A stretch of 64,000 nt of DNA from Spartobacteria bacterium. GTDB lineage: Bacteria > Verrucomicrobiota > Verrucomicrobiia > Chthoniobacterales > UBA10450. Positions 1 through 64,000 of the stretch are shown here, piece after piece. Under the pieces are notes generated by a model. The model saw nothing but the letters and a program-made list of their open reading frames with translations, did no database searches and was not told where the DNA came from. How positions within the stretch are numbered: position 1 is the first letter of the stretch; the number at the start of each line of letters is the position of its first letter. Location of the stretch: contig PNAA01000024.1 in assembly GCA_003169975.1 (NCBI GenBank), positions 223,273 to 287,272 of the forward strand. The letters run 5' to 3'. Position numbers and translations under genes: made by a program.

Positions 1-29
1 CTGGACAGCCAGTGAGGCGATCGGGAAAG

Positions 30-359
30 TCATAAGTTCGTCTGAACGAATTTGGGACTGGCGTGGATATCGATCTGGCGCAGCGTCGTGTCGCCGGTGT
101 TGACGAAGCGATGCGGGGTGTTCGCCGGGATAACGACAATGCCGCTCGCTTTCACCTCCCGCGCTTCCTCGCCAACCGTGATGGTGGCGGTTCCTTCGAG
201 GGTGAAAGCGACCTCGACGTAGGGATGCGTGTGCAAGGGTGGGCCCTGACCGGGCTTCGCCGTCACGATGTAGGCTGAGAAGGGCGCCCCCTGGTTTGCG
301 CCGACGAACTCGTGCGACATTCCAACGAAGGGTAGCTGCTCGAGATGGAGAAAGCTCAT
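30..359 (-). CDS. Small cupin-domain protein
   Basis: A 109-residue single-domain cupin. Cupin motif 1 is visible as HTHPYVEVAFTLEG (residues ~43-56), with two His and one Glu placed as metal ligands, and motif 2 as IPANTPHRFVNTG with the third His. The length matches stand-alone cupins that bind a metal in the cytoplasm. No signal peptide is present. Substrate and reaction cannot be told from sequence; such proteins range from sugar-binding regulators to small dioxygenases. The gene is transcribed away from the dockerin gene at 591 and has no operon partner inside the window. Confidence 0.85.
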   Translation of the reverse strand: MSFLHLEQLPFVGMSHEFVGANQGAPFSAYIVTAKPGQGPPLHTHPYVEVAFTLEGTATITVGEEAREVKASGIVVIPANTPHRFVNTGDTTLRQIDIHASPKFVQTNL

Positions 360-590
360 AAGTGGACTCTACAGCATGTTGGACCTGTATCACGATCGAC
401 AACGCACATCTCGGGGTCGAAGAACGCTCGGGTTCACCGAGCACATCCGGGCGCTCCTCCACGCCAAGGGACTTGAGTGGCCCGACCCGGTAACGCGGGC
501 AGTTAACGGAACCGTGTCTGCCAAAGCATTTGTGCTTGACGAATCGACCGAAATCAGGAGCAATCGTGCCTCAGTCACCTTATTCAATTT

Positions 591-1934
591 ATGAAAGTAA
601 CTCGTTTATTGGAGAAACTTTGCCTCACGACGCGGTCGAACAAGAGTGGCTTGATCGCGATCTCGCTCCTCCTCTCCAGCGCCCTGGCGGCAAGCGCTGC
701 GCAACAACAGACTCTTTATGCCGCCACGGGCTCGTTGGGCGTCCAGGGTGTTCTTTATACCCTCGATCCGGCCACGGGCGCCGTGCTCACGACGGTCGGG
801 TCATTGAATGACGCGTCCGGCAACAACTACGGTATGGCTGGGCTCCGCTACGACCCGTTCAACGGCATATTTTACGGCGCGACCGCGGGCGATTCTCCGA
901 CCCATCCCAGCTATCTCGTCATCGTCGACCCGACCACCGCCCTGGTCACACCGATCGGCCCATTTGGGGTTGTCCTTACGGATATAGCCATCGACCCAAC
1001 CACTGGGATCATGTATGGGGTCTCCGGCTTCAATCAAAAGTTTTACACCATCAATCTTGCGACGGGCCTGGCGACTCAGACCGGCTCAACCGGGCTTGGT
1101 TTCCAGAACGGGGGTGGCCTGGCCGCTAACTCCACGGGCGCACTTTTTGGCGTCGATAATTTTTCCTGCTACTCCTACAACAAGACGACCGGGGCGGCCA
1201 CGTTAATCGGTCTAACGCTGCTCCCGGATCTGGTGAGAGCGGCGGACTTCAACGCCGCCGATGTATTTTATGGACTGGAAGGCGGTGGGGGGACCGACAA
1301 TCTGCACCTTCGCTTCCTGGTCACGGTAAACCTCACTACAGGGCTGGGCACGCTGGTGGCGCCCATCAGCATCGGGGACCTTGACGGGCTGGCCTTCGTT
1401 CCGGCCACGGCCCCAGTTCAGCTGGTCGGCATCGTCTCAGAAATGATTGATGGCGGCTCCGGCACGTATGATATCGATCTGACGAGCGGTACTGCCGTCG
1501 AATGCAGAAACGGGGTGGGCGGCAACTACACGCTGATTCTCACCTTCTCAAACAACCTAACGAGCGTTGATAGCGCCAGCGTGGGTTGCGGCTCGGTCGG
1601 CAGCAGCGCCATCGGCCCGAACCCTAATCAATACACGGTCAACTTGAGCGGCCAGGGCGCGTGCAATGCCCAATACAATACCGTTACGCTGAGCAACGTG
1701 AATGATTCCATGGGCAACCACAGCACCACGGTTCTCAGTCCGCAATGGGGTCTGCTCATCGGCGACACCACCGGCGACGGTAGTGTCAATGCCGGCGACA
1801 TCGCCCAGACCAAATCCCAGTCGGGTCAGCCGGTCACCGGTTCCAACTTCCGCGAAGACGTCAACGTCGACGGCAGTATCAGCGCCGGCGACATCGGGCT
1901 GGTTAAATCAAAATCAGGTACCGGACTGCCTTAG
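591..1934 (+). CDS. Secreted beta-propeller-like protein with C-terminal dockerin-type repeats
   Basis: 447 residues. An N-terminal signal peptide (hydrophobic core LIAISLLLSSALAASA) is followed by repeats of the form YxxDPxTGxxxxxG, typical of secreted beta-propeller folds. The last ~55 residues hold two Asp-rich calcium-loop repeats, GDTTGDGSVNAGDI and VNVDGSISAGDI, the signature of a type I dockerin module. Dockerins normally bind cohesins; none is seen here, so the partner is unknown and the module may act only as a calcium-binding tail. It is probably exported to the cell surface or medium. The ATG at 591 is chosen because it directly precedes the basic n-region of the signal peptide. 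Confidence 0.8.
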   Translation: MKVTRLLEKLCLTTRSNKSGLIAISLLLSSALAASAAQQQTLYAATGSLGVQGVLYTLDPATGAVLTTVGSLNDASGNNYGMAGLRYDPFNGIFYGATAGDSPTHPSYLVIVDPTTALVTPIGPFGVVLTDIAIDPTTGIMYGVSGFNQKFYTINLATGLATQTGSTGLGFQNGGGLAANSTGALFGVDNFSCYSYNKTTGAATLIGLTLLPDLVRAADFNAADVFYGLEGGGGTDNLHLRFLVTVNLTTGLGTLVAPISIGDLDGLAFVPATAPVQLVGIVSEMIDGGSGTYDIDLTSGTAVECRNGVGGNYTLILTFSNNLTSVDSASVGCGSVGSSAIGPNPNQYTVNLSGQGACNAQYNTVTLSNVNDSMGNHSTTVLSPQWGLLIGDTTGDGSVNAGDIAQTKSQSGQPVTGSNFREDVNVDGSISAGDIGLVKSKSGTGLP

Positions 1935-2366
1935 AGCCCCAGTTGGTTCGCGGAACAGACAACTTTTTTCATTCTCGTTACCGGCGGCAAAGGCGAAGAA
2001 GCGTTGCCAGTTGAGGAGCCTGATTATGCGTCCCCGTCCCCCTCGGCTTCTGCTAAACCTGATTTCGGGAAGTTTAACGACCTCGCGTATCCCACTAAGC
2101 CGACTCATTCTCCGACGCACAAGCCGCAAACTGAGGAGGATTTCATCACCTGCACGATGGTGTGACCGTGCCCGCTTCGTTTCAGAAGCGGCCCATCAGT
2201 CTCCCACGTCTAGGAAATTCTATCGAACATCGCATTCTCCCGAGGGCGTCACGTTACCGGTTCTGATTTTCTTTCGCCAAGAACAAGGAAGTGACCGCTG
2301 CGAAAATGAGGAGAAAACTGGCACGAGGCAGACAAAAGCGGGGTCAGGGCGGCGTTTGTTAGTTAT
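1935..2366. other. Intergenic, no gene seen
   Basis: About 430 bases between the dockerin gene and the DJ-1 gene. The open frames here have no recognisable protein features and no clear hairpin terminator or repeat family was found. Confidence 0.5.
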
Positions 2367-3104
2367 ATGAACAGAAGGAATTTCCTTGCTGGGACGGCTG
2401 CTTTTGGGGCAATGGCTGGCTGGCCGGCGCTCGCGCGGGCAGGACAGGAAAACATGAGTAATGGCAAGGGAGTGGTCGTCTCGACGAGCAAATTGATTCC
2501 GCCGGCGAAGGGAACAATTCCGGTCGCCGTGGCCGTTTTGGAGGACGCCACCGTGATTGATTTCGCGGGGCCATGGGATGTTTTTGTGAGTGTGATGATG
2601 CCGGAACGTGGTCCAGCGATGACAGATCAGATGCCGTTCGAGCTCTTTATGGTGTCGGACAAGCTTGATCCGGTAACGGTCGAGGGAGGGATGAAGGTGG
2701 TGCCACACTACGCCTTCGAGAATGCGCCCCGGTGCAGGGTTGCTGTCATCGGGGCGCAGCGTGGATCGGATAAAATGCAGGAATGGTTACGCAAGATCGC
2801 GCCGACGGCGGACGTGACGATGTCAGTCTGTACTGGTGTGACGCACCTGGCGAAGGCCGGGCTGTTGGCGGGGAAATCGGCCACGATTCATCACGACTTT
2901 TACAACAGCTTTGCGAAGGACTATCCGGACATCGATCTCAAGCGCGGAGTTCGATTCGTCGAGAACGAAAAGATCTCTACGTCCGGAGGCGAAACTTGTG
3001 GCATCGACCTGGCCTTGCGAGTGGTGGATCGCTATTTCGGTCGAAAGGTGGCGGAGAGGACCGCAGTGTTCGTGGAGCATCAAGGCAAAGGCTGGATCGT
3101 TTAG
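2367..3104 (+). CDS. DJ-1/PfpI family protein with Tat-type signal
   Basis: 245 residues. The N-terminus MNRRNFLAGTAAFGA is a twin-arginine export signal ending near ARAGQ. The rest is a class I glutamine amidotransferase-like (DJ-1/PfpI) fold: VAVLEDATVIDFAGPWDVF is the first strand and helix, and SVCTGVTHLAKAGLL carries the nucleophilic-elbow Cys at residue 155. It resembles the N-terminal domain of GlxA-type regulators and isonitrile hydratases, but has no AraC DNA-binding domain. An exported DJ-1 protein is not common; hydrolase or oxidative-stress roles are both possible. No operon partner is evident. Confidence 0.85.
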   Translation: MNRRNFLAGTAAFGAMAGWPALARAGQENMSNGKGVVVSTSKLIPPAKGTIPVAVAVLEDATVIDFAGPWDVFVSVMMPERGPAMTDQMPFELFMVSDKLDPVTVEGGMKVVPHYAFENAPRCRVAVIGAQRGSDKMQEWLRKIAPTADVTMSVCTGVTHLAKAGLLAGKSATIHHDFYNSFAKDYPDIDLKRGVRFVENEKISTSGGETCGIDLALRVVDRYFGRKVAERTAVFVEHQGKGWIV

Positions 3105-3250
3105 GAATCCGGCGCGGCGGGTCGGACTGGTCATTACCCGAGCCCAACGGGAGCTGCTCCTCATGCATCGTTACGGGAAGGGTCGCTATACGTGAATCAC
3201 GTATAACACCGAATACGATCGTCTGGCGTGAGAAAGAATCGTGAGAGCGT

Positions 3251-3337
3251 TTCCTTCTCTCGGCGCGCGATCAAGCCGTCGCGCAAGTCTGGCAGCGCGA
3301 CGTTTACGCCGGCTCGCCTTATTCAAACGCGAGGTAG
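3251..3337 (+). pseudogene. Decayed C-terminal gene tail (AQVWQRDVYAGS)
   Basis: A short open frame ends at a stop just upstream of the NIPSNAP gene and reads ARDQAVAQVWQRDVYAGS. A closely similar tail, AQVWRRDLYSGGA followed by a stop, lies at 5480-5524 upstream of the next propeller gene. The shared peptide and DNA suggest two relics of one protein family whose 5' parts have been lost. The family was not recognised. Confidence 0.4.
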
Positions 3338-3393
3338 GGCGCGTGGTTCACTTGCTTGCCGGTTGCCGCGTTACGCCTCATAGGTAAGGGACG

Positions 3394-4131
3394 ATGGATT
3401 CTACCAAGTCTCAGGAAACGACCTGCTGTCCAGTGGTCGAACTGCGCCAGTACACGCTCAAGCCCGGTCAGCGCGACACGCTGATCGCACTCTTCGAGCG
3501 GGAATTCATCGAGAGCCAGGAAGCGCTCGGCATGCGCATCATCGGCACTTTCCGCGATCTGGAGAAACCGGATCGGTTCGTCTGGCTGCGCGGTTTTCGA
3601 GACATGGAATCGCGCGCGGTTCAGCTGCAGGAATTTTACGGCGGCCCGATCTGGAAGGCACACCGCGAAGCAGCGAATGCCACCATGACCGACTCCGATA
3701 ATGTGCTGTTACTCCGACCTGCCACGCCGGGATCAGGATTCTCCATCGCGCATGCCTCGCGCGCTGCCCGTGACGCCGCGGAGAATCCAGCAGGGCTCAT
3801 CGTCGCGACGCTTTACCATCTCGAGAGCACGACAGAGGCAGATTTCGCAGACTACTTTCAAACCATCGTCGCGCCGGCTTTGACGGCGATCGCTAATCCG
3901 ATCCTTGGCTCGTTTATCACCGAACATCACGAGAACACTTTTCCCGGCCTGCCGGTGCGCGAAGATGCGAATGTCTTCATCAGGTTCTCGCGTTTTCCGG
4001 ATCGAACAGCCTATGGGCAAAAGGCCGCGCGCGCGGCGGATGAGATCGGGACAAGACTCGCCGGCCGAATCAAAGGAGAGCCGGAAGTGCTTTTCCTCAC
4101 GCCGACCGCTCGCTCGCTCCTGGGCGCTTAG
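3394..4131 (+). CDS. NIPSNAP family protein
   Basis: 245 residues, the usual length for a two-domain NIPSNAP protein (tandem dimeric alpha/beta-barrel units). The family pattern is clear: VVELRQYTLKPGQRDTLIALFE at residues ~14-35, then FRDMESRAVQLQEFYGGPIWKAHR and ANATMTDSDNVLLLRP. The second half (residues ~125-240) repeats the fold. No signal peptide, so cytoplasmic. The biochemical role of bacterial NIPSNAPs is not established; related dimeric barrels act on small aldehydes or reactive metabolites. The ATG at 3394 leaves a short polar leader before the first strand. Confidence 0.88.
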   Translation: MDSTKSQETTCCPVVELRQYTLKPGQRDTLIALFEREFIESQEALGMRIIGTFRDLEKPDRFVWLRGFRDMESRAVQLQEFYGGPIWKAHREAANATMTDSDNVLLLRPATPGSGFSIAHASRAARDAAENPAGLIVATLYHLESTTEADFADYFQTIVAPALTAIANPILGSFITEHHENTFPGLPVREDANVFIRFSRFPDRTAYGQKAARAADEIGTRLAGRIKGEPEVLFLTPTARSLLGA

Positions 4132-4146
4132 TCGCCTATTTTTGGG

Positions 4147-4221
4147 ATCGATTTTCAAGACCTCGGTCGACACGAATTAAAAGGCATTCCCGGAGAGTGG
4201 CGACTCTTCTCGGCCCGCTGA
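4147..4221 (+). pseudogene. C-terminal relic of a class III nucleotide cyclase protein
   Basis: The frame reads FQDLGRHELKGIPGEWRLF followed by SAR and a stop. This matches the highly conserved end of class III adenylate/guanylate cyclase catalytic domains (FEDLGEHELKGVPGxWRLF). Nothing else of the cyclase is present upstream, where the NIPSNAP gene ends, so this is an isolated 3' fragment left by deletion or rearrangement. Confidence 0.7.
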
Positions 4222-4230
4222 GCACGTCAG

Positions 4231-4366
4231 CCTGCTGGCCCCGCACGCCGGACGGCGGTCTGGCGATGGTCACGCGCCCACTGAATCTAATTTACTGCCG
4301 GCTGAGGGAAGGTAGGTGCTTTGCGGCACAAACGATCCGGATGACAACGGAGCAGAGCTGTACTAA
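4231..4366 (+). pseudogene. Two scrambled fragments of a VOC-family gene
   Basis: Bases 4239-4300 encode RTPDGGLAMVTRPL, matching the C-terminus of the intact VOC gene at 8303-8740 (RTPDGGLAMFTRPL). Bases 4334-4363 encode DPDDNGAELY, matching the DPDDNGVELYW segment that lies before that C-terminus in the intact gene. Here the two pieces are in reverse order, so this is a rearranged remnant and not a simple truncation. Confidence 0.7.
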
Positions 4367-4428
4367 GATTCTTGAATTGTGATTTTCGGATCGCCGGTGA
4401 TCTTGGAAGCCGTATCCAAATCTAAGCT

Positions 4429-5463
4429 ATGAAAAAGAAATTCGTTCCTGCTGTTACCGCAGTATTGATCGGGTGTTTCCCGATCGTTGCGGTTGCTGCT
4501 CAATCGGCGCAGCCAATGATGAAAGCGGCCGTCCTGCACGAGCACGGCGGTCCGGAAGTTTTGAAATATGAAGACGCTCCGCGCCCGGAGCCGAAGGATG
4601 ACGAGGTCCTGGTCAAGGTGATCGCGGCCGGGGTGAACCCGGTGGACACCTACGTGCGGCAAGGGATGCGGTCGAAAAGCGGGACCGATAACGGTCCCAT
4701 GATTATCGGATACGATATTGCCGGCATCGTCGAGAAAACCGGAGCCGGGATAACAAAGTTCAAAGTTGGCGATGCTGTCTATGCCTACTTGCCCATTGCC
4801 CGAGGCGGTGGTTACGCCGAGTTCGCGATTGCAAAAGAAGGAGAGATGTCGCTCAAGCCGAAAAACATCGACTTTGAAAAAGCCGCCGCGGTGCCATTGG
4901 CAGGGACGACAGCGTGGCAGGCGCTGATCGATACCGCGAAACTCGAACGCGGACAAACGGTGCTGATTCATGGCGGCTCCGGCGGTGTCGGATCTTTCGC
5001 GGTGCAGATTGCCAAGGCGCGTGGCGCCAAAGTGATCGCGACGGCTTCGACCGCGAACCAGGATTTGCTGAAGCAACTTGGCGTCGATCAGCCGATCGAT
5101 TACACGACGACGAAGTTCGAAGACGTCGTGAAGGAAGTCGATGTCGTCCTCAATACTGTTCGCGGAGATACACTCCGGCCGTCCTACGGCGTGGTGAAGA
5201 AGGGCGGCATCATCGTTTCAATCACGGACGAGCCCGATCCGGCCGAATGCGCCAAGCATGGCATTCGCGGATCCAGACTCATGGCGCATCCCGATGCCAG
5301 AGCGATCGAGGAGCTGACGAAATTGATCGAGGCGAACAAGATCACGCCGATTGTGTCGGAGACATTTCCGTTGCAGGACGTCGCACAGGCGCACCAGCAA
5401 ATGGAGACGCACCACACGCGTGGCAAGATTGTGCTCAAAATTGCGCAAGATCCAAAGGGGTAG
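4429..5463 (+). CDS. NADP-dependent quinone oxidoreductase-like protein (MDR superfamily) with signal peptide
   Basis: 344 residues. Residues ~30-340 are a zinc-independent medium-chain dehydrogenase of the quinone oxidoreductase type: VLVKVIAAGVNPVDTYVRQG in the catalytic domain and the NADPH-binding glycine motif HGGSGGVG at 181-188. No structural-zinc Cys cluster is seen, as expected for this subgroup. Unusually, residues 1-24 (MKKKFVPAVTAVLIGC then VAA) look like a secretory signal peptide, which would take an NADPH enzyme out of the cytoplasm. Either the protein is exported with bound cofactor, or the true start is the internal Met at residue 30 or 31, where the conserved domain begins. 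Likely reaction: reduction of quinones or enones. Confidence 0.88.
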   Translation: MKKKFVPAVTAVLIGCFPIVAVAAQSAQPMMKAAVLHEHGGPEVLKYEDAPRPEPKDDEVLVKVIAAGVNPVDTYVRQGMRSKSGTDNGPMIIGYDIAGIVEKTGAGITKFKVGDAVYAYLPIARGGGYAEFAIAKEGEMSLKPKNIDFEKAAAVPLAGTTAWQALIDTAKLERGQTVLIHGGSGGVGSFAVQIAKARGAKVIATASTANQDLLKQLGVDQPIDYTTTKFEDVVKEVDVVLNTVRGDTLRPSYGVVKKGGIIVSITDEPDPAECAKHGIRGSRLMAHPDARAIEELTKLIEANKITPIVSETFPLQDVAQAHQQMETHHTRGKIVLKIAQDPKG

Positions 5464-5479
5464 TTTCTCGGCCGGGTTG

Positions 5480-5524
5480 AAAGCGCAAGTCTGGCGACGC
5501 GATCTTTACAGCGGTGGGGCGTAA
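5480..5524 (+). pseudogene. Decayed gene tail (AQVWRRDLYSGGA)
   Basis: A short frame ending in a stop, just before the next propeller gene. It is similar at DNA and peptide level to the tail at 3251-3337, so both are likely relics of the same unknown gene family. Confidence 0.35.
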
Positions 5525-5539
5525 CGGAAGGTAGTAAAC

Positions 5540-6199
5540 ATGACTCAAATTATCGAAAAACGACGAATGGCCGCGCCGTGCGTGACGCCGCAGGCACTGG
5601 CGTGGGATGGGAAGCAGCTTTGGCTGAGTTCGCGTGATCTCGGCACGCTCTACCGGAGCGACGTCGACGGATTGAAGATCGTTGAGGAAATCGATCCGCC
5701 TGGAGTGGTATGGGCGGGGGTAGTCACGGATGACGGCTGGCGGTTCACGATCGGCAAAGGGTTGAATGACGACCGCCATGTGTATCGCTATGACGCTGAC
5801 GAAGGTTTTACCAAGTTGTTTGCCTGTCCGGAGTTTACCGGCTCCTATCTCAGCTTCGATGGCGAACATCTTTACCTGAGCCAGTGGTACAAAGGGCAGA
5901 TCCATCGGGTTGACGATGCGGGACACATTTCGCGCACGCTCGACGTCGGCGCGGAAATCTGTGGGCACACCTTCGTCGATGGGACGCTCTACGTGCTGCG
6001 TGGGCAAGAGAACAAGAATGTTCCGAACAAGTCCGAAGAGTGGCGCATCGCACGCCTCGACCCTGCGCAAGAAACGCCGAAGGTAGAAGACCTCGCGACC
6101 ATTCCGTTCGCTTCGCGCTCGCTCGCTTTCGACGGCGAGAATTTCTGGTCGAATCACCGCGCCGCGAACGAAACTGTGGCGTTTGCCGTTCCTGGCTAG
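5540..6199 (+). CDS. Small beta-propeller protein (SMP-30/glutamine cyclotransferase-like fold)
   Basis: 219 residues, cytoplasmic by absence of a signal peptide. Repeating blades read ALAWDGKQLWLSSRDLGTLYR, YLSFDGEHLYLSQWYKGQIHR and SLAFDGENFWSNH, the W/YLSxxxxGxIxR pattern of six-bladed propellers. It is shorter than full gluconolactonases (~290-300), so it probably holds four or five blades or is a divergent member. A GGAAGG ribosome-binding site lies 9 bases before the ATG. Enzymatic function is uncertain; lactonase-type hydrolysis is possible. Confidence 0.7.
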   Translation: MTQIIEKRRMAAPCVTPQALAWDGKQLWLSSRDLGTLYRSDVDGLKIVEEIDPPGVVWAGVVTDDGWRFTIGKGLNDDRHVYRYDADEGFTKLFACPEFTGSYLSFDGEHLYLSQWYKGQIHRVDDAGHISRTLDVGAEICGHTFVDGTLYVLRGQENKNVPNKSEEWRIARLDPAQETPKVEDLATIPFASRSLAFDGENFWSNHRAANETVAFAVPG

Positions 6200-6432
6200 C
6201 TTACACAGGTGGCGGGACGACTACTTCGGATTGCAGCAGTTCTTTCCTAATTTTTTTGATTGTCCCGAGGAACATCGGGGCATAACCTCCCGTTGCCGAC
6301 GGATGTGTGGGGAGGTTTAAGAAAGCCTCGTTGTTCTCGCCTCATCTTATTGGCTAATTGCGGTTCGCCGTTTTTGGCCAGGGAGGCGTAGGCGCGCGAG
6401 GGCACATCTCTTCGGGGATATGAGGTGTTGCC

Positions 6433-8118
6433 ATGAATAATATTCTTAAAGCTGCATTGATCCTTCTCACGCTCGTCGCGGCGTTCTTCCTTATCGGTGT
6501 TCTCTACTGGCTCTTTCACTGCCATTGCGGCGACCGTTTCCGGCACGGGCCTCCGGGAACGACGCAGGGTGGCGAAGTAAAGTCCGCGCCTCTCAACGTG
6601 GCCACCGCGGAGCCGCAGCATCCGCGCGGCAAATATCCGCCGTTCCAGATGCGCAAAGATGGAATACCCAATGAGGATCATCCGCGCATCGTGCCGACTG
6701 GAACGCAGCGCGGCACGCTCGCGCCGTCGGCGCAGGGCTCCAAGCTCCTCAAGATCGAGAAAAACAAACAGGCGCTGGGTGGCGCTGGGGATCCCGTCGT
6801 GGTCGTGCAATACAACCCACAAGGAACGAGCGCCAATGTTGGGGGCACTCCGCCCGATCCCAATGCCGCGCGCAACGGCAATGTGATCATGCTTTCCTAC
6901 AATACGCGCGTGATGCTCTCGACCAATGGCGGCACGAGCTATACGGAGCTTGATCCTACGACCATCTTTCCCTCCGGCCCGACCAAAGACTCCGCGGGTA
7001 ATCTGCTCGACAATGGCTTGTGTTGCGACCAGATCATCCGCTATGTGCCGGGGATCGACCGCTTTATCTGGCTCATGCAATTTTGCGGCAGCGGCACATC
7101 AGGATGTCTCAGCGGCGTTGACAAGGAGCGTGTCGCCTCGGCCAGCACCCAGGACATTGTGAACGGTGCCGGCGCCACGGGCTGGACCTATTGGGATCTC
7201 ACTTCGGCGACCTTCAACCTCGGTAATACGACGATGGACTACCCAGATCTCTCGGTCGGCGACAATTTCCTCTACTTCAGCGCCGACGCAGTCAGCCAGG
7301 GCTTGCTCGTGGTCCGCATCCCCTTGAATCAGATACGCGACAGCCAGACGATCAACATGGGCTACACGTCTCCCTCCGATGGTACGGCGACTGACGGCAG
7401 TACGGCTTATGGCTCGCATATTTCTCAGAACGCCGGCGACACGGTGTTCTGGGCCGGAAGCCCAAAGAACAATCAGATCCGGGTCTTCTCGATGACCGAG
7501 AGTTCCAACCAATATTCCTCACGCGACATCGATATCGATAGCTGGCCCAATAGCGCGATAACTCTGAACGCGCCCGATGGGGTCGACAATTTCTCTTCCG
7601 GCTGGCCGGGCAATGCGATCACCGGCGCGACGCGCCGCACCAGCACCGAGGTCTGGTTTGCCTGGAACGCCTCGAGCAATGCGAATTTCAAAAACGCGCA
7701 CGTGGAAGTCGTCGAGATCAACACCTCGAATTTCACCAAGATCGCGCAGTGGCAGATTTGGAACGATAGCTATGCGTTTGTGGATCCCTATCTCGCGACC
7801 AACGGGAACGGCGAAGTAGGTATTTCGCTCGCCTGGGGCGCTGCCAGTACCAACTACATGAGCAATGCGGTGGGCATCCTCGGCGATTTCATCGTCTGGT
7901 ATCCGGAGCTCAGCACGGCGTCGCCTGTCGCCTCGCAGATCCGACTCGGCGACTACTTCAGCGTCTCGCGCAACCCGGGCAACCCGCTCCTGTATGACGC
8001 GAGCGGCTATGCCGTCCTGAAGCAGCCCGCCCCGGCGACCGGCTGGTATTTCGATCCCTACTATATCCAGTTTGGCCGGGACTCAGTCGCAAATGGCGGC
8101 TCGTCGGGCATCCATTGA
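6433..8118 (+). CDS. Membrane-anchored BNR/sialidase-like propeller protein
   Basis: 561 residues. One N-terminal hydrophobic segment (ALILLTLVAAFFLIGVLYWLF) anchors or exports the protein. It is followed by a Pro/Lys-rich linker to about residue 125 and then a large beta-rich domain. Features such as VMLSTNGGTSYTEL resemble the Asp-box (S-x-D-x-G-x-x-W/Y) repeats of sialidase-like propellers, but no catalytic Arg triad was identified. An extracellular binding or adhesive role is as likely as hydrolysis. The gene stands alone, 230 bases after its neighbour. Confidence 0.6.
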   Translation: MNNILKAALILLTLVAAFFLIGVLYWLFHCHCGDRFRHGPPGTTQGGEVKSAPLNVATAEPQHPRGKYPPFQMRKDGIPNEDHPRIVPTGTQRGTLAPSAQGSKLLKIEKNKQALGGAGDPVVVVQYNPQGTSANVGGTPPDPNAARNGNVIMLSYNTRVMLSTNGGTSYTELDPTTIFPSGPTKDSAGNLLDNGLCCDQIIRYVPGIDRFIWLMQFCGSGTSGCLSGVDKERVASASTQDIVNGAGATGWTYWDLTSATFNLGNTTMDYPDLSVGDNFLYFSADAVSQGLLVVRIPLNQIRDSQTINMGYTSPSDGTATDGSTAYGSHISQNAGDTVFWAGSPKNNQIRVFSMTESSNQYSSRDIDIDSWPNSAITLNAPDGVDNFSSGWPGNAITGATRRTSTEVWFAWNASSNANFKNAHVEVVEINTSNFTKIAQWQIWNDSYAFVDPYLATNGNGEVGISLAWGAASTNYMSNAVGILGDFIVWYPELSTASPVASQIRLGDYFSVSRNPGNPLLYDASGYAVLKQPAPATGWYFDPYYIQFGRDSVANGGSSGIH

Positions 8119-8302
8119 TCTCTCGCGGCCGCCGTCGTTCGGGGAGCGGCATCCGCTCATTTGAAATCGCGTCTTAATTTTTTTGACCTTTGTCGGAGGA
8201 AACCACCACGGAGTTGCTGAAAGGGAACTGGTGGCGTGACATTAGCGCGTAACCGCAAAAGCCATTCATCCCGCCACCCGCATTGGCCATGTCCATCTGA
8301 AG

Positions 8303-8740
8303 GTGGCGGACCTGGAGCGCGCGCTGGGATTCTATCGCGATGTGCTCGGCTTTGAGCTGACACAGCGTTTCGGATCGTCGACGGCATTTCTCTCGGCCGG
8401 CGGTTATCATCATCACATCGGATTGAACACCTGGGAAAGCGCCGGCGGCCGGCCTCCGGCAGGGGGCACGACGGGGCTTTATCATCTGGCGATTTCGTAT
8501 CCGACGCGGGCGGAACTGGGCGACGCGCTGCGGCGTCTGCGGGAGGCAGGCATTCCGCTCGAAGGGGCCTCGGACCATGGCGTGAGCGAAGCGCTCTATC
8601 TGCGTGATCCGGATGACAACGGCGTGGAGTTGTATTGGGATCGGCCGCAGGACGAATGGCCGCGCACGCCAGATGGCGGTCTGGCGATGTTCACGCGGCC
8701 GCTCGGCCTCGATTCGCTGCTACTGGCGGGAAAGGGATAG
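8303..8740 (+). CDS. VOC family (glyoxalase/dioxygenase fold) protein
   Basis: The frame gives a two-module vicinal-oxygen-chelate protein: ADLERALGFYRDVLGFELTQRFG, then GGYHHHIGLNTWES, then YLRDPDDNGVELYWDRPQ with the C-terminal Glu metal ligand. The first ligand, in IGHVHLKV, lies immediately upstream of the GTG at 8303 in the same frame (open back to the stop at 8243), so the real protein should start earlier; no ATG/GTG/TTG exists there, and a non-standard ATT at 8264 or a lost start is possible. Such proteins are catechol dioxygenases, lactoylglutathione lyases or ring-cleavage relatives. Fragments of a paralogue lie at 4231-4366. Confidence 0.85.
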   Translation: MADLERALGFYRDVLGFELTQRFGSSTAFLSAGGYHHHIGLNTWESAGGRPPAGGTTGLYHLAISYPTRAELGDALRRLREAGIPLEGASDHGVSEALYLRDPDDNGVELYWDRPQDEWPRTPDGGLAMFTRPLGLDSLLLAGKG

Positions 8741-8842
8741 GACGCGCCAGTTGGCGACGAGACGGCTCCGATCAGCGGACCTGGAAGTGGATCGCGACAT
8801 ATTAGATTGACACGATCCGGCGCTTATGAGAATCCCGTCCGC

Positions 8843-9013
8843 ATGAAACTAGCTCGTCGCACGCTCGCCATCAGCACTCTTGGAATTATTTTGATCATCC
8901 TTTTGATCCTCGCCTTGGGTGGCGGCGGATTTGCGGGTGGTGGCTACTACTACGGCCCGGGCGGGTTGATCGTGTTGATTTTGATCATCCTGCTGGTTAT
9001 GGGCAAACTCTAG
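8843..9013 (+). CDS. Small DUF3309-like membrane protein
   Basis: 56 residues from the ATG at 8843. Two hydrophobic stretches (LGIILIILLILAL and GLIVLILIILLVM) flank a Gly/Tyr-rich turn GGGFAGGGYYYGPGG. This layout is that of DUF3309 proteins, small inner-membrane proteins of unknown function. An upstream in-frame start at 8807 would add a polar leader not typical of the family. Confidence 0.65.
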   Translation: MKLARRTLAISTLGIILIILLILALGGGGFAGGGYYYGPGGLIVLILIILLVMGKL

Positions 9014-9136
9014 ACCGGCGAGAACCGGACTGGACGTTTGCCGTTGAGGGCAACGTAATTTCGACCTACCCTCCTCTCCCGGCGTCGAGTGCCGAAGACT
9101 TCTTGGCGGACCTCGCGATCACGCCGCGTAACTGAC

Positions 9137-9952
9137 TCAAGCGTGGCAGTGCGGGCAGGAAAAGGACGCGACGTAGCGGGGGTCCTCCTGTTCGGTGAGC
9201 GTGAGCGGGGTCTGGCAGACGAAGCAGAGGGCAGCGCCGGTTTCGCGGAGGGAGGCATCGACGGCGACCCGTTTGTCGAAGACGAAGCAGTCGCCCTCGT
9301 AATGCGCGCCGCCACATTCCTCGAAGTAATTCAGAATGCCGCCATCGAGTTGGAAAACCTTGGTGAAGCCGGCCATCTCCAGCAACGACGCCGCTTTTTC
9401 GCAACGAATGCCGCCGGTGCAGAAGGTGACGACCGGTTCGTCTTTCAGGTTTCCGGGCAACTCGCTGGCGGCGGCTGGGAATTCGCGGAAGTGATCGAGG
9501 TCGAGGGTGCGAGCGCCGCGGAAGGTGCCGAGTTTCACTTCGTAGGCATTGCGAGTGTCGAGCAGGGTGACGGCGCGGCCTTCATCGAGCCATTGCCTGA
9601 GCTGGCTTGGCGCAAGGCGGGGCGCGGGCCGGCGGGCGGGATCGATGCCGGCGACGCCGAAGGCGATGATCTCCTTTTTGATCTTCACCAGCATCCGGTT
9701 GAACGGCTGATGATCGCTCTCACTCACTTTCGCGGTGAGGTCCGCGAGCCCGGGAATGGCTCGGAGCCTAACGAGAAGCCGATCAGCGGCGGGGCGCTCG
9801 GCGGCGACAAAGACGTTAATCCCTTCCGGGCTGAGGAGAATGGTGCCGCGCATCCCGGCTTCCGTGCACATCGGCCGCAGCTCGGCCTGGAGCGCTTCCA
9901 GTTCGCCTAACGAGGCAAACTTGTAGGCGGCGACGTTGGTGAAAATGGGCAT
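9137..9952 (-). CDS. trhO: tRNA uridine(34) 5-hydroxylase TrhO (YceA family)
   Basis: 271 residues. The N-terminal acylphosphatase-like domain (residues ~1-95, GTILLSPEGINVFVA) is followed by a rhodanese domain (~115-215) with the active-site loop VVTFCTGGIRCEKA (Cys178 and Cys184), and a C-terminal Cys-rich tail (ALCFVCQTP, SFSCPHCHA) that could bind zinc. This domain order is diagnostic of TrhO, which hydroxylates U34 of tRNAs to ho5U in the cytoplasm using oxygen. It starts 4 bases after the end of the asparaginase-like gene, so the two are probably one transcript. Confidence 0.93.
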   Translation of the reverse strand: MPIFTNVAAYKFASLGELEALQAELRPMCTEAGMRGTILLSPEGINVFVAAERPAADRLLVRLRAIPGLADLTAKVSESDHQPFNRMLVKIKKEIIAFGVAGIDPARRPAPRLAPSQLRQWLDEGRAVTLLDTRNAYEVKLGTFRGARTLDLDHFREFPAAASELPGNLKDEPVVTFCTGGIRCEKAASLLEMAGFTKVFQLDGGILNYFEECGGAHYEGDCFVFDKRVAVDASLRETGAALCFVCQTPLTLTEQEDPRYVASFSCPHCHA

Positions 9953-9956
9953 CGCC

Positions 9957-10451
9957 TTAGCCTAACGGAATTTCCTCAAACTCGCCCCGTTCGCGATTCT
10001 TGCGGCAGCGGTCCCACGGGAAGCATTTGCCGTTCATCGCGATGTAAACTCCGGCCGGCAGCACCTGCACGAACGAAAGCGCGCTGCCGAGGTTGAAGAG
10101 GCCGTCCGAGCTGCCGAACGCCCAGGGAATCATCGCACCAGTGAGCACGACGGTCTTGGCCGTGACCGCGCGCGCGATCGCGGCCGCGGTGTCCGTCATC
10201 GTGTCGGTGCCGTGGGTAATCACAATGCGATCCTCCTCGGCTTGCAGGCAGTTTTGCACGATGAGGGCGCGATCGGCGTCCGTCATTTCCAGGCTATCGA
10301 CCATCATCACCGTGCGGACGCTTACCGGCACGCGCGAACGCCCTCGCTGGAGCATCTCCGCCAGATGAGTGTCCTTAAAGTAGAGCTGACCGGTGCGTTC
10401 GTTGTATTCTTTATCGAAGGTGCCGCCGGTGACGAGGATTCGAATGGCCAT
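9957..10451 (-). CDS. Short type I asparaginase-domain protein
   Basis: 164 residues from the ATG at 10451 (a TTG three codons upstream is an alternative). It holds only the N-terminal catalytic domain of an L-asparaginase: LVTGGTFDKEYNERTG with the nucleophilic Thr11, ITHGTDTMTDTA with the second Thr-Asp pair, and TAKTVVLTGAM with the conserved Lys. The C-terminal domain of classical ~330-residue enzymes is absent, yet the sequence is undamaged, so it belongs to the known class of single-domain asparaginase-like proteins. It is followed after 4 bases by trhO. Confidence 0.85.
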   Translation of the reverse strand: MAIRILVTGGTFDKEYNERTGQLYFKDTHLAEMLQRGRSRVPVSVRTVMMVDSLEMTDADRALIVQNCLQAEEDRIVITHGTDTMTDTAAAIARAVTAKTVVLTGAMIPWAFGSSDGLFNLGSALSFVQVLPAGVYIAMNGKCFPWDRCRKNRERGEFEEIPLG

Positions 10452-10593
10452 GGGAAGCAAGATAGAACGTAGACGGGAGAAGGTCTAAAGTAGAAAATCC
10501 GGAGCGAGCCAAAGCCGGCGTTCCAGCGAGCGTGCCCGCAATTCTCGCGCAGGAACGCCGAAGTGAGCGGCCGCTGGCAAAGATTTCCGCAGA

Positions 10594-12828
10594 TTGCGCT
10601 TGCTGAAACGCTCGACCCGCCGGATTGATAGTGACTTTTTCCATTCCTTGCGAAAGTTCCATAGCGGCGGTGCTCTCCTGGGAGCCGGCGGCGACGCAAA
10701 GACGCGGCCCTGCCAGACATTTTGCAAGGTGCGCCGCGCCATCAGCATGGCCGCGTTTGGCCTTGTCCTCGCATCGTTGACGCCGACGACACCTGGTCTC
10801 GCGCAGTCGCCCGGAGAAAGTGCCGCCTCCGGCGCGCCGATTAAATTCCCGCTCCGAGCCGCTCGGCATATTACCAGGGCAAGCTCAGTTGACGAAACGA
10901 CGGGCAGCGTCCTTCCGCAAATGCCGCTGGAAGAAGCCACACCCGGCTCCATTCCGGTTCCCAAGGTCGTGATGGCTCCGACTCGCAGCAGTTTCCTGGC
11001 GAACTGGGCGCCGGTAAACGGAGCCACCGGCTATCGGTTGGTTGTTTCCACCAGCCCGTCTTTTGACAGTTACGCGAGCGGTTATCAAAGTCTCGACGTT
11101 GGCAATGTGACCAGTCGCATTGTCGGCCATTTGCGTGCCGGGACGACCTACTACTATCGGGTTCAGTCCTACGGCGGATCCGGGGCCGAGAGTGTTTCCA
11201 CGCTGATGACGGCCACGACGGCCACTGGTGCGGGGTTGGTGATTAACCCTACCTTCGATAGTTCCATCACCAGCAATCCCAATGCTGCGGCGATTGAGGC
11301 AATGATCAACCAGACGATTGCGATCTTTCAGTCCCTCTTCAGCGATCCGATCACGGTGGAACTCCTTTACCGCTACGCATCGACCGGGCCTGGTGGCAAG
11401 ACCCTCGATCCCAGTACCGTCTCGGAGAGCGATTACGCCGACTATTCGATACCCTGGGGCGATTTCATCTCCGCCCTTAGGACCGACGCCAAGACCAGCA
11501 ACGACAATAGTGCTGACGCCAGCCTCCCGACATCGTCGATCACGCCTAACATTACACCTTCGGGCGCGAACGGCCGAGCACTCGGGCTCGATACTCCGCC
11601 TTCGGTCTTCTCCAATGGCAAGGTGGGGTCTGGCGGACAGTATGACGGCATTGTGACTCTCAATTCTCAAGTTCCCTTTCAGTTCACCAGGCCGGCGAGC
11701 GCTAATGACTTCGATGCGCAGCGTGCCACTGAGCATGAGACCGACGAGATACTCGGGCTGGGATCTCATCTGGGCAGCTCCCCGCCCGTCACCGACCTTA
11801 CGCCTCAGGATTTGTTCAGTTGGTCTGCTCCGGGTACCCGCAACCATTCCGCCAGTGGCACGCGTTACTTTTCGATCGATGGTGGGAACACCGATATCGT
11901 CGGTTTCAATCAGGACTCCTCAGGTGATTATGGGGACTGGTTGAGTGCGGCCTGTCCGCAGGCAAATCCTTACGTGCAGAATGCCTTCGTCTGTCCGGGC
12001 CAGTCCTCTGATGTCTCGGCGACCTCACCCGAAGGTATCAACTTGGACGTGATCGGCTACGACCTGGCCTCCGCCCTTTTGGGAAACATTTCCACCCGTG
12101 GCTTGGTGGGAACAGGCGGTGATGTTCTGATCGGCGGCTTTATCATCAGCGGCACGCAGCCAAAGGAAGTCATCGTGCGTGCCATCGGCCCCTCGCTGCC
12201 TCTTACCGGGACGCTCGCGAATCCTTATCTCGCACTGCACGATTCCAGTGGCGCCTTGATTGCCTCCAATGACAACTGGCGCAGCACTCAGGAGGCGGCC
12301 ATCATTGCCACCGGTATTCCACCGTCCAATGATAACGAGTCAGCGATCGTCATGACCTTGGACCCGGCTGCCTACACGGCCATAGTCAGCGGTGTAGGTA
12401 ATACGACGGGTCTTGCCTTGGTGGAGATTTACGACCTGAATACGGCCGCTGCTTCAAAGCTGGCAAACATCTCGACCCGCGGGCTCGTGCAGACGGATAA
12501 CGATGTCCTCATTGGCGGATTTATCGTCCTGGGGAGTAACCCTGCAAACGTGATTTTGCGCGCCTTGGGGCCATCCTTACCTCTCAGCGGGACTCTGGCC
12601 AATCCCACGCTCGATTTGTATGACGCGAATGGAAACAGCCTGGCTTACAACGACGGCTGGAAGAGCACTCAGGAGGCGCAAATCGAGGCCACTGGCCTCG
12701 CTCCGACCGAGGACGCGGAGTCAGCCATTGTTTCCACGCTCGCGCCCGCCTCCTACACCGCCATCGTGCGCGGCGCGAACAACACCAGCGGCGTGGCATT
12801 GGTGGAGGTGTATCAGCTCACCAACTAA
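10594..12828 (+). CDS. Secreted metalloprotease-like protein with fibronectin III domain and two NISTRG repeats
   Basis: Up to 744 residues. The likely true start is the GTG at 10729, which gives the signal peptide MRRAISMAAFGLVLASL ending at GLAQ; the longer frame from 10594 adds an odd leader. Residues ~120-210 form a fibronectin type III domain (ANWAPVNGATGYRLVVSTS, GTTYYYRVQSYGG). A central domain contains EHETDEILGLGSHLG near residue 380, a divergent HExxH-like metal site with Asp in place of the first catalytic His-Glu spacing, so protease activity is uncertain. Two C-terminal beta repeats begin NISTRGLVGTGGDVLIGGF (~495) and NISTRGLVQTDNDVLIGGF (~622), each ending TAIVxGxxNTxGxALVEIY. 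Probably extracellular. Confidence 0.72.
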   Translation: MRLLKRSTRRIDSDFFHSLRKFHSGGALLGAGGDAKTRPCQTFCKVRRAISMAAFGLVLASLTPTTPGLAQSPGESAASGAPIKFPLRAARHITRASSVDETTGSVLPQMPLEEATPGSIPVPKVVMAPTRSSFLANWAPVNGATGYRLVVSTSPSFDSYASGYQSLDVGNVTSRIVGHLRAGTTYYYRVQSYGGSGAESVSTLMTATTATGAGLVINPTFDSSITSNPNAAAIEAMINQTIAIFQSLFSDPITVELLYRYASTGPGGKTLDPSTVSESDYADYSIPWGDFISALRTDAKTSNDNSADASLPTSSITPNITPSGANGRALGLDTPPSVFSNGKVGSGGQYDGIVTLNSQVPFQFTRPASANDFDAQRATEHETDEILGLGSHLGSSPPVTDLTPQDLFSWSAPGTRNHSASGTRYFSIDGGNTDIVGFNQDSSGDYGDWLSAACPQANPYVQNAFVCPGQSSDVSATSPEGINLDVIGYDLASALLGNISTRGLVGTGGDVLIGGFIISGTQPKEVIVRAIGPSLPLTGTLANPYLALHDSSGALIASNDNWRSTQEAAIIATGIPPSNDNESAIVMTLDPAAYTAIVSGVGNTTGLALVEIYDLNTAAASKLANISTRGLVQTDNDVLIGGFIVLGSNPANVILRALGPSLPLSGTLANPTLDLYDANGNSLAYNDGWKSTQEAQIEATGLAPTEDAESAIVSTLAPASYTAIVRGANNTSGVALVEVYQLTN

Positions 12829-12974
12829 GTTCGGAAACGGGGACTGGCTGGCACGCTTGGCCCCTTTTCATTCGACGACGAAGTAGCCACCAAACAATGG
12901 CGTGACATAGGCCAGATCATTTCATAAACTCGAACCCGTTTGGTTTACTGGAGACAAGGCACTTCGGTGGATTT

Positions 12975-13466
12975 ATGAAGCTTAAGACTCTCAAGAAAAA
13001 GATTCGTCGCCTGGAAATTCGGTTGCGGGAAGGCCCCGGGAAACTTGCCCGGCTGAAGCGGAAACTTGAAGAGCAGTTGGCCGCAGACGTCGCCAGGGCC
13101 AGGAAGAAGGCGGCCGCCCGCGCCGCTGCCACTCGGCGGGCTGCCCAGGCTGGAGCGCGGCGCGCAAAATCTCCGATGGGATCAGCGCGCGCCGAAAAGT
13201 CCGCCGCTCCCGTCAAAGCGAAACGAAAACTTAATCTCTCGCCGGAGCGTCGCGCTCAGCTCGCGGAGGCGATGAAGGCGCGCTGGGCCGCCAGGAAAGC
13301 AGCGGCTTTGCCGAAGCCCGTAGAACCTTCCGTTCCCGGTGACTTCACGCCGGGGGCCGGCCTCGCAGGAAGCCTGAGGCAGGCAGGTCCGCGGAACACA
13401 ATGAGATCGCGCGGAAAGGAGCGGCCTAACGAGTCCGCGACACGCGGACTTCCAGCCGGTAAGTGA
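12975..13466 (+). CDS. Histone H1-like Lys/Ala/Arg-rich protein
   Basis: 163 residues. Residues 1-45 (KLKTLKKKIRRLEIRLREG onward) should form a basic coiled coil. Residues 45-75 are Ala/Arg/Lys-rich, like bacterial histone H1 homologues. LSPERRAQLAEAMKARWAARK (~88-108) is a short helix motif often found in nucleoid- or RNA-binding small proteins. A DNA-compacting role is plausible but inferred from composition only. Its last 41 bases overlap tail-to-tail with the J-domain gene on the other strand. Confidence 0.6.
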   Translation: MKLKTLKKKIRRLEIRLREGPGKLARLKRKLEEQLAADVARARKKAAARAAATRRAAQAGARRAKSPMGSARAEKSAAPVKAKRKLNLSPERRAQLAEAMKARWAARKAAALPKPVEPSVPGDFTPGAGLAGSLRQAGPRNTMRSRGKERPNESATRGLPAGK

Positions 13467-14166
13467 TGCGAACGAGCAGGTCTCCGCGGCCGCCGCGTGG
13501 CTTTGGCATTCCTTCGCCGGCCAGGCGCACGACCTCGCCGCGTTTGACCCGCCGCGGGATCGAGACGCGAATCATTCCGCCGCTCGGGCGCTCGATCATT
13601 TCGGCGCCGCCCTGCTCGGCGCGTTGCCCGCTGATCCGGAGATCTGCGCGGAGATCCGAGCCGCGCACTTTAAAGCGAAATCCAGGCAACGCTTTTAGTC
13701 GAAGCTGAACGTAGCTTCGAGCGAACGGTCCGCGGCGCGGCAGCCGGAGGCGAGCGCCGGGCGCAGTCATGGCTGGGATTTCCACGCAGTACGTTTCGGC
13801 GCCGTCGGGATTCGCCGGGTCCTTTACCTGCACCTCGAGCGATGTCCCGCGCAGAAAATCATCGATTCGCAGTCGTACTTCCTGGGTAATGTTCTCGTCG
13901 ATCTTCGCGCCACGCCCCGGGGCGGCGGCCTGGCTGGCGTGGTCGAGCTCGCGATCGTAGGCGCGCCGGCGCGCCGGATCGCTCAGGATTTCGTAGGCAG
14001 CGTTGAGTGCCTGGATGCGCATCTCTGTTTCCGCAGAACGCTGATTCAGATCCGGATGATGGCGCTTCGCGAGCCGGCGATAGGCATCGCGGATTTGGAG
14101 ATGGGTGCAATGGCGATCCAGCCCAAGCACGGCGTAATGATTTTCTAGAGACGTCTGCAAGCGCAC
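13426..14166 (-). CDS. J-domain protein (CbpA/DnaJ-like, no zinc finger)
   Basis: 246 residues. An N-terminal J-domain (residues ~10-75) carries the essential HPD at 37-39 (LAKRHHPDLN) and the closing RRRAYDRELD. There is no Gly/Phe region and no CxxCxGxG zinc finger; the C-terminal half (ARLRLPRRGPFARSYVQLRLKA, then RRVKRGEVVRLAGEGMPKP) matches the peptide-binding beta domain of DnaJ/CbpA. It would stimulate a DnaK ATPase in the cytoplasm. The gene overlaps the H1-like gene by 41 bases at their 3' ends, so the two transcripts are antisense there. Confidence 0.87.
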   Translation of the reverse strand: MRLQTSLENHYAVLGLDRHCTHLQIRDAYRRLAKRHHPDLNQRSAETEMRIQALNAAYEILSDPARRRAYDRELDHASQAAAPGRGAKIDENITQEVRLRIDDFLRGTSLEVQVKDPANPDGAETYCVEIPAMTAPGARLRLPRRGPFARSYVQLRLKALPGFRFKVRGSDLRADLRISGQRAEQGGAEMIERPSGGMIRVSIPRRVKRGEVVRLAGEGMPKPRGGRGDLLVRITYRLEVRVSRTR

Positions 14167-14448
14167 AACTTAGCTTCTCGGCGAGCGTTCGTCTTGCGAT
14201 TCGAGGTTGTGAGGCGGGACGATTCCGTTTCGACGGAATCGGTCCCAGGTTCGAATTGGGTCATCGACATCGTGCGAGATCAAAAGGAGCATCGAGCGGA
14301 GGCTTGTTCACATTCCCTGGCCGGACATCGCCGGCTATTCCAAGCGACTGACTAACTGGCAGCACGCGCCGATCGATCAGCTGCCAAAAATAGACTCGTT
14401 GGATCTTGAATTCTCAGCTAAACATTCGGCGAACCAAAGGAATCAAGA

Positions 14449-15366
14449 ATGATGAGAAACAAGATTATCTGCTTCGTGTTTGGCGTCATGCTGGTTGCTC
14501 CGGCGTGGGCCGGGGAAACCACCATCGTGAGCGATGTCCTTGGACCGGAGGGGCCGTTGTACTTGGACGGCAACCTTTACTACGTCGGCTGGGTCTCCAA
14601 CACGCTCTCGAAGTGGGATGGCAAAACGACGACGGTCCTGAACCACACTGACGGCTGCGGCCATAATGGCCTGGCGCTCACGAAACAAAAAACCTTCCTC
14701 CTCGCCTGCACCGACGAGCATGGCGCCGTCCTGGAGCTCGACATGACCGGCAAGCAGTTACGCCGGTGGGATGCCGACAAGAACGGCCAGCCATTCGCCG
14801 GCGGCATCAATGATATTGTCGTCGCGCCTAACGGCGCTGCTTATGCCACCGTCTTCGGCCCCTACATGGATCCGCCGACCGCGGTCGTGGGAAAAATTGA
14901 GTATCTTGCGCCCGGTGGTCAGCAATGGGTCGAGGTCGCGAACGATCTCAATTACGCCAATGGCATCGGCGTTTCACCCGACCAAAAGACCCTTTACGTC
15001 AGCGAAACGGTCGGGAACTGCATGCTGAAATTCACCATCAATGACGACGGCACGTTGAGTCACCGCTCGAACTTTGCTCTCCTCAACCTGCTCGTGAAAG
15101 ACAAGAACAAGTCATGGTGGCTCGGACCCGATAGCATGAAGATCGATCGCAAGGGCAACATCTATGTTGCGCAATGGTTCGGCGGCAAGGTTCTGAAGCT
15201 ATCTCCCGAAGGCAAGCTCCTGCACGTCTTTGAAATCGCGGCAGGTGATGGCACGACCAACGTCGCTTTCGGCGATGATGAGAAAGAATTGTTCGTGACG
15301 GTGGTGAAGGATCCCAAGGACGCGCAGGCCAAGGGAAGCATCGTGAAGATTCCGAACGTCCAGTAG
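14449..15366 (+). CDS. Exported SMP-30/gluconolactonase-family propeller protein
   Basis: 305 residues. A signal peptide (KIICFVFGVMLVAPAWAG) precedes a full six-bladed SMP-30 domain. Diagnostic parts are VLGPEGPLYLDGNLYYVGW with the metal-ligand Glu, INDIVVAPNGAAYATVFG, NYANGIGVSPDQKTLYVSE with the Asn and Asp region, and DSMKIDRKGNIYVAQW with the second Asp. These proteins are divalent-metal lactone hydrolases; this one would act in the periplasm. The ATG pair at 14449/14452 follows an AAAGGAATC ribosome-binding site. Confidence 0.87.
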   Translation: MMRNKIICFVFGVMLVAPAWAGETTIVSDVLGPEGPLYLDGNLYYVGWVSNTLSKWDGKTTTVLNHTDGCGHNGLALTKQKTFLLACTDEHGAVLELDMTGKQLRRWDADKNGQPFAGGINDIVVAPNGAAYATVFGPYMDPPTAVVGKIEYLAPGGQQWVEVANDLNYANGIGVSPDQKTLYVSETVGNCMLKFTINDDGTLSHRSNFALLNLLVKDKNKSWWLGPDSMKIDRKGNIYVAQWFGGKVLKLSPEGKLLHVFEIAAGDGTTNVAFGDDEKELFVTVVKDPKDAQAKGSIVKIPNVQ

Positions 15367-15411
15367 CCTCTGCGATGTCGTCCGAGATCAAAAACGGAAT
15401 CGCCCTGGAGA

Positions 15412-15906
15412 CTACTGATGTTCTGTTTCTGGATTCGCCATGGCAGCTCGCAGCCGGATGTCGATTTCGGATTTAAGGGTGCGGTGAACCGGGCATTTCG
15501 CGGCCACTTCCATGAGCCTGGCGTGTTGCTCTGACGTAATCGGACCGGTTAGTTGCACGTCGAGGTCGATCCGGTCGAGCATGCCCGACTTGGTTTCGCA
15601 TTCCACGCAATCCTCCGCGTGGATGCGTGAGTGGCGCAGCGAGACGGTAATGTTCTCCAACGGAATTTTGTTGCGCCGCGCGTACCAGCCGGCGGTCATG
15701 GAAGTGCAGGCGCCGAGGGCGGCGAGCAGGTAATCGTAGGGGTCGGGCGCTGCTTCGGTGCCGCCGATGTTGGTCGGTTCGTCGACCCGGAGGGTGTATC
15801 TGCCGGCGGTGACTTCCTGGAGGAAAGCGTTCGCGTTGCCGCGGACAACCACGTTCGCTACGGGCGTATTACCTGATCCGGTTGGATCGGTCGCTGAGGT
15901 GCTCAT
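15412..15906 (-). CDS. OsmC family peroxiredoxin-like protein
   Basis: 164 residues with the OsmC/Ohr fold. ALGACTSMTAGWYARR holds the first reactive Cys, and EDCVECETKSG lies where the second is expected, though the exact pairing is unclear. The conserved Glu-rich N-terminal part (VRGNANAFLQEVTAGRYTLRVDEP) is of the YhfA-like subgroup. Members reduce organic hydroperoxides in the cytoplasm. It is convergent with the SMP-30 gene; the start ATG at 15906 gives a Ser/Thr-rich leader. Confidence 0.85.
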   Translation of the reverse strand: MSTSATDPTGSGNTPVANVVVRGNANAFLQEVTAGRYTLRVDEPTNIGGTEAAPDPYDYLLAALGACTSMTAGWYARRNKIPLENITVSLRHSRIHAEDCVECETKSGMLDRIDLDVQLTGPITSEQHARLMEVAAKCPVHRTLKSEIDIRLRAAMANPETEHQ

Positions 15907-16151
15907 GGGGTGAATAATACCGGGTGAGCGCAGTTCGGCGATGAGAAATGAGGCAGAGCTTCGATGGCAGGTGCGTTCTCAAGTTTCAGCTTGCGACACA
16001 GGAGAAGACCCGCGACGCCAACACTCCTCGCCCCAGAGACACAGGACGACGCGGCGGTCGTCCCTCCAAGACAAGCGAGGCGCTTGCCCTGCAGAACGCT
16101 CGACTCGCTGCTCAAGGAAGCCGGCACGCCCTGAAGTCGAGTACAAGAGAA

Positions 16152-16190
16152 GGGGCCGCCAAAAACGCCCAGCGCGCTCCCGGCGGCCCT
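16152..16190 (-). terminator. Hairpin downstream of the NTF2-like gene
   Basis: GGGCCGCC pairs with GGCGGCCC across a ~20-base loop, followed on the minus strand by a CT-rich tract. It lies 17 bases beyond the stop of the gene at 16207-16695. The rest of 15907-16206 shows nothing else recognisable. Confidence 0.5.
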
Positions 16191-16206
16191 TTCTCAAGTT
16201 TCTCAG

Positions 16207-16695
16207 CTATTGTTTCGGCAGCGGATCCGGCGCGAAGTTTGCGTGGACCAACATCCATTTGTTGTCCTTTTTCACAAATACGCGCGTGGATTTTGCCCGG
16301 TCCGGTGTCGTCTTTCCATCCTTGTCAATGGTCAGGCCGACATAGTTGTAGGTCAGGATGGCCACGTCCCCGTTGTAAACCTGGACCTTTGGGTTAGCCA
16401 TTTCCGCCGCGAGACCCTTGGAGGAGTCTTTCCCTGAAGCCTCCGTCAGGCGCTCATTCATCGCCTTCCCCTCGAGGCGCGTGGCATACTGGCCGTTGAA
16501 CTCCGTGTAGTCATCCGACATGTCCTTCGATTGTTCCGCGACATTCGTCGGATCTTTCATCCCAGCCGCCCATTGCGCCTTCGTCATCGCAATGACGGCA
16601 TCGGCGATCGCTTTGTCGGCTTGCTGAGCCGACGCGTTCACCGTGAAAGCCGAGCAACAGGCAGACGCGACTAATACCAACATCATTTTTTTCAT
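16207..16695 (-). CDS. Secreted NTF2-like (SnoaL/DUF4440-type) protein
   Basis: 162 residues. The signal peptide MMLVLVASACCSAFTVNASAQ has an adjacent Cys pair that could be a weak lipobox, but cleavage at NASA-Q is more likely. The mature domain (AIADAVIAMTKAQWAAGMKD, then VQVYNGDVAILTYNYVGL and TRVFVKKDNKWMLVHANF) is the cone-shaped NTF2 fold that ends with the typical W-x-L/V-V-H-x-N/H strand. Function is unknown; such proteins act as isomerases or binding domains. Confidence 0.8.
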   Translation of the reverse strand: MKKMMLVLVASACCSAFTVNASAQQADKAIADAVIAMTKAQWAAGMKDPTNVAEQSKDMSDDYTEFNGQYATRLEGKAMNERLTEASGKDSSKGLAAEMANPKVQVYNGDVAILTYNYVGLTIDKDGKTTPDRAKSTRVFVKKDNKWMLVHANFAPDPLPKQ

Positions 16696-17089
16696 TTCTA
16701 TTTAAACTCCCATGTATTTGAGCTGACCAAACTCAATGTTTTTACCGCAACGGACAATGGTCTTGCTAGCTATTGCCGCCGAACCGGTTATGAAACCAGG
16801 TTCTCGCTTTTTTGCGTGAGACCGTGCTAGTGTGCCCGCACCGGTAAGTCAATTCGTTTTCACTGGATCGTCGAGCGAGGCAGAGATCGGCATCGGGCCC
16901 GCAAGAGATTCGATTCGTTCGTGTTCGCGCTACGATCACCCCGCGGTTGCTCGACATGCCATCGCGGAAATCAATTGCGCGTGACGGAAGGGGCTGCGAT
17001 GGCGAACCTCAGCCCAAGGATGCCGTCGGAAATCAAGAAAAGAACCGAGTTGGAGATCGTCCATGTAGTTGCGCTATGATTCTTCTGCC
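16696..17089. other. Intergenic between divergent genes
   Basis: About 390 bases separate the start of the NTF2-like gene (minus) from the aldo/keto reductase (plus). It should hold both promoters; no repeat family, ORF or clear operator palindrome was recognised. Confidence 0.4.
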
Positions 17090-18034
17090 ATGAAAACAAA
17101 CACGCTTGGAAACTCGAATCTCGACATCACCCCGATCGGTCTCGGGGCCTGGGCCATCGGGGGCGATTGGAAATTTGGCTGGGGTGCGCAGGACGATGAC
17201 GATTCGATCGCGGCGATTCATCGCGCGCTGGAACTCGGCATCAACTGGATCGATACCGCCGCCATCTACGGGCTCGGCCATTCCGAGGAAGTGGTGGCGC
17301 GCGCGCTGCGGGAGTGGAACGGCGCGCGGCCTTTCGTTTTTACGAAGTGCGGGATGATCTGGGACGAGCAACGGAACATCAGTTACTCCTTGCGCGCCGA
17401 TTCCGTTAGGCGCGAGTGCGAGGCGAGCCTGCGCCGGCTCCAGACCGAGGTGATCGATCTCTACCAGATTCATTGGACGGCCGAAGACCCTGACGAAACG
17501 CTCGAAGGCTGGCGGACGCTTGCGGCTTTGAAAGAGGAGGGGAAAGTGCGCTGGATCGGCGTCTCGAATGCGAGTGTGGAGGAAATGGGAAAGATGCACC
17601 AGATCGCGCCGATCACTTCGCTCCAGCCGCATTACTCGCTCATGCGGAGCGAAGTCGGGAACTCGCAACTCCCGTGGTGCCAGGGCCACGGCGTGGGCGC
17701 GATCGTTTACTCGCCGATGGGTTCCGGCATGCTGACCGGCGCGCTGACCCGCGAGCGCCTCGCCGCGCTGCCGGAGAATGACTGGCGGCGCAAAGACGAC
17801 CGGTTCAAGGAGCCGCAGCTGAGCGAAAACTTGCGGCTCGTGGAGCGCCTGCGCGCGGTTGGCGCGCGGCATGGCCGCGCCCCGGGCGAAGTCGCGATCG
17901 CGTGGACGCTGCACCATCCAGCTGTGACCGGCGCGATTGTCGGCGCGCGCAATGCACCGCAGGTCGACGGCTTCATCGGCGCGATGGATTTTCGCCTAAC
18001 GAACGAGGAAATGGCGGAAATCGAGCGGCCTTAG
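17090..18034 (+). CDS. Aldo/keto reductase
   Basis: 314 residues from the ATG at 17090, which places the TIM-barrel start MKTNTLGNSNLDITPIGLG at the N-terminus; the upstream in-frame codons add nothing conserved. The catalytic tetrad is complete: Asp55 and Tyr60 (WIDTAAIYG), Lys86 (VFTKCG) and His128 (LYQIHW). NADPH-binding residues are in AIVGARNAPQVDGFIG. It reduces aldehydes or ketones in the cytoplasm; the closest-looking relatives are general stress-type AKRs such as YdhF/IolS groups. Substrate is not predictable. Confidence 0.92.
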   Translation: MKTNTLGNSNLDITPIGLGAWAIGGDWKFGWGAQDDDDSIAAIHRALELGINWIDTAAIYGLGHSEEVVARALREWNGARPFVFTKCGMIWDEQRNISYSLRADSVRRECEASLRRLQTEVIDLYQIHWTAEDPDETLEGWRTLAALKEEGKVRWIGVSNASVEEMGKMHQIAPITSLQPHYSLMRSEVGNSQLPWCQGHGVGAIVYSPMGSGMLTGALTRERLAALPENDWRRKDDRFKEPQLSENLRLVERLRAVGARHGRAPGEVAIAWTLHHPAVTGAIVGARNAPQVDGFIGAMDFRLTNEEMAEIERP

Positions 18035-18083
18035 TGCAGGCAGTCACCAAGTTATGGTACGGCCGCGCAGCCCTCTCAACCTG

Positions 18084-18131
18084 GACATGCGGAAGCATGT
18101 CCCTCCGGAGGGACGCGCTTCCGCGCGTCCA
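18084..18131. repeat. Double palindrome of the CTCCGGAGGGA family
   Basis: GGACATGCGGAAGCATGTCC is one palindrome, then CTCCGGAG, then GGACGCGCTTCCGCGCGTCC is a second. A related unit lies at 58783-58836 (GCGGAAGCGCGTCC, CTCCGGAG, GACTCGCCGCGGCGAGTC), and a decayed one near 44553-44590. It is intergenic and could fold into consecutive hairpins in RNA. Confidence 0.7.
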
Positions 18132-18190
18132 GTTTCATCTGACTCAATGCCCCAGGCCTCGTGCGTTGACCGCCGTAATTTATCAATCCG

Positions 18191-18919
18191 ATGAGCCGGG
18201 ATTTTGAAGAATTGGATTACCGGGAGACACCGCTTGGCGAATTGATCCTGCGCCGGCGGCGGATGCTCTCGTTAGGCGGGATGGAGGTCTACGAGGTCAA
18301 GCTGGGCGACGCGTTCCTGATGTCGAGTTTGTTTCATGAGGTGGAAGTGGCGCTCGCGCATCTCGGGTTGTCGGAATTGAAAGGCGCGTCGTGGGACGTG
18401 GTGGTGGGCGGACTCGGTCTCGGCTACACGGCGGTCGCGGCCCTCGAGCATCGCGAGGTTGCGTCGCTTCTGATCGTCGATGCCTTGCCGCCGGTGATCG
18501 AGTGGCACCAGCGCGGCCTCGTGCCGCTGGGCGAAAAACTCACGAGTGATCCGCGCTGCCGGATGGTGGTCGGTGATTTTTTCGCCGGCGCCCAATCGGA
18601 GGATGGTTTCGATCCGGAGCAGCCAGGTCGAAAGTTCCACGCGGTGCTGCTGGATATCGATCATTCGCCGCGCCATTTGCTCGACCCTGGTAACGCCGCC
18701 TTTTATCAACCCGAGGGTCTGCGCGCGCTCTCCGCCCACTTACAACCGGGCGGCATCTTTGCGCTCTGGTCGGATGACCCTCCGGATGACGAGTTTCTTG
18801 ATGCCCTCGGCGCAGTCTTCCTCACGGTCCGCGCCCACATCGTCAGGTTTCAGAATCCGCTCTTGGAAGGAACCTCGGAGAGCACGGTCTATGTCGCCTC
18901 CAAGGCGGCCGCAAGGTAG
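18191..18919 (+). CDS. Spermidine synthase-like SAM-fold protein
   Basis: 242 residues with a Rossmann methyltransferase-like fold. VVVGGLGLGYTAVAALEH is the SAM/dcSAM-binding glycine loop, SLLIVDALPPVIEWHQRG carries the acidic residue after strand 2, and HAVLLDIDHSPRHLL is the region of the catalytic Asp in spermidine synthases. The N-terminal beta domain is short. True polyamine synthesis is uncertain, since the D-x-x-D substrate motif is only partly kept; it may be a spermine/spermidine synthase-like methyltransferase. Cytoplasmic. Confidence 0.72.
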   Translation: MSRDFEELDYRETPLGELILRRRRMLSLGGMEVYEVKLGDAFLMSSLFHEVEVALAHLGLSELKGASWDVVVGGLGLGYTAVAALEHREVASLLIVDALPPVIEWHQRGLVPLGEKLTSDPRCRMVVGDFFAGAQSEDGFDPEQPGRKFHAVLLDIDHSPRHLLDPGNAAFYQPEGLRALSAHLQPGGIFALWSDDPPDDEFLDALGAVFLTVRAHIVRFQNPLLEGTSESTVYVASKAAAR

Positions 18920-18929
18920 GGCTGCGCGC

Positions 18930-19391
18930 TCAAGCTTTCCCGCCAAAGGTAACGTAATCGTCGAGGTCGAGCAGGTCGAACCAGGTCTTCACGTCTTCGC
19001 GCGTTTTGTTGAATTGGCCCATGCGCTCGGCGAACATCTCGAGCGTTTCCACGTCGCTGTCCGGGCCGCGCTCGCTAAAGTAGGTGCTCCACTGCTGAAT
19101 CTCCCATGGGCTACGTTTGTTAGGCGCGTGCTCTTCGATCCACTCCAGCATTTCGCCGTCGCCCTTGCCCGTCGCGAGTTCGGCCTTGAGCGCCTCGGGC
19201 GTAATCCCGGTGAAACGAAACCAATGATAGTCGGCCGGGTTGTTGTATTTGAATTCGCCCGCCGTGCCGGCCAGCTCGGCGCGGCCCTTGTCGAGGATGC
19301 GGGCGAGGACGACATAGCCGCCGAGGCGCACTCGCGGGCTGCGGGGCGGACGTTGCGTGAGGTTCGGCGCGTGACTCAGACTTTTGTTCAT
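18930..19391 (-). CDS. DUF5069 domain-containing protein
   Basis: 153 residues. The sequence RSPRVRLGGYVVLARILDKGRAE is the standard opening of DUF5069, followed by YNNPADYHWFRFTGI and a C-terminal helix ending DLLDLDDYVTFGG. No signal peptide or known catalytic motif is present. The family is common in Verrucomicrobiota, which supports the taxonomic guess. It converges with the spermidine synthase-like gene, with stop codons about 10 bases apart. Confidence 0.85.
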   Translation of the reverse strand: MNKSLSHAPNLTQRPPRSPRVRLGGYVVLARILDKGRAELAGTAGEFKYNNPADYHWFRFTGITPEALKAELATGKGDGEMLEWIEEHAPNKRSPWEIQQWSTYFSERGPDSDVETLEMFAERMGQFNKTREDVKTWFDLLDLDDYVTFGGKA

Positions 19392-19425
19392 CAGGCAACT
19401 TAGCCGCGCCCAAGATTGCGCAAGT

Positions 19426-20274
19426 TCAGACGGCGCGCCGTGGAGGTTCGATCACCACCAACGCGATCCCGCCCAGGACCGCGAGGGACGCGCCGAGGAA
19501 GCGCCAGGTGAGCGGTTCTCCGAGCAAGAGAATCCCGCCGGTGGCCGCGAGGACCGGCACGCTCAGTTGCACGGTCGCGGCGCTCGCGGCTCGCAAACCC
19601 GACAGTGCAGCATACCAAATCACATAACCCGCTCCCGAAGCGATCGCCCCGGAGAGCACGGCATAACCGATACCCGCGCGATCAAGGCGCGTCCACGGGA
19701 AAAAAATCATGCTGAGAAGGAGAGCAAAGGGGAGGGCGCGCAAAAAATTGCCCGCTGTGGCGCTAGCCGGCATTTTCTCGCCTTTGCCCCGGAGCGAGTA
19801 AATGCCCCAGGCCACGCCGGCTCCGAGCATCAGGGACGAACCGACAAACGGCGGCGCCGAAAGACCTGGAAGCACGAGGAGGACGAGCCCGCCCACAGCC
19901 ATGGCTAGGCCGATCAGTTGGCGCGCGTGCAGCCGCTCGCCTGCGCGCAAACCCCAAAGAATCATCGTCGCCTGGACGGCGCCGAAGAGAAGCAACGCGC
20001 CCGTGCCGGCGGGGAGCGTGTTATACGCAAACGAAAAAGCCGCCGCATACGCGAAGAGCGCCAGGGCCGAGAGCCAGTTGCCAGCCTGACTCCAGGTCGC
20101 GCGGCGCAGCGTCATGATGAGCCAAAGCGCGGCCGCACCCGAGCAGATGCGGATGAGAGTGAAGCTGGCCGCGTCGATACTGGTGTGCTTCAACGCCGCC
20201 CGGCAGAGCAGCGAGTTACTCGCGAAGGCGATCATCGCCACCAGCGTAAGGATAAGAAGTCGTGTCGGTTTCAC
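19426..20274 (-). CDS. DMT superfamily (EamA) transporter
   Basis: 282 residues from the GTG at 20274, which puts MKPTRLLILTLVAMIAFAS at the N-terminus; a start at 20328 would add a non-conserved Arg-rich leader. Ten hydrophobic segments form two EamA repeats (residues ~8-135 and ~148-275), with a conserved Glu-Pro in ILLLGEPLTWRFLGASL. It lies in the inner membrane and exports or imports small metabolites such as amino acids; substrate unknown. Confidence 0.87.
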   Translation of the reverse strand: MKPTRLLILTLVAMIAFASNSLLCRAALKHTSIDAASFTLIRICSGAAALWLIMTLRRATWSQAGNWLSALALFAYAAAFSFAYNTLPAGTGALLLFGAVQATMILWGLRAGERLHARQLIGLAMAVGGLVLLVLPGLSAPPFVGSSLMLGAGVAWGIYSLRGKGEKMPASATAGNFLRALPFALLLSMIFFPWTRLDRAGIGYAVLSGAIASGAGYVIWYAALSGLRAASAATVQLSVPVLAATGGILLLGEPLTWRFLGASLAVLGGIALVVIEPPRRAV

Positions 20275-20595
20275 CGCTATCTCGCGCGACGGAACAAGCC
20301 GCCTCGTGCGACCAACTCCTAGCCGCATTTGCGCGATAACTGAAGCTGGACTTTTCCTCCCTCAGCAAAACAGAACGCGCGATCCTCGTTGCAGTTGACA
20401 GCGGGAAATGCAATCCACGACACTGCGTTGCGCCATGCCGCGCGCTCATGAGCACTCCTGACGAGAAAGCGGATGCCGGAAAGTTCGGCACTTTCGGCGG
20501 CGTCTTTGTCCCCAGCACGCTCACTATTTTTGCGTCATATTGTGTCCTGCCAACTCAATCTCTCCACTTCAGGCTGCCCTGTCCCAAACTGCACT

Positions 20596-21099
20596 ATGAC
20601 TTCACCACCTGCCCTTTTAGTTGAACCGCGCAGCAACGATCACTGGAAGTTCCTGCGCGACGTCCTCGTCTTTCAGCTCAAGATGTTCATTTCCAACGTG
20701 CGCGATTTCGCGCTCATGCCGGTCTCGCTGGTCGCGGCCTTCATCGACCTCTTCTTCAAGGGCGAACGTCATGGAGCGCTCTTCTACCGCGTGCTTCGAT
20801 GGGCTGCGCACAGCGAAAAAATGATCGACGTTTACAGCGCGATCGAGAGCGACCCGACGAGCAGCCTGGAGGTCAATCCGAACTACACGGTCGACGCCGC
20901 CATCGCCCGGCTCGAGGGCGTGCTGGTGCGGGAGTGCGAGAAGGGCGGGACGGCGGCGAGCATCAAGGCCGCGATGGATCGGACGATCGAGCAACTGCAC
21001 AAGGAAACCAGCGGCCCCCGTGACCGGGTGCGGGAGAAAGTCGCGCGCGTGACCGATAAACTGCGCAACAAAATCGACCGCGGCTCCGGCGAGAAGTGA
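20596..21099 (+). CDS. Conserved hypothetical protein with one hydrophobic helix
   Basis: 167 residues from the ATG at 20596. A hydrophobic stretch (FISNVRDFALMPVSLVAAFIDLFF, residues ~31-54) is followed by a long charged helical region ending RVREKVARVTDKLRNKIDRG. It could be a membrane-associated amphipathic protein. The upstream frame from 20473 is open but carries no recognisable sequence. Function not recognised. Confidence 0.6.
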   Translation: MTSPPALLVEPRSNDHWKFLRDVLVFQLKMFISNVRDFALMPVSLVAAFIDLFFKGERHGALFYRVLRWAAHSEKMIDVYSAIESDPTSSLEVNPNYTVDAAIARLEGVLVRECEKGGTAASIKAAMDRTIEQLHKETSGPRDRVREKVARVTDKLRNKIDRGSGEK

Positions 21100-21164
21100 C
21101 GATCTCGATCCATCCCTGCGTTCCGCCGTTGCATCCATCGTCAACGCCGTCTCTCGTTTGATTG

Positions 21165-22958
21165 ATGGATGCGCACAAATTCTTCGCCGAGCTAAAGCGG
21201 CGCAACGTTTACAAAGTCGCAGTTGCCTATGCGGTCGTGGCGTGGCTCCTGATCCAGATCGCCACCCAGGTCTTTCCGTTCTTCGATATTCCGAATTGGA
21301 GCGTGCGGCTGGTGGTGGTCCTGCTCGTTGCCGGCTTCCCGATCGCCTTGCTCATCGCGTGGGCGTTTGAACTCACCCCGCAAGGTCTGAAGCGAACCGA
21401 GGTCGCCGATGCGCAGCCGACGCCCGCGCGAAATCACGCCTGGATTTATGTCGTGGCGGTGGCGGCTCTCGGCTCCATTGGCTTGTTTTTCCTCGGGCGC
21501 TCGATCGCGCGGAGCGGTCAATCTGCTCCGGAAGCGAACCCCAACTCGATCGCCGTTCTCCCTTTCGATAACCTCAGCGGCGATCCCGATAACGTCTACT
21601 TCACCGAAGGCGTGCAGGACGAAATCCTGACCCGGCTGGCGAAGGTGACCGCCTTTAAAGTCATCTCGCGCACTTCCACCCAGCGCTTCAAGAGTTCGCC
21701 CGACGATTTGCCGCAGATCGCTCGACAGCTCGGGGTGCGGAATATCCTCGAGGGCAGCGTGCAGCGGGCGGCGGGCTTGGTGCGCGTCAATGTCCAACTA
21801 ATCAACGCGGCTTCCGAGGCGCACCTTTGGGCTAACAGCTACGATCGCAAAACGACCGACATCTTCGGCGTGGAAAGCGAGATCGCGCAGTCCGTCGCCG
21901 ATACGCTCGCGGCCAGGCTCACCGGCGCCGAGAAACACGCCCTCACCGCCCGCCCGACCGAGAGCAGCACAGCGCACGACCTGTATCTGCGGGGACGTTT
22001 TTTCTGGAGCAAACGCAACGCGGCCGGTTTCCAGAAGGCGCTCGGTTATTTCGAGCAGGCGGTACAGGCCGATCCGAATTACGCCGCGGCCTATTCGGGC
22101 ATGGCCGATTGCTATCTGCTCCTGCCACTCTATGGCGGCGGCGCGCCGGTGGAACTCTACCCCAAGGCGATCGCGATGGCGCAGAAAGCGATCGCGCTCG
22201 ATCCGGAGCTGGCCGAACCGCACGCTTCACTTGGGCTGGTGCACGCGTTATTCGACTTCGATTTTCCCGCCTCGGTGCGTGAGTTCGAGCGGGCCATCCA
22301 ACTCAACCCGAATTATGCCACCGCCCACCAATGGTTTGGCGACTCCGCCCTCCCGTCCCTCGGGCAATTCGATCGCGCCAATGCGGAAATGAAACGGGCG
22401 CTCGAGCTCGATCCGCTCTCGGTCATTATTAACGACGACGTCGGCTCGACCTATTGGATCACCGGCCGCTATGCCGACGCCGTCGCCCAGTTGCGCAAGA
22501 CGATCGAAATGGATCCGGGCAACTACTATGTGCACCGCGATCTGGGCCAGGCGCTGGAAGGCGCGGGCGACCGGCCCGGTGCGATCGCTGAATATGAAAA
22601 GGCGGTTCGGCTCGACGACGATCCTTATCCGCTCGCGCTGCTTGGCGCTGCCCAGGCCAAAGCGGGACAACGCGACACCGCGCTCGACATTTTGCGGCGG
22701 CTGGAGGAGACAGCCAAAAAGCGCTACCTGCCGGACTACGCCTTTGCCCTGCTCCATCTCGCGCTCGGGGAGAAGGACGAGGCGTTGCGCTGGCTGGAAT
22801 CGAGTTACGCGCAACACCAGCCGGAGATCGATTGGATCCGGGTCGATCCCGATCTGCGTCCACTGCACGGCGACCCGCGTTTCGAAGCGCTGGCCGAGAA
22901 AATCGCGCCCGCGCGCGAGTTCACCACGCCGGCTCCGGCGCTGGCCGTGAATCGCTGA
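21165..22958 (+). CDS. Membrane TPR protein with FlgO-like domain
   Basis: 597 residues. The N-terminus FFAELKRRNVYKVAVAYAVVAWLLIQ onward contains two membrane helices to about residue 66, and a third lies at ~90-112. Next comes a FlgO/TolB-N-like domain (NSIAVLPFDNLSGDPDNVYF, then LGVRNILEGSVQRAAGLVRV) up to ~250, and then six or more TPR units (~255-520, for example AAYSGMADCYLL, PEPHASLGLVHAL-like helices). This architecture is known from adenylate-cyclase- and CadC-related proteins, but neither a DNA-binding nor a cyclase domain is present. A scaffold or sensor role at the inner membrane is inferred. Confidence 0.82.
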   Translation: MDAHKFFAELKRRNVYKVAVAYAVVAWLLIQIATQVFPFFDIPNWSVRLVVVLLVAGFPIALLIAWAFELTPQGLKRTEVADAQPTPARNHAWIYVVAVAALGSIGLFFLGRSIARSGQSAPEANPNSIAVLPFDNLSGDPDNVYFTEGVQDEILTRLAKVTAFKVISRTSTQRFKSSPDDLPQIARQLGVRNILEGSVQRAAGLVRVNVQLINAASEAHLWANSYDRKTTDIFGVESEIAQSVADTLAARLTGAEKHALTARPTESSTAHDLYLRGRFFWSKRNAAGFQKALGYFEQAVQADPNYAAAYSGMADCYLLLPLYGGGAPVELYPKAIAMAQKAIALDPELAEPHASLGLVHALFDFDFPASVREFERAIQLNPNYATAHQWFGDSALPSLGQFDRANAEMKRALELDPLSVIINDDVGSTYWITGRYADAVAQLRKTIEMDPGNYYVHRDLGQALEGAGDRPGAIAEYEKAVRLDDDPYPLALLGAAQAKAGQRDTALDILRRLEETAKKRYLPDYAFALLHLALGEKDEALRWLESSYAQHQPEIDWIRVDPDLRPLHGDPRFEALAEKIAPAREFTTPAPALAVNR

Positions 22959-23078
22959 TCCTCATCGCTGCCGGCATCGCGAATTGGATTGACGCGCATC
23001 GGCCACGCCTCACATTTCCACCGGCGGCCTCTTAAGCCGCCAAACAACCAATAGAACCAATAGAAAGAAAATACTCAA

Positions 23079-23522
23079 ATGAAGAAATACCTCACCCTGG
23101 CGGTTAGCGCCGCCTTGTTCACGGCCTGGACGGGCCTCAGCTCCGCGCAAAGCGACGCTCCTTACACCGAAGGACCCGTCTGGCAAATCACCATGGTCAA
23201 AGCCAAGTATGGAATGAGTGACGACTATCTGAAGGGTCTGGCCAAGACCTTCAAAGGCACACTCGAGGAAGCCAAGAAGCAGGACATTATCCTCGATTAT
23301 AAGATCCTCATCGGCGACGCCGCTAATCCGCAGGATTTCGACATCCTGCTAATGGTGGAATCGAAAAACATGGCCGCGTTCGATAATGGGCGGGAAAAAT
23401 TCGATCCTATCGCGAAGAAGATCGAGGGCAGCGTCGATCAGCAGCGTGCCACCGCGACCAAGCGCCTGGAGATTCGTGAAATCATGGGCAACAAACTGAT
23501 GCGCGAAATCACCCTCAAATAA
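23079..23522 (+). CDS. Small secreted protein, dimeric-barrel-like
   Basis: 147 residues. Signal peptide KKYLTLAVSAALFTAWTGLSSAQ. The mature part has the strand-helix pattern VWQITMVKAKYGMSDDYLK ... DFDILLMVESKNMAAFDNG that resembles a ferredoxin-like dimeric alpha/beta barrel (ABM/NIPSNAP type). No catalytic residues were identified. A strong hairpin 18 bases downstream ends the transcript. Confidence 0.65.
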   Translation: MKKYLTLAVSAALFTAWTGLSSAQSDAPYTEGPVWQITMVKAKYGMSDDYLKGLAKTFKGTLEEAKKQDIILDYKILIGDAANPQDFDILLMVESKNMAAFDNGREKFDPIAKKIEGSVDQQRATATKRLEIREIMGNKLMREITLK

Positions 23523-23539
23523 TCGGCCTTCATGGCATC

Positions 23540-23572
23540 GCGCGCCGCGACTCCACATCGCGGCGCGCTTTC
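23540..23572 (+). terminator. Strong GC hairpin after 23522
   Basis: GCGCGCCGCGA pairs perfectly with TCGCGGCGCGC across a 7-base loop and is followed by TTTCCCC. Position just after the stop at 23522 suits a terminator, though the T tract is short. Confidence 0.6.
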
Positions 23573-24229
23573 CCCGGGAACTCCCGGAGACGTAGGCGAA
23601 TCAAAGCCCGCTTGCAAGTATCCTGCTGGATAGTTACGCCAGCGATAGCTACTGCGCGGCACAGGGCGGAAAGTCGCGGAGCGTTTGAGAGATTGATCAA
23701 TGAAATGTCAAATGCATAGATGTAGGTGTGGGGTTGATGACCAACCGCAGATGACCCGGCAGGAACATCCTCCTGACCCTGGTCCTGACACCAGTTTGCG
23801 GCTGCAACTTGTCTTGCCGACCAGCGGGGCGCCCATGTTGAGTACGGACTGCGCGGTCCCAGCGGAGAAACTGGCTGGGGAACAGGCGAAAGGGCAAGAC
23901 TTTACCAGGACGAAAGTCGGACCGCACGCGTGCATCTTCGACTTTAAGCAGACAACGCCTCGTCGCGCGCCAGCGACGAGCCCTTCCGAACGCGAAAGAG
24001 AGGCTCAAGCGCTGCGACGCGGCCTTTCTTGCGCAGAAGGTTAGGTCCATCGCTCCGACGCGGCTTCCCTGACCCGAAAGAATGGCCCCGGGGCGGCGAC
24101 GCGACCCGTGTTTGCGCAAACAGTGCCTCGGTTTTTGGTGCGCGCACTTTGTTCCGGTAGGCTCGTTAGTCTCGATCGATTTCTTCAACCGACTTGCAAA
24201 GGACGCTATCAACGAGCCGAAATCAGTGT
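23573..24229. other. Long intergenic region, no gene recognised
   Basis: About 650 bases. Several medium-length open frames exist on both strands, but none has a ribosome-binding site, signal peptide or recognisable motif, and they overlap each other. No member of the palindromic repeat families was seen. Confidence 0.4.
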
Positions 24230-24919
24230 ATGGTGGCGGGTGCCAACGCCCATTCATTCACGCAGCGACTCACTTTTATTTCCGTCCTTCTTTTCTTTTC
24301 CGTTCAGCTCAGCGCGGCGGATGATGCCAGACTCGATCACGCGACGGCGACGAGATGGAAGGAAGAGTCGAATCGAGACGGGCTCATCATTTACAGCCGG
24401 ACGCGCGCCGGCTCGGCCCTAAAGGAATTAAAGACGGTCGGGGTGATCGATGCGACCTCGAGCGTGGTCTTCGCCGTGCTCGATGACGTAGCGGCGTATC
24501 CTGGCTTCATGCCCTATACATCGGAGTGCAGTGTCCTGATGAGAACGGGAGATTACACGATCGCCTACCAGCGCCTTGAGCTACCGCTGATGAGTAATCG
24601 CGACTACACGCTGCGTTCCGAGCATTTCAAAACGGCCGGGTCAAACGGCCCGATCTATCGCATCCAATGGGAGCCGGCCAACAATCTCGGTCCGTCGGAA
24701 AAGCCGGGCGTAGAGCGAGTCAAGGTCTGCGAAGGCGGTTGGCTTATCGAACCGGATGGTGCAGGAGCGACTCGTGCCACTTATTCTATCTACACTGATA
24801 GCGGGGGCGCTATTCCGGCCGTTATTGCCAACACCGGGAGTCGGATGGCGATCCGAAAAATGTTCGGTGCCATCCGGAAGGCGGCGCACGAGGCGAAGTA
24901 CGCGGCGTCGAAAAGCTGA
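24230..24919 (+). CDS. Exported START-domain (SRPBCC) protein
   Basis: 229 residues from the ATG at 24230, giving the signal peptide core LTFISVLLFFSVQLSA. The rest is a START-type lipid-binding domain: DGLIIYSRTRAGSALKELK, then VVFAVLDDVAAYPGFMPYTSEC and PLMSNRDYTLRSEHF, ending with the long C-terminal helix AIRKMFGAIRKAAHEA. Bacterial START proteins bind hydrophobic ligands; this one should act in the periplasm. A start at 24194 is open but would bury the signal sequence. Confidence 0.8.
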   Translation: MVAGANAHSFTQRLTFISVLLFFSVQLSAADDARLDHATATRWKEESNRDGLIIYSRTRAGSALKELKTVGVIDATSSVVFAVLDDVAAYPGFMPYTSECSVLMRTGDYTIAYQRLELPLMSNRDYTLRSEHFKTAGSNGPIYRIQWEPANNLGPSEKPGVERVKVCEGGWLIEPDGAGATRATYSIYTDSGGAIPAVIANTGSRMAIRKMFGAIRKAAHEAKYAASKS

Positions 24920-24982
24920 GTGCGGACCGGACTCGCGCGCGCAGCGCAAGAGGGCAGGGAAGCGATCGGCGACTGGCCTCGA

Positions 24983-26089
24983 TCAGAGTGTGGGTGGGGA
25001 CGGTGGCTTGGCGGTGAGTTTGTTGACGAACCCGTTAGTCGCTTTTTCCAGGATGATTCCCCAGGCACTCATGACGGCGAGCGTAGCGGCCGTTATGACA
25101 AAAAACGTCCAGATCGGTTGTTCGCGAATGCGGAGCCCCAGCCAAATGACATAAGGCTGGTGCACCAAGTATATGCCATAAGAGAACGCGCCCACGAGGG
25201 CGAAGACTTTCGCCGGAATCGCGAACCGGGCGATGATTCCAGCGATGCCAACCAGGACGAGGAAGCAGCAGCCGCCGGTCGCGAGGTCGACGAAGGTGTA
25301 AGCGAACCCGCCATGATATAGCTGGAGCGCCGCCGGATAGAGAACGACTCCGGTGAGCAAACCGAGGCCGCCAAGGAGAAAGCGTTCCACGCGGTCTTGT
25401 GAGCGGCTGTCCCACATACCAAGCGCCATGCCGAGGGCGAATTCCGGCAACCGGCAAATGGCGAAGCCGCCCAGGACCCACATGCCGTTCTGCGGATAGG
25501 GAATGAGCATCAGATAGCGCACAAAAAATCCGAGAGCGCAGGCGATGAGCAGAAAGGTCGAAGGCCCAAGCTTTCTTGCCCCCCAAAAGAGAAGCGGAAA
25601 AATCAGATAGAACTGGATGAGCATGGAAAAATACCACCAGGAGGCGTTCAGGTAGAAAAAATTCATGTCGATATTGATGAAGCGCAGACCGAGCAGGCTG
25701 AGCACGATCCGGCCATCGACCTTCTCGAAACGCGCGACGAAAGGCGAAACTAGGTAAACGACGTGCGCGACCCAGTACATGGGATAAAGGCGGAAAAGCC
25801 GCGCCCGGTACCATGCGCCCCACGCCACCGGCCCCGCTGCAGCCCGGCGCTCCGTCGATTGCATGAGCACCCAGCCGCTCATGATGATGAAAGCACCGAC
25901 CGCATGGAACCCCATCCCGGAAAGTTTTATCCAGGCCAGTCCGAGAAAAGTCGTCAGGCCAGCCGGGAGGCTGCTCCAGTCGGCGGGCGCCAGCGAGCCA
26001 TGCTCAAAGTAGGTATTGTAGAAATGAAAATAAACGACCACGAGAATGGCCAAGCCTTTTGCCACATCGAGCCAGAGAAGTCGCTTCAT
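24983..26089 (-). CDS. Acyltransferase 3 family membrane protein
   Basis: 368 residues from the ATG at 26089, where the family start RLLWLDVAKGLAILVVVYFH appears with its conserved His. Ten or so transmembrane helices follow. RARLFRLYPMYWVAHVVYL contains the conserved Arg-x-x-Arg-hydrophobic-P motif of the family, and LVGAFSYGIYLVHQPYVIW is the typical last helix pair. Members O-acylate extracellular sugars, peptidoglycan or membrane glycans from cytoplasmic acyl donors. The target here is unknown and no glycan cluster is adjacent. Confidence 0.9.
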   Translation of the reverse strand: MKRLLWLDVAKGLAILVVVYFHFYNTYFEHGSLAPADWSSLPAGLTTFLGLAWIKLSGMGFHAVGAFIIMSGWVLMQSTERRAAAGPVAWGAWYRARLFRLYPMYWVAHVVYLVSPFVARFEKVDGRIVLSLLGLRFINIDMNFFYLNASWWYFSMLIQFYLIFPLLFWGARKLGPSTFLLIACALGFFVRYLMLIPYPQNGMWVLGGFAICRLPEFALGMALGMWDSRSQDRVERFLLGGLGLLTGVVLYPAALQLYHGGFAYTFVDLATGGCCFLVLVGIAGIIARFAIPAKVFALVGAFSYGIYLVHQPYVIWLGLRIREQPIWTFFVITAATLAVMSAWGIILEKATNGFVNKLTAKPPSPPTL

Positions 26090-26323
26090 CACCGTTCGGT
26101 TAACAGCGCCGATGCGAATTAGAAAGGAAGAAGTGAAAGCGCGATCAAAAACGCAGGAGAAACCGCGGTGAATCCCCACTACAGGGTCGATGCCCGCATT
26201 GCGTGGCTGGGGACGTGCCAGTGCGCGAGTGCAAGAGGCTGATTTGCCGCGAGCCGGATGCACTGGTTCACGCGACTGACATACCCGCGGGGCAAGGCAT
26301 TGGCAATCCCTGCGCCGGAGGTG

Positions 26324-27157
26324 CTACGTCACGGTGAACTTCGCTGTCGGTCTCTGACCGCTTGTCAAGCCGGTGCTCCCGATCGTCTGCGCGCCGACGG
26401 TCGCGTTGAGCGGGATCTTCACCTGCGCCGTAAAAGCTCCCGTCGCGTTGGTCGTGAAGGTCCCCAGCGGGGTCTTCCCGTTGACCGAGTCCGTGAAAAA
26501 GAGCTTCACCTGCTCGGCGGCGGCGAACCCACTGCCCCTCACCTGGACCGATGCTCCCGGCGGACCGGAGTTAGGGGAGAGTTTCAGTCGCGCCCTGGAC
26601 ACCGACGGAACGATGATCGTGAAGAAAGCCTGCGGGAAGTCGTGACTAACGAAACTGTCGTCGCTTTGCTCGGACTTTCTCGAGCCGGCCACGGTCGATC
26701 TCATCACGTAGGTTCCCGCCGCGAGTCCGGTCACGTTGACCGTCATGGTCGCATCCAGATACGTTCCTGGTGGCACGGAGAGGTCGTTAACGGTGGCACC
26801 CAGGCAACGCGTCTCAATCGTGTAACCGGGATCCGCTCCATCCGCAGCCAGCGAGTCGTTGAACGGAACCGTGGACGGCGTCGTCTGATTCGGGTCGGGA
26901 AACGTGCTTTCGTAGGTAACAGCGGTCAGCGTAAAACTTGCCGCGACCGTGCTCGGCACTTGCACCCAGTACGACAAGCCGACGGAACTGTAACCGGTCC
27001 AGGACGAGGAAACGCTGAGGGTAAAAGAAGCGGTCCCCGAACTGAGGGTGATGCTGTTTAAGCCGCCGCTCTGCAAGATCAACGTTTCGTTGGCGCCGTA
27101 GGTTAAACCGGCGATCAAGAGAAGGCAGCCGATGGTGATACTGAGTTGTTTTTTCAT
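26324..27157 (-). CDS. Secreted protein with IPT/TIG-like C-terminal domain
   Basis: 277 residues. Signal peptide KKQLSITIGCLLLIAGLTYGA is nearly the same as that of the broken gene at 53703-55121 (KQLLAIAISSLLLTAGLTFGQ), and both go on with a short beta domain rich in Thr and Ser. Residues ~195-277 (LKLSPNSGPPGASVQVRGSGFAAAEQVKLFF) resemble an IPT/TIG or bacterial Ig fold. Extracellular adhesion or binding is likely; no enzyme motif is seen. Confidence 0.65.
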   Translation of the reverse strand: MKKQLSITIGCLLLIAGLTYGANETLILQSGGLNSITLSSGTASFTLSVSSSWTGYSSVGLSYWVQVPSTVAASFTLTAVTYESTFPDPNQTTPSTVPFNDSLAADGADPGYTIETRCLGATVNDLSVPPGTYLDATMTVNVTGLAAGTYVMRSTVAGSRKSEQSDDSFVSHDFPQAFFTIIVPSVSRARLKLSPNSGPPGASVQVRGSGFAAAEQVKLFFTDSVNGKTPLGTFTTNATGAFTAQVKIPLNATVGAQTIGSTGLTSGQRPTAKFTVT

Positions 27158-27332
27158 CTAATTCTGTGGCTGATTGCGGGTTGTATCGATTTCGTGCGTG
27201 CTTGTCAAGGCTCTCGGCAATTCTCTCGTGCGGCCAATTGGGTGGACTGACGAACCAGCGCAAATGCCAGGGCACTTCGCTTTTCTCCAGACCACTTAAC
27301 CGAGGCATGAAGCCTCCTTGTTGCGAGACCAC

Positions 27333-27605
27333 TTAATATCCGACGACAGCTTCGTCCACGTAGCAATACAACCAGCGTTCCCCCGGCTGCGCCGAAGCGA
27401 TGACGGGGTGGCCGATCGCGTGCGCGTGTTTGCTGGCATGTTGATTGGGCGAGCTATCACAGCAGAGCGTCGCGCCGCATTCCTGGCACGTCCGCAAATG
27501 GACCCAGGTAGCGCCGATCTTCACGCATTCTTCGCACTCGCGGCGGTGCGGTTGTTTGATTGAGGTAATCGCGTCGATATGGGAGCAACTTTCTTCAGCC
27601 GTCAT
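27333..27605 (-). CDS. UBP-type zinc finger protein
   Basis: 90 residues, essentially one ZnF-UBP domain. Ligand spacing is clear: C-S-H near the start, ECEECV, RTCQECGATLCCDSSPNQHASKH and AIGHPVI. Bacterial stand-alone UBP fingers occur widely, often next to efflux or stress genes; eukaryotic versions bind ubiquitin C-termini, but the bacterial ligand is unknown. It starts 39 bases after the emrB-like gene ends, so it is probably the last gene of that operon. Confidence 0.85.
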   Translation of the reverse strand: MTAEESCSHIDAITSIKQPHRRECEECVKIGATWVHLRTCQECGATLCCDSSPNQHASKHAHAIGHPVIASAQPGERWLYCYVDEAVVGY

Positions 27606-27644
27606 GGATTCCTTTCTTTCATACAGTTTCGCCGAGTTGTCACG

Positions 27645-29270
27645 CTACTCGGCGGCGACGTGCGCGCCTTTTTCCGCGACGGAGCGTTTCATCATGAGCA
27701 CGAGGATGGTGAGCGCGGCGGCGAGCACTCCGAAAACGAGGAAGCTGTCAAAATAGGCGAGCGCCGCCGATTGCTGTTGCCGCAGATTGTCGAGGGATTG
27801 CAACGCCATTTGATGCGCGGCCACGGGATCGCCGGTCTGCTGGAGGAAGCCGGGCTCGACTTGGTTGAGATAGGAATGCACCGCGGGATTGAAGGGATCG
27901 AGATTTTCGCCGAGGCGCAGGCTGTGGAACTGGTCGCGCCGTTCCTGGATTGTTTGCGCAACCGAAGTGCCGACGCTGCCGCCTTCGTTGCGCAAGAGGG
28001 CAAGCAAACCGACGGCGGCTCCGCGCAGCTCTTTCGGGATGTAGAGAAAGGCGGCCACGTTAAGCGGCGCGAAAAGCATGGAGAGACCGGCGATGAACAC
28101 GACTCGCGGCCAGACAATCTGCCAAGGGCTGATCTCGAGATTCAGGCGCGACATCCAGCAGCTTCCAAAGCCCAGGATGAGCAACCCAGTGACCATGAGA
28201 TATCGCGCATCGACTCCGCGGGAGAGGAGCACGCCGACGAGCAAGAGCATGATGATCGCGAAAAATCCCGCGGGGGAGAGGACGAGGCCCGAGGTCGTCG
28301 CGTCGTAGCCAAAGAGCGATTGCAGTAGAGCGGGCAAGGCGGTGGTATTCGCGTAGAGCACACCGAAGGCGCAGAAAATGATGATGCAGCAGGAACGAAA
28401 ATTCCGGTCGAGCAGCGTGCGAAAATTAATAAGGGGGTTGGCGATGCGCAGTTCGCGATAGATAAGGCTGCCGAGGCACGTGACGAACAGGACCAGCAAT
28501 GTCTGCACGCGAAAGAACGGATCGCCTAACCAATCCCATTCCTGTCCTTTGCTCAGCATGATTTCCCAGGAAACCATCGTGACGCTCAACAGACAGAGAC
28601 CCAGCGTATCGAAGCGCTGATGCTTCTCGCGCATCTTATCGTGTTCGACTCTCAAATAGGGCGGGTCGGTCACGACCGCGTGACACATGGCAAGCGCGAA
28701 CAGACCGACCGGCAGATTGAGGTAAAAGATCCAGCGCCAGCCGTAGTTATCGGTAATGTAGCCGCCGAGAGTTGGCCCGACCACCGGCGCGAGCAGCGCC
28801 GCAATGCCGAAGACAGTCATGGCTGTGCCCTGCTTTTCCCTCGGGAAGGCATCGAGTAACACGCCCTGGCTTGAGGGCTGTAATGCGCCGCCAGCCAAGC
28901 CTTGCAGCACCCGAGAGGCGATGAGTGCGTTTAGACTTGTAGCCATGCCGCACAAGACGGAGGCGAAAGTGAAAAGGGCGATCGATAGCAGAAAATAATT
29001 GCGTCGCCCGAGCCGGACGGAGAGCCAGCCAGAGATCGGCAGAATGATGGCGTTCGCCGCGAGATAACTCGTGATGACCCACTCACCATCGGTCACTGGC
29101 GCCGACAATCCGCCGGCCATGTGGCGCAGGGCCACATTCGCGATCGTGGTGTCCAGCACTTCCATGAAAGTGGGAATGACCACGGCAATTGCGACAATCC
29201 ACGGATTGATCGCCCGCGGGACCGTCAGAGTAACGGACGCCGGGATGGCAACAGATGAGGTCGCGCTCAT
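27645..29270 (-). CDS. emrB: DHA2-family MFS efflux permease (EmrB-like)
   Basis: 541 residues with about 14 membrane helices. FMEVLDTTIANVALRHMAGGL is the TM1 motif of DHA2 exporters, ISGWLSVRLGRRNYFLLSIALF the loop 2-3 motif, LQGLAGGALQPSSQGVLLD motif B, and YGWRWIFYLNLPVGLFAL the family-specific segment. It pumps drugs or other lipophilic compounds across the inner membrane with protons, working with the HlyD-type adaptor encoded just upstream; the two genes overlap by 4 bases. No TolC partner is adjacent. Confidence 0.92.
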   Translation of the reverse strand: MSATSSVAIPASVTLTVPRAINPWIVAIAVVIPTFMEVLDTTIANVALRHMAGGLSAPVTDGEWVITSYLAANAIILPISGWLSVRLGRRNYFLLSIALFTFASVLCGMATSLNALIASRVLQGLAGGALQPSSQGVLLDAFPREKQGTAMTVFGIAALLAPVVGPTLGGYITDNYGWRWIFYLNLPVGLFALAMCHAVVTDPPYLRVEHDKMREKHQRFDTLGLCLLSVTMVSWEIMLSKGQEWDWLGDPFFRVQTLLVLFVTCLGSLIYRELRIANPLINFRTLLDRNFRSCCIIIFCAFGVLYANTTALPALLQSLFGYDATTSGLVLSPAGFFAIIMLLLVGVLLSRGVDARYLMVTGLLILGFGSCWMSRLNLEISPWQIVWPRVVFIAGLSMLFAPLNVAAFLYIPKELRGAAVGLLALLRNEGGSVGTSVAQTIQERRDQFHSLRLGENLDPFNPAVHSYLNQVEPGFLQQTGDPVAAHQMALQSLDNLRQQQSAALAYFDSFLVFGVLAAALTILVLMMKRSVAEKGAHVAAE

Positions 29271-30748
29271 CGCCCGGCCGCCGCGGGGTTGGCGGATGGA
29301 GCAGTTGAGGTTAGGTCCTGGAGAAATTTCCCGGCGTTCGGGCCCTTCGGCTTGCTTTTCAGATCCACCGAGGGTTCGACCGAAAGACCAACGAAGAGCG
29401 GCAGTTTGTCCGGATCGTAATTCACGAGGTCGATGCGGACCGGCAGGCGCTGCACCACCTTGACATAGTTGCCCGTCGCATTCTCCGGCGGCAACAACGC
29501 GAGTGTCGAACCCGTGCCTATGGTGAAACCGGATATCCGTCCTTCGAATGAGTGCTTCCCGCCGTACATGTCGACTTCCAGATCCACGTGCTGCCCGATC
29601 CGCAAATCGCGCAGTTGGGTTTCCTTGAAATTCGCGTCGACCCAGATGTCGCGCAGCGAGCGAATGGCCATGAGGCTCTGGCCCACCTGCACGTTGTTGC
29701 CGGGATTCACGTTGCGCCGCGTGACCACGCCGTCGATCTCCGCGCGGATTGTGCAGTAACGAAGGTTGAGCTTGGCCTGGTCGAGATCGCGTTGCGCTTG
29801 GAACAGACCGGCCTGGGCTTGTTTCAAGGCGGGCGCATTCTTGATTACATCGGAGTAGATGCGGTTGATATCCCCGCCGGGATCGCGCCTGTAGAATTCG
29901 TCCACAACTTGCTTCGGCGTGAGATCCCAGGATGAGGCGACAATGCCGAGTTGCGCGGCGCTTTGCATCAGTTCACCCAGCGCTTCGCGCACGGAGGAAA
30001 ACGTTTGATCGAGATTCGCTGGAACATCCGTGATGCTCGTACCTTCCGGAGGTTTGCCGGGAAGACCGAGGGCGGCACGCGCCTGATAAACACTTTCCAG
30101 CGCCTGTGTGACCTGAGCGTTCGCCACATCAAGCGCTTCGCGCTTTTGGTCGAAATCCTGAGGACTCGTCACTTTGGTCGCGAGGAGGCGCTTCGCGCGC
30201 TCAAACTCGGATTGTGCGTACACCTGCGACGCTTTGGCTTGTTCCCAGGTGGCCGCGCGCGCGCGAATCAGCGCGACTTGATTGTCCACGTCTTCAATCG
30301 CGTGGGTGAGTTTGAAACGCAGGCTGCGCGTCGCGCCCACTTCACTGCGCACAGTCGCTTCGGCCACGGCGAGTTTCGCTTGCGCGGCATCGACCGCGGC
30401 CTGCTTGATCGCGACCTGGACGCGATAGGGTTCCGGGTCGAGCTCGACGAGCTCATCGCCCTTTTTCACCCGATTGTTGTCCTCGACCAGGACACGCGTC
30501 ACCTGGCCGATAAGGCGCGGTGCGACGAAGGTCACGTAGCTGTTTACATAAGCATCATCGGTCGAAACGGTGTGCCACGAATGGACGATTCGTGGGATGA
30601 TGACGAAGAGCAGGACGAGCACTCCAGCCGCAACTAGGATATTACGCAGGCGATGACTCTTGGGTGTTGGAATCGGAGTGGGTTTCGGCGGCGCAGTCGC
30701 CGGCGGAGGTTGTGCGTTCGGAGCCGGTTTCGATTCTTCAGTCGACAT
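29267..30748 (-). CDS. emrA: HlyD/EmrA-type periplasmic adaptor
   Basis: 493 residues from the ATG at 30748. A Pro-rich cytoplasmic leader precedes one membrane helix (NILVAAGVLVLLFVIIPRIV). Then come the biotinyl-lipoyl half STDDAYVNSYVTFVAPRLIG, a long coiled-coil hairpin (~90-300) and the second lipoyl half IRAEIDGVVTRRNVNPGNNV. The hairpin is longer than in E. coli EmrA (390 residues), with an insert around NLDQTFSSVREALGELMQ. It links the EmrB-like pump to an outer-membrane channel. The stop overlaps the emrB start, showing translational coupling. Confidence 0.92.
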   Translation of the reverse strand: MSTEESKPAPNAQPPPATAPPKPTPIPTPKSHRLRNILVAAGVLVLLFVIIPRIVHSWHTVSTDDAYVNSYVTFVAPRLIGQVTRVLVEDNNRVKKGDELVELDPEPYRVQVAIKQAAVDAAQAKLAVAEATVRSEVGATRSLRFKLTHAIEDVDNQVALIRARAATWEQAKASQVYAQSEFERAKRLLATKVTSPQDFDQKREALDVANAQVTQALESVYQARAALGLPGKPPEGTSITDVPANLDQTFSSVREALGELMQSAAQLGIVASSWDLTPKQVVDEFYRRDPGGDINRIYSDVIKNAPALKQAQAGLFQAQRDLDQAKLNLRYCTIRAEIDGVVTRRNVNPGNNVQVGQSLMAIRSLRDIWVDANFKETQLRDLRIGQHVDLEVDMYGGKHSFEGRISGFTIGTGSTLALLPPENATGNYVKVVQRLPVRIDLVNYDPDKLPLFVGLSVEPSVDLKSKPKGPNAGKFLQDLTSTAPSANPAAAGR

Positions 30749-30941
30749 GATGCGTTCTCCTGTTCGTCGCGTTAGCCCCCGGCGCGGGCAACAAAGAAGC
30801 AACTCGCGATGGTATGTATCATGCGTATCGTTTCGGAAAATTCAAAAACGTCCAAGTAAATTTATCGCGTCCCGGGCTTCATGCGCGGGCAACGCTTGGT
30901 TGAGCTTGACGAGGAACTTCCAGCCCCGGCACCCTGCGCGG

Positions 30942-31412
30942 ATGAGAAACGAGTTTTCCGGGCTGTTCCTGCACAGGCTCGGGCCTTTGATTGGATTCGT
31001 GCTCGCGATCGCGTGCATGGCCGCTTGTAACCGGAAGGATGGTGAGGCGATCGTGCTCGAAAAGGAGCATATTGCAGCGGCTGAAATCTCTGCCACGCCG
31101 GGCGGAACGCCCACGGTGGCTCCCGCTGCGCAGCCCGTCACCGCAGAGGGGAAACCGATTGAGATGGGTGCGGACGATATCACGGTAGATTCCTACGTGA
31201 TGAACAAGGATCTGCGCGGCACCAGCAAGGATCCGCGCGCGACGGATCGCGAGCAGTGGCTCGTCAAGGTGCGGATGGTGGAGGGAGGCCGTCAATTCAA
31301 CGTGCAGGCCGAGCCGGCGCAATACGAAAGACTGAAAGCCGGCGATCGCGTGCGGGTGAGATATCGCGAGGGGAGATATACGCACACCGTTTGGAGCGCG
31401 GAGATCGAATAA
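30942..31412 (+). CDS. Small lipoprotein
   Basis: 156 residues from the ATG at 30942. The signal peptide LIGFVLAIACMAAC ends in a lipobox (MAAC) with acylation predicted on that Cys. The mature part has an Ala/Pro linker followed by a beta-rich domain (EQWLVKVRMVEGGRQFNVQ, AGDRVRVRYREGRYTHTVW), which looks like a small OB- or SH3-type barrel. It is divergent from emrA, so the two share a control region, but no operator was recognised. Confidence 0.7.
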   Translation: MRNEFSGLFLHRLGPLIGFVLAIACMAACNRKDGEAIVLEKEHIAAAEISATPGGTPTVAPAAQPVTAEGKPIEMGADDITVDSYVMNKDLRGTSKDPRATDREQWLVKVRMVEGGRQFNVQAEPAQYERLKAGDRVRVRYREGRYTHTVWSAEIE

Positions 31413-31501
31413 AGTATCAGGTGCGCGAGACTGTGGGACGTTGGTGCTTTGTCACAAAAGAAACTTTCGTTTTTAGACAAAATCCGATCTCGGAGGCGTT
31501 A

Positions 31502-32275
31502 ATGAGTAAGAGAATGAGTATCTTCTCGCGCTCGTGGTGTCAGTCCGTGGTGGTCATTGCGACAGCTGCGATGCTGTTTTGCTGTAGTCGCTCGCCGAGG
31601 ACGGTCGATGAAGTCATCGACCGAAATACTCAGGCGATGGGTGGCCAACAAGTTATCGAAGCGGTGCACTCCATCGCAATCGATCTGCATATCGTCGATC
31701 CCAGCTTCGCTGTGGACGGGAGCTATCGCGCCACCCGGCCGGGTAAGATGCGCATCGATGTGAATGCCGATGGCAAGCAGGTCTTCACCGAGGCATTCGA
31801 CGGTCGCCGCGGTTGGGAGTGGAAAGGCAAAGGCAGGACAACGGTTGCAGCGACGGCGAAGGCAACGGCGGCTTTGCGACACGGCGCCGAGCTGCCGGGC
31901 CACTTGTATGGCCTGCATGAATTGCGGCAGCGCGGACATCGCATCGAACTGATCGGCCGGGAGAAGATTGAAGGCACCGATTACTACGCGCTGCGACTTA
32001 CGTTGGATGATGGCTATACCACGACGCTCTACGTTGATCCGAAGTCGTGGCTCATCTCACGTCGCCGGGATGTGCGTCCTTTGCACGTCGATATTGATCC
32101 AACGCCCACGATGATCGAGCAGCGAATGTCGGACTTCCGACAGGTTGCCGGTGTCTGGTTTTCCTTTGCCAACACCGAGACCGATCTCAAGACAGGAAAG
32201 GTACTCGAGACGACGACGGTTCGAGCGATCACCGTCAATCCGGAGATAGACGACGCTATCTTTGAAGAGTTCTAG
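31502..32275 (+). CDS. LolA-like outer-membrane-lipoprotein-sorting family lipoprotein
   Basis: 257 residues. Signal peptide VVVIATAAMLFCCS ends in a Cys pair fitting a lipobox. The mature sequence begins VDEVIDRNTQAMGGQQVIEAV, typical of LolA/LolB-fold (DUF4292-like) proteins, with strands GKMRIDVNADGKQVFTEAFDG and YYALRLTLDDGYTTTLYVDP giving the half-barrel. It probably binds lipids or lipoproteins in the periplasm; a genuine LolA would not be acylated, so it is a paralogue. Confidence 0.75.
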   Translation: MSKRMSIFSRSWCQSVVVIATAAMLFCCSRSPRTVDEVIDRNTQAMGGQQVIEAVHSIAIDLHIVDPSFAVDGSYRATRPGKMRIDVNADGKQVFTEAFDGRRGWEWKGKGRTTVAATAKATAALRHGAELPGHLYGLHELRQRGHRIELIGREKIEGTDYYALRLTLDDGYTTTLYVDPKSWLISRRRDVRPLHVDIDPTPTMIEQRMSDFRQVAGVWFSFANTETDLKTGKVLETTTVRAITVNPEIDDAIFEEF

Positions 32276-32532
32276 CCTTGGTGGGCTAGACCAGACGCCG
32301 TCCCGTCTCGAGCGAGGAAAGGACTCAACGCCTCGTTCAGCGCCACCGCCGAACAGCCCGACCGAGTTTTCCTTTAACCAATTGCCGGCTTCCGCTTCCA
32401 GTTCGCTTAATTCACCACCGGCTCCACCGGTTAAGGAGTTATGAAGATGGCCCGCAATTGGCGCGGGGAGCGCTTGCTCTTCGAAATTTTCTCATTGCAA
32501 CGGTAATCCAGCGGCCATTAATGTTCCAAGCA

Positions 32533-33135
32533 ATGAACAGATCCGTTGGTCTGATCATCGTGTTGACGGCAATTTCACTGGCCTCCATGACGGGTCAATC
32601 ACCGTCACCCACGGCAGCTCCCGAAGCTTCTCCGGCCGTTGCCAAACACAAGCACTCCAAGAAGCAGGCTCCGCCGGAGGCAAACGCGGCCGCGGCCACA
32701 TCTCGGGCCGCAACCGCGGAGGCTTCGCCAACTGTCGGCAAACATAAAAGGTCCAGGAAGGAGCCATCTCCGGCAGCAACTGCGGCCGCGGCCACAGCGC
32801 CAGCCGCGGTCTCTCCGACTCCGGCCAGGCGTTCCTGGTTCCATTCGAGTACGGCCTCGCCGGCGCCTGCTGCTTCGCCGGCCATGGCAACGCCCCCGGT
32901 CGCCACGACCACAACCAGCGCCAAGACGGCAAAAGCCGTTGAGCCCGCCGGCGCGGCGGCTCTCGGTGGCGGACCAGGTATGGTATGGGTGAACACCGAG
33001 AGTCATACTTACCATAAGGAAGGTTCCCGGTGGTACGGCAGAACGAAGAAAGGCAAGTATATGAGTGAGCAGGACGCGCTCAAGGAAGGTGCCCATCTGG
33101 ACAAAGAAGAAGCTAGAGTTAAGAAGCAGCCTTAA
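32533..33135 (+). CDS. Secreted Ala/Pro-rich protein with conserved C-terminal YHxxGxRWYGxTKxGKY module
   Basis: 200 residues from the ATG at 32533 (signal MNRSVGLIIVLTAISLASM). A low-complexity Ala/Pro/Thr/Lys linker contains an imperfect repeat (ASPAVAKHKHSKK and ASPTVGKHKRSRK). The last ~45 residues, WVNTESHTYHKEGSRWYGRT then KKGKYMSEQDALKEGAH, form a small module found at the end of many exported proteins, resembling a DNA-entry-nuclease-like or wall-associated motif. Function unknown. Confidence 0.65.
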   Translation: MNRSVGLIIVLTAISLASMTGQSPSPTAAPEASPAVAKHKHSKKQAPPEANAAAATSRAATAEASPTVGKHKRSRKEPSPAATAAAATAPAAVSPTPARRSWFHSSTASPAPAASPAMATPPVATTTTSAKTAKAVEPAGAAALGGGPGMVWVNTESHTYHKEGSRWYGRTKKGKYMSEQDALKEGAHLDKEEARVKKQP

Positions 33136-33228
33136 GAGACTGCGAAACGGTTAGCGGAAATTCGAGAACGGGACGGGCGCGAATTGCATCCCACCCGTTT
33201 CTTTCCATCGATCGCGGCTGGACGAAAG

Positions 33229-34236
33229 TCAGCGCGAAGCGTTCGCCAGGTGATGGACCACCTTTTCCATTCCCGCCACGACGCGAGTCATGGAGTCGTA
33301 ATCCAATTTGTCGGGTGTATCGCTGGCCGCGTGATAATACGGATACCGGAAGGGCGCGGTATCGGTGACCATGATGCCAGGATAGCCGTGCTGCCAGAAT
33401 GACCACTGGTCGGACCAGCCCACTCCCGGGACGGTCGCGGGCAAGGCCCCGCCTTCGGATGCGATTTGCGCATGCCGGCGAAACTCGCCGATGACATCGC
33501 GCAGGAGCGAGCGGGAAGCGACGTTCCCGACGAATCCGATGAAGTTACCGGTGCGTGGATAAAGGAGGTCCAGGCCGAGCATGGGATACTTTTGCGAGCC
33601 CGGCTGGTTTGAAAAATAGCCGATCGTTTCGAGGCTGATCATGGCGCTGATCGGGTCGTTGTGTTGGCGGCAACGGGCAGCGTAGACGAAGCTGCCCATC
33701 TCCGTAGTCTGGAAGTAGGACGGCTCTTCGTTGACGAACGCGACGAAGCGCAATGTGCGTGAGTTATGCGTGCCCGCGAAACGGCGCGTGAGGGCGAGGA
33801 GCGCGGCCACGCCGCTGCCGTTGTCGTTCGCGCCCGGCGCCCCCGGGACGGAGTCATAGTGCGCGCCGATCAGGACGATCTCCGGCGATGCGCCGGGCAG
33901 TTCCGCTTCGATGTTAGAGCAGCTTTGGCCGTGTACCTCATACTCATCGCGTCGCACGTTCCAGCCGGAGGCGGTCAGCTGGTTCTCGATGTATTGAGCC
34001 GCGGCCTGGTGCTGCGCGTAACGGCGGAGGTTCCGCTCGCCGATTTCGCCCCCGAGCTTCTGCACATGGGCGATCAGCTCCTCGCGCAACGCCGTTTCGT
34101 CCGAAGAAAGCGGCGCTGCCGTTCCGTGGAAGCTTTTCCCCGGCATTCGGATCATGAGAAACAATCCTAGCACGAAGAGGAGGCCGAGACCGGACCAAAA
34201 GGAAATGCGAATCGCGCGAAAGGTGGTCGAGCGCAT
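33229..34236 (-). CDS. M28-family zinc aminopeptidase-like, membrane-anchored
   Basis: 335 residues from the ATG at 34236. One N-terminal helix (SFWSGLGLLFVLGLFLMI) anchors the protein facing the periplasm. The M28 site is intact: VLIGAHYDSVPG (His and Asp), GANDNGSGVAAL (bridging Asp), FVNEEPSY (Glu pair) and PYYHAASDTPDKLDY (last His). It should remove N-terminal residues from peptides using two zinc ions. A start at 34464 is open but lacks a signal and overlaps the divergent gene. Confidence 0.9.
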   Translation of the reverse strand: MRSTTFRAIRISFWSGLGLLFVLGLFLMIRMPGKSFHGTAAPLSSDETALREELIAHVQKLGGEIGERNLRRYAQHQAAAQYIENQLTASGWNVRRDEYEVHGQSCSNIEAELPGASPEIVLIGAHYDSVPGAPGANDNGSGVAALLALTRRFAGTHNSRTLRFVAFVNEEPSYFQTTEMGSFVYAARCRQHNDPISAMISLETIGYFSNQPGSQKYPMLGLDLLYPRTGNFIGFVGNVASRSLLRDVIGEFRRHAQIASEGGALPATVPGVGWSDQWSFWQHGYPGIMVTDTAPFRYPYYHAASDTPDKLDYDSMTRVVAGMEKVVHHLANASR

Positions 34237-34403
34237 GCGAGTTACGGTCGAAGAAGGCCGGTGAAAGCGGCCCAGGAACACCAGCGCAGGAAGAAGAAAC
34301 GGGCGGCCATGACGTGCGCCGAAGAATGACTTGGTTGGGCGTGAATTCCAACTGCGAAATATCGCTCGACGGTCATTCTTTCCTTCGCTAATAAGTCTTC
34401 CGG

Positions 34404-35549
34404 GTGAATTCTTCCTCCGCGCATGAGATACCGTCCCCGCGCGACGACCCCGCCGCCCGGTCACGCGGAGACCTTCGCCGCCGGGATTGGGCCACGGTCG
34501 CGTTGGTTCTCGGGATCAAGGCGCTCCTCCTGACCTTCGCGGTGCAAACGGTGGCGGCCCAGACGATGGCGCACGGCGGGTGGCTGCAGATATGGAACCG
34601 CTGGGATGCGGTGCATTACCTCCGCCTCGCGGAGAAGGGCTACGTCGCGGTAGGAGATAGCCTGGTCTCGCTCGTTTTTTTTCCACTGTATCCGTGGCTG
34701 GTGCGGGTCACGGAGTTTTTTACCCGCGACTATCTGGTGGCCGCCTTCGTGGTCTCCGGCATTGCCTCAGTGGCCACGGCATTGCTCCTGCAACGGCTCG
34801 CGCGCTGCGATGAGTCGGAAGCAGTGGCGCGCAATGCCGTCTGGTTCCTCTTCATCTTTCCCACGAGCTTCTTTCTCCATATCGGTTACACCGAGAGTCT
34901 GTTCCTCGCGCTGACCCTGGGTTGTTTTCTCGCCGCGCGGAAGGAGCGTTGGGCTCTGGCCGGCTTGCTCGGAGCGGCGGCCTGTCTCACGCGCGTGAAC
35001 GGCTTGATCCTGCTGCCGGCGCTGGCCACGGAGGTCGGCCTCCAATACTGGCAAACGCGGCGGATCAACCCGCGCTGGCTTTGGCTTGGCCTCGTCCCCT
35101 TTGGCTTTCTCGGTTACCTCTGGTTGAACCATGAGGTGACCGGTGACTACTTCGCCTTCACCAAGATTATGCAGGAGCATTGGTACAAGAAGTTCGCTCC
35201 CCCCTGGGGCGGCATCCGCGACGTCTGGCTGCGCACCCTGGGGCTGAACATCAATGAAGGCTTGAATGAATTCATCGCCGTCGTCCTGATCTCAGTCTGC
35301 GCCATCTGGTCGTGGCTGCGGCTGCGCCCCTCCTACTCGGTATGGATTACCCTTAACTGGCTGCTCATCAACAGCACGGCATATGTTCTCAGCGTGCCGC
35401 GTTACACATTGACGCTCTTTCCCGTCTTCCTCCTTTTTGCGAAGGCTACGACGGGGCGGCGCTTCTGGTTTGCCATGCTCACGATCTGGTCGCTGCTTTA
35501 TCTGGCGCTCTACAGCGGCCGGTTTGCGCAAGGCCTGTGGGCTTTCTAA
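34404..35549 (+). CDS. PIG-V-like mannosyltransferase family membrane protein
   Basis: 381 residues with about nine hydrophobic segments, starting at a GTG. The conserved first luminal loop, IWNRWDAVHYLRLAEKGY, carries the Trp-Asp pair of the GPI mannosyltransferase 2 (PIG-V) family, and FFPLYPWLVRVTEFF and FIFPTSFFLHIGYTESLFL are also diagnostic. The bacterial members use polyprenyl-phosphate sugars to glycosylate lipids or proteins at the outer face of the inner membrane. No other glycan genes are close, so the acceptor is unknown. Confidence 0.85.
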   Translation: MNSSSAHEIPSPRDDPAARSRGDLRRRDWATVALVLGIKALLLTFAVQTVAAQTMAHGGWLQIWNRWDAVHYLRLAEKGYVAVGDSLVSLVFFPLYPWLVRVTEFFTRDYLVAAFVVSGIASVATALLLQRLARCDESEAVARNAVWFLFIFPTSFFLHIGYTESLFLALTLGCFLAARKERWALAGLLGAAACLTRVNGLILLPALATEVGLQYWQTRRINPRWLWLGLVPFGFLGYLWLNHEVTGDYFAFTKIMQEHWYKKFAPPWGGIRDVWLRTLGLNINEGLNEFIAVVLISVCAIWSWLRLRPSYSVWITLNWLLINSTAYVLSVPRYTLTLFPVFLLFAKATTGRRFWFAMLTIWSLLYLALYSGRFAQGLWAF

Positions 35550-35563
35550 GATATTCGACAACC

Positions 35564-35680
35564 ATGAACCGCACGCACATCAAATGGCTCCCGATCCCAT
35601 CACATGGGCATCGGATTGAGCAGTTGCGGAGCTGGATGCCACAAGCGCTGGAAGAATATCGCAAGGCAGTGAAGAATTGA
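35564..35680 (+). CDS. Possible small protein, 38 residues
   Basis: An open frame of 38 codons (MNRTHIKWLPIPSHGHRIEQ, then mostly helical and charged) lies 14 bases after the mannosyltransferase stop. No good ribosome-binding site is visible and no family is recognised; it may be a relic of a longer protein. Confidence 0.25.
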   Translation: MNRTHIKWLPIPSHGHRIEQLRSWMPQALEEYRKAVKN

Positions 35681-35726
35681 GAACCGCAGCTTCGGCAAAG
35701 GAACAAAGAACAAGAAACAGGAGGAA

Positions 35727-36095
35727 ATGATGACGACGGAAGAAGTGGCAAAGAAGTTGGTGGAACTCTGCAACAAGGGTGATTACGAAGGAGCGATCGA
35801 TGGCTTGTATGGCCCCGAGATCGTGAGCGTGGAGGCGCGGGCGATGGGGAACATGCCGGCCGAGACGAAGGGACTGGAAGGTGTCCGTGGCAAGCTGAAG
35901 TGGTGGATGGAGAATCACGAGGTCCACAGCTCGAAAGCCAGCAGCCCCTTTGTCGCCCGCGATACCTTCGCCGTGCGCTTCGATATCGATGTGACGGACA
36001 AGAACTCCGGCGAGCGGATGCAACTGTCGGAAGTCGGCATTTATAAGGTCAAAGACGGCAAGGTCATCCGCGAAGAGTTCCTCCCGATGGCCTGA
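35727..36095 (+). CDS. SnoaL-like NTF2 fold protein
   Basis: 122 residues, cytoplasmic. The fold reads EEVAKKLVELCNKGDYEGAI, then LKWWMENHEVHSSKASSPFV, FAVRFDIDVTDKNSGERMQL and EVGIYKVKDGKVIREEFLP, the usual helices plus curved sheet with the final I/V-x-x-E-x-F strand. An AGGAGG ribosome-binding site lies just before the paired ATGs. Members act as small isomerases, hydrolases or ligand binders; the substrate is not predictable. Confidence 0.87.
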   Translation: MMTTEEVAKKLVELCNKGDYEGAIDGLYGPEIVSVEARAMGNMPAETKGLEGVRGKLKWWMENHEVHSSKASSPFVARDTFAVRFDIDVTDKNSGERMQLSEVGIYKVKDGKVIREEFLPMA

Positions 36096-36110
36096 ACCTG
36101 TGATCAGTCG

Positions 36111-37199
36111 TTAGGACGAACAGAGCGCGCGGCGCGCCCAGCGCAGCTTCGCGGAGGTCGACCGTGGATTGGAGCGACGCTCGGCCGCGGTCGGTCGAAT
36201 GACCTCCTCGGCCACGTTCGAGTAGGATCCGTCGCGGAGACCAGCGGCGAACGCTTTCTTAACCCGGCGGTCTTCGCCGGAATGAAAGGTGAGGATGGCG
36301 ACACGACCGCCCGGGCGAAGGCAGGACGGGAGGTGGCGCAGGAAAGTGTCGAGCGCGGAGAACTCATCGTTGACCGCAATGCGCAGCGCCTGGAAAACGC
36401 GCCGGACCGAGAGCTCGGCAGCTTCCGTGTCCACCCGCGGCAACGCGGCGCGGATCGCGGCGGCCAGCGATCCGGTTCCGGGAAGGAGTTTGCCGGCGAG
36501 AGCGGGGGCGAGGGTGGCGGCGTGCGGCTCGTCGGCGTTTTCGAGCAGCAGCCTAACGAGTTTGTCGGGATGAATTTTCTCGAGGAAAACGGAGGCCGGC
36601 TGGCCGCGCTGCGGGTTCATCCGCAGGTCGAGCGGCCCGTCGTGCTTCACGGAAAAGCCGCGCGTCGGATCGTCGAGTTGCATTGAGGAAACCCCGAGGT
36701 CCGCCAGGATGATGTCCGCCCCGTCGATGCCGGCGTGGGCGAGCGCCTGCGGCAGACCGGCAAAGTTGGTGCGGTGCGCAACGAACATTCCCGGATCGAA
36801 GCCTAACGAACGAAGACGCGCTTCCGTTTTCGGCAGTTCGATCGGATCGGCGTCGAGACCGAGCAGGCGGCCGCCGGGTTGGAGCCGCGGGAGGATGGCC
36901 TCGGCGTGCCCGCCATAGCCGAGCGTGCAATCGATCGCCACCTCGCCGGGCCGCGGCGCGAGCACTTCCAGAATCTCAGCCACCATGATCGGACGATGCG
37001 AGCCGGCCGGGGTTTTCCCGGCGGCGATGACCTTTGCGATCGTGGCGGCATAACGAGCCGGGTCGTGCTCCTTGTATTTTTCCGCAAAGCGGCGCGGATT
37101 TTTCCCGCGATAACGCAAGCGCCGCCGATGGCCGGTGGCCGGTGGAGAATCCTTCCCCGGCTTCGGCCGGTGAGCCGCGATCGGACGAACGCCAGACAT
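36111..37199 (-). CDS. rsmH: 16S rRNA (cytosine(1402)-N(4))-methyltransferase RsmH
   Basis: 362 residues from the ATG at 37199. Residues ~70-355 are RsmH: HRPIMVAEILEVLAPRPGEVAID, LGYGGHAEAILPRL (SAM loop), ADIILADLGVSSMQLDDPTRGFS (active region), RVFQALRIAVNDEF and AILTFHSGEDRRVKK. The first ~65 residues are an extra Arg/Lys-rich segment (RRLRYRGKNPRRFAEKYKEH) not found in standard ~310-residue enzymes. It is not next to mraZ, ftsL, ftsI or mur genes, so it lies outside the usual dcw cluster. It N4-methylates C1402 of 16S rRNA in the decoding centre. Confidence 0.95.
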   Translation of the reverse strand: MSGVRPIAAHRPKPGKDSPPATGHRRRLRYRGKNPRRFAEKYKEHDPARYAATIAKVIAAGKTPAGSHRPIMVAEILEVLAPRPGEVAIDCTLGYGGHAEAILPRLQPGGRLLGLDADPIELPKTEARLRSLGFDPGMFVAHRTNFAGLPQALAHAGIDGADIILADLGVSSMQLDDPTRGFSVKHDGPLDLRMNPQRGQPASVFLEKIHPDKLVRLLLENADEPHAATLAPALAGKLLPGTGSLAAAIRAALPRVDTEAAELSVRRVFQALRIAVNDEFSALDTFLRHLPSCLRPGGRVAILTFHSGEDRRVKKAFAAGLRDGSYSNVAEEVIRPTAAERRSNPRSTSAKLRWARRALCSS

Positions 37200-37377
37200 C
37201 GGGTTCGAGACTATAAAGCGCCGCGCAGGGTGCAATTCATTTCCGGGCCGGCCTCATCGGAGATGGGCCGTCGATCTGACTGGACAGTGAACCTCCCAAG
37301 TGGAATTTTCCGGGTTCCAAGACGATTTTGCTGCACTTCCGGACAATTTTGTGCAAAATGCAGAGAGCAGCCTAAAA

Positions 37378-37785
37378 ATGAAAACAAAAACACTTGTCGC
37401 CGCGATCCTGCTTTCCTCTTGCCTAACGAGCTGGGCCTGGTTCCCCAGATCGATCACTCAGGAGAAGATCAACCAGATCCGGGTCGGCCAGACGACCGAG
37501 GCGGATCTGGTGAGGATGTTCGGACCGCCGACGACCAGGTATCTCGATCTTGTCCACATCATGTCGCTCGATTGGTTCCGCTCCGTCCCGATCCCACCCG
37601 GGGGGTATGTGCCGGTGCTCGGCGACCTCCTTGGCGGCCTTCGCGTGGAAGCGCAGCAACTCTCGGTTGTTCTCGATGCAAGTGGAAGAGTGGTCCGCTT
37701 CGACGCGCATAGTTCGAGAAACACCCTGACGACCGAGCCCCAGCGCACGATGATCACTGCGCACGTAACGCGCTACCCGAAGTAG
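37378..37785 (+). CDS. BamE/SmpA-like small outer-membrane lipoprotein
   Basis: 135 residues from the ATG at 37378. The signal TLVAAILLSSC is a lipobox with the acylated Cys at residue 15. ITQEKINQIRVGQTTEADLVRMFGPP is the classic BamE (SmpA/OmlA) alpha-alpha start, followed by strands LSVVLDASGRVVRF and TTEPQRTMITA. BamE-fold lipoproteins support the beta-barrel assembly machine; many paralogues have other partners. The longer frame from 37300 would bury the signal peptide. Confidence 0.75.
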   Translation: MKTKTLVAAILLSSCLTSWAWFPRSITQEKINQIRVGQTTEADLVRMFGPPTTRYLDLVHIMSLDWFRSVPIPPGGYVPVLGDLLGGLRVEAQQLSVVLDASGRVVRFDAHSSRNTLTTEPQRTMITAHVTRYPK

Positions 37786-37833
37786 CCACCGGCCGGATTT
37801 TCGGCGCAGCAATCCTCCCCGCAACGAGTCCCG

Positions 37834-38217
37834 CTATCTTCTGGCCGGCGCGTCGGCTTTCCGTCGGGAGCCGGCCTCCTGCAAGGCCTGCTCGAGACGA
37901 GCTCCACTGACCGGCTTTTGCAGCACGGCGAGCGCGCCGGAGGATTCCGGTGTGAGTTCGGTTCGTTCCCCGAAGCCCGAGAGAAATAGCACGCAGCCGC
38001 CGGGATCGTCGCTCAGGATATTGCGACACGCGGTCAGGCCGTTCAGCTTCGCCATCGCGAAGTCCATCAGCACGACATCTGGTTTGGACCGGCGATACGA
38101 TCGGATCGCGTCGAGTCCGCAATGCACGACCCCGACCACCTCGTGCCCGTAGGTGTGCACGAGGTCGGCCAGCGCGGTGGCGAAGATTTTCTCGTCATCG
38201 GCAATCAACACGCGCAC
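37834..38217 (-). CDS. Stand-alone response regulator receiver
   Basis: 127 residues, a single CheY-like receiver domain. The acidic pocket is ADDEK (residues 6-10), the phosphoacceptor is Asp52 in DVVLMDFAM, the switch Ser lies in CVLFLSGFGE and the conserved Lys in VLQKPVSG. No output domain follows. The cognate histidine kinase is not in the window. It probably acts by protein-protein contact. Confidence 0.9.
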   Translation of the reverse strand: MRVLIADDEKIFATALADLVHTYGHEVVGVVHCGLDAIRSYRRSKPDVVLMDFAMAKLNGLTACRNILSDDPGGCVLFLSGFGERTELTPESSGALAVLQKPVSGARLEQALQEAGSRRKADAPARR

Positions 38218-38370
38218 AAACTAAGGAGCAGAAGGTTTCGTGCCTCCGCGCAGAATTTATTATTCCCCGGCGGATGCCTTCGTCGGGGGCACAATTGTCC
38301 GTTCGATTCGCGGGTCAGGCACCAGCCAAATAACGGCCACCACGACGTAGAGCGCGCACGAGATCAAGGA

Positions 38371-38859
38371 CTAAACAAGCGCCAATGCGATCGCCGTCGC
38401 GTAGATAACAGGAGACAGCTTGCCCTTCCAGTCGCTCCCGACGGCGCGGGCAAGCTGGCAATCCGGCCCTTCCGCCTTGATCAATGAACGCTGCAACAGC
38501 CGATAGGCGCAGGCCGCACAGAGCAGGATCACCCCGTAGAGCGCGACCGGCAGCGGGGCGAAATGATTTTCACCCATCCAGCCGGTCACGAAAGGAATGA
38601 GCGAGAGCCAGAAAAGCAGATGAAGATTTCCCCAGAGATTGCGACCGGTGATCCGCCCGACGGCCTGGAGCCTGTGGTGGTGATTATTCCAATAGATCCC
38701 GAGAAAGACGAAGCTCAGCACGTAGCTGACGAAGATCGGCCAGAGCGCCGTGAGCGCGGCGAGGCTGGCTTCGTGCGGCACCCTCAACTCCAGCACCATG
38801 ATCGTAATAATAATCGCGAAAACGCCGTCGCTGAACGCTTCGAGCCGATTCTTGCCCAT
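38371..38859 (-). CDS. TMEM175-like channel protein cut by an in-frame stop
   Basis: 162 residues up to a TAG at 38371-38373. It opens RLEAFSDGVFAIIITIMVLE, the FSD signature that lines the pore of bacterial TMEM175 (potassium) channels, and has five or so helices. After the TAG the same frame continues with ISCALYVVVAVIWLVPDPRI, the usual last helix and PD-x-R-I-E end of the family, to a stop at 38260. So the full gene is 38260-38859 with one nonsense codon: either a true loss, a sequencing error, or readthrough. Confidence 0.8.
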   Translation of the reverse strand: MGKNRLEAFSDGVFAIIITIMVLELRVPHEASLAALTALWPIFVSYVLSFVFLGIYWNNHHHRLQAVGRITGRNLWGNLHLLFWLSLIPFVTGWMGENHFAPLPVALYGVILLCAACAYRLLQRSLIKAEGPDCQLARAVGSDWKGKLSPVIYATAIALALV

Positions 38860-38915
38860 GTACGAATCTGGACTAACGACGCCTTAACCAAAAGTCAAAA
38901 TCGCCGCTCAGTGGC

Positions 38916-38999
38916 TGTAGCCGGGTTCGCTGACCCCCGGTCGCGCGTGTTTTGCAGCGATGCTTCAGGGAAAACCGGGGTCAGCGATCCCGGCTACAG
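38916..38999. repeat. Bipartite GTAGCCGGG palindromic element
   Basis: Left arm TGTAGCCGGGTTCGCTGACC, a ~28-base spacer containing TTTTGCAGCGATGCTTCAGGG, and a right arm ACCGGGGTCAGCGATCCCGG ending CTACAGG. The two outer arms are inverted copies of each other, and each arm is itself partly palindromic. Same architecture as 39607-39684. Confidence 0.85.
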
Positions 39000-39065
39000 G
39001 AATAAACGCCGACGCTGTTTCTCGTATTGAAAAGCTGTTCCCAACGGACTTGAATCATTCACGCT

Positions 39066-39605
39066 ATGAAAGCACTCATCTCCTTCGCCATCTTCATCAT
39101 GCTTCCGTTTGCTGTCCTGCGCGCTGAGGATTCCTCGGCGGGGACTACGAAGGGAACCACCGGTCGCGTCGCGTTTGCACAGTATTGTTTCTGGACCGGC
39201 GAGATGGAGCTGGGCCAGATCGAGGGCGTCGTTCGCACCGAAGCCGGCTACTTCCAAGGGCGCGAGGTTACACTGGTCGATTACGACCCAGCCCGCATTT
39301 CACTGGATAAACTGGCCAGCCAGGCCAGACGAGCCGGCGTCGCCGACCGCATCTATTTGCCGGCTGGCGCACAGCTTTCCGGGACCGCTGTCGCTGGAGT
39401 GAATATCGGCGAGCCGCTTGATGGAAGCTATCGCACCGCTCCAGCCAGTGACCAGAAGAAGCAACTTGAAGGCACGCCCTACGCCGGGCTCAAGCTCACG
39501 CCCGAACAGGCGACGAAAGTCAATGCCTTCGTGCGCGTGAATCCCTCCAAGGCGCTGGAGTGGATACCGGCCGCGCTGCGCGACAAGCTGGCCGCCGCGA
39601 GATGA
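39066..39605 (+). CDS. Exported MsrA-like protein
   Basis: 179 residues. Signal peptide MKALISFAIFIMLPFAVLRA. The mature part, VAFAQYCFWTGEMELGQIEG, parallels the MsrA active site GCFWG-x-E with Cys41, and GYFQGREVTLVDYDPARISLDKL matches the region after it. The protein lacks the exact GCFWG motif, so peptide-methionine (S)-sulfoxide reductase activity in the periplasm is likely but not certain. The C-terminal ~50 residues (LEGTPYAGLKLTPEQATKVNA) are an added helical tail. Confidence 0.72.
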   Translation: MKALISFAIFIMLPFAVLRAEDSSAGTTKGTTGRVAFAQYCFWTGEMELGQIEGVVRTEAGYFQGREVTLVDYDPARISLDKLASQARRAGVADRIYLPAGAQLSGTAVAGVNIGEPLDGSYRTAPASDQKKQLEGTPYAGLKLTPEQATKVNAFVRVNPSKALEWIPAALRDKLAAAR

Positions 39606-39606
39606 C

Positions 39607-39684
39607 TATAGTCGGGCTCGCTGACCCCGGACGCGCATCTTATCGCGACGTTTAGGGAACCGGGGTCAGCGACCCCGGCTACAA
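39607..39684. repeat. Bipartite GTAGCCGGG palindromic element
   Basis: Left arm GTCGGGCTCGCTGACCCCGG, a ~28-base spacer with TATCGCGACGTTTAGGGAA, and right arm CCGGGGTCAGCGACCCCGGC with TACA. It sits directly after the MsrA-like stop, where it could also act as a transcription stop. Confidence 0.85.
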
Positions 39685-39777
39685 GGAATCCAAGAAATCC
39701 GTGCGATTCGCGGCAAGAGCCGAAAGCCGTGGCGCGGGGAGAGGGCGGGGCGAGGGGTGGGACTCGCATGCCTCCCG

Positions 39778-39900
39778 CGGGTGGCACCGGGCAGCACCAT
39801 CTCCGGGAAGCGGATCGATGCGCGGACGGTCGAGATCTCGGGCAAACTCAAGCGCAAACTGGTTTACACGCAGCGGATGGAGCTAGCGAAGATGAGCGGG
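39778..39900 (+). pseudogene. Fragment of a secreted small protein (STISGKRIDARTVEI)
   Basis: The frame contains GSTISGKRIDARTVEISGKL followed by KLVYTQRMELAK. This resembles the conserved middle of a family of small proteins with an x-KRIDDRTxEV-x-x-KxxGKV pattern. No start, signal or C-terminus is present, so it is a relic within the ~500-base gap 39606-40099, which otherwise holds repeats only. Confidence 0.4.
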
Positions 39901-40099
39901 AGTAGTGCTTCGTTGCTCCTTCACTCGTTAGCGGCGCGATCGCGCCGCACTGCTTGGGAAGTTAGGCTTTCCGCCTGACTCGACCGGCGGCCGTGTCGCT
40001 CCCCGGGTCGTTTCAAACCCTATCCGTGTCATCTGCGCAATCCATGTTTGCATACAGAAAGGAGAATTTGGTCAGCGGATGATTCGGATTTAGCGGACC

Positions 40100-40324
40100 T
40101 TAACTAAACCTTCGTTGGGGCATCGCTGCCGCGCCGCCCCCGCGCCTTCTCCGCGGCCGTTTCGGGTCGATGCGGTGATGGATCATGGCGGACCATTTGT
40201 CCAGGTCGCTGATTCGATCGGCGAGCAACGCCACGCCGGCACGGGAAAGGAGAACGTTCGGGAACATTTCCGCCAGCAATTTTTCCAGCGGCTCGTCGTT
40301 ATTCGCTGCGGGAAAATATGGCAT
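40100..40324 (-). CDS. Small hypothetical protein
   Basis: 74 residues, preceded on its strand by a perfect AGGAGG ribosome-binding site 8 bases before the ATG, which is the main support. The sequence (MPYFPAANNDEPLEKLLAEM, then VALLADRISDLDKWSAM) is helical and acidic, ending in a basic RPRRRR tail that could bind nucleic acid. No family recognised. Confidence 0.55.
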   Translation of the reverse strand: MPYFPAANNDEPLEKLLAEMFPNVLLSRAGVALLADRISDLDKWSAMIHHRIDPKRPRRRRGGGAAAMPQRRFS

Positions 40325-40478
40325 GAATCAATTCCTCCTGGTGCAGAGGAAAGGGCCGTGCCCGCGGTCGATTGACGCTGCAGAAGTGAGCCCCTCACTA
40401 CGTCCGATCGAGCGCTTGTCCAACGATATTCGCAAAGGTCGCGGGTAACGGTGGGCGGCGAGCGCGCCGCGCCCTCCT

Positions 40479-40503
40479 GGTGGCCGGGGTCGCTGACCCC
40501 GGA
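40479..40503. repeat. Single palindrome of the GTAGCCGGGGTC family
   Basis: GGCCGGGGTCGCTGACCCCGG, a near-perfect inverted repeat; one arm only, without the second arm of the bipartite form. Confidence 0.8.
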
Positions 40504-40596
40504 AGGAGAAAAACAATTGGACTTCGGATGACGCGGATTCGAAGGATAAGTCCCCTGAAGTTGGCCCGTCGTCCCCGCGCCTCCGGCTCAGACCGA

Positions 40597-40953
40597 TTAT
40601 TTCTGCAAGTAAGTGGCCGTTCTGGCCGAAATATCGGCCACCCGTTGGGCTTGCTGCGGTATCATCTTCTCTGATACTCGCCGAAGCTTCGGCGGCCACT
40701 CCCGAACCTGTGCGTCCAGATCGATATAACGGACGGTGACGCTCATGTCGCCGCCTTTAAGCCTGCTCGCGACCCGGATGTATTCGTTCGCCACCTTCTC
40801 GTAATCGTTGATCATCGCATCGACTTCGTTGACGGGCGTGGCGGCGCCATTGGTCGTGGTGGCGATCTGACTTTCCTTGCCGCAACTGCTTAACCCGACC
40901 GCAAACACAGCGAAGAGAGCGAGGGGCATGAGGAATCGGAACGTTTGTTTCAC
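40597..40953 (-). CDS. Small lipoprotein
   Basis: 118 residues. Signal peptide LMPLALFAVFAVGLSSC gives a canonical lipobox (LSSC). The mature part is a mostly helical domain (VDAMINDYEKVANEYIRVASRL and RRVSEKMIPQQAQRVADIS) that should form a helical hairpin. Function not known. Confidence 0.75.
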   Translation of the reverse strand: MKQTFRFLMPLALFAVFAVGLSSCGKESQIATTTNGAATPVNEVDAMINDYEKVANEYIRVASRLKGGDMSVTVRYIDLDAQVREWPPKLRRVSEKMIPQQAQRVADISARTATYLQK

Positions 40954-41150
40954 GAGTTTTTCTGTTTGGAGATGAATTCTATCTTAGAGCGCCCGGGCGA
41001 CGCAATATTATTAGATTGCAAGCCTGCGAACCGCTTTCGAATTGCAGCGCAAGCGCTCTGTTCACTTCACTTCGTCGCGATTTCCTGCTCCCGGAATCGT
41101 CGACCGGGGTTCGTGTGCGCGCAGGCATCCATTTTGCTCTGGCACAGGGG

Positions 41151-41597
41151 ATGGATCTCTACGACGTGAAAGGGCGAGGCTTTGCGAGCCCGCTGAATTC
41201 CCGCGAGATTTCGCAGCTCGTTCGTGGCGGGCAATTCGGCCTGCGCCTGCCCTGCAAGCCCAGAGATGAAGCGACCTGGCGAACGATCGATGAACTTTTC
41301 CCATTGCTAAAATACGAAGCGGCCGCGCGGCCGCTCCACTTCCGCGACGCGGGGCGATCACGCAAGACTGGTCCGGTTATTTCGGCGTGTGCGCTGATTG
41401 TCGCGCTTCTCGGCATGACCATTTTTCACCTTTGGATTCAAAGCGCCCCGACAGCCGGGAGGCGATCTGACCAGCAACCTCAGACAACCGGACGTGTAGT
41501 CGCTCGGCTTGCCCAGACAGCTCCGATCACATCCTCCCGCCCCGCCCGACCGCTCGGGGAAGGCCCCGTGATCGCAGATCAGCGACGCATCAGGTAG
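41151..41597 (+). CDS. Single-pass membrane protein with GYF-like N-terminal region
   Basis: 148 residues from the ATG at 41151. The N-terminal ~50 residues (SPLNSREISQLVRGGQFGLR, PCKPRDEATWRTIDELFPLLKY) resemble GYF_2/DUF4339-type modules, in which a short motif and a WR-x-I-DE-x-FP core bind Pro-rich peptides. A membrane helix follows (VISACALIVALLGMTIFHLW), then a short polar tail. So an inner-membrane protein with a cytoplasmic adaptor domain. Upstream starts are open but not conserved. Confidence 0.6.
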   Translation: MDLYDVKGRGFASPLNSREISQLVRGGQFGLRLPCKPRDEATWRTIDELFPLLKYEAAARPLHFRDAGRSRKTGPVISACALIVALLGMTIFHLWIQSAPTAGRRSDQQPQTTGRVVARLAQTAPITSSRPARPLGEGPVIADQRRIR

Positions 41598-41669
41598 GGG
41601 AACACATGCGCCCGCGCGCGGATGCGAGCTTCGATTTCCGCCCACGGACCTTTCTGGGGAGATACGATT

Positions 41670-41891
41670 TCACGGTTGCATGAGGCGATCGAACCGGGCC
41701 CATGACATCCGCCGTCCGATTTTCCGATTGTGTCCATACCATGTGACCGATCCGCGCCCGACGATCAAGGTGCCAAACTTCTCGCCTTGCGAGAAGATGT
41801 CGAAATCGACCGAGGTGCCTGCCTTACTGAGCTCAAACACTTTCATGTTTGCCTGGACCGAGAAATTCCGCTTCGTTTTGCGACGTGCCAT
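41670..41891 (-). CDS. Small conserved hypothetical protein
   Basis: 73 residues from the ATG at 41891. The sequence RNFSVQANMKVFELSKAGTS, then GEKFGTLIVGRGSVTWYGHN and GRRMSWARFDRLM is compact and basic and resembles a small family found in many soil bacteria. Function is unknown; the strand pattern suggests a small nucleic-acid-binding or beta-barrel protein. Confidence 0.6.
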   Translation of the reverse strand: MARRKTKRNFSVQANMKVFELSKAGTSVDFDIFSQGEKFGTLIVGRGSVTWYGHNRKIGRRMSWARFDRLMQP

Positions 41892-41983
41892 CCGGGCGTT
41901 GTAGCGAACGTCGATCGCCCTGTCGAAACAATTGAACCAGCGGATAGCGGCTTTATCGGCTGGGAATCGTCGTAGCCGGTTCA

Positions 41984-42412
41984 CTAACACCGGCATGACT
42001 GGGAGCCGTGACCGTTCGGCAACCGGTCGTGACAGGATTGCCCGACGAGCTTACAAGGCACGGAAGTGTCCTCATCAAACGAGTAGACGGCGCACATTCG
42101 GTGATAGCCATCCGCGATGATGAGCTTGCCGTGGTCGGGATCTCTGACGAGGAGGAGCGGTGAGAGCTTTTTTCCGGCCGCAATCTTTTTCTGATTTTGG
42201 CGCACGTGAGAATTAGTCGCTCCCAGCAAAGGTAACTCCGAGGCGCGAAAGATATCTTTCGCCTTAAATGATGTCATGGGCGCATCGGCGAGTGCCTTGG
42301 CATAGCAGGCCGCGGTTTCTTCATCATAGAGCAGAGTTAGATAGGACTCCGCCGCCGGATAATCATGTTTTTCAGGCTTCCGCAGCCATTTGTCTTTTGA
42401 TCGTTTGCTCAT
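41984..42412 (-). CDS. ParB/sulfiredoxin-like domain protein
   Basis: 142 residues from the ATG at 42412. The core reads KAKDIFRASELPLLGATNSH, then KLSPLLLVRDPDHGKLIIADGYHRMCAVYSF, in which the DGYHR motif matches the G-x-H/N-R signature of the ParB N-terminal nuclease fold. No helix-turn-helix is present, so it is not a partition protein. The end GQSCHDRLPNGHGSQSCRC looks foreign to the family, and the true C-terminus may be shifted by a late frameshift. Confidence 0.55.
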   Translation of the reverse strand: MSKRSKDKWLRKPEKHDYPAAESYLTLLYDEETAACYAKALADAPMTSFKAKDIFRASELPLLGATNSHVRQNQKKIAAGKKLSPLLLVRDPDHGKLIIADGYHRMCAVYSFDEDTSVPCKLVGQSCHDRLPNGHGSQSCRC

Positions 42413-42635
42413 GATGCCTCTTTCAGAAAGAGCCAATGCGGAGGGCTCGAGCTTCCAAGATGGCCTCCTTTTTACGCGCGCTTCAAATCAGTAGCAATCC
42501 CGCCGAGGCGGCGCGGCTTCTCGCACTGGAGCGCGAGAAACAGAAAACCGGCGCGGGAGGCCCAGGCCTTTCACCTGTGCTTCATCCCGTCGCCGGATCT
42601 GCGCCAAAGTCTTTACGCGCGTTGCGCGCCTTCTG

Positions 42636-43670
42636 TTATTGTCCTGGCTCGCCTGGACCGCGCTTATTCTTTTTGCCGGGTTTCTCGGCCTTGGCCGGGG
42701 CGCGACCATGAGCCGCGGGTCCCGGTCGCCGAGTCGCCGCTTGCGGCGGTCGATGCGGCGCTCCGGGTGCTGCCGCATGCCGCACCGGGTGCGGACCGGC
42801 GGCCGCGTTGTGGGCCACACCATTCTGTTTCGTCCGCACTGCTTTCGGAGCATGCGTTGCCGCGGCTTTCCTGGTCTGAGCGGTTTTCGGCACCGGTTGT
42901 GAACCATGAGCTGCTTCGGCGGCTCCGCTCTTCAGTTTTCCACCCTTGTTCTTCCCACCAGCGGGCGCTGCCGCGGCCGTCTGCGCTCCGCTCTGACGGT
43001 TGAGTGCCTTGATCGCCGCCGGATTAGGCTTTCCATGATTGTTCGGCGCGCGCAGCGCGGGATCCTTTTTCGCTTCTGCGACGCGTGAGCGCTGTGCCGA
43101 GGTTGGCGGGACGTGCTTCGCTTTCGCTGCGCCCAGTTCCTGCGCGGTGGGCTTGGCGGTTGCGCCGCCCGGGCCGTTGAAGCTGGCGCGGCTGCCGGCA
43201 TTTGCGACCTTGTTGTTGACGTAGGTGTTGTGAATCACCGTGGTATTCACCCGGGTCACAGCCGTGTTATACCGAAAAACACCGCCGGCCCATTCGCCGC
43301 CATAATAGCCGGTGCCGACGTAGCCAAAGCCGTAGTTGATCCCGCCGTAGAAACCCACGGTTGGGCCCCAGTAGCCCTGGTTGAACAAGTAGTGACCACC
43401 GCGGTAACCCCAGTAGCCGGGCGTCCAGAGCAATCCGACGGCAGGTGGAGCGACCCAGACGCCGGGGACCCAATAATAACCGGAATTGGCGTAGTCCCAG
43501 TAGCCAGGAGTCCAAAGGTAGCCGTCGACCGGACAGAGCGGTTGCTCGTAAACCGGGATCGCGGGTGGAGCGATCGCCACCGAAATGCCGACGTAGGCAG
43601 AAGAAGAAGCCAGCGGGAGCCCTGCGAAGAGCAGCGCCGCGAGCACGATGGAAGGAAGTTTTATTTTCAT
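42636..43670 (-). CDS. YXWGXW repeat-containing secreted protein
   Basis: 344 residues. After the signal peptide (SIVLAALLFAGLPLASSSA), residues ~40-130 contain several Tyr/Trp/Gly repeats (YLWTPGYWDYA, YYWVPGVWV, LLWTPGYWGYRGGHYLF), the YXWGXW repeat. A Tyr/Gly-rich region follows, then ~190 residues of Ala/Pro/Lys-rich low complexity ending KPGKKNKRGPGEPGQ. Such proteins are exported and may bind cell-surface glycans or metals; the exact role is unknown. Confidence 0.8.
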   Translation of the reverse strand: MKIKLPSIVLAALLFAGLPLASSSAYVGISVAIAPPAIPVYEQPLCPVDGYLWTPGYWDYANSGYYWVPGVWVAPPAVGLLWTPGYWGYRGGHYLFNQGYWGPTVGFYGGINYGFGYVGTGYYGGEWAGGVFRYNTAVTRVNTTVIHNTYVNNKVANAGSRASFNGPGGATAKPTAQELGAAKAKHVPPTSAQRSRVAEAKKDPALRAPNNHGKPNPAAIKALNRQSGAQTAAAAPAGGKNKGGKLKSGAAEAAHGSQPVPKTAQTRKAAATHAPKAVRTKQNGVAHNAAAGPHPVRHAAAPGAPHRPPQAATRRPGPAAHGRAPAKAEKPGKKNKRGPGEPGQ

Positions 43671-43844
43671 TTTCAGTTGTAATATGGAGTTGAAACAAGA
43701 GACGCGACCGCGTCGCGAAGTATTCAAACAAAACCCTTCCGGGGCTTCATAGAGCGGGCGTCGCAACAATAGGCAATCGGATCAGCGGCGCAAACGCGCG
43801 TATTTGTCTGCCGGCAAGGCCCTCCCGGGCGCTTCCATCGCGTC

Positions 43845-43873
43845 TGTAGCCGGGGTTGGCTGACCCGGCCGGG
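43845..43873. repeat. Decayed palindrome of the GTAGCCGGGGTC family
   Basis: TGTAGCCGGGGTTGGCTGACCCGGCCGGG; several mismatches against the consensus. The surrounding 43671-43995 gap holds nothing else apart from a short CACGGATGACA motif seen in other gaps. Confidence 0.7.
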
Positions 43874-43995
43874 AAAAGGCGTTACGACACGGATGACAAG
43901 AAATTAGCGGTTGGACCTCGAAACAATGGCAAGGCGCAGCTGCCCGCCCGCCGCGGGGCGAGCAGCCGCTTTGATTCCCGAATTACATCGACGCC

Positions 43996-44466
43996 TTACT
44001 GCCTATCGTAGTAGGCTTTATCGACGTGTTTCTCCCCCTTCGCATCCGTCATGGAGGTCGTGACCAAACGGGACTTGCCGTTTTTGGCCACGACGATCGT
44101 GCCTGTTTGCACGACTTTGCCCCCCTTCATCACGGTCATGTCGTTGGTCTCCTCGTTCACCATCTTAAAGGCGATCGCGTCAGCGGAAGGGCTCCCTTTT
44201 ATTTTACGCGACTTGCCGTCGAATTTCCCCATCCAAGTCCAATGGACGGCTTTGCCGTCTTTATCCACGCCATCGACGGTGAGCTTCATCATGTCGCCTT
44301 TGGCCGCAGTGTAGGTCACGGTCGTATTTTTGGTACTTCCGGGTCCGAACTTCGACTTGGCTTCGTTGAGCTTCCAGGTGCCCATGTGGGCGCTGGCAGC
44401 GAAGGTTGCCGCCGCCGCCGTTAACCACAGCGCCGCGGCCACTAGCATAGTACGATTGTTTCTCAT
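43996..44466 (-). CDS. Small secreted beta-barrel-like protein
   Basis: 156 residues from the ATG at 44466. Signal peptide TMLVAAALWLTAAAATFAASA. Mature start HMGTWKLNEAKSKFGPG, then strands TVTYTAAKGDMMKLTVDGVD, VHWTWMGKFDGK, AIAFKMVNEETNDMTVMKGG and SRLVTTSMTDAKGEKHVDKAYYDR. This G-x-W-KLN-x-AKSK pattern is common in secreted lipocalin-like proteins of soil bacteria. No enzymatic role known. Confidence 0.72.
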   Translation of the reverse strand: MRNNRTMLVAAALWLTAAAATFAASAHMGTWKLNEAKSKFGPGSTKNTTVTYTAAKGDMMKLTVDGVDKDGKAVHWTWMGKFDGKSRKIKGSPSADAIAFKMVNEETNDMTVMKGGKVVQTGTIVVAKNGKSRLVTTSMTDAKGEKHVDKAYYDRQ

Positions 44467-44669
44467 GCCGCGATTTCGAGCAGGTTCTCCGGGAGACGTC
44501 AACCGAAATAATTGGAAAGCGCGAATCGCGAATGGTGAATCGTCGGCCGGCGTACCTGCCACGGAGGGACGTGCTTTCGCAGGTCCCTGCTTTGAGGCGA
44601 TGGCGGGCGATGCGCCTGCCCGATTGCCGTGGACCTGATCCGCCTTTACGCGAAACGTTCCGCCGTGTG

Positions 44670-46274
44670 TCAAAACGCCGCCGAACGGATCGCGCCGAGA
44701 TCCAGCGCGACTTCCCTGGCCGCGCGTTCGCCGGTATCGATCGCTCCGTTCATGAACCCTTGGAAATCGATCGAGGTGTGCTCCCCGCAGAAATGACAGT
44801 TGCCTTCCGGCGCCCCCTCGATGCCGGCGAAGGCGGTGTATTGCCCCACTTTCCAATAGGAATAGGAACCTCGCGTCCACTGATAGCCGGTCCAGTATTC
44901 CAGGGCGGCTTTGCCATTGTAGCTGGCACCCAGGCCCGGTAACACCGGCTCGATCTGCGAGAGAAACAATTGCGCGCGCTCCTGTACTGTTCCGCGATTC
45001 ATCCCGGCACCGATCTTGCCGCCGGTATAATCAACCATGATCCCCGATTGCCCCGCTTGCGCCCGCGTCGCATCCCAGGTGTTTTGGTAACCGGTATCGG
45101 CATAACTGTCGCCGTTGCAGCCCAGCTCATTCCAGCGGCGGCTTGCAAACTGGAGTTGTAATTTCGAATTCGTGCCCATCCCCAACTGGTCGATGGCGGT
45201 CAGCTTCAGGGCGCTAAAGCCGGAGCGGGAGAGATCGACTGAATTGCGCAGGATCGAGAACGGCAACGCCAGCACCACCGTATCGGCGACGACTTCCCTC
45301 GTCGCTGCATCCTGCCGCAGGACCAGCTTGAAACGTCCGTCCGCGTTCCGCATGACCGCCCGCAATTCAGCGCCAAGCTCAATCTGGCCCGGCAATCGAT
45401 CCGCCAGGCCGCTGACGAGTTGGTCGTTTCCACCGCGAAGATGAAAGCGCTCGTCCGAGTCGCCGAAGATCTGGAACTCCTGTTTCGGAGAATAGCCGAG
45501 AAGATAGAGGAGATTTAGCCTGCTTTGTTCGTTAGTCTCCGCGCCGTATTCGATATTGTAGGCCACGTTCAGGAGCTGCCCGAGCGGCGAACTCACTCCT
45601 CCGGGAACGATCTGGTTGAGATAATCGACAATCGAGGTGCGATCGAGCTCGCGGCCGCGCGGCGTGTAATGATTGTAGAGTGTGGGGTAACCCGCTGCCG
45701 TCACATCCGCGCGCAACGACCGATCGATTTGCTGAAAATCGCGCGTCGCCTCATCGAACGGGTAAGTCTTGCCCTGGAAAAAGTAAAATGGCTCCGTGCC
45801 AGGCGGCTCCGCGGCGAGCAAATCGTCCAAGAGCAGGCCCAGCTCGCCCGCCAGCCTTTGCAACGCAACGTGTCCGGTGTCGATCAGTTCGCCCCCGCGC
45901 TCGGCGATCTGGCCCTCGTCAAAATAATTCCGCCGCGTCTGGCATCGTCCTCCGAGGTGCCCCGACGCCTCATAGATCGTGGCCCGGAAACCGGCTTGTT
46001 TCAGGCGCCAGGCACAGGTCAGCCCGGCGAGCCCGCCGCCCACGATCGCGATGCTCGCAGTTGAGTCAGCCGCCGCCGTCTTCACGAAACCGGTCGCGCC
46101 ACCCAATGCCGTAAGCAAAGAGGCCTTGGCCGCCGTCCCGAGAAACTGGCGCCGGGTGAGCTCTTTTTGCCGACGCTGGTCGATCACCCGCTCGAGTTCG
46201 ACGCCACGCCGGTGCGCCTCTGCGTTGACGGCAGCGAGTTGCCTGACAAATTGAGCGAGAGCGGAACGCGGCAT
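44670..46274 (-). CDS. Tat-exported flavin monoamine oxidase family protein
   Basis: 534 residues. After a charged ~38-residue leader there is a twin-arginine signal (TRRQFLGTAAKASLLTALGG). The FAD-binding motif SIAIVGGGLAGLTCAWRLK is at ~73-91, with ATIYEASGHLGGRCQTRRN after it. The C-terminal FAD contact ITGxxWxxTxxGxxxGAI is present as GEHTSIDFQGFMNGAIDTGER. It would oxidise amines in the periplasm, giving imine and H2O2. The unusual leader before the Tat motif could be removed if the start is elsewhere; no alternative is clear. Confidence 0.87.
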   Translation of the reverse strand: MPRSALAQFVRQLAAVNAEAHRRGVELERVIDQRRQKELTRRQFLGTAAKASLLTALGGATGFVKTAAADSTASIAIVGGGLAGLTCAWRLKQAGFRATIYEASGHLGGRCQTRRNYFDEGQIAERGGELIDTGHVALQRLAGELGLLLDDLLAAEPPGTEPFYFFQGKTYPFDEATRDFQQIDRSLRADVTAAGYPTLYNHYTPRGRELDRTSIVDYLNQIVPGGVSSPLGQLLNVAYNIEYGAETNEQSRLNLLYLLGYSPKQEFQIFGDSDERFHLRGGNDQLVSGLADRLPGQIELGAELRAVMRNADGRFKLVLRQDAATREVVADTVVLALPFSILRNSVDLSRSGFSALKLTAIDQLGMGTNSKLQLQFASRRWNELGCNGDSYADTGYQNTWDATRAQAGQSGIMVDYTGGKIGAGMNRGTVQERAQLFLSQIEPVLPGLGASYNGKAALEYWTGYQWTRGSYSYWKVGQYTAFAGIEGAPEGNCHFCGEHTSIDFQGFMNGAIDTGERAAREVALDLGAIRSAAF

Positions 46275-46380
46275 GGTGTTGTTGATCTTACCGACTTGTC
46301 CCCGTGAAAGACATGACAGAAATGCAGACGCAGCGTCAGGATACGCTCGGGTTCAATGATGCCGGTATCGAGGGTCGCCG

Positions 46381-47496
46381 CTACGACTTCTCGAACGCTT
46401 CCTTATTCACAACGTAGGGCATCCTAGTCGGGTCGCCATCGTAGTTCCCCTCCAGCACGTCGATCACGGCTTGGACAGTGCGCCCAGCCATCCCTTTGTC
46501 GGGATCGACCGAGAGCCGCGTGATCTGCGCGCCGCTCGCGAAATGATGGAACAGCCGTGTGCGGTCGGCGATCTCTGGATCGAGGAGCGGCGAATCCGGC
46601 GGCAACGGCTCCTTTTCAAAAACATCGAGCGCTGCCCCGGCAATGACTTTATCTTTCAGCGCCTGCGCGAGGGCCTTCTCATCCACGACCGGGCCGCGTG
46701 AAGTATTCACCAGGTAGGCCGTCGGCTTCATGAGCTTGAGCGTCTTCTCGTTGATGAAGTGGTAGGTCGGTTTGTCGGTTTCGATCTCGAGCAACAGCGG
46801 CACGTGGATGCTGACGTAATCCGCGCCACTGAGTGCCTCCTCGAGCTCAACGTACTTGATCCAGGTCCTTTCCTTCTGAATTCCCGTGGCGTGGCGCAGG
46901 TCCATCACTTCCTGAATGGCAGCGATATACTGGTGGTTCTGATACGCCGGGTCGTAGCACAGGATGTTCATGTCGAACCCCGAGCACTTCTTGATCATCG
47001 CGAGGCCGATGCGTCCGGTGCCGATAATGGCAATGGTCTTTCCCGTGACCTCGTCACCGAGGAAGGGCAGGAAGGGATGCCACGACGGCCACTTCTGCTC
47101 CCGCACCAGGCGTTCACTCGCATACATCTTGCGCGCCAGCATGCCGAGCATGAAAAAACCAAACTCGGCGGTCGCTTCGGTCAGCACGTCTGCGGTGTTC
47201 GTGAATGGGATCTTGTATTTGTTGGCGTCGGCCCGGTTGATGTTATCGAAGCCGACGGCGATCTGCGCCACGATCTTGAGCGAGCCCTTCCCTGCTTCGA
47301 AGATCTCGGCGTCGATCGGATCGCGCAGCGTTGTGATCAATCCGTCGATGCCGCTCTTCACTTTTTCGATGATCAATTTTTTCGGCGGCGCCTCCGGGCC
47401 TTGGAAAACTTCGAGCTCGTAACCGCGTTCGCGCAGACGGTTCTCGGCCGGATCGCCGATGCGGGAGGTGGCAAAGATTCGTTTCTTGTCGGTCAT
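46381..47496 (-). CDS. D-isomer-specific 2-hydroxyacid dehydrogenase
   Basis: 371 residues, the complete gene. The NAD Rossmann motif is KTIAIIGTGRIGLAMIKK (~152-169). Catalytic Arg is in LKIVAQIAVGFDNINR / NTSRGPVVDEKAL region, Glu in LDVFEKEPLPPDSPLL and His in LFHHFASGAQ. An insert (QYIAAIQEVMDLRHATG) lengthens the protein relative to ~320-residue relatives. It likely interconverts a 2-oxoacid and a D-2-hydroxyacid (glyoxylate, hydroxypyruvate or similar). Its first ~30 codons are repeated in two other places to the right (48130-48250 and 50275-50332). Confidence 0.9.
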   Translation of the reverse strand: MTDKKRIFATSRIGDPAENRLRERGYELEVFQGPEAPPKKLIIEKVKSGIDGLITTLRDPIDAEIFEAGKGSLKIVAQIAVGFDNINRADANKYKIPFTNTADVLTEATAEFGFFMLGMLARKMYASERLVREQKWPSWHPFLPFLGDEVTGKTIAIIGTGRIGLAMIKKCSGFDMNILCYDPAYQNHQYIAAIQEVMDLRHATGIQKERTWIKYVELEEALSGADYVSIHVPLLLEIETDKPTYHFINEKTLKLMKPTAYLVNTSRGPVVDEKALAQALKDKVIAGAALDVFEKEPLPPDSPLLDPEIADRTRLFHHFASGAQITRLSVDPDKGMAGRTVQAVIDVLEGNYDGDPTRMPYVVNKEAFEKS

Positions 47497-47572
47497 GGCT
47501 GGAAGAATGAACCAACAACTAACGCGACTCTTGGCTTTTGGCTATTGCCTTGCGCGCGAAAACGCGAGCGGT

Positions 47573-47863
47573 TCAGAACCGCGGCGAACGACGAGCGCCG
47601 TGCCAAAAGTGGAGGATATTCACTACACCTCGCGCCTCGTCGCATGTGTAGAAAATCAGGAAGGGCGGCAGCGGCATTTTCCGAATCCCGCGCTTCTGGT
47701 CGTGAAACGCAAATCGCTGCGGCAGCGTCGCCAAACTTAGTGCGTGCGCGACTAGCTTGTTACCTAAACGAATCGCCGCGTCCGAATCATCCTGCGCCAC
47801 AAACTCGACGATCTCCTTAAGATCAGCGATCGCGCTTTCCGCGATCAGGACTTTGAAGTCCAT
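47573..47863 (-). CDS. RelE/ParE-family toxin
   Basis: 96 residues. VLIAESAIADLKEIVEFVAQ is the ParE/RelE helical hairpin, and FAFHDQKRGIRKMPLPPFLI then YTCDEARGVVNILHFWHGAR gives the last sheet ending in the family W/R-H-x-x-R. It overlaps the 3' end of the antitoxin gene by 19 bases, as in many type II modules with antitoxin first. Target (ribosome-bound mRNA or gyrase) is not predictable. Confidence 0.85.
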   Translation of the reverse strand: MDFKVLIAESAIADLKEIVEFVAQDDSDAAIRLGNKLVAHALSLATLPQRFAFHDQKRGIRKMPLPPFLIFYTCDEARGVVNILHFWHGARRSPRF

Positions 47864-48075
47864 CGCGGAATCATCGATTTCACTTCCTCAATCGGCCGCA
47901 CGCGACCCGCTTCGACATCGGCCAAGCCGCGCTCCAGAGAGCGTTCCAGTTCTTTTTCATCCGGCTCGGTCATCGCGAACAGTTCGGCCGCGAGAAGAGC
48001 CTTGTCACGTGCGTTCAGATGTCCGATTGCCGTCTTAATTTCTTGCAGCGTGCTCACGTCGTAAATGTTTATCAC
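47845..48075 (-). CDS. Antitoxin of the RelE/ParE-type module
   Basis: 76 residues, acidic, directly upstream of and overlapping the toxin. IKTAIGHLNARDKALLAAEL is a helix with leucine spacing, and the C-terminal DVEAGRVRPIEEVKSMIPRW is the usual toxin-neutralising tail with the DVxAGRVxPxEEV pattern seen in addiction-module components. No obvious DNA-binding fold is recognised. The module lies between two copies of the dehydrogenase 5' end. Confidence 0.8.
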   Translation of the reverse strand: MINIYDVSTLQEIKTAIGHLNARDKALLAAELFAMTEPDEKELERSLERGLADVEAGRVRPIEEVKSMIPRWTSKS

Positions 48076-48325
48076 AATGCGCAGAAAACGCGAGCCGCGT
48101 TATACGTGGCGAGCAGGCACGCGGAGCGGCGGCGCTTCGGGGGCCCTGGAAGACCTCGAGGTCGTAACCGCGCTCGCGAAGACGGTTCTCGGCAGGATCG
48201 CCGATGCGGGAGGTGGCAAAGATGCGAAAGCGTTTGTTGTCGATCACTTCTCTTTCTGCCGATAGAAGGGCTTTGAGGTTGCCCTCGCAATACTCTGTCA
48301 CGTCAATCTTGCGCTTGAAAAGCAT
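48035..48325 (-). pseudogene. Chimera: start of a cassette gene fused to a dehydrogenase 5' fragment
   Basis: The frame opens MLFKRKIDVTEYCEGNLKAL, 11 bases after the GTTAGAC core of the attC-like site at 48337. After ~27 codons it switches to KRFRIFATSRIGDPAENRLR, the N-terminus of the dehydrogenase, which then breaks off near GYDLEVFQGP. So a fourth cassette gene lost its 3' part and was joined to copy 2 of the dehydrogenase start. Confidence 0.7.
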
Positions 48326-48336
48326 CGGAGTTTTAG

Positions 48337-48443
48337 GTCTAACGAGAACAAGATCAGTTGCGCCGGGCGAGGGTGCGCGTTGCTGCGGGTTGAACGGTTT
48401 TAGTCATCTGAAAGCCGAATAGTACCACGGCCCGGCGTTAGCT
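48337..48443 (-). other. attC-like recombination site 1
   Basis: 107 bp, ends GTCTAAC and GTTAGCT on the plus strand, so minus-strand reading is AGCTAAC...GTTAGAC. Inner arms GCCGGGC and GCCCGGC can pair. The next minus-strand ORF starts 11 bases after the GTTAGAC core. Very similar to site 2 (same length). Confidence 0.6.
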
Positions 48444-48942
48444 GCATCATTTGGTTGGACTTTTCGTCCTCCTCTAGAAAGGATTGTCCATACCACAGCA
48501 TGTCAAAGTGACCGTCTTCAGAACACTGGCGCTCGGGGTGAACTTCTACCAATTCAAATGTCTCCTGATCCTCACCGTATCGGGGGAACTCCGTCCAGTG
48601 GAGTGTCTGCCGCCAAACGGTGTCTCCGTACCGCTGGACATATAGATCCTTTACCAGCCGCGCGCGCAGCCATGGATTGTGCCCACAGCGAATGTAGCCA
48701 TCCTCCTCTCGCAGCCAGTTGGATTGGTGGCGAGAAAAGCTGTAGCCGATCTTTTCGGAAAAAGTCAGCATTGACTCGGAAGTAAAAAGGACTGTTAGAA
48801 AGGACTTGATCGTTTGCGAACTGTACTGCGGTCTCAGAATTGCTACGATACGTGGTCGATTCAGGTCGGCCAAATAGTCATCGCGCGAAGACTCCCAGGT
48901 GATAAGCCACGATTGTTTCTTTCTTAGGTTGGTATCGCTCAC
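48400..48942 (-). CDS. Cassette ORF 1, hypothetical protein
   Basis: 180 residues from the GTG at 48942, which lies only 3 bases after the GTTAGGC core of attC-like site 2; an upstream start at 48972 would run inside that site. The protein (SDTNLRKKQSWLITWESSRD, YADLNRPRIVAILRPQ-like and WHWTEFPRYGEDQETFEL regions) is Trp/Tyr-rich and not recognised. Its last ~14 codons lie in attC-like site 1. Base composition is visibly lower in G+C than the flanking genes, as expected for a foreign cassette. Confidence 0.6.
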   Translation of the reverse strand: MSDTNLRKKQSWLITWESSRDDYLADLNRPRIVAILRPQYSSQTIKSFLTVLFTSESMLTFSEKIGYSFSRHQSNWLREEDGYIRCGHNPWLRARLVKDLYVQRYGDTVWRQTLHWTEFPRYGEDQETFELVEVHPERQCSEDGHFDMLWYGQSFLEEDEKSNQMMQLTPGRGTIRLSDD

Positions 48943-48945
48943 GAA

Positions 48946-49052
48946 GCCTAACGAGAACAAGATCAGTTGCACCGGGAGACGGTGCGCGTGGCTGCGGGTT
49001 GAAGGATTTTAATCATATGAAAGCTGGGTAGTACGACGGCTCGCCGTTAGCC
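48946..49052 (-). other. attC-like recombination site 2
   Basis: 107 bp with GCCTAAC at one end and GTTAGCC at the other (plus strand). It shares long blocks with site 1, such as AACGAGAACAAGATCAGTTG and GGCTGCGGGTTGAA. It separates cassette ORFs 1 and 2. Confidence 0.6.
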
Positions 49053-49069
49053 GGAGCGCATGGTCAGGC

Positions 49070-49549
49070 TTAGTTGCCATTCTGAGACGAAGATGGAGGC
49101 CGTGAACCAGTCGCACCGGTGCGATATACGGCGGCCGGGTTTTGGTCCGCGATCCAACCGATAATCTTGGCGTGTCCCCACTGCATGAAAGTGGAAAGCG
49201 CAATCAGGAAAACAATATTGAAAATAAACTGTTCAACTGCTCTGCCATTAGAACTTGCCGCTGACTCTTTCAAATAAATGCTCGGCGTGTTTTTGATTGC
49301 TGCCCACCAAAGCCAACCCGGCATGAGCAGCGAGAATGGCCAGATGAACAAGAAAGCCACGAATCCCAACCATCCCCAAGCTGCCCTCATGACCTTGACG
49401 TAAGCGAGTGTCTGGATGCCACCCTGAAAGAACGCTCCGACAGTGCCAGCCGCCAGAAGCAAAAATACGGGTATTTTGATTGCGGATCCTGCGCCGCGTG
49501 TAAACCACCAAACGATGGGTTTCGGCTTTGTGTCGGACGCAGTGGCCAT
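49070..49549 (-). CDS. Cassette ORF 2, membrane protein
   Basis: 159 residues from the ATG at 49549, about 20 bases after the core of attC-like site 3. Three or four hydrophobic segments are clear: IKIPVFLLLAAGTVGAFFQ, WGWLGFVAFLFIWPFSLLM and FIFNIVFLIALSTFMQW. It is a small inner-membrane protein of unknown function. The longer frame from 49627 starts within the recombination site. Not related to its neighbours. Confidence 0.6.
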   Translation of the reverse strand: MATASDTKPKPIVWWFTRGAGSAIKIPVFLLLAAGTVGAFFQGGIQTLAYVKVMRAAWGWLGFVAFLFIWPFSLLMPGWLWWAAIKNTPSIYLKESAASSNGRAVEQFIFNIVFLIALSTFMQWGHAKIIGWIADQNPAAVYRTGATGSRPPSSSQNGN

Positions 49550-49569
49550 AATAGTGCATGCGATAGTAA

Positions 49570-49675
49570 GGCTAACGAGACGGAGCTGAGCTAGCGCTGG
49601 CGGAAGCGAGCGCCGCAAGATCGGCAATCTGTTTCATTAATTCAAACTGGTCATCGCAACGGCCAACGGTTAGCT
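49570..49675 (-). other. attC-like recombination site 3
   Basis: 106 bp with GGCTAAC and GTTAGCT ends (plus strand); its inside differs from sites 1 and 2 and includes the hairpin GCGCTGGCGGAAGCGAGCGC. A second GTTAGGC follows at 49684-49690. It lies between cassette ORFs 2 and 3. Confidence 0.5.
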
Positions 49676-49686
49676 GCCTCGTCCGG

Positions 49687-50040
49687 TTAGGCCTCCGGCG
49701 TCGCTTCGGGCTGATTGTCTGGTGTCAAAGTTCCGTGGTATTCAAAATCGTGCTCTGCGTCTTCGGACGCCTTCCGAAGATGCTCGATCTGGCGAGATGA
49801 AAGGTTAAAAAGAATGTCGGTATGGACGTCGTGACTGTCGTGACGAGTGAACACGAGATTGATGGACAGCAGGCCGCCAGGATTCTGCAGGACGCGGATC
49901 TTACCTGTGCCGTCGTAGCTCGCTCCGGAGCGCGTGACGAAATCCGCAAACACGGTCTTGTCCTTGAGCTCGTCGTAGCCGAAGGGCGATTTCAGCCAGC
50001 GTGTTAGCAGCCGCTCTCGTCGTTCGGGTTTCGGTGTCAT
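49687..50040 (-). CDS. Cassette ORF 3, hypothetical protein
   Basis: 117 residues from the ATG at 50040, 7 bases after a GTTAGAC core (50048-50054). The protein reads RRERLLTRWLKSPFGYDELK, TGKIRVLQNPGGLLSINLVF and LFNLSSRQIEHLRKASEDAE, a compact mixed alpha/beta protein with an acidic tail. No family recognised. It is the first cassette of the array in the direction of transcription. Confidence 0.6.
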   Translation of the reverse strand: MTPKPERRERLLTRWLKSPFGYDELKDKTVFADFVTRSGASYDGTGKIRVLQNPGGLLSINLVFTRHDSHDVHTDILFNLSSRQIEHLRKASEDAEHDFEYHGTLTPDNQPEATPEA

Positions 50041-50047
50041 TAATGAG

Positions 50048-50054
50048 GTCTAAC
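50048..50054 (-). other. Isolated GTTAGAC core before the first cassette
   Basis: Plus-strand GTCTAAC, read GTTAGAC on the minus strand. In an integron this position would be the attI site or the left half of another attC. No partner half was found in the next 200 bases. Confidence 0.4.
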
Positions 50055-50101
50055 GACTCGTAGATCGAATAAGTCGGCAATTAAAGGCAGAATAATTCAG
50101 C

Positions 50102-50332
50102 TTAACTCGGCTCGTCGCGAGAAAAACGCCCGGAAATAGGAGAATCACGGCGCGAGTATTTAACGCTTGTCGTTGCGGAGGCAAGCACAATTTTATCCCC
50201 TGCAAATGTCCACCAAGCCGAGTGATCCGCGATTAATAAGACGAAATCTGACTGGCCGCGCGCCTGCGTCGCCTCGGCAGGATCGCCGATGCGGGAAGTG
50301 GCAAAGACGCGGAAGCGTTTCTTGTCGGTCAT
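50102..50332 (-). pseudogene. Dehydrogenase 5' fragment (copy 3) with foreign tail
   Basis: Begins MTDKKRFRVFATSRIGDPAE, the exact start of the 2-hydroxyacid dehydrogenase, then departs into unrelated sequence (QSDFVLLIADHSAWWTFAG). The bases upstream of the ATG also match those upstream of the intact gene (for example TGGCTATTGCCTTG at ~50460 and ~47531), so the promoter region was copied too. Confidence 0.75.
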
Positions 50333-50392
50333 GGCTGGAGAAATGGAAGCACGTGTTTACCGTGGCGACACAATCGTGACGAACGCGCGCGG

Positions 50393-50433
50393 CCTCCCTC
50401 TCCTCTCGATCGAGGAGAGGAAGAGGGTGAGGA
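50393..50433. repeat. CT-rich inverted repeat
   Basis: CTCCCTCTCCTC and GAGGAGAGG-AA-GAGGGTGAG pair around TCGATC. Similar CCTCTCC/GGAGAGG hairpins are common intergenic elements in many bacteria. It lies inside the upstream region of dehydrogenase copy 3. Confidence 0.6.
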
Positions 50434-50551
50434 GATCGATAAACGCGCCCGCTCGATTCTGGCTATTGCCTTGAAACCGGCGGTTCGAAATCGTGCCGTC
50501 GAAGAAAGCCCACGTGTTGCGCCCGTCGCAGAGGCCAACGAGATTATTTCG

Positions 50552-51277
50552 TCACGCATTGGCCGGCGCGGCGTTCGGATCAGTGGGAGGCGTATCAAAT
50601 CCGGTCAAACGTTTATACAACGGCTGCAATTCAGGAATATCGTTGCCAATCGCGGCCAATGTATTCAGAGCCACGAATGCAGACATGGCCACGGTCCGAG
50701 TATCTTCTGGATCGGTCGTCTCATCCAATAAGTCACTCGTCGCGCGAAAATGTCCGTGAGTGTATTGAGAATACGTCCGGTAATGTGAGTTATAGTAAGG
50801 CATCATCTGCGCGACACCAGCGGCGCCAGCGATTCCGAGTTCGTGATAAGAAAACTGGTAGTCAGGAAATTCCTTTTGGAATTGAGCGTCAATTTCATCC
50901 CAGCGTCGCTTAGACTCCTGCTCGTCGTACGGCCGTCCCGAAATAGTTGCTGCTTCTCGCAGAAGTTTTTGATCTTCCGCGTGATCCTTTGCCGCAATCT
51001 CGTAGAGCTTATCAGGGTTGCGCCTCACTGCCTCCAAGCGAAACATTGTTTCGATGGCAGGACGAACGAGCAACTTGGAACAGTAAGTGTGGCCCAATGC
51101 TCGCAATGATATGAAACCGTCTGCAGCACGGAAAATATGTTTTACAGAATGAATCCTATAACGATTTAGCATATCTCCTTGCGGTTGCCCGGCCAACAAA
51201 TTGAGAGCACTGCCGAGAGCCTTCACGACATCGCGAAGCAACTCGAGCGACTGGTTCTCGCATTTCTCGTTTTGCAT
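50552..51277 (-). CDS. DUF5677-like protein
   Basis: 241 residues from the ATG at 51277. All-helical: ENQSLELLRDVVKALGSALN, RAADGFISLRALGHTYCSKL, LVRPAIETMFRLEAVRRNPD and YSQYTHGHFRATSDLL. The pattern of an RPAIE core followed later by a Y-x-H-GHF motif fits the DUF5677/HEPN-like group of unknown function. It lies 36 bases downstream of the aminotransferase gene on the same strand, so they may be co-transcribed, and just upstream of dehydrogenase copy 3. Confidence 0.6.
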   Translation of the reverse strand: MQNEKCENQSLELLRDVVKALGSALNLLAGQPQGDMLNRYRIHSVKHIFRAADGFISLRALGHTYCSKLLVRPAIETMFRLEAVRRNPDKLYEIAAKDHAEDQKLLREAATISGRPYDEQESKRRWDEIDAQFQKEFPDYQFSYHELGIAGAAGVAQMMPYYNSHYRTYSQYTHGHFRATSDLLDETTDPEDTRTVAMSAFVALNTLAAIGNDIPELQPLYKRLTGFDTPPTDPNAAPANA

Positions 51278-51312
51278 ACCGAAAGACGCAAAGGGACTGC
51301 TTAGGCTTCTAA

Positions 51313-52503
51313 CTACAAATTCTTCGTCGTCCAGGCGCCGACGCGATCCAGCGCCTTCTCGATGTTCTCGATCGAGTTGGCCACGCTGAAACGCAGATAG
51401 CCCTCGCCGAAGTCGCCAAAAGCGGTCCCTGAGAGCGCGGCGACGCCGGCGTCCTCGAGCAACGTGTCGGCCAGTTTCTTCGATGGCCATCCGGTCTCCC
51501 TGATGTTTGGGAAAACGTAGAACGCGCCCTTGGGCAGGCGGCAGGAGAAACCCTTGATGCTATTAAGCCCGGCGACCATCACGTCGCGCCGTTTCTTGAA
51601 CTCGGCGCACATTTCCTCGACCGCGCCCTGCGGCCCGCGGAGCGCCTCGATGCCGGCGACCTGCGTGAAGCTGGCGGTGCAGGAATTGGAGTTAGTCATG
51701 AGGCGGGCGACATGCGTCGCCAGGTCGGCGCGCATCACGCCGTAGCCCATCCGCCAGCCGGTCATGGCATAAGTCTTGGAGAAACCGTCGAGCAGGATAC
51801 AACGCTCCTGCATGCCGTCCAACGACATGATGGAATGATGCTCGCCTTCGAAAATAAGGCGACTGTAGATCTCGTCGGTCAGCACCATGATGTTGCGATC
51901 GCCGATCGCGCGCGCGATGCCCTTCAGGTCCTCCTTCTCGAGCACGCCACCAGTTGGGTTCTGCGGCGAATTCAGGATGATGAGCTTGGTGCGATCGTTG
52001 ATCAGCTCGGCGAGTTGGTCGACGTCGAACCGGAAATCCATTTCCTCGCGCAACTGGATCGGGACGGCTTTCGCGTCAAGGAACTCGATCATCGACTCGT
52101 AAATGGGGAATCCGGGATTGGGATAGATGACCTCATCCCCTTCTTCCACCAGCGCGAGGATGGTGAAAAAGATGATTGGCTTACCGCCGGGGACAACAAC
52201 CACTTCTTCGGCTGTTGCCGTGATCCCGCGCGTCTCACTCACATATTGCGCGATCGTTTCGCGCAGTTGCGGCATCCCGGCCGAAGGCCCGTAGTGGGTG
52301 AAGCTTTTGTGCAGGGCATCGCAGGCCGCCTCGATGATGTTGCCCGGCGTATCGAAATCGGGCTCCCCGATCTCGAGATGGACGATATCGCGACCCTTGG
52401 CCTCCAGTGCGCGCGCCTTCACCAGCACCTCGAAAGCGGTCTCGGTGCCGAGACGCGCCATGCGACCGGCGAGACGGAGTTCACGCTGTGCAGCTTTCGT
52501 CAT
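51313..52503 (-). CDS. Class I/II PLP-dependent aminotransferase (aspartate type)
   Basis: 396 residues from the ATG at 52503. Family marks: IVHLEIGEPDFDTPGNI, FTHYGPSAGMPQLRETIAQY, LNSPQNPTGGVLEKEDL (Asn binding PLP), LTDEIYSRLIFEG (Asp and Tyr), LLDGFSKTYAMTGWRMGY with the Schiff-base Lys, and YLRFSVANSIENI with the carboxylate-binding Arg. A fold-type I enzyme close to AspC/aromatic aminotransferases; exact amino donor not assigned. Cytoplasmic. Confidence 0.93.
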   Translation of the reverse strand: MTKAAQRELRLAGRMARLGTETAFEVLVKARALEAKGRDIVHLEIGEPDFDTPGNIIEAACDALHKSFTHYGPSAGMPQLRETIAQYVSETRGITATAEEVVVVPGGKPIIFFTILALVEEGDEVIYPNPGFPIYESMIEFLDAKAVPIQLREEMDFRFDVDQLAELINDRTKLIILNSPQNPTGGVLEKEDLKGIARAIGDRNIMVLTDEIYSRLIFEGEHHSIMSLDGMQERCILLDGFSKTYAMTGWRMGYGVMRADLATHVARLMTNSNSCTASFTQVAGIEALRGPQGAVEEMCAEFKKRRDVMVAGLNSIKGFSCRLPKGAFYVFPNIRETGWPSKKLADTLLEDAGVAALSGTAFGDFGEGYLRFSVANSIENIEKALDRVGAWTTKNL

Positions 52504-52855
52504 GACGGCAAAAGACTCCGCAAACTCATGCGTTTGTCCATCTGAAATTATTCCCAACGTGGGAGGCGCCTTCGCGCGGCAGCCCAAATCTCGGAATCAG
52601 GAACCCTGGAATTGTAGGGCAGGCGCATCGCCTGCCAGGCATGTTGACACGGATCACACGGATTGCACTGGCGGTGATAATGCAGGAACCGGGGATCAAC
52701 CAGGAGGCCAGGAACGGAGGAAGAACTAAGGTTCGCGCTCTCTCTATCATAGAACGGAGTCAATCAATTGAATCCGCTTGATCGCCGGCGGCGGAAACTC
52801 CGCAAAATATTATCTTGAATCTAGTTTTCGGCTTGAGGCATCTTACTATGATACG
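52504..52855. repeat. Intergenic with GTAGGGCAGGCG palindrome
   Basis: A perfect palindrome TAGGGCAGGCGCATCGCCTG with CC sits at 52612-52640 after GGAATTG; the same element occurs at 53625-53652. Around it are short decayed repeats seen elsewhere (GGAATCAGGAA, ACACGGATCACACGGATT, AGGAGGCCAGGAA). Confidence 0.75.
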
Positions 52856-53527
52856 ATGAATCCTTCCTCCGCAACCGGGCCGAAGGCGCCAACCGCCGCC
52901 TGGGTTGGCTTGTTCATTGCGCTCTTTGGAATCCTGGTCGTCCGCTGGGCCGTCTCGCTTTTCTATCCCGAGTTCAGCTTCCCGGCCACGATCTGGAAGG
53001 AATCCCTCACCTGGCTGAGCGTCATGGCGCTCTTCTTCATTATGCGGCGCGGTGAATGGTTGCCGTTGCGCTCCATCGGCCTCGGCACCCGCGTCTGTGA
53101 AAAGCTCGCTCCTTTGGGGAGCGATCCTCACCGTGCTCTGCGGCCTGGTTGGTGGCGCGGTGTCCACTCTTACCCATTTCAAAGGCGGCGAAACGGGAGC
53201 AGCCTTGGCGAAGTTCCCGCTCTGGTTGCTTTTTTCTCGTCGTCCTGCGCGCCGGCATCGTCGAGGAACTTTTCTATCGCGGCTACGCGATCGAACGGCT
53301 TCAACTGCTCGGGTTGAACCGGTGGCTGGCGGCTGTCATTCCGCTCTTGATCTTCGGCTTCGGGCACGGGACCAACGGCTGGGCCAACGTTGTTCTCGCT
53401 CTGGCCCTCGGCGCAGTCTTAACTGCCTTTTATCTCTGGCGGCGCGACCCTCGTCGCCAACATGATTGGTCACTTCACGATCGATCTTCTCTCGGTCCTA
53501 CTGCCGCGATTTCTCTCGCACGCCTAG
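52856..53527 (+). pseudogene. CPBP-family intramembrane protease, frameshifted three times
   Basis: The start at 52856 gives SSATGPKAPTAAWVGLFIAL and later WLSVMALFFIMRRGEW. Near 53095 reading must shift to continue (SVKSSLLWGAILTVLCGLVG), near 53225, at a run of T, to VVLRAGIVEELFYRGYAIER, and near 53453, at CCCTCG, to VANMIGHFTIDLLSVLLP with a stop at 53527. The CPBP motifs EExxxR (EELFYR) and FGFGHG are intact. These Rce1-like proteases sit in the inner membrane. Three shifts mean a dead gene or local sequence errors. Confidence 0.8.
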
Positions 53528-53599
53528 AAGCAAAGCTCGGATAGGAACCCCGCCGAAAGCTTTCCTGCGCCCAAGGTATCTGCGACAGGTTCGGTGAAA

Positions 53600-53652
53600 C
53601 CGCGGTCAGCGACCCCGGCTACAGGAATTGTAGGGCAGGCGCATCGCCTGCC
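53600..53652. repeat. GTAGCCGGGGTC right arm followed by GTAGGGCAGGCG palindrome
   Basis: CCGCGGTCAGCGACCCCGGC with TACAGG (53600-53624) is a lone right arm of the bipartite family. It runs directly into GAATTGTAGGGCAGGCGCAT with CGCCTGCC, a second copy of the palindrome at 52612. Confidence 0.8.
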
Positions 53653-53702
53653 GTCGAAGGAAATGCGGGCGCGATCGCCTTGCGTCCGCGTGGACGTTGG
53701 CC

Positions 53703-55121
53703 CTATTGCGCTAGAGCGTAAACTTCCATGAGAGCGACCCCGGTGGTTCCGTTCGCACCCCGCACGATCGCGGTATAGGCGTTGGGCGGAAGCGTGGCGA
53801 CGATGGCTGACTCGGCGTCATCGGTCGGCGGGATTGTCGTTGCGATGATTTCCGCTTCCTGGGTATCACGCCAGTTATCGTTGCTCGCCAGGGTCGCCCC
53901 GTCCGGATTATGTAACTCCAAGGTCGGATCGGCCAGGGTACCCGGAACCGGCGGATTGGCCTTCGCCAGCGACGGGCCGATCGCGAGCACGATTACTTTT
54001 TGCGGGCTGGCTCCGAGCACGATGAAGCCGCCGATGAGCGCGTTGTCCCCCGTTTGCACCAGACCGCGGGTGGAGATGTTGGCCAGCTTGGAATCGACCG
54101 TGTGATCGAGATCATACGCCTCCACCAGCCCGATCCCGGTGGTGTTGTTCACCCCACAATGGCCGTGTAGAAACCTGGATTCAGAGTCATCAGAATGGCT
54201 GACTCGAGGTTATTGGTCGGCGGGATGGTGCTATCGATGATCTCCTGCTTGTTGGGCGCGTCGATCCAGTTGGGATTGGTCGCCAGAGTGGTTCCTCCGG
54301 AATTGAGGCTCAGGATCGGGTCGGCCAACGCTCCCGGGACCGACGGGTTAGCGTTCGCCAGGGAAGGCCCAATGGCTCGCAGGATGACTTTCTTGGGCTG
54401 GGTACCGGTAATGATAAAGCCGCCGATGAGCACATTATCGCCCGTCTGCACCGATAGACGCGTGGAAATGTTGCCGAGCAGGGTCGGAATCGGCGTGGGC
54501 GTGGGAGTTGCAGTAGGAGTAGGCGTCGGAGTGGGAGTCGGAGTGGGTCCCCAAGATCACTGTAATCGTGCAGGCAACAGCTGCAGCGTTGAGAAAATCG
54601 AAATTAGTGTCGCTGATTCCCGATTTCTTGGGGCTGAACGACGTCGTATACATGATGTAAGTACCAAGCGCGGCGCCATTGAGAGAAAACGTGTAACTGG
54701 CAAGACGCGCGGTGCCGGTAAAGTGTTCCGAAGAGGAATTGGCGGTGGCTCCCAAATCGCCGCTCATGGTACCGTGTTGATCGGTCAGATAGTAGGTGCT
54801 TCTCTGCCCCGACGTATCGGTGAATACCTTCGGATAGGCACTTTCGGTTTTATCCGTGAATTGGAAAACAGTCGAGCCCGTGACCATGATCGCTGCATTG
54901 AACCCATTGGTCGTCGGAACTTCCAGCCAGAGCGAGAAGCCGTTGGCGGTGAAACCGGTGGCCGTGCCGTAGACGCCCAAGTTGAAAGTGTCGGTCGGAT
55001 TGTAGGTACCGGCGTCCGGAGTGCCGTTGTTATCGTTGAACGAAAACGACGCGGTTTGGCCGAAGGTTAGGCCTGCCGTTAGAAGAAGGCTGCTGATTGC
55101 GATCGCCAGGAGCTGTTTCAT
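53703..55121 (-). pseudogene. Secreted NISTRG-repeat protein, two frameshifts
   Basis: Signal KQLLAIAISSLLLTAGLTFG is followed by a beta domain (ASFSFNDNNGTPDAG to ~residue 190). Near 54545 the frame must shift by one base to read a Pro-Thr linker (PTPTPTPTATPTPTPIPT), then NISTRLSVQTGDNVLIGGF. Near 54152 a single G is missing from a G run; restoring it joins FYTAIVG to VNNTTGIGLVEAYD and a second repeat NISTRGLVQTGDNALIGGF. The whole product matches the C-terminal repeats of the gene at 10594. Homopolymer and repeat positions suggest read errors or recent decay. Confidence 0.8.
54488..54547. repeat. Hexanucleotide tract coding for a Thr-Pro linker
   Basis: About ten imperfect GGAGTG/GGCGTG/GTCGGA units; read on the minus strand they give alternating Pro and Thr. 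Length change by whole units keeps the frame, but single-base slips here would break it, and one shift occurs at its left edge. Confidence 0.8.
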
Positions 55122-55590
55122 TCAAAGTGGCATCTGGTGGGCTGCGGTGAGCAGTCCGGCTGGAGAAAGGGGAATCAAGCGTCGCTTCTTAACAGGTTTG
55201 CGCGGCGAGTGCAAGCCGTTGGCGGCGTCGCTGCTCGGCGGATCACGAGCCAGAGTTGTAGCCGGGATTGGTGATCCCGGCTACAACCTGCGGCGACCCA
55301 AATCCTGGAATCAGGAAGCCAGGAGGCTCAGGAAGATTAATCAGGAACGCAGGAAAGCAGGGCCAGAGGGCGGGGGACGTTGGTACCCATTTTGCTTTGC
55401 AGAGCGGATGGCCGGCTTCGTCAACGGTGTCTTCACGTGGGCTCTCCCTCGGTTTTGGTCCCCAGCCCACTGTCGGTCAAATCAGGGCAACCCTGGATTG
55501 ACCGCATTTTCCCAAAATCGCATTGGCAACTTGCACTGCGTCGTCGAGCCTGCTTCCGTAAGCCCGATAAACTTGGAACAGAAATAATTT
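55122..55590. repeat. Intergenic with GTAGCCGGGATT palindrome
   Basis: 55256-55288 is a clean inverted repeat TTGTAGCCGGGATTGGTGAT followed by CCCGGCTACAA. Nearby are decayed AATCAGGAAGCCAGGAGG and CAGGAACGCAGGAAAG motifs of the same type as at 52600-52720. No gene was recognised. Confidence 0.75.
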
Positions 55591-55911
55591 ATGGCGCATG
55601 TTGTTACCAATAAATGTGTGGGGTGCAAATTCACCGACTGCGTGGTGGTGTGCCCGGTGGCCTGCTTTTACGAGTTGGAGGGTCAACTGGTCATTCACCC
55701 GGAGGAGTGCATCGATTGCATGGCCTGCGTGGATGAATGTCCGGTGCACGCCATCTACGCCGAGGAGGACGTCCCGCCGGAGTTTCAAGCGGACATTGAA
55801 TTCAACGCCACGGAGGCCAGGCGGGTGCAGGAGTCGGGCAAGGGTGCCATCGAGACGAAAAAAGATCCCCTGCCGACCGCTGAGGCGAGGAAAGCGGAAT
55901 TGGGTTACTGA
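55591..55911 (+). CDS. fdxA: 7Fe ferredoxin FdxA
   Basis: 106 residues. Cys9, Cys12, Cys17, Cys21, Cys25 in [19 protein letters not shown], and Cys40, 43, 46, 50 in [13 protein letters not shown]. The spacing is that of seven-iron ferredoxins: Cys9, 17 and 50 for the [3Fe-4S] and Cys21, 40, 43, 46 for the [4Fe-4S] cluster, with free Cys12 and Cys25, as in Azotobacter FdI. The C-terminal ~45-residue extension is normal for the family. It transfers electrons in the cytoplasm; the partner is not adjacent. Confidence 0.95.
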
Positions 55912-56016
55912 ACTCACCCGCAGGCACCGAGCGATGCCGGGCGAATTAGACGCGACCCCCATCAACCCGTTTTGGGGGAACTCGCTCTGTCCCCGGTTCG
56001 ATGCGACAATCAATAA

Positions 56017-57479
56017 ATGTCCGTCTCGCCCGATGATAGTGAGTGGTTAGGGGATAGGGAGCGCGTAAGGTTCTTCTCGTCGTCGCCGCCGCGCTCGCGT
56101 CTGCTGCCTTGTTCTATCTTGGCACCGGGCTGCATCCGATTTGCTGGTTGCTTTGGGTCGCGCCAGTTCCGGTGCTCATGATCGCAGCGCGACTCCGCGC
56201 CGGGGTCGCTTTTCTCCTCGCTGCGGTTACGTGGCTCATCGGCGAGATGAATCAATGGAACTATCTTAGCCATGGGATCGAGTTGCCGCTGCCGATCATC
56301 ATGTTTGTGCTGCTCGTCCCGGCGATCGCGTTCGGTTTAGGGATTCTGTTCGTGCGCAGCTTTCTGCGGCGCGGATCGCTCTTCCGGGCGGCGCTTGCTT
56401 TGCCCGTTTACTGGGTGGCCTACGAATATCTCACCGAGATCGGCTCGCCGCATAGCACATTTGGAAATCTTGCCTACACCCAAATGAATGCTCTCCCCAT
56501 CATTCAGGTCGCTTCGCTCACGGGCATTTGGGGAATCAGCTTCCTCGTCTTTCTCTTTGCCGGCACGATCGCCGTCCTGCTGGGCGGCGCTGGAGAGCCA
56601 GGGCGTCGCCGCATGCTGGCCATCACGGTCGCGGCCGTCGTTTGCGCGGTGTTTCTTTATGGCGGATGGCGGTTGCGCTCGAATCCTCCCGCTCCATCCG
56701 TCATGGTGACACTTATCGCCAAGGATGTGCCGATGAGCGTCTATCTCGGCCCGGAAGCACAAACACTGGCACTCCTGCATGACTATGCCGACGAAGTCCG
56801 CCGCGCGACGCCGGCCGGGACACAGGTCGTAGTGCTCCCGGAAAAAATCGGGCGCGTGAGTGAGAGCGTGTTACCGCAGGTGGACGCGCTTTTCTCTTCG
56901 GCTGCGGCTGCGACCCATTCGGCGATCGTCCTTGGCCTGGTCCGGCGCGCCCTCTGCCGCCTTCAATTCTTCGCGCTTTTATTCGGCCGCGGGAAAGCTG
57001 GAGGCGAATTACGACAAGCATCATCTTTTGCCAGGGGTCGAGCCGGAAAAACCGGGCGATCAACGAGTCACGCTCGACCAACCATCCGGGCGCTGGGGAT
57101 TGCAGATTTGCAAGGACATGGATTTCCACCAGCTAAGCCGCGAATACGCCGGCGCAGGGGCGAGCTTGCTGCTCGTCCCGGCGTGGGACTTCCATCTTGA
57201 TCGCTGGCTGCACGCCCGCATGGCCGTTCTGCGCGCGGTCGAGAATGGTTTTGCGCTGGCTCGCGCAATGGGCTTCTAACCCTGAGCGATAATCGCGGTC
57301 GCATTCTGGCGGAGGCGGCGACGGAGCCCGGCCGCTTCGTCTCGCTGACCGGGAAGGTAAGCGTCCCACGCGCAGAAACGTTCTACACCAGAACCGGCGA
57401 TTGGTTTGCCTGGATTTGTGTTGCGATCTTTGTCGTCTTGCTGGTGTCCAGCTTTCTTCCGCGACGTCGGCCGCGATGA
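56017..57479 (+). pseudogene. Apolipoprotein N-acyltransferase-like (Lnt/nitrilase) gene, three frameshifts
   Basis: A start at 56017 gives MSVSPDDSEWLGDRER; near 56065 the frame must shift to reach VLLVVAAALASAALFYLGTG and six or so membrane helices. Near 56945 another shift leads into PSAAFNSSRFYSAAGKLEAN and YDKHHLLPGVE (Lys of the nitrilase triad), then LQICKDMDF with the Cys; the Glu is in VVVLPEKIG. Near 57265 a third shift gives LSDNRGRILAEAATEPGRF and a final helix FAWICVAIFVVLLVSSFLP. All catalytic residues survive, so decay is recent or the shifts are errors. Lnt proteins N-acylate lipoproteins. Confidence 0.8.
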
Positions 57480-57605
57480 TTTTTTGGTTCTGCTGATTTC
57501 AGCGTTTCAGTCCGCCTCAGGCCGATCACCATTTCGGAGCATGTTCGATCCGCGCGGCCGTCGGCAAACAACTGCGTGCGCGCAGAAAATGGCTACACTT
57601 CGTTC

Positions 57606-58478
57606 ATGAAAAAGATTCGCGCTCCAGTTTCAGTCCGCTCGGGCCAGATCGAATTCCTCAAGCTCAATACCGAGAGGTGGGAGTGGCGCGACGCTTATCA
57701 ATGGCTGCTTGGGTTGACCTGGCCGCAGTTCGCGGCCTTTGTCGGCGCGGTTTACATCGCGCTCAATCTTCTTTTCGCCGCGCTCTATACGGCCAGGGAC
57801 GGTTGCGTGGCCGGGATGCGGCCCGGCTCCTTCCTCGATGCGTTCTTCTTCAGTGTGCAGACCGTCGCCACCGTCGGCTACGGGAACATGTCTCCCAGTG
57901 GCCTGTACGGTAATATCCTTACCACCATCGAAATCATGAGCGGCATCTTTTTGGTCGCCGTCATGGCCGGCCTTATTTTTGTCCGGTTTTCGCGGCCCAC
58001 TGCACACATCGTCTTCAGCAAATCCATCGTGATCGCGCCTTTGAACGGTCAGCCGACTCTCATGCTACGCATCGGCAATTTGCATCAGCAGAGCATGGTC
58101 GAGGCGGAATTCCGGATCCTTTTCAACCGGGACGAGCAAATCCTGGAAGGCGGTGACTTTCGCTACTTTTATAACCTTAAACTCCAGTTCGACCGGTTAC
58201 CGACGTTCCCCGCCGCGCTCACGCTCCGGCACGTCATCGATGAACACAGCCCGCTTTACGGTGTGACGCCTGAGTCACTCGAAACAAGCCGGGTGGTCCT
58301 GATCGCATCGGTCGTCGGGATTGACCCAGTCATTCCCGCGGCCGTTCAAACCCAACAGGATTACACCTGGCGGGACGTACGGTTCGGCGAGCGTTTTGTG
58401 GAGATCTACACTGACCACGGGGACGGCAGACTCACGGTCGATTACGGTCGGCTGCACGAGACCGAGCCGGTGGAATAA
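57606..58478 (+). CDS. Inward-rectifier potassium channel (KirBac-like)
   Basis: 290 residues. Helix 1 WPQFAAFVGAVYIALNLLFA, pore helix SFLDAFFFSVQTVATVGYGN with the TVGYG filter at 89-93, and helix 2 ILTTIEIMSGIFLVAVMAGL. The rest is the cytoplasmic immunoglobulin-like Kir domain (FSRPTAHIVFSKSIVIAPLN, PTLMLRIGNLHQQSMVEAEF, QTQQDYTWRDVRFGERFVEI). It forms a tetrameric K+ channel in the inner membrane. The gene is intact although the genes to its left are frameshifted. Confidence 0.95.
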   Translation: MKKIRAPVSVRSGQIEFLKLNTERWEWRDAYQWLLGLTWPQFAAFVGAVYIALNLLFAALYTARDGCVAGMRPGSFLDAFFFSVQTVATVGYGNMSPSGLYGNILTTIEIMSGIFLVAVMAGLIFVRFSRPTAHIVFSKSIVIAPLNGQPTLMLRIGNLHQQSMVEAEFRILFNRDEQILEGGDFRYFYNLKLQFDRLPTFPAALTLRHVIDEHSPLYGVTPESLETSRVVLIASVVGIDPVIPAAVQTQQDYTWRDVRFGERFVEIYTDHGDGRLTVDYGRLHETEPVE

Positions 58479-58955
58479 TAGCGGAACCCATTGGTCGATT
58501 GCACGGATAAGCGTCGTTGTAGCCGGGGTCGCTGACCCCAGTCGGCTTAAGATCCCATTCGTGTCATCCGCGCAATCCGCGGTTGTCCGGTTGTAGCCGG
58601 GATCGGTGATCCCGGTCGAGAAACACGAGGAAAGATCGGAGATCCGGGGTCACCGACCCCGGATACAGATTGCAGCGAAGACTTCCCAAACCGGGCCGTG
58701 TCGCGGTTATGTTGCAGGCGATGTCTATCGATAAATGGTCGCTGCGTTGTCCGAGAATTTCGAGTATTGGCCGGCAGACCGGATGCGCGGAAGCGCGTCC
58801 CCTCCGGAGGGACTCGCCGCGGCGAGTCCTCCGCTTAAGCAGTTCTGGCACGTGCGATGCTGCTAATCCCGTATGCCGGGAGTTGGGGCCACATGTCCAC
58901 GGCAAAATCCAGGGGCCGATGGAAAAAAGCCCATAACCTATCAGCAAGACATACG
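58479..58955. repeat. Repeat-rich intergenic region
   Basis: Contains a single GTAGCCGGGGTCGCTGACCC (58517-58540), a bipartite element at 58591-58668 (left TTGTAGCCGGGATCGGTGAT, right ATCCGGGGTCACCGACCCCG with GATACAG), CGTGTCATCCGCGCAATCCG at ~58560, and a double palindrome with CTCCGGAG at 58783-58836. No gene. Confidence 0.8.
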
Positions 58956-59546
58956 ATGAAAATCATAGCTATTATTGTTTCGCTCGCGTGCTTCAGCCAT
59001 GGCGCGGTTGCAGATGAGCAAGCCACCCCAACTCCGACCCCGGCCTACCTAAACCACCTCGCGCGCCCGGGCTCAGTGCGGCGCATGGAACAAATCGATC
59101 GACAACGCGCGCTCCAGGCCGAGTCCGAATCAAACGCCCAGACGAGAGCGCAGGCCAAAGCCAACCGCCGCTCGACTGCGTCCGCGCAGAAGCAATCCAG
59201 GGCCGCAGCCCGGACCCGCGAGCAAGCGCAACGCCAGGTAGATGCCGAGGCGCGCAGCGAAGCAAGAAACGAAACACCTCACCCGACTTCTGATCTGATG
59301 AGCCGAATGGGATTCAGCGAACAAGAAATTGCGGCGCAAAAGGCGCGCGAACAGCCGGTAAAACCCGGGGCCAAAAAAACACCGGACGCAACATCGCGGG
59401 CGGGACATCAGCCGGAGCAGGCAACGCCCGCCGCTGACCTTGGAGCCGCGGACGATCATCCGACGCCTTCCCAAGCCAAGGGCAATGGTGCGGCTACGCA
59501 AAAGCCGGCCAGCGCCTCAGCCGCAGCTGACCCCGGTTCCCATTGA
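58956..59546 (+). CDS. Secreted low-complexity helical protein
   Basis: 196 residues from the ATG at 58956. Signal peptide IIAIIVSLACFSHGAVA. The mature part is rich in Ala, Gln, Glu and Arg; residues ~45-110 (MEQIDRQRALQAESESNAQT onward) should form a long helix or coiled coil, and the end is Pro/Ala-rich. MSRMGFSEQEIAAQKAREQP is the only more conserved-looking piece. Function unknown. Confidence 0.55.
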   Translation: MKIIAIIVSLACFSHGAVADEQATPTPTPAYLNHLARPGSVRRMEQIDRQRALQAESESNAQTRAQAKANRRSTASAQKQSRAAARTREQAQRQVDAEARSEARNETPHPTSDLMSRMGFSEQEIAAQKAREQPVKPGAKKTPDATSRAGHQPEQATPAADLGAADDHPTPSQAKGNGAATQKPASASAAADPGSH

Positions 59547-59918
59547 TCTGGAACGGGCCCTTACCCCAGTCGAGGGAAAAGCGGTCTAACCACGGATTAC
59601 TCGGATTACTCGGATCACTCGGGTAAGAGTCCATTTGTAGCCGGGGTCGGTGATCCCGTCGAGGTAAAGCAATCTAACCACGAATTACTCGGATTACTCG
59701 GATACGGGTCGTTGTAGCCGGGATCGGTGATCCCGGTCGGGGATGCGGGAAGAACAATCGCAGATCCGGGGTCACCAACCCCGGCTACAGGAAGATGCGG
59801 ATCGCGGATCCGGGGTCACCGACCCCGGCTACAGATTGCAGCGTAGAACGCAGCAGGCACGGATTGTTCGGATAAGGGCAGCTTTACCCAATCCTTCCAT
59901 CCTTGCGTGGAAGGGCAA
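59547..59918. repeat. Repeat-rich intergenic region with ATTACTCGG tandem units
   Basis: Tandem 9-mers ATTACTCGG occur at ~59596-59620 and ~59685-59702. GTAGCCGGG palindromes lie at 59636-59663, 59711-59739, 59763-59791 and 59809-59835; the second and third form a bipartite element. No gene. Confidence 0.8.
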
Positions 59919-60953
59919 TCAGCGCGGTACGGCGGCTGCTCTTATTGCAACCGCCGAGCGGTTCAGCCATAGTCGTTCGGTTGTTTCTATTGCGGGCGGG
60001 CGTCGCGAGTGCGGCGCCCGCTTCGTTCCCCGGTCGTGCTTTTCGCGCAGAAACCTGCGCAAGGCCGCGCCGCAAAGCTCCGGCTTTTCGCTCCACATAT
60101 CATGGGTCGCGTCGGGAATTGTCACGCGACGGCAATTGGGGAACCGCACGGTTAAGCTGGCAACGCATCGTTTTAGCAATGGCAGAGTACGATCACCGGT
60201 GAGGAGTAACACCGGCGCCTTAAATCCTTTGATTGCTCTGGTTGACGGCACCGGGAAAGCTTTGCCCGAAGCAGTCAGGACTTCCCACTCCTGCAGGCTG
60301 GGTTCCAGCGCGGCGCGAGCGTCCGGCGGCACCACGGAATTGCCGGTAAAATATTTCATCGCGGTTGCCAGCGCCTCTTCCCGCTTGTGCTGGGCGAAAG
60401 CGCGGCCAACCGGGATCCAACAACGCTGGAAAAAATCCTGCACCACAGCATGCCCACCGGGCTGTTCCTCCACCCATGGCAGGACGGGCGGTTCCGAAAG
60501 AGTCAGCGTTCGCACCAGTTCCGGGTGCTCTGTGGCAAACAAAAGCGCAGCGAGGGCGCCATAGGAATGCCCGACCAAATGCACCGGAGCGAGATGAAGC
60601 TTCTCGATCAACATCGCCAGGTCATCCGCATCCACCTGCGCCGAGTAGCTCGCTGGCTTCCGGGTCGCGTTCCGATTCGGGAAATTGTAGCGGCGGCTGT
60701 AGGTGATGGCGCGGTAATGGATCGCCGCCAGCGGCGCGAGCTGCGCGGCCCAGGCGCGGTAATCTTCCAGCCCGCCATGCACCATCACCACCGGTTCACC
60801 GCGACCGACCGAGATGTAGTGGAGCGTCACCCCGCGCCCTTGCACCGAAGGCAACGAACTTTGGCCCGGCGACTGACCCGGAGCTTCACTTGCGACCAGT
60901 GAACCGGCCGCGCAAAGGATAAAAATCAACCGCCAGCGAAGCCTTTGTTTCAT
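59919..60953 (-). CDS. Secreted alpha/beta hydrolase
   Basis: 344 residues from the ATG at 60953. Signal peptide LIFILCAAGSLVASEAPGQ. The fold is complete: VVMVHGGLEDYRAWAAQL (oxyanion loop), VHLVGHSYGALAALLFA with nucleophile Ser130, Asp in VLLLTGDRTLP and His in IPDATHDMWSEKPE. The C-terminal ~40 residues after FLREKH are basic and look non-conserved, possibly a read-through extension. An esterase, lipase or epoxide hydrolase-like activity in the periplasm; substrate unknown. Confidence 0.88.
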   Translation of the reverse strand: MKQRLRWRLIFILCAAGSLVASEAPGQSPGQSSLPSVQGRGVTLHYISVGRGEPVVMVHGGLEDYRAWAAQLAPLAAIHYRAITYSRRYNFPNRNATRKPASYSAQVDADDLAMLIEKLHLAPVHLVGHSYGALAALLFATEHPELVRTLTLSEPPVLPWVEEQPGGHAVVQDFFQRCWIPVGRAFAQHKREEALATAMKYFTGNSVVPPDARAALEPSLQEWEVLTASGKAFPVPSTRAIKGFKAPVLLLTGDRTLPLLKRCVASLTVRFPNCRRVTIPDATHDMWSEKPELCGAALRRFLREKHDRGTKRAPHSRRPPAIETTERLWLNRSAVAIRAAAVPR

Positions 60954-61182
60954 ACGAACTATCTTACGCAAGTAAGCCGATCATGCAGTCTCGAAGGAAA
61001 ATAGGGAGCGCTGACTCCAGTCTCCCACGAACGTTTTTCGCGAGCGGGCGCTTTCGGAGTTCGGCGTTGGGCGGGAACGCCCAGCCCCAAGCCATCCGTT
61101 CCCCAACCGCGAAAAACCTTGTGAGCTGGGGAAACCCTTCCCATATTGACCATGTTCTGCGGCACATCGAGGAAGGAAAATT

Positions 61183-61452
61183 ATGTTTCACTTAATCTGG
61201 TACATTCTTGTTGGGCTCATCGCCGGGGTCATCGCGAAATCGGTCATGCACGTTCACATGACGATTTTCTGGACGATCGTTCTCGGTATCATCGGGTCGG
61301 TCATCGGCGGCGCGGTCACCCACATGTTTTCGCGGCCGGCCAATGCCCGATTTCATCCGGCTGGCATCATTTTCTCCACGTTGGGTGCAATCCTGCTCCT
61401 CTTCATTTGCTACAAGCTGAAGATTCACTTTCCCAAGGTTGGATCTTTCTAG
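61183..61452 (+). CDS. GlsB/YeaQ/YmgE-family membrane protein
   Basis: 89 residues with three hydrophobic segments (FHLIWYILVGLIAGVIAKSV, IFWTIVLGIIGSVIGGAVTH and IIFSTLGAILLLFICYKL). G-x-I-AG-x-I-A and GIIGSVIGG are the signature glycine motifs of the family, once called transglycosylase-associated proteins. They are small stress-induced inner-membrane proteins. A GAGGAAGG ribosome-binding site lies just before the ATG. Confidence 0.88.
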   Translation: MFHLIWYILVGLIAGVIAKSVMHVHMTIFWTIVLGIIGSVIGGAVTHMFSRPANARFHPAGIIFSTLGAILLLFICYKLKIHFPKVGSF

Positions 61453-61606
61453 CTGATAGCGAGACTGGAGGGGGAGTCCGTGATTCGTGTCAGAGACTCG
61501 ATCGGTTTTCGTTCCCGCAAGATTCACAGGGTAGGGTTGCCCTGACCCCTATTCCCTGCTCGCTGCACGGATGGAAGCCCCACAGCCGTTGCGGTGGGTC
61601 AGGTCT

Positions 61607-63008
61607 TCAGTGCTTGGATTCGATAAGGTGGCCCGCGTTCAAGAGTTCCGCCTCGCTGAAAGGCCGTCCGACCAGCTGCAAGCTGGTGACAGGAGTGCTC
61701 CCATGATGCACGCGAATCGGGATCGCGAGCGCAGGATTTCCCGCAAAATTCACCGCAGCGGTGTTTTGCAAGTTTAGCAATTGCGCTTCCAAGAGATCAA
61801 TTCCGAGCAGTTGCAGGCCGGTGACTGGAATGCCTAGGATGGCCCCCGCAGGATTTTCCGCAAGATTCGCCGCCGCGTTTTGCAAATTCGGTACCCCGGG
61901 CCTGCGCTTTCCAAAAGATCCAGTTTCAGGCTTGGCGGAATCTTGGGCGGCAGCGTCTGAAGCGTCGGAAGCGCGATGAAATCTACCTTCTTGAAGACCT
62001 CGCGGAGTGTGTGCTGCCACTTGGCCCGTCTCGCCAGAGCCTCCCGATACGTAGTCGTGTAAGCGACGGCCCCCACGACGAGAATCGATTTGGTCCGGGC
62101 GCTGACCCCGAGTTTGTTGCCGTATCCTCGATCACTGATCCAGGCACCGGCGGCCGCAACGGTGGTGCCATCCTTCTGGGCCTGCTCCCACTTCGCCTTG
62201 AAGGCGTCATCCAGGGCGACGACTTGAAATTGTGCCTTGGCGAGCGCTTCATCCACTACCGATCGATCCGGCGGTCCGTGCCACTGAGGTTGAGCCGCCC
62301 AATCTTGATGACTTTGGCCGAAGGTTTGGCGGCGACGGTTGCTTCATACCGTGCGGCAAACCCATCCTGCAAGAGATCCATCCCTCGAACTACGCCAGCG
62401 ACATCTTTGGCCATCGGACCCACCGTATCGAGATGTTCCGGCTCAACCGGAAACACGCCCTTCAGGGACACGAGCCCGAAAGTCGTCTTTAGACCGACGA
62501 TGCCACTACAAGCGGCAGGGACTCGGACGGAGCCGGCAGTATCCGTTCCGAAAGCGACGTCTGCCATACCACTGACCACGGCTTCCGCCGAACCACTCGA
62601 TGAACCTCCCGGGATCAGCCTCCGCCAACCATTGTAGGTGTTCTTCGGAGTCCCGAAGTAGTCGTTAATTCCGGAGGGAGCAACCGCAAATTCACTGAGG
62701 TTTGTTTTTCCCACGATCTGGACGCCGCGCTGCCGAGCGATAGCCAGGCATTTGGCATCGTGTGCCGCTGGCGGACTATTTTTGGAGAGATATTCGGAAC
62801 CAGCAGTGGTGACTACACCCTTCACATCGATGTTATCTTTGACCGCCAATCTCAAGCGCTGATCGTTCTTGGGGGGCGGCCAGTAGGCGATGAATGTGGG
62901 ACCCGAGGAACCGTTCCTCGGCGTAGAGCATCCGCCCCAAACAAGCGTCAAAGAAACGACGTAGCCCACAATGACGCGGCAAGGACTTCTCATAAATAGG
63001 TGCGGCAT
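61607..63008 (-). pseudogene. Amidase-signature family lipoprotein gene, frameshifted, with internal duplication
   Basis: Start ATG at 63008 (signal with VWGGC lipobox). The amidase signature is intact: LAVKDNIDVKGVVTTAGS with the catalytic Lys, and LIPGGSSSGSAEAVVSGMAD with the Ser-cis-Ser part, then GTDTAGSVRVPAACSGIVGL with the nucleophile Ser. Near 62256 the frame must shift (to SVVDEALAKAQFQVVALDDA) and again near 61900. In the last third the DNA coding LQNTAAVNFAGNPALAIPI is present twice in altered form (LQNAAANLAENPAGAILGIP), a tandem duplication of about 120-130 bases. It would have hydrolysed amides outside the cytoplasm. Confidence 0.8.
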
Positions 63009-63180
63009 TTTAGGCCCGCCTCTCCGGCAGTCCAACGGTTTCACGTCCGGACTGCGAAACCGCATTACCTCCTCTCCGGTTAGGGTCGCTGACGCCCGAT
63101 CTCCGCAGTTTTTGAAGCGACGGGTTTTCCCGTCAACTCAGGTCACTCGCCGCCGCGGCAGATGCGGCCCAACGCAGCTA

Positions 63181-63290
63181 AAAGGAGGAAGACTTAGGGT
63201 CGTATCGGTTACCTGACAACGAAGTGCCCCTCCGATGGAGGATGCACTTATCGGAGCCGCGGCGGAGGGAAATCTTCGCCGCGGTTTTTC
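63181..63290 (+). ncRNA. Candidate structured RNA ending in a terminator
   Basis: A hairpin with outer stem AAGTGC/GCACTT (63222-63227 and 63244-63249) and inner stem CCTCC/GGAGG is followed within 8 bases by a perfect terminator hairpin at 63257-63289. No ORF fits the two hairpins. This is inferred from structure alone; it could instead be the leader of the gene at 63570, though a terminator there would block it. Confidence 0.35.
63257..63289 (+). terminator. Rho-independent terminator
   Basis: CCGCGGCG and CGCCGCGG form an 8-bp perfect GC stem with a 12-base loop, followed by TTTTT. It lies between the divergent amidase and YkuD genes, where no coding gene needs it, which argues for a small transcript ending here. 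Confidence 0.75.
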
Positions 63291-63420
63291 GTTTAGCGGG
63301 CGCTTACTTTGCATCGCGCCGTCCTGAGTGCGCCGGGAGTTTTCCGCTGCGGACAGCGGACTCTACAGGGGTTTCGCCGCAGTATTGGTTAGACGTTATC
63401 AGTTCTCGGGGGAATTGTCT

Positions 63421-63476
63421 GACCTCTCACCTCTCACCTCTCACCTCTGAAAGCTGACCTCTGACTGCTGAAAGAG
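63421..63476. repeat. CTCACCT tandem tract
   Basis: Three to four CTCACCT units followed by GAAAGCTGACC and TGACTGCTGAAAG, a short direct-repeat cluster without coding potential. Confidence 0.65.
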
Positions 63477-63569
63477 GACCGGACGCTACCGGGTCGAAGC
63501 GAAGCGCCGACATTTAAACTTGTGCGCGGGAAGAAATAGGCTCGATTTGGGTGCCCGCCGCCGCACACC

Positions 63570-64000
63570 ATGAATAGACTTCTCCAGTTTTGCGTCCTCG
63601 CCGCAGTCCTCACAGGCTTGGCCGGCTGCGACACCTTGAGCGAGATGGTGACCTCAAACATCCCGCAGAGCCAAACCGGCCGAGCCTCGCTCGTAGTCAG
63701 CCTGCGGGCCCAGGAAGTGTATCTTTATCGCGGCGGACACCTCATCGCCACCTCCCGGATCTCCAGCGGCCGGGAAGGGCACCGCACCCCGATTGGGCAG
63801 TTCCGAGTTATTCGCAAAGATCAAGACCATCGCTCCAGCCTGTACGGAGCCTATTGTGATGAAGCCGGCTTAATCGTGAAGCCGGATGTCGATACCCGGC
63901 GCGACCCCAGGCCGCGCCACGCCCATTTCGTCGGCGCCCCGATGCCTTACTTCATGGAATTCGCTCCCGGCTTCGGCTTGCACCAGGGCTACCTGCCGGG
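63570..64000 (+). CDS. L,D-transpeptidase (YkuD)-like lipoprotein, cut by window end
   Basis: At least 143 residues; the frame runs off the window. Signal LLQFCVLAAVLTGLAGC is a lipobox with acylated Cys20. SLVVSLRAQEVYLYRGGHLI then ATSRISSGREGHRTPIGQFR is the start of a YkuD domain, with HAHFVGAPMPYFMEFAPGFG and LHQGYLP leading to the H-G-x-x13-S-H-G-C-x-R active site, which lies beyond the end. It would cross-link peptidoglycan or attach lipoprotein to it in the periplasm. Confidence 0.85.
   Translation, partial: MNRLLQFCVLAAVLTGLAGCDTLSEMVTSNIPQSQTGRASLVVSLRAQEVYLYRGGHLIATSRISSGREGHRTPIGQFRVIRKDQDHRSSLYGAYCDEAGLIVKPDVDTRRDPRPRHAHFVGAPMPYFMEFAPGFGLHQGYLP

Follow-up and report, generated by a model that had tools for sequence, protein, structure and literature searches.

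The array and its surroundings

The window, by which we mean the whole 64-kb stretch of DNA that was analysed, carries a cluster of short genes between an aminotransferase gene (51313-52587) and a 2-hydroxyacid dehydrogenase gene (46381-47496). Three small, unrelated minus-strand ORFs and the start of a fourth each follow a GTTAGRC/GTTAGCC core, as an earlier note on this sequence had recognised; the single ORF per site, the uniform direction and the lowered G+C content it described (0.53-0.54, as compared to 0.57-0.60 in the surroundings) hold as well. The annotated parts are as follows, with scores from the covariance model R2 described below.

50175..50190, plus strand: probable remnant of the 5' codons of a lost intI (EGKPK region); 14/16 match, suggestive only
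50048..50115, minus strand: decayed attI, its G|TT crossover falling between 50054 and 50053 of the minus strand; covariance and nhmmer matches
49576..50053, minus strand: cassette 1, between the attI crossover and R' of s3
49687..50040, minus strand: ORF1 of cassette 1, 117 aa, unmatched in Pfam, NCBIfam and PADLOC
49570..49692, minus strand: attC s3, R'' GCCTAAC at 49692, R' GTTAGCC at 49576; R2 60.8 bits, E 1.1e-13
48952..49575, minus strand: cassette 2, from R' of s3 to R' of s2
49070..49549, minus strand: ORF2 of cassette 2, 159 aa, hydrophobic by sequence, no confident family
48946..49069, minus strand: attC s2, R'' GCCTGAC at 49069, R' GTTAGGC at 48952; R2 92.8 bits, E 4.2e-22
48343..48951, minus strand: cassette 3, from R' of s2 to R' of s1
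48400..48942, minus strand: ORF3 of cassette 3, with homologues elsewhere (see below)
48337..48460, minus strand: attC s1, R'' GTCCAAC at 48460, R' GTTAGAC at 48343; R2 109.6 bits, E 1.5e-26
48247..48342, minus strand: fourth cassette, ORF start MLFKRKIDVTEY..., truncated by a piece of the downstream gene

ORF3 likely starts at the GTG at 48942; the listed GTG at 48972 precedes the crossover. Searches of Pfam, NCBIfam and PADLOC returned no confident match for any of the three complete cassette ORFs, and ORF1 was found in no other genome among the 83 of the family. ORF3 has homologues in G063 (66%), in G078 and weakly in G059, and attC sites adjoin the homologues in G078 and in G063 (there weakly scored), which belong to other genera. 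Of ORF1 and ORF3, the two ORFs searched for across the family, only ORF3 showed cassette mobility in the sense of a homologous ORF beside another attC.

The flanking aminotransferase and dehydrogenase genes are neighbours without the window array in all 13 relatives examined, with roughly 60 to 1,100 bp between them. The cassette ORFs do not recur in a fixed chromosomal order in relatives; such an order was what the earlier note had named as telling against cassettes. An attC scan of this gap in the relatives returned a single site, belonging to one 570-bp cassette with a 66-nt attC that lies between the same two genes in G023 (L119:1204-1773) and is bounded by G|TT. It looks like a natural secondary-site insertion, or a hot spot; no empty allele of this insertion was seen.

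The first 60-120 bp of the dehydrogenase gene are present three times at the locus: in the intact gene (46381-47496) and as 5' fragments bordering the array on one side at 50331-50273 and on the other from 48246 to about 48127, the fourth cassette abutting the latter fragment at a junction at 48246. Both fragments are closer to the gene of a relative (L030) than to the intact local copy. Since such fragments lie at both ends, the locus was rearranged, and a larger rearrangement brought or cut the array. Between array and dehydrogenase, a small gene pair (47573-48075) ends in a ParE/RelE-family toxin, and some relatives also carry small genes in the same gap. A low-G+C gene for a DUF5677 protein (50552-51274) lies between the aminotransferase and the attI and is missing there in the relatives compared.

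The three sites are attC sites

The earlier note had given the sites as 106-107 bp long with YTAAC/GTTAG ends. While the sites are real, these versions folded into poor structures, which prompted a re-examination, and alignment of homologous sites placed the true R'' boxes 17-20 nt further 5'. The corrected minus-strand sites measure 123-124 nt, and the supposed 'CTAAC' end is in fact the L'' box, including the extrahelical A (the form in this family being GAGCTGACGG). A covariance model (R2) built from 55 attC sites outside the window returned exactly three matches in the 64 kb, those listed above, and nothing else up to E = 10, whereas an Rfam scan of 47.0-51.5 kb gave no match.

The scored structure pairs R'' with R' and the two-part L'' with L', leaving two extrahelical positions. 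In the R/L stems, 87% of cells were paired over 13 sites and 89% over 55 sites, and 162 cells of the 55-site set had changed on both sides, indicating strong covariation; none of 500 shuffles did as well, and slid partners paired at 19-45%. Because the model used to fit the 55-site alignment had been trained on 13 sites, the three of the window among them, this count leans slightly towards the attC structure, the sequences themselves being independent. The two extrahelical positions (columns 18 and 25 of alignment A2) are unpaired and conserved (G in 49/55, A in 51/55), and the central spacer is asymmetric, at 5 and about 8 nt. Both checks proposed by the earlier note, covariance scoring and folding, thus support its reading of an attC cluster lacking an integrase.

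The order of elements (R''-spacer-L''-variable end-L'-spacer-R') and the T at the second extrahelical position of the bottom strand are those of canonical attC sites such as VCR and attCaadA7 (PMC2727003). In contrast, the first extrahelical base on the bottom strand is C in 49 of the 55 sites of the genus, where known sites have almost only G; in assays, a G-to-C change at this base cost at most about threefold (PMC2727003). A QPAATRT reading, pointed out earlier, can indeed be made in the near-identical s1 and s2. It was rejected as a translated motif and is no evidence of a peptide: it sits in the variable terminal structure, conserved across the sites of this genome.

A blastn search with one site against its own genome (4.47 Mb, 59 contigs) revealed 11 copies, some adjoining integron-integrase genes or their remnants on contigs C43, C46 and C18; sites of the same family also adjoin such a gene on C33. 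A first covariance model found about 27 attC matches in this genome and 14, 52, 86 and 1 in four congeners. Such likeness among the attC sites of one genome is also seen in the sedentary chromosomal integrons of Vibrio and Xanthomonas.

Integrases lie elsewhere in the genome

The array has no adjacent integron integrase, and the contig that holds the window (C5) has no tyrosine recombinase at all. The absence reported in the earlier note therefore extends to the contig, but not to the genome: the search for intI that it had suggested uncovered two full-length genes on other contigs (C33, 480 bits; C43, 441 bits; NCBIfam cut-off 265), a split copy on C30 and decayed copies on C55, C36, C46 and C18, that is, at least five split or decayed copies. 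The C33 IntI matches IntI4 of structure 2a3v at 1.5e-96, aligned through the catalytic region. Integron integrase matches above the cut-off occur in 33 of the 83 genomes of the family. Contigs often end beside intI or within arrays, as is to be expected since the sites are repeated. The named relatives are soil metagenome-assembled genomes (MAGs), titled 'Verrucomicrobia bacterium' or 'Chthoniobacterales bacterium'.

Some of the broken copies have features of their own. A similar short insert (GAATGGAGYAGCTGGGGGA...) interrupts the decayed intI of both C46 and C18 at roughly the same codon (L022:8643, L023:8845, L019 about 10116-10275), and a related insert sits at another place in the C30 gene; this insert is a small palindromic element breaking intI. 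In G038 (contig C1; L179:2301-2467), a miniature integrase remnant, with IntI residues 1-39 directly joined to 305-328, adjoins an attI and two attC sites.

A decayed attI, of a type with a covarying hairpin, heads the array

The earlier note had counted four cores as cassette starts. Three of them belong to attC sites, but the core at 50054 lacks an attC partner arm and is the end of a site that resembles the attI sites adjoining intI. A covariance model of 14 attI sites, from which the window site was left out (R3), matched it with 44.1 bits (E 3.2e-8 in the window, 2.2e-6 genome-wide), and nhmmer likewise matched it (E 1.4e-10) with an HMM of five further attI sites. The likeness spans 68 nt, hairpin region included, and the 37-nt spacing from TCTGCCTTTAATTGC to the crossover equals that at C18 and C29.

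When the attI sites of the family were placed by their crossover, without gaps, an inverted repeat became apparent whose centre lies at a fixed distance from that point. Its inner stem is 93% paired in 14 sites, with 26 cells changed on both sides over the whole structure; 0 of 500 shuffles were as good, and slid partners paired at 33-56%. This paired change fits a folded strand, though a two-fold protein site with halves changing together could also account for it. A terminator reading was set aside, several of the hairpins having no T-run. The attI model found matches in 75 of the 83 family genomes at E 0.01 and, at 1e-5, in 53 of 197 genomes sampled from the order, 49 of these 53 belonging to the family. 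A second attI type (CCGAAATAGGCGAA...TTTCGT...GTTAG) does not have this hairpin form and accompanies a second intI subfamily (C43, C30, C46); its loci are L018 near 7370, L019, L022, L152, L157 and L162.

In the window site, the hairpin is partly lost, its left side being changed, and ACGAGTC stands where others have ACTTCTC; the core GTTAGAC is kept. Given the altered hairpin and ACGAGTC, this attI may be dead. Further upstream, TTGTGCTTGCCTCCGC (50175..50190, plus strand) matches TTGGGCTTGCCTTCGC, from the first codons of C33 intI, at 14 of 16 positions and is as far from the crossover as its counterpart in the intact C33 integron. This stretch, too short to pass the leader HMM, is suggestive of a remnant of the first intI codons, and no further intI remnant was detected at the window locus.

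Cassettes differ at orthologous attI loci without intI

Three attI-headed arrays in this genome (on C5, C29 and C48) have no intI. Among 20 attI-model loci, mostly picked away from known intI, 17 had an attC downstream on the same strand (E below 0.001), and only 3 had a recognisable piece of intI within about 2.5 kb.

Five sets of orthologous intI-less loci were compared (G048/G067/G053; G066/G050/G073; G078/G082; G054/G062; G049/G052). Their upstream flanks are alike over roughly 500-700 bp in four sets and about 135 bp in the fifth. Each set contains one or more pairs whose alignment runs on for 4-8 bp beyond the G|TT crossover, after which similarity ceases and different cassettes follow; the G066-G073 alignment ends at -47, these two genomes also sharing the far flank (83% over 2.5 kb). 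For the G048/G067/G053, G078/G082 and G054/G062 sets, the attI sites are 92-97% identical, more than their flanks (71-90%); the attI values are 88% in G049/G052 and 58-73% in G066/G050/G073. All these attI values are to be read as raised, since the loci, all from MAGs, were chosen for good attI. No intI was found by tblastn in the five sets, and none of the strong integrase matches of the family lie on those contigs.

Because shared flank and attI give way to different cassettes at five intI-less loci, use of these attI in trans is suggested. As the simplest reading of these alignments, the ancestor at each of the five loci would already have been without intI, and the cassettes would since have been changed at attI by an IntI acting in trans. 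Allele exchange by homologous recombination would be another source of cassette differences at orthologous attI. A fixed left end of the intI-less attI units, at a G|TT inside intI, was considered as well. End points cluster near one place but spread (2-84, leader model); with relatedness among some of the loci and short remnants going undetected, we do not claim it.

Origin of the window array

We consider the window feature very probably to be the relic of a chromosomal integron, comprising an attI, three complete cassettes and a cut fourth, from which the adjacent intI has been deleted. IntI would have placed the cassettes here through recombination at G|TT between attI and the folded bottom strand of attC, before the neighbouring intI was lost by deletion. 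We infer rather than see this loss: it follows from the attI, since the 16-nt stretch is the only candidate remnant. The present array cannot mobilise itself. As its attC sites are of the same family as those of the complete integrons in this 59-contig genome, mobilisation in trans is possible, and IntI made elsewhere in the cell could excise or donate its cassettes.

A less likely, if still credible, course of events is that the attI-headed array arrived as a unit, or that the attI was already intI-less when the cassettes entered, forming an orphan platform served in trans. The arrays on C5, C29 and C48, the scarcity of intI at most of the sampled attI-headed loci of the family and the five orthologous loci that swap cassettes at the crossover all speak for it, as does the similarity to the intI leader, which ends near the same point in about ten loci; however, this clustering is partly detection bias and partly due to related loci. 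Relatives have no attI orthologous to that of the window locus, so that use in trans is not demonstrable there, and decay has gone further in its attI than in those with which it was compared.

That a distant IntI inserted the cassettes at a secondary chromosomal (attG-type) site, no complete integron ever having stood here, is improbable. Insertion at attG is already established (Loot et al. 2024, as cited in PMC12901181), and such an event is visible in the same intergenic region of G023 (L119:1204-1773). Yet, the head of the window array matches attI over 68 nt, hairpin region included, and is more than the minimal GTT that secondary sites offer. Finally, the idea that a chance or non-integron repeat family, such as REP-like palindromes, mimics attC draws on the sites being palindromic and repeated in the genome and is ruled out by their orientation, the one ORF per site, the R/L architecture with two extrahelical positions, the adjoining integron integrases and the cassettes that these sites delimit in other genera. 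The deleted integron remains our preferred reading.

Relation to known systems and implications

Clusters of attC sites lacking an integron integrase form the CALIN class of IntegronFinder (PMC9024848) and are seen as degraded integrons or off-target insertions (PMC9024848, PMC8618304); mobilisation in trans has been noted (PMC9668308, PMC12444791). With at least two attC sites bearing R/L inverted stems and GTTRRRY cores, one ORF each and no adjacent intI, the window array is a CALIN and as such of a known kind; it is not a complete integron, for which intI would stand beside attI and array and of which only the attI and the possible 16-nt leader remnant are present. Unlike a CALIN as usually understood, it begins with a recognisable attI, whose lineage-specific type bears a covarying hairpin. 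Cassettes outside an integron are likewise known from attG insertions, of which G023 provides one probable natural example at the same gene pair; the window array differs in beginning with an attI and not with a minimal GTT site. Inactivation of the integrase with retention of the array is known from Xanthomonas (PMC12444791). In contrast to the single locus of Vibrio and Xanthomonas, several platforms coexist in this genome, with at least seven intI loci, two of them intact, in addition to the intI-less attI.

Describing such arrays as little known in this group, as the earlier note did, is fair, although Verrucomicrobiota are already among the phyla with integrons (PMC8618304). Our literature searches, which scarcely covered subscription papers, returned no attI hairpin or orphan attI platform in this group, nor any suggestion that certain attI in this lineage are still used despite having no intI. 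Relative to the known kind of CALIN, the orphan attI platform would be new.

With about even confidence, we propose that the soil Verrucomicrobiota of this family possess a distributed integron: many orphan attI sites, each marked by a covarying hairpin some 20-50 nt away from the crossover, would be scattered over the chromosome and would persist and stay in use on the time scale of species. One or a few IntI would load them in trans, and the window array would be a decaying member. In the usual model, an integron is a single platform equipped with an integrase, and arrays lacking one are what is left after degradation. Should attI sites remain conserved and go on exchanging cassettes with no intI linked to them, such arrays would be live docking sites. 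The attI hairpin provides a search model for orphan platforms, which would appear as nothing more than CALINs in the output of tools based on intI and attC. If true, a genome could have many points of cassette expression, with one enzyme serving all of them.
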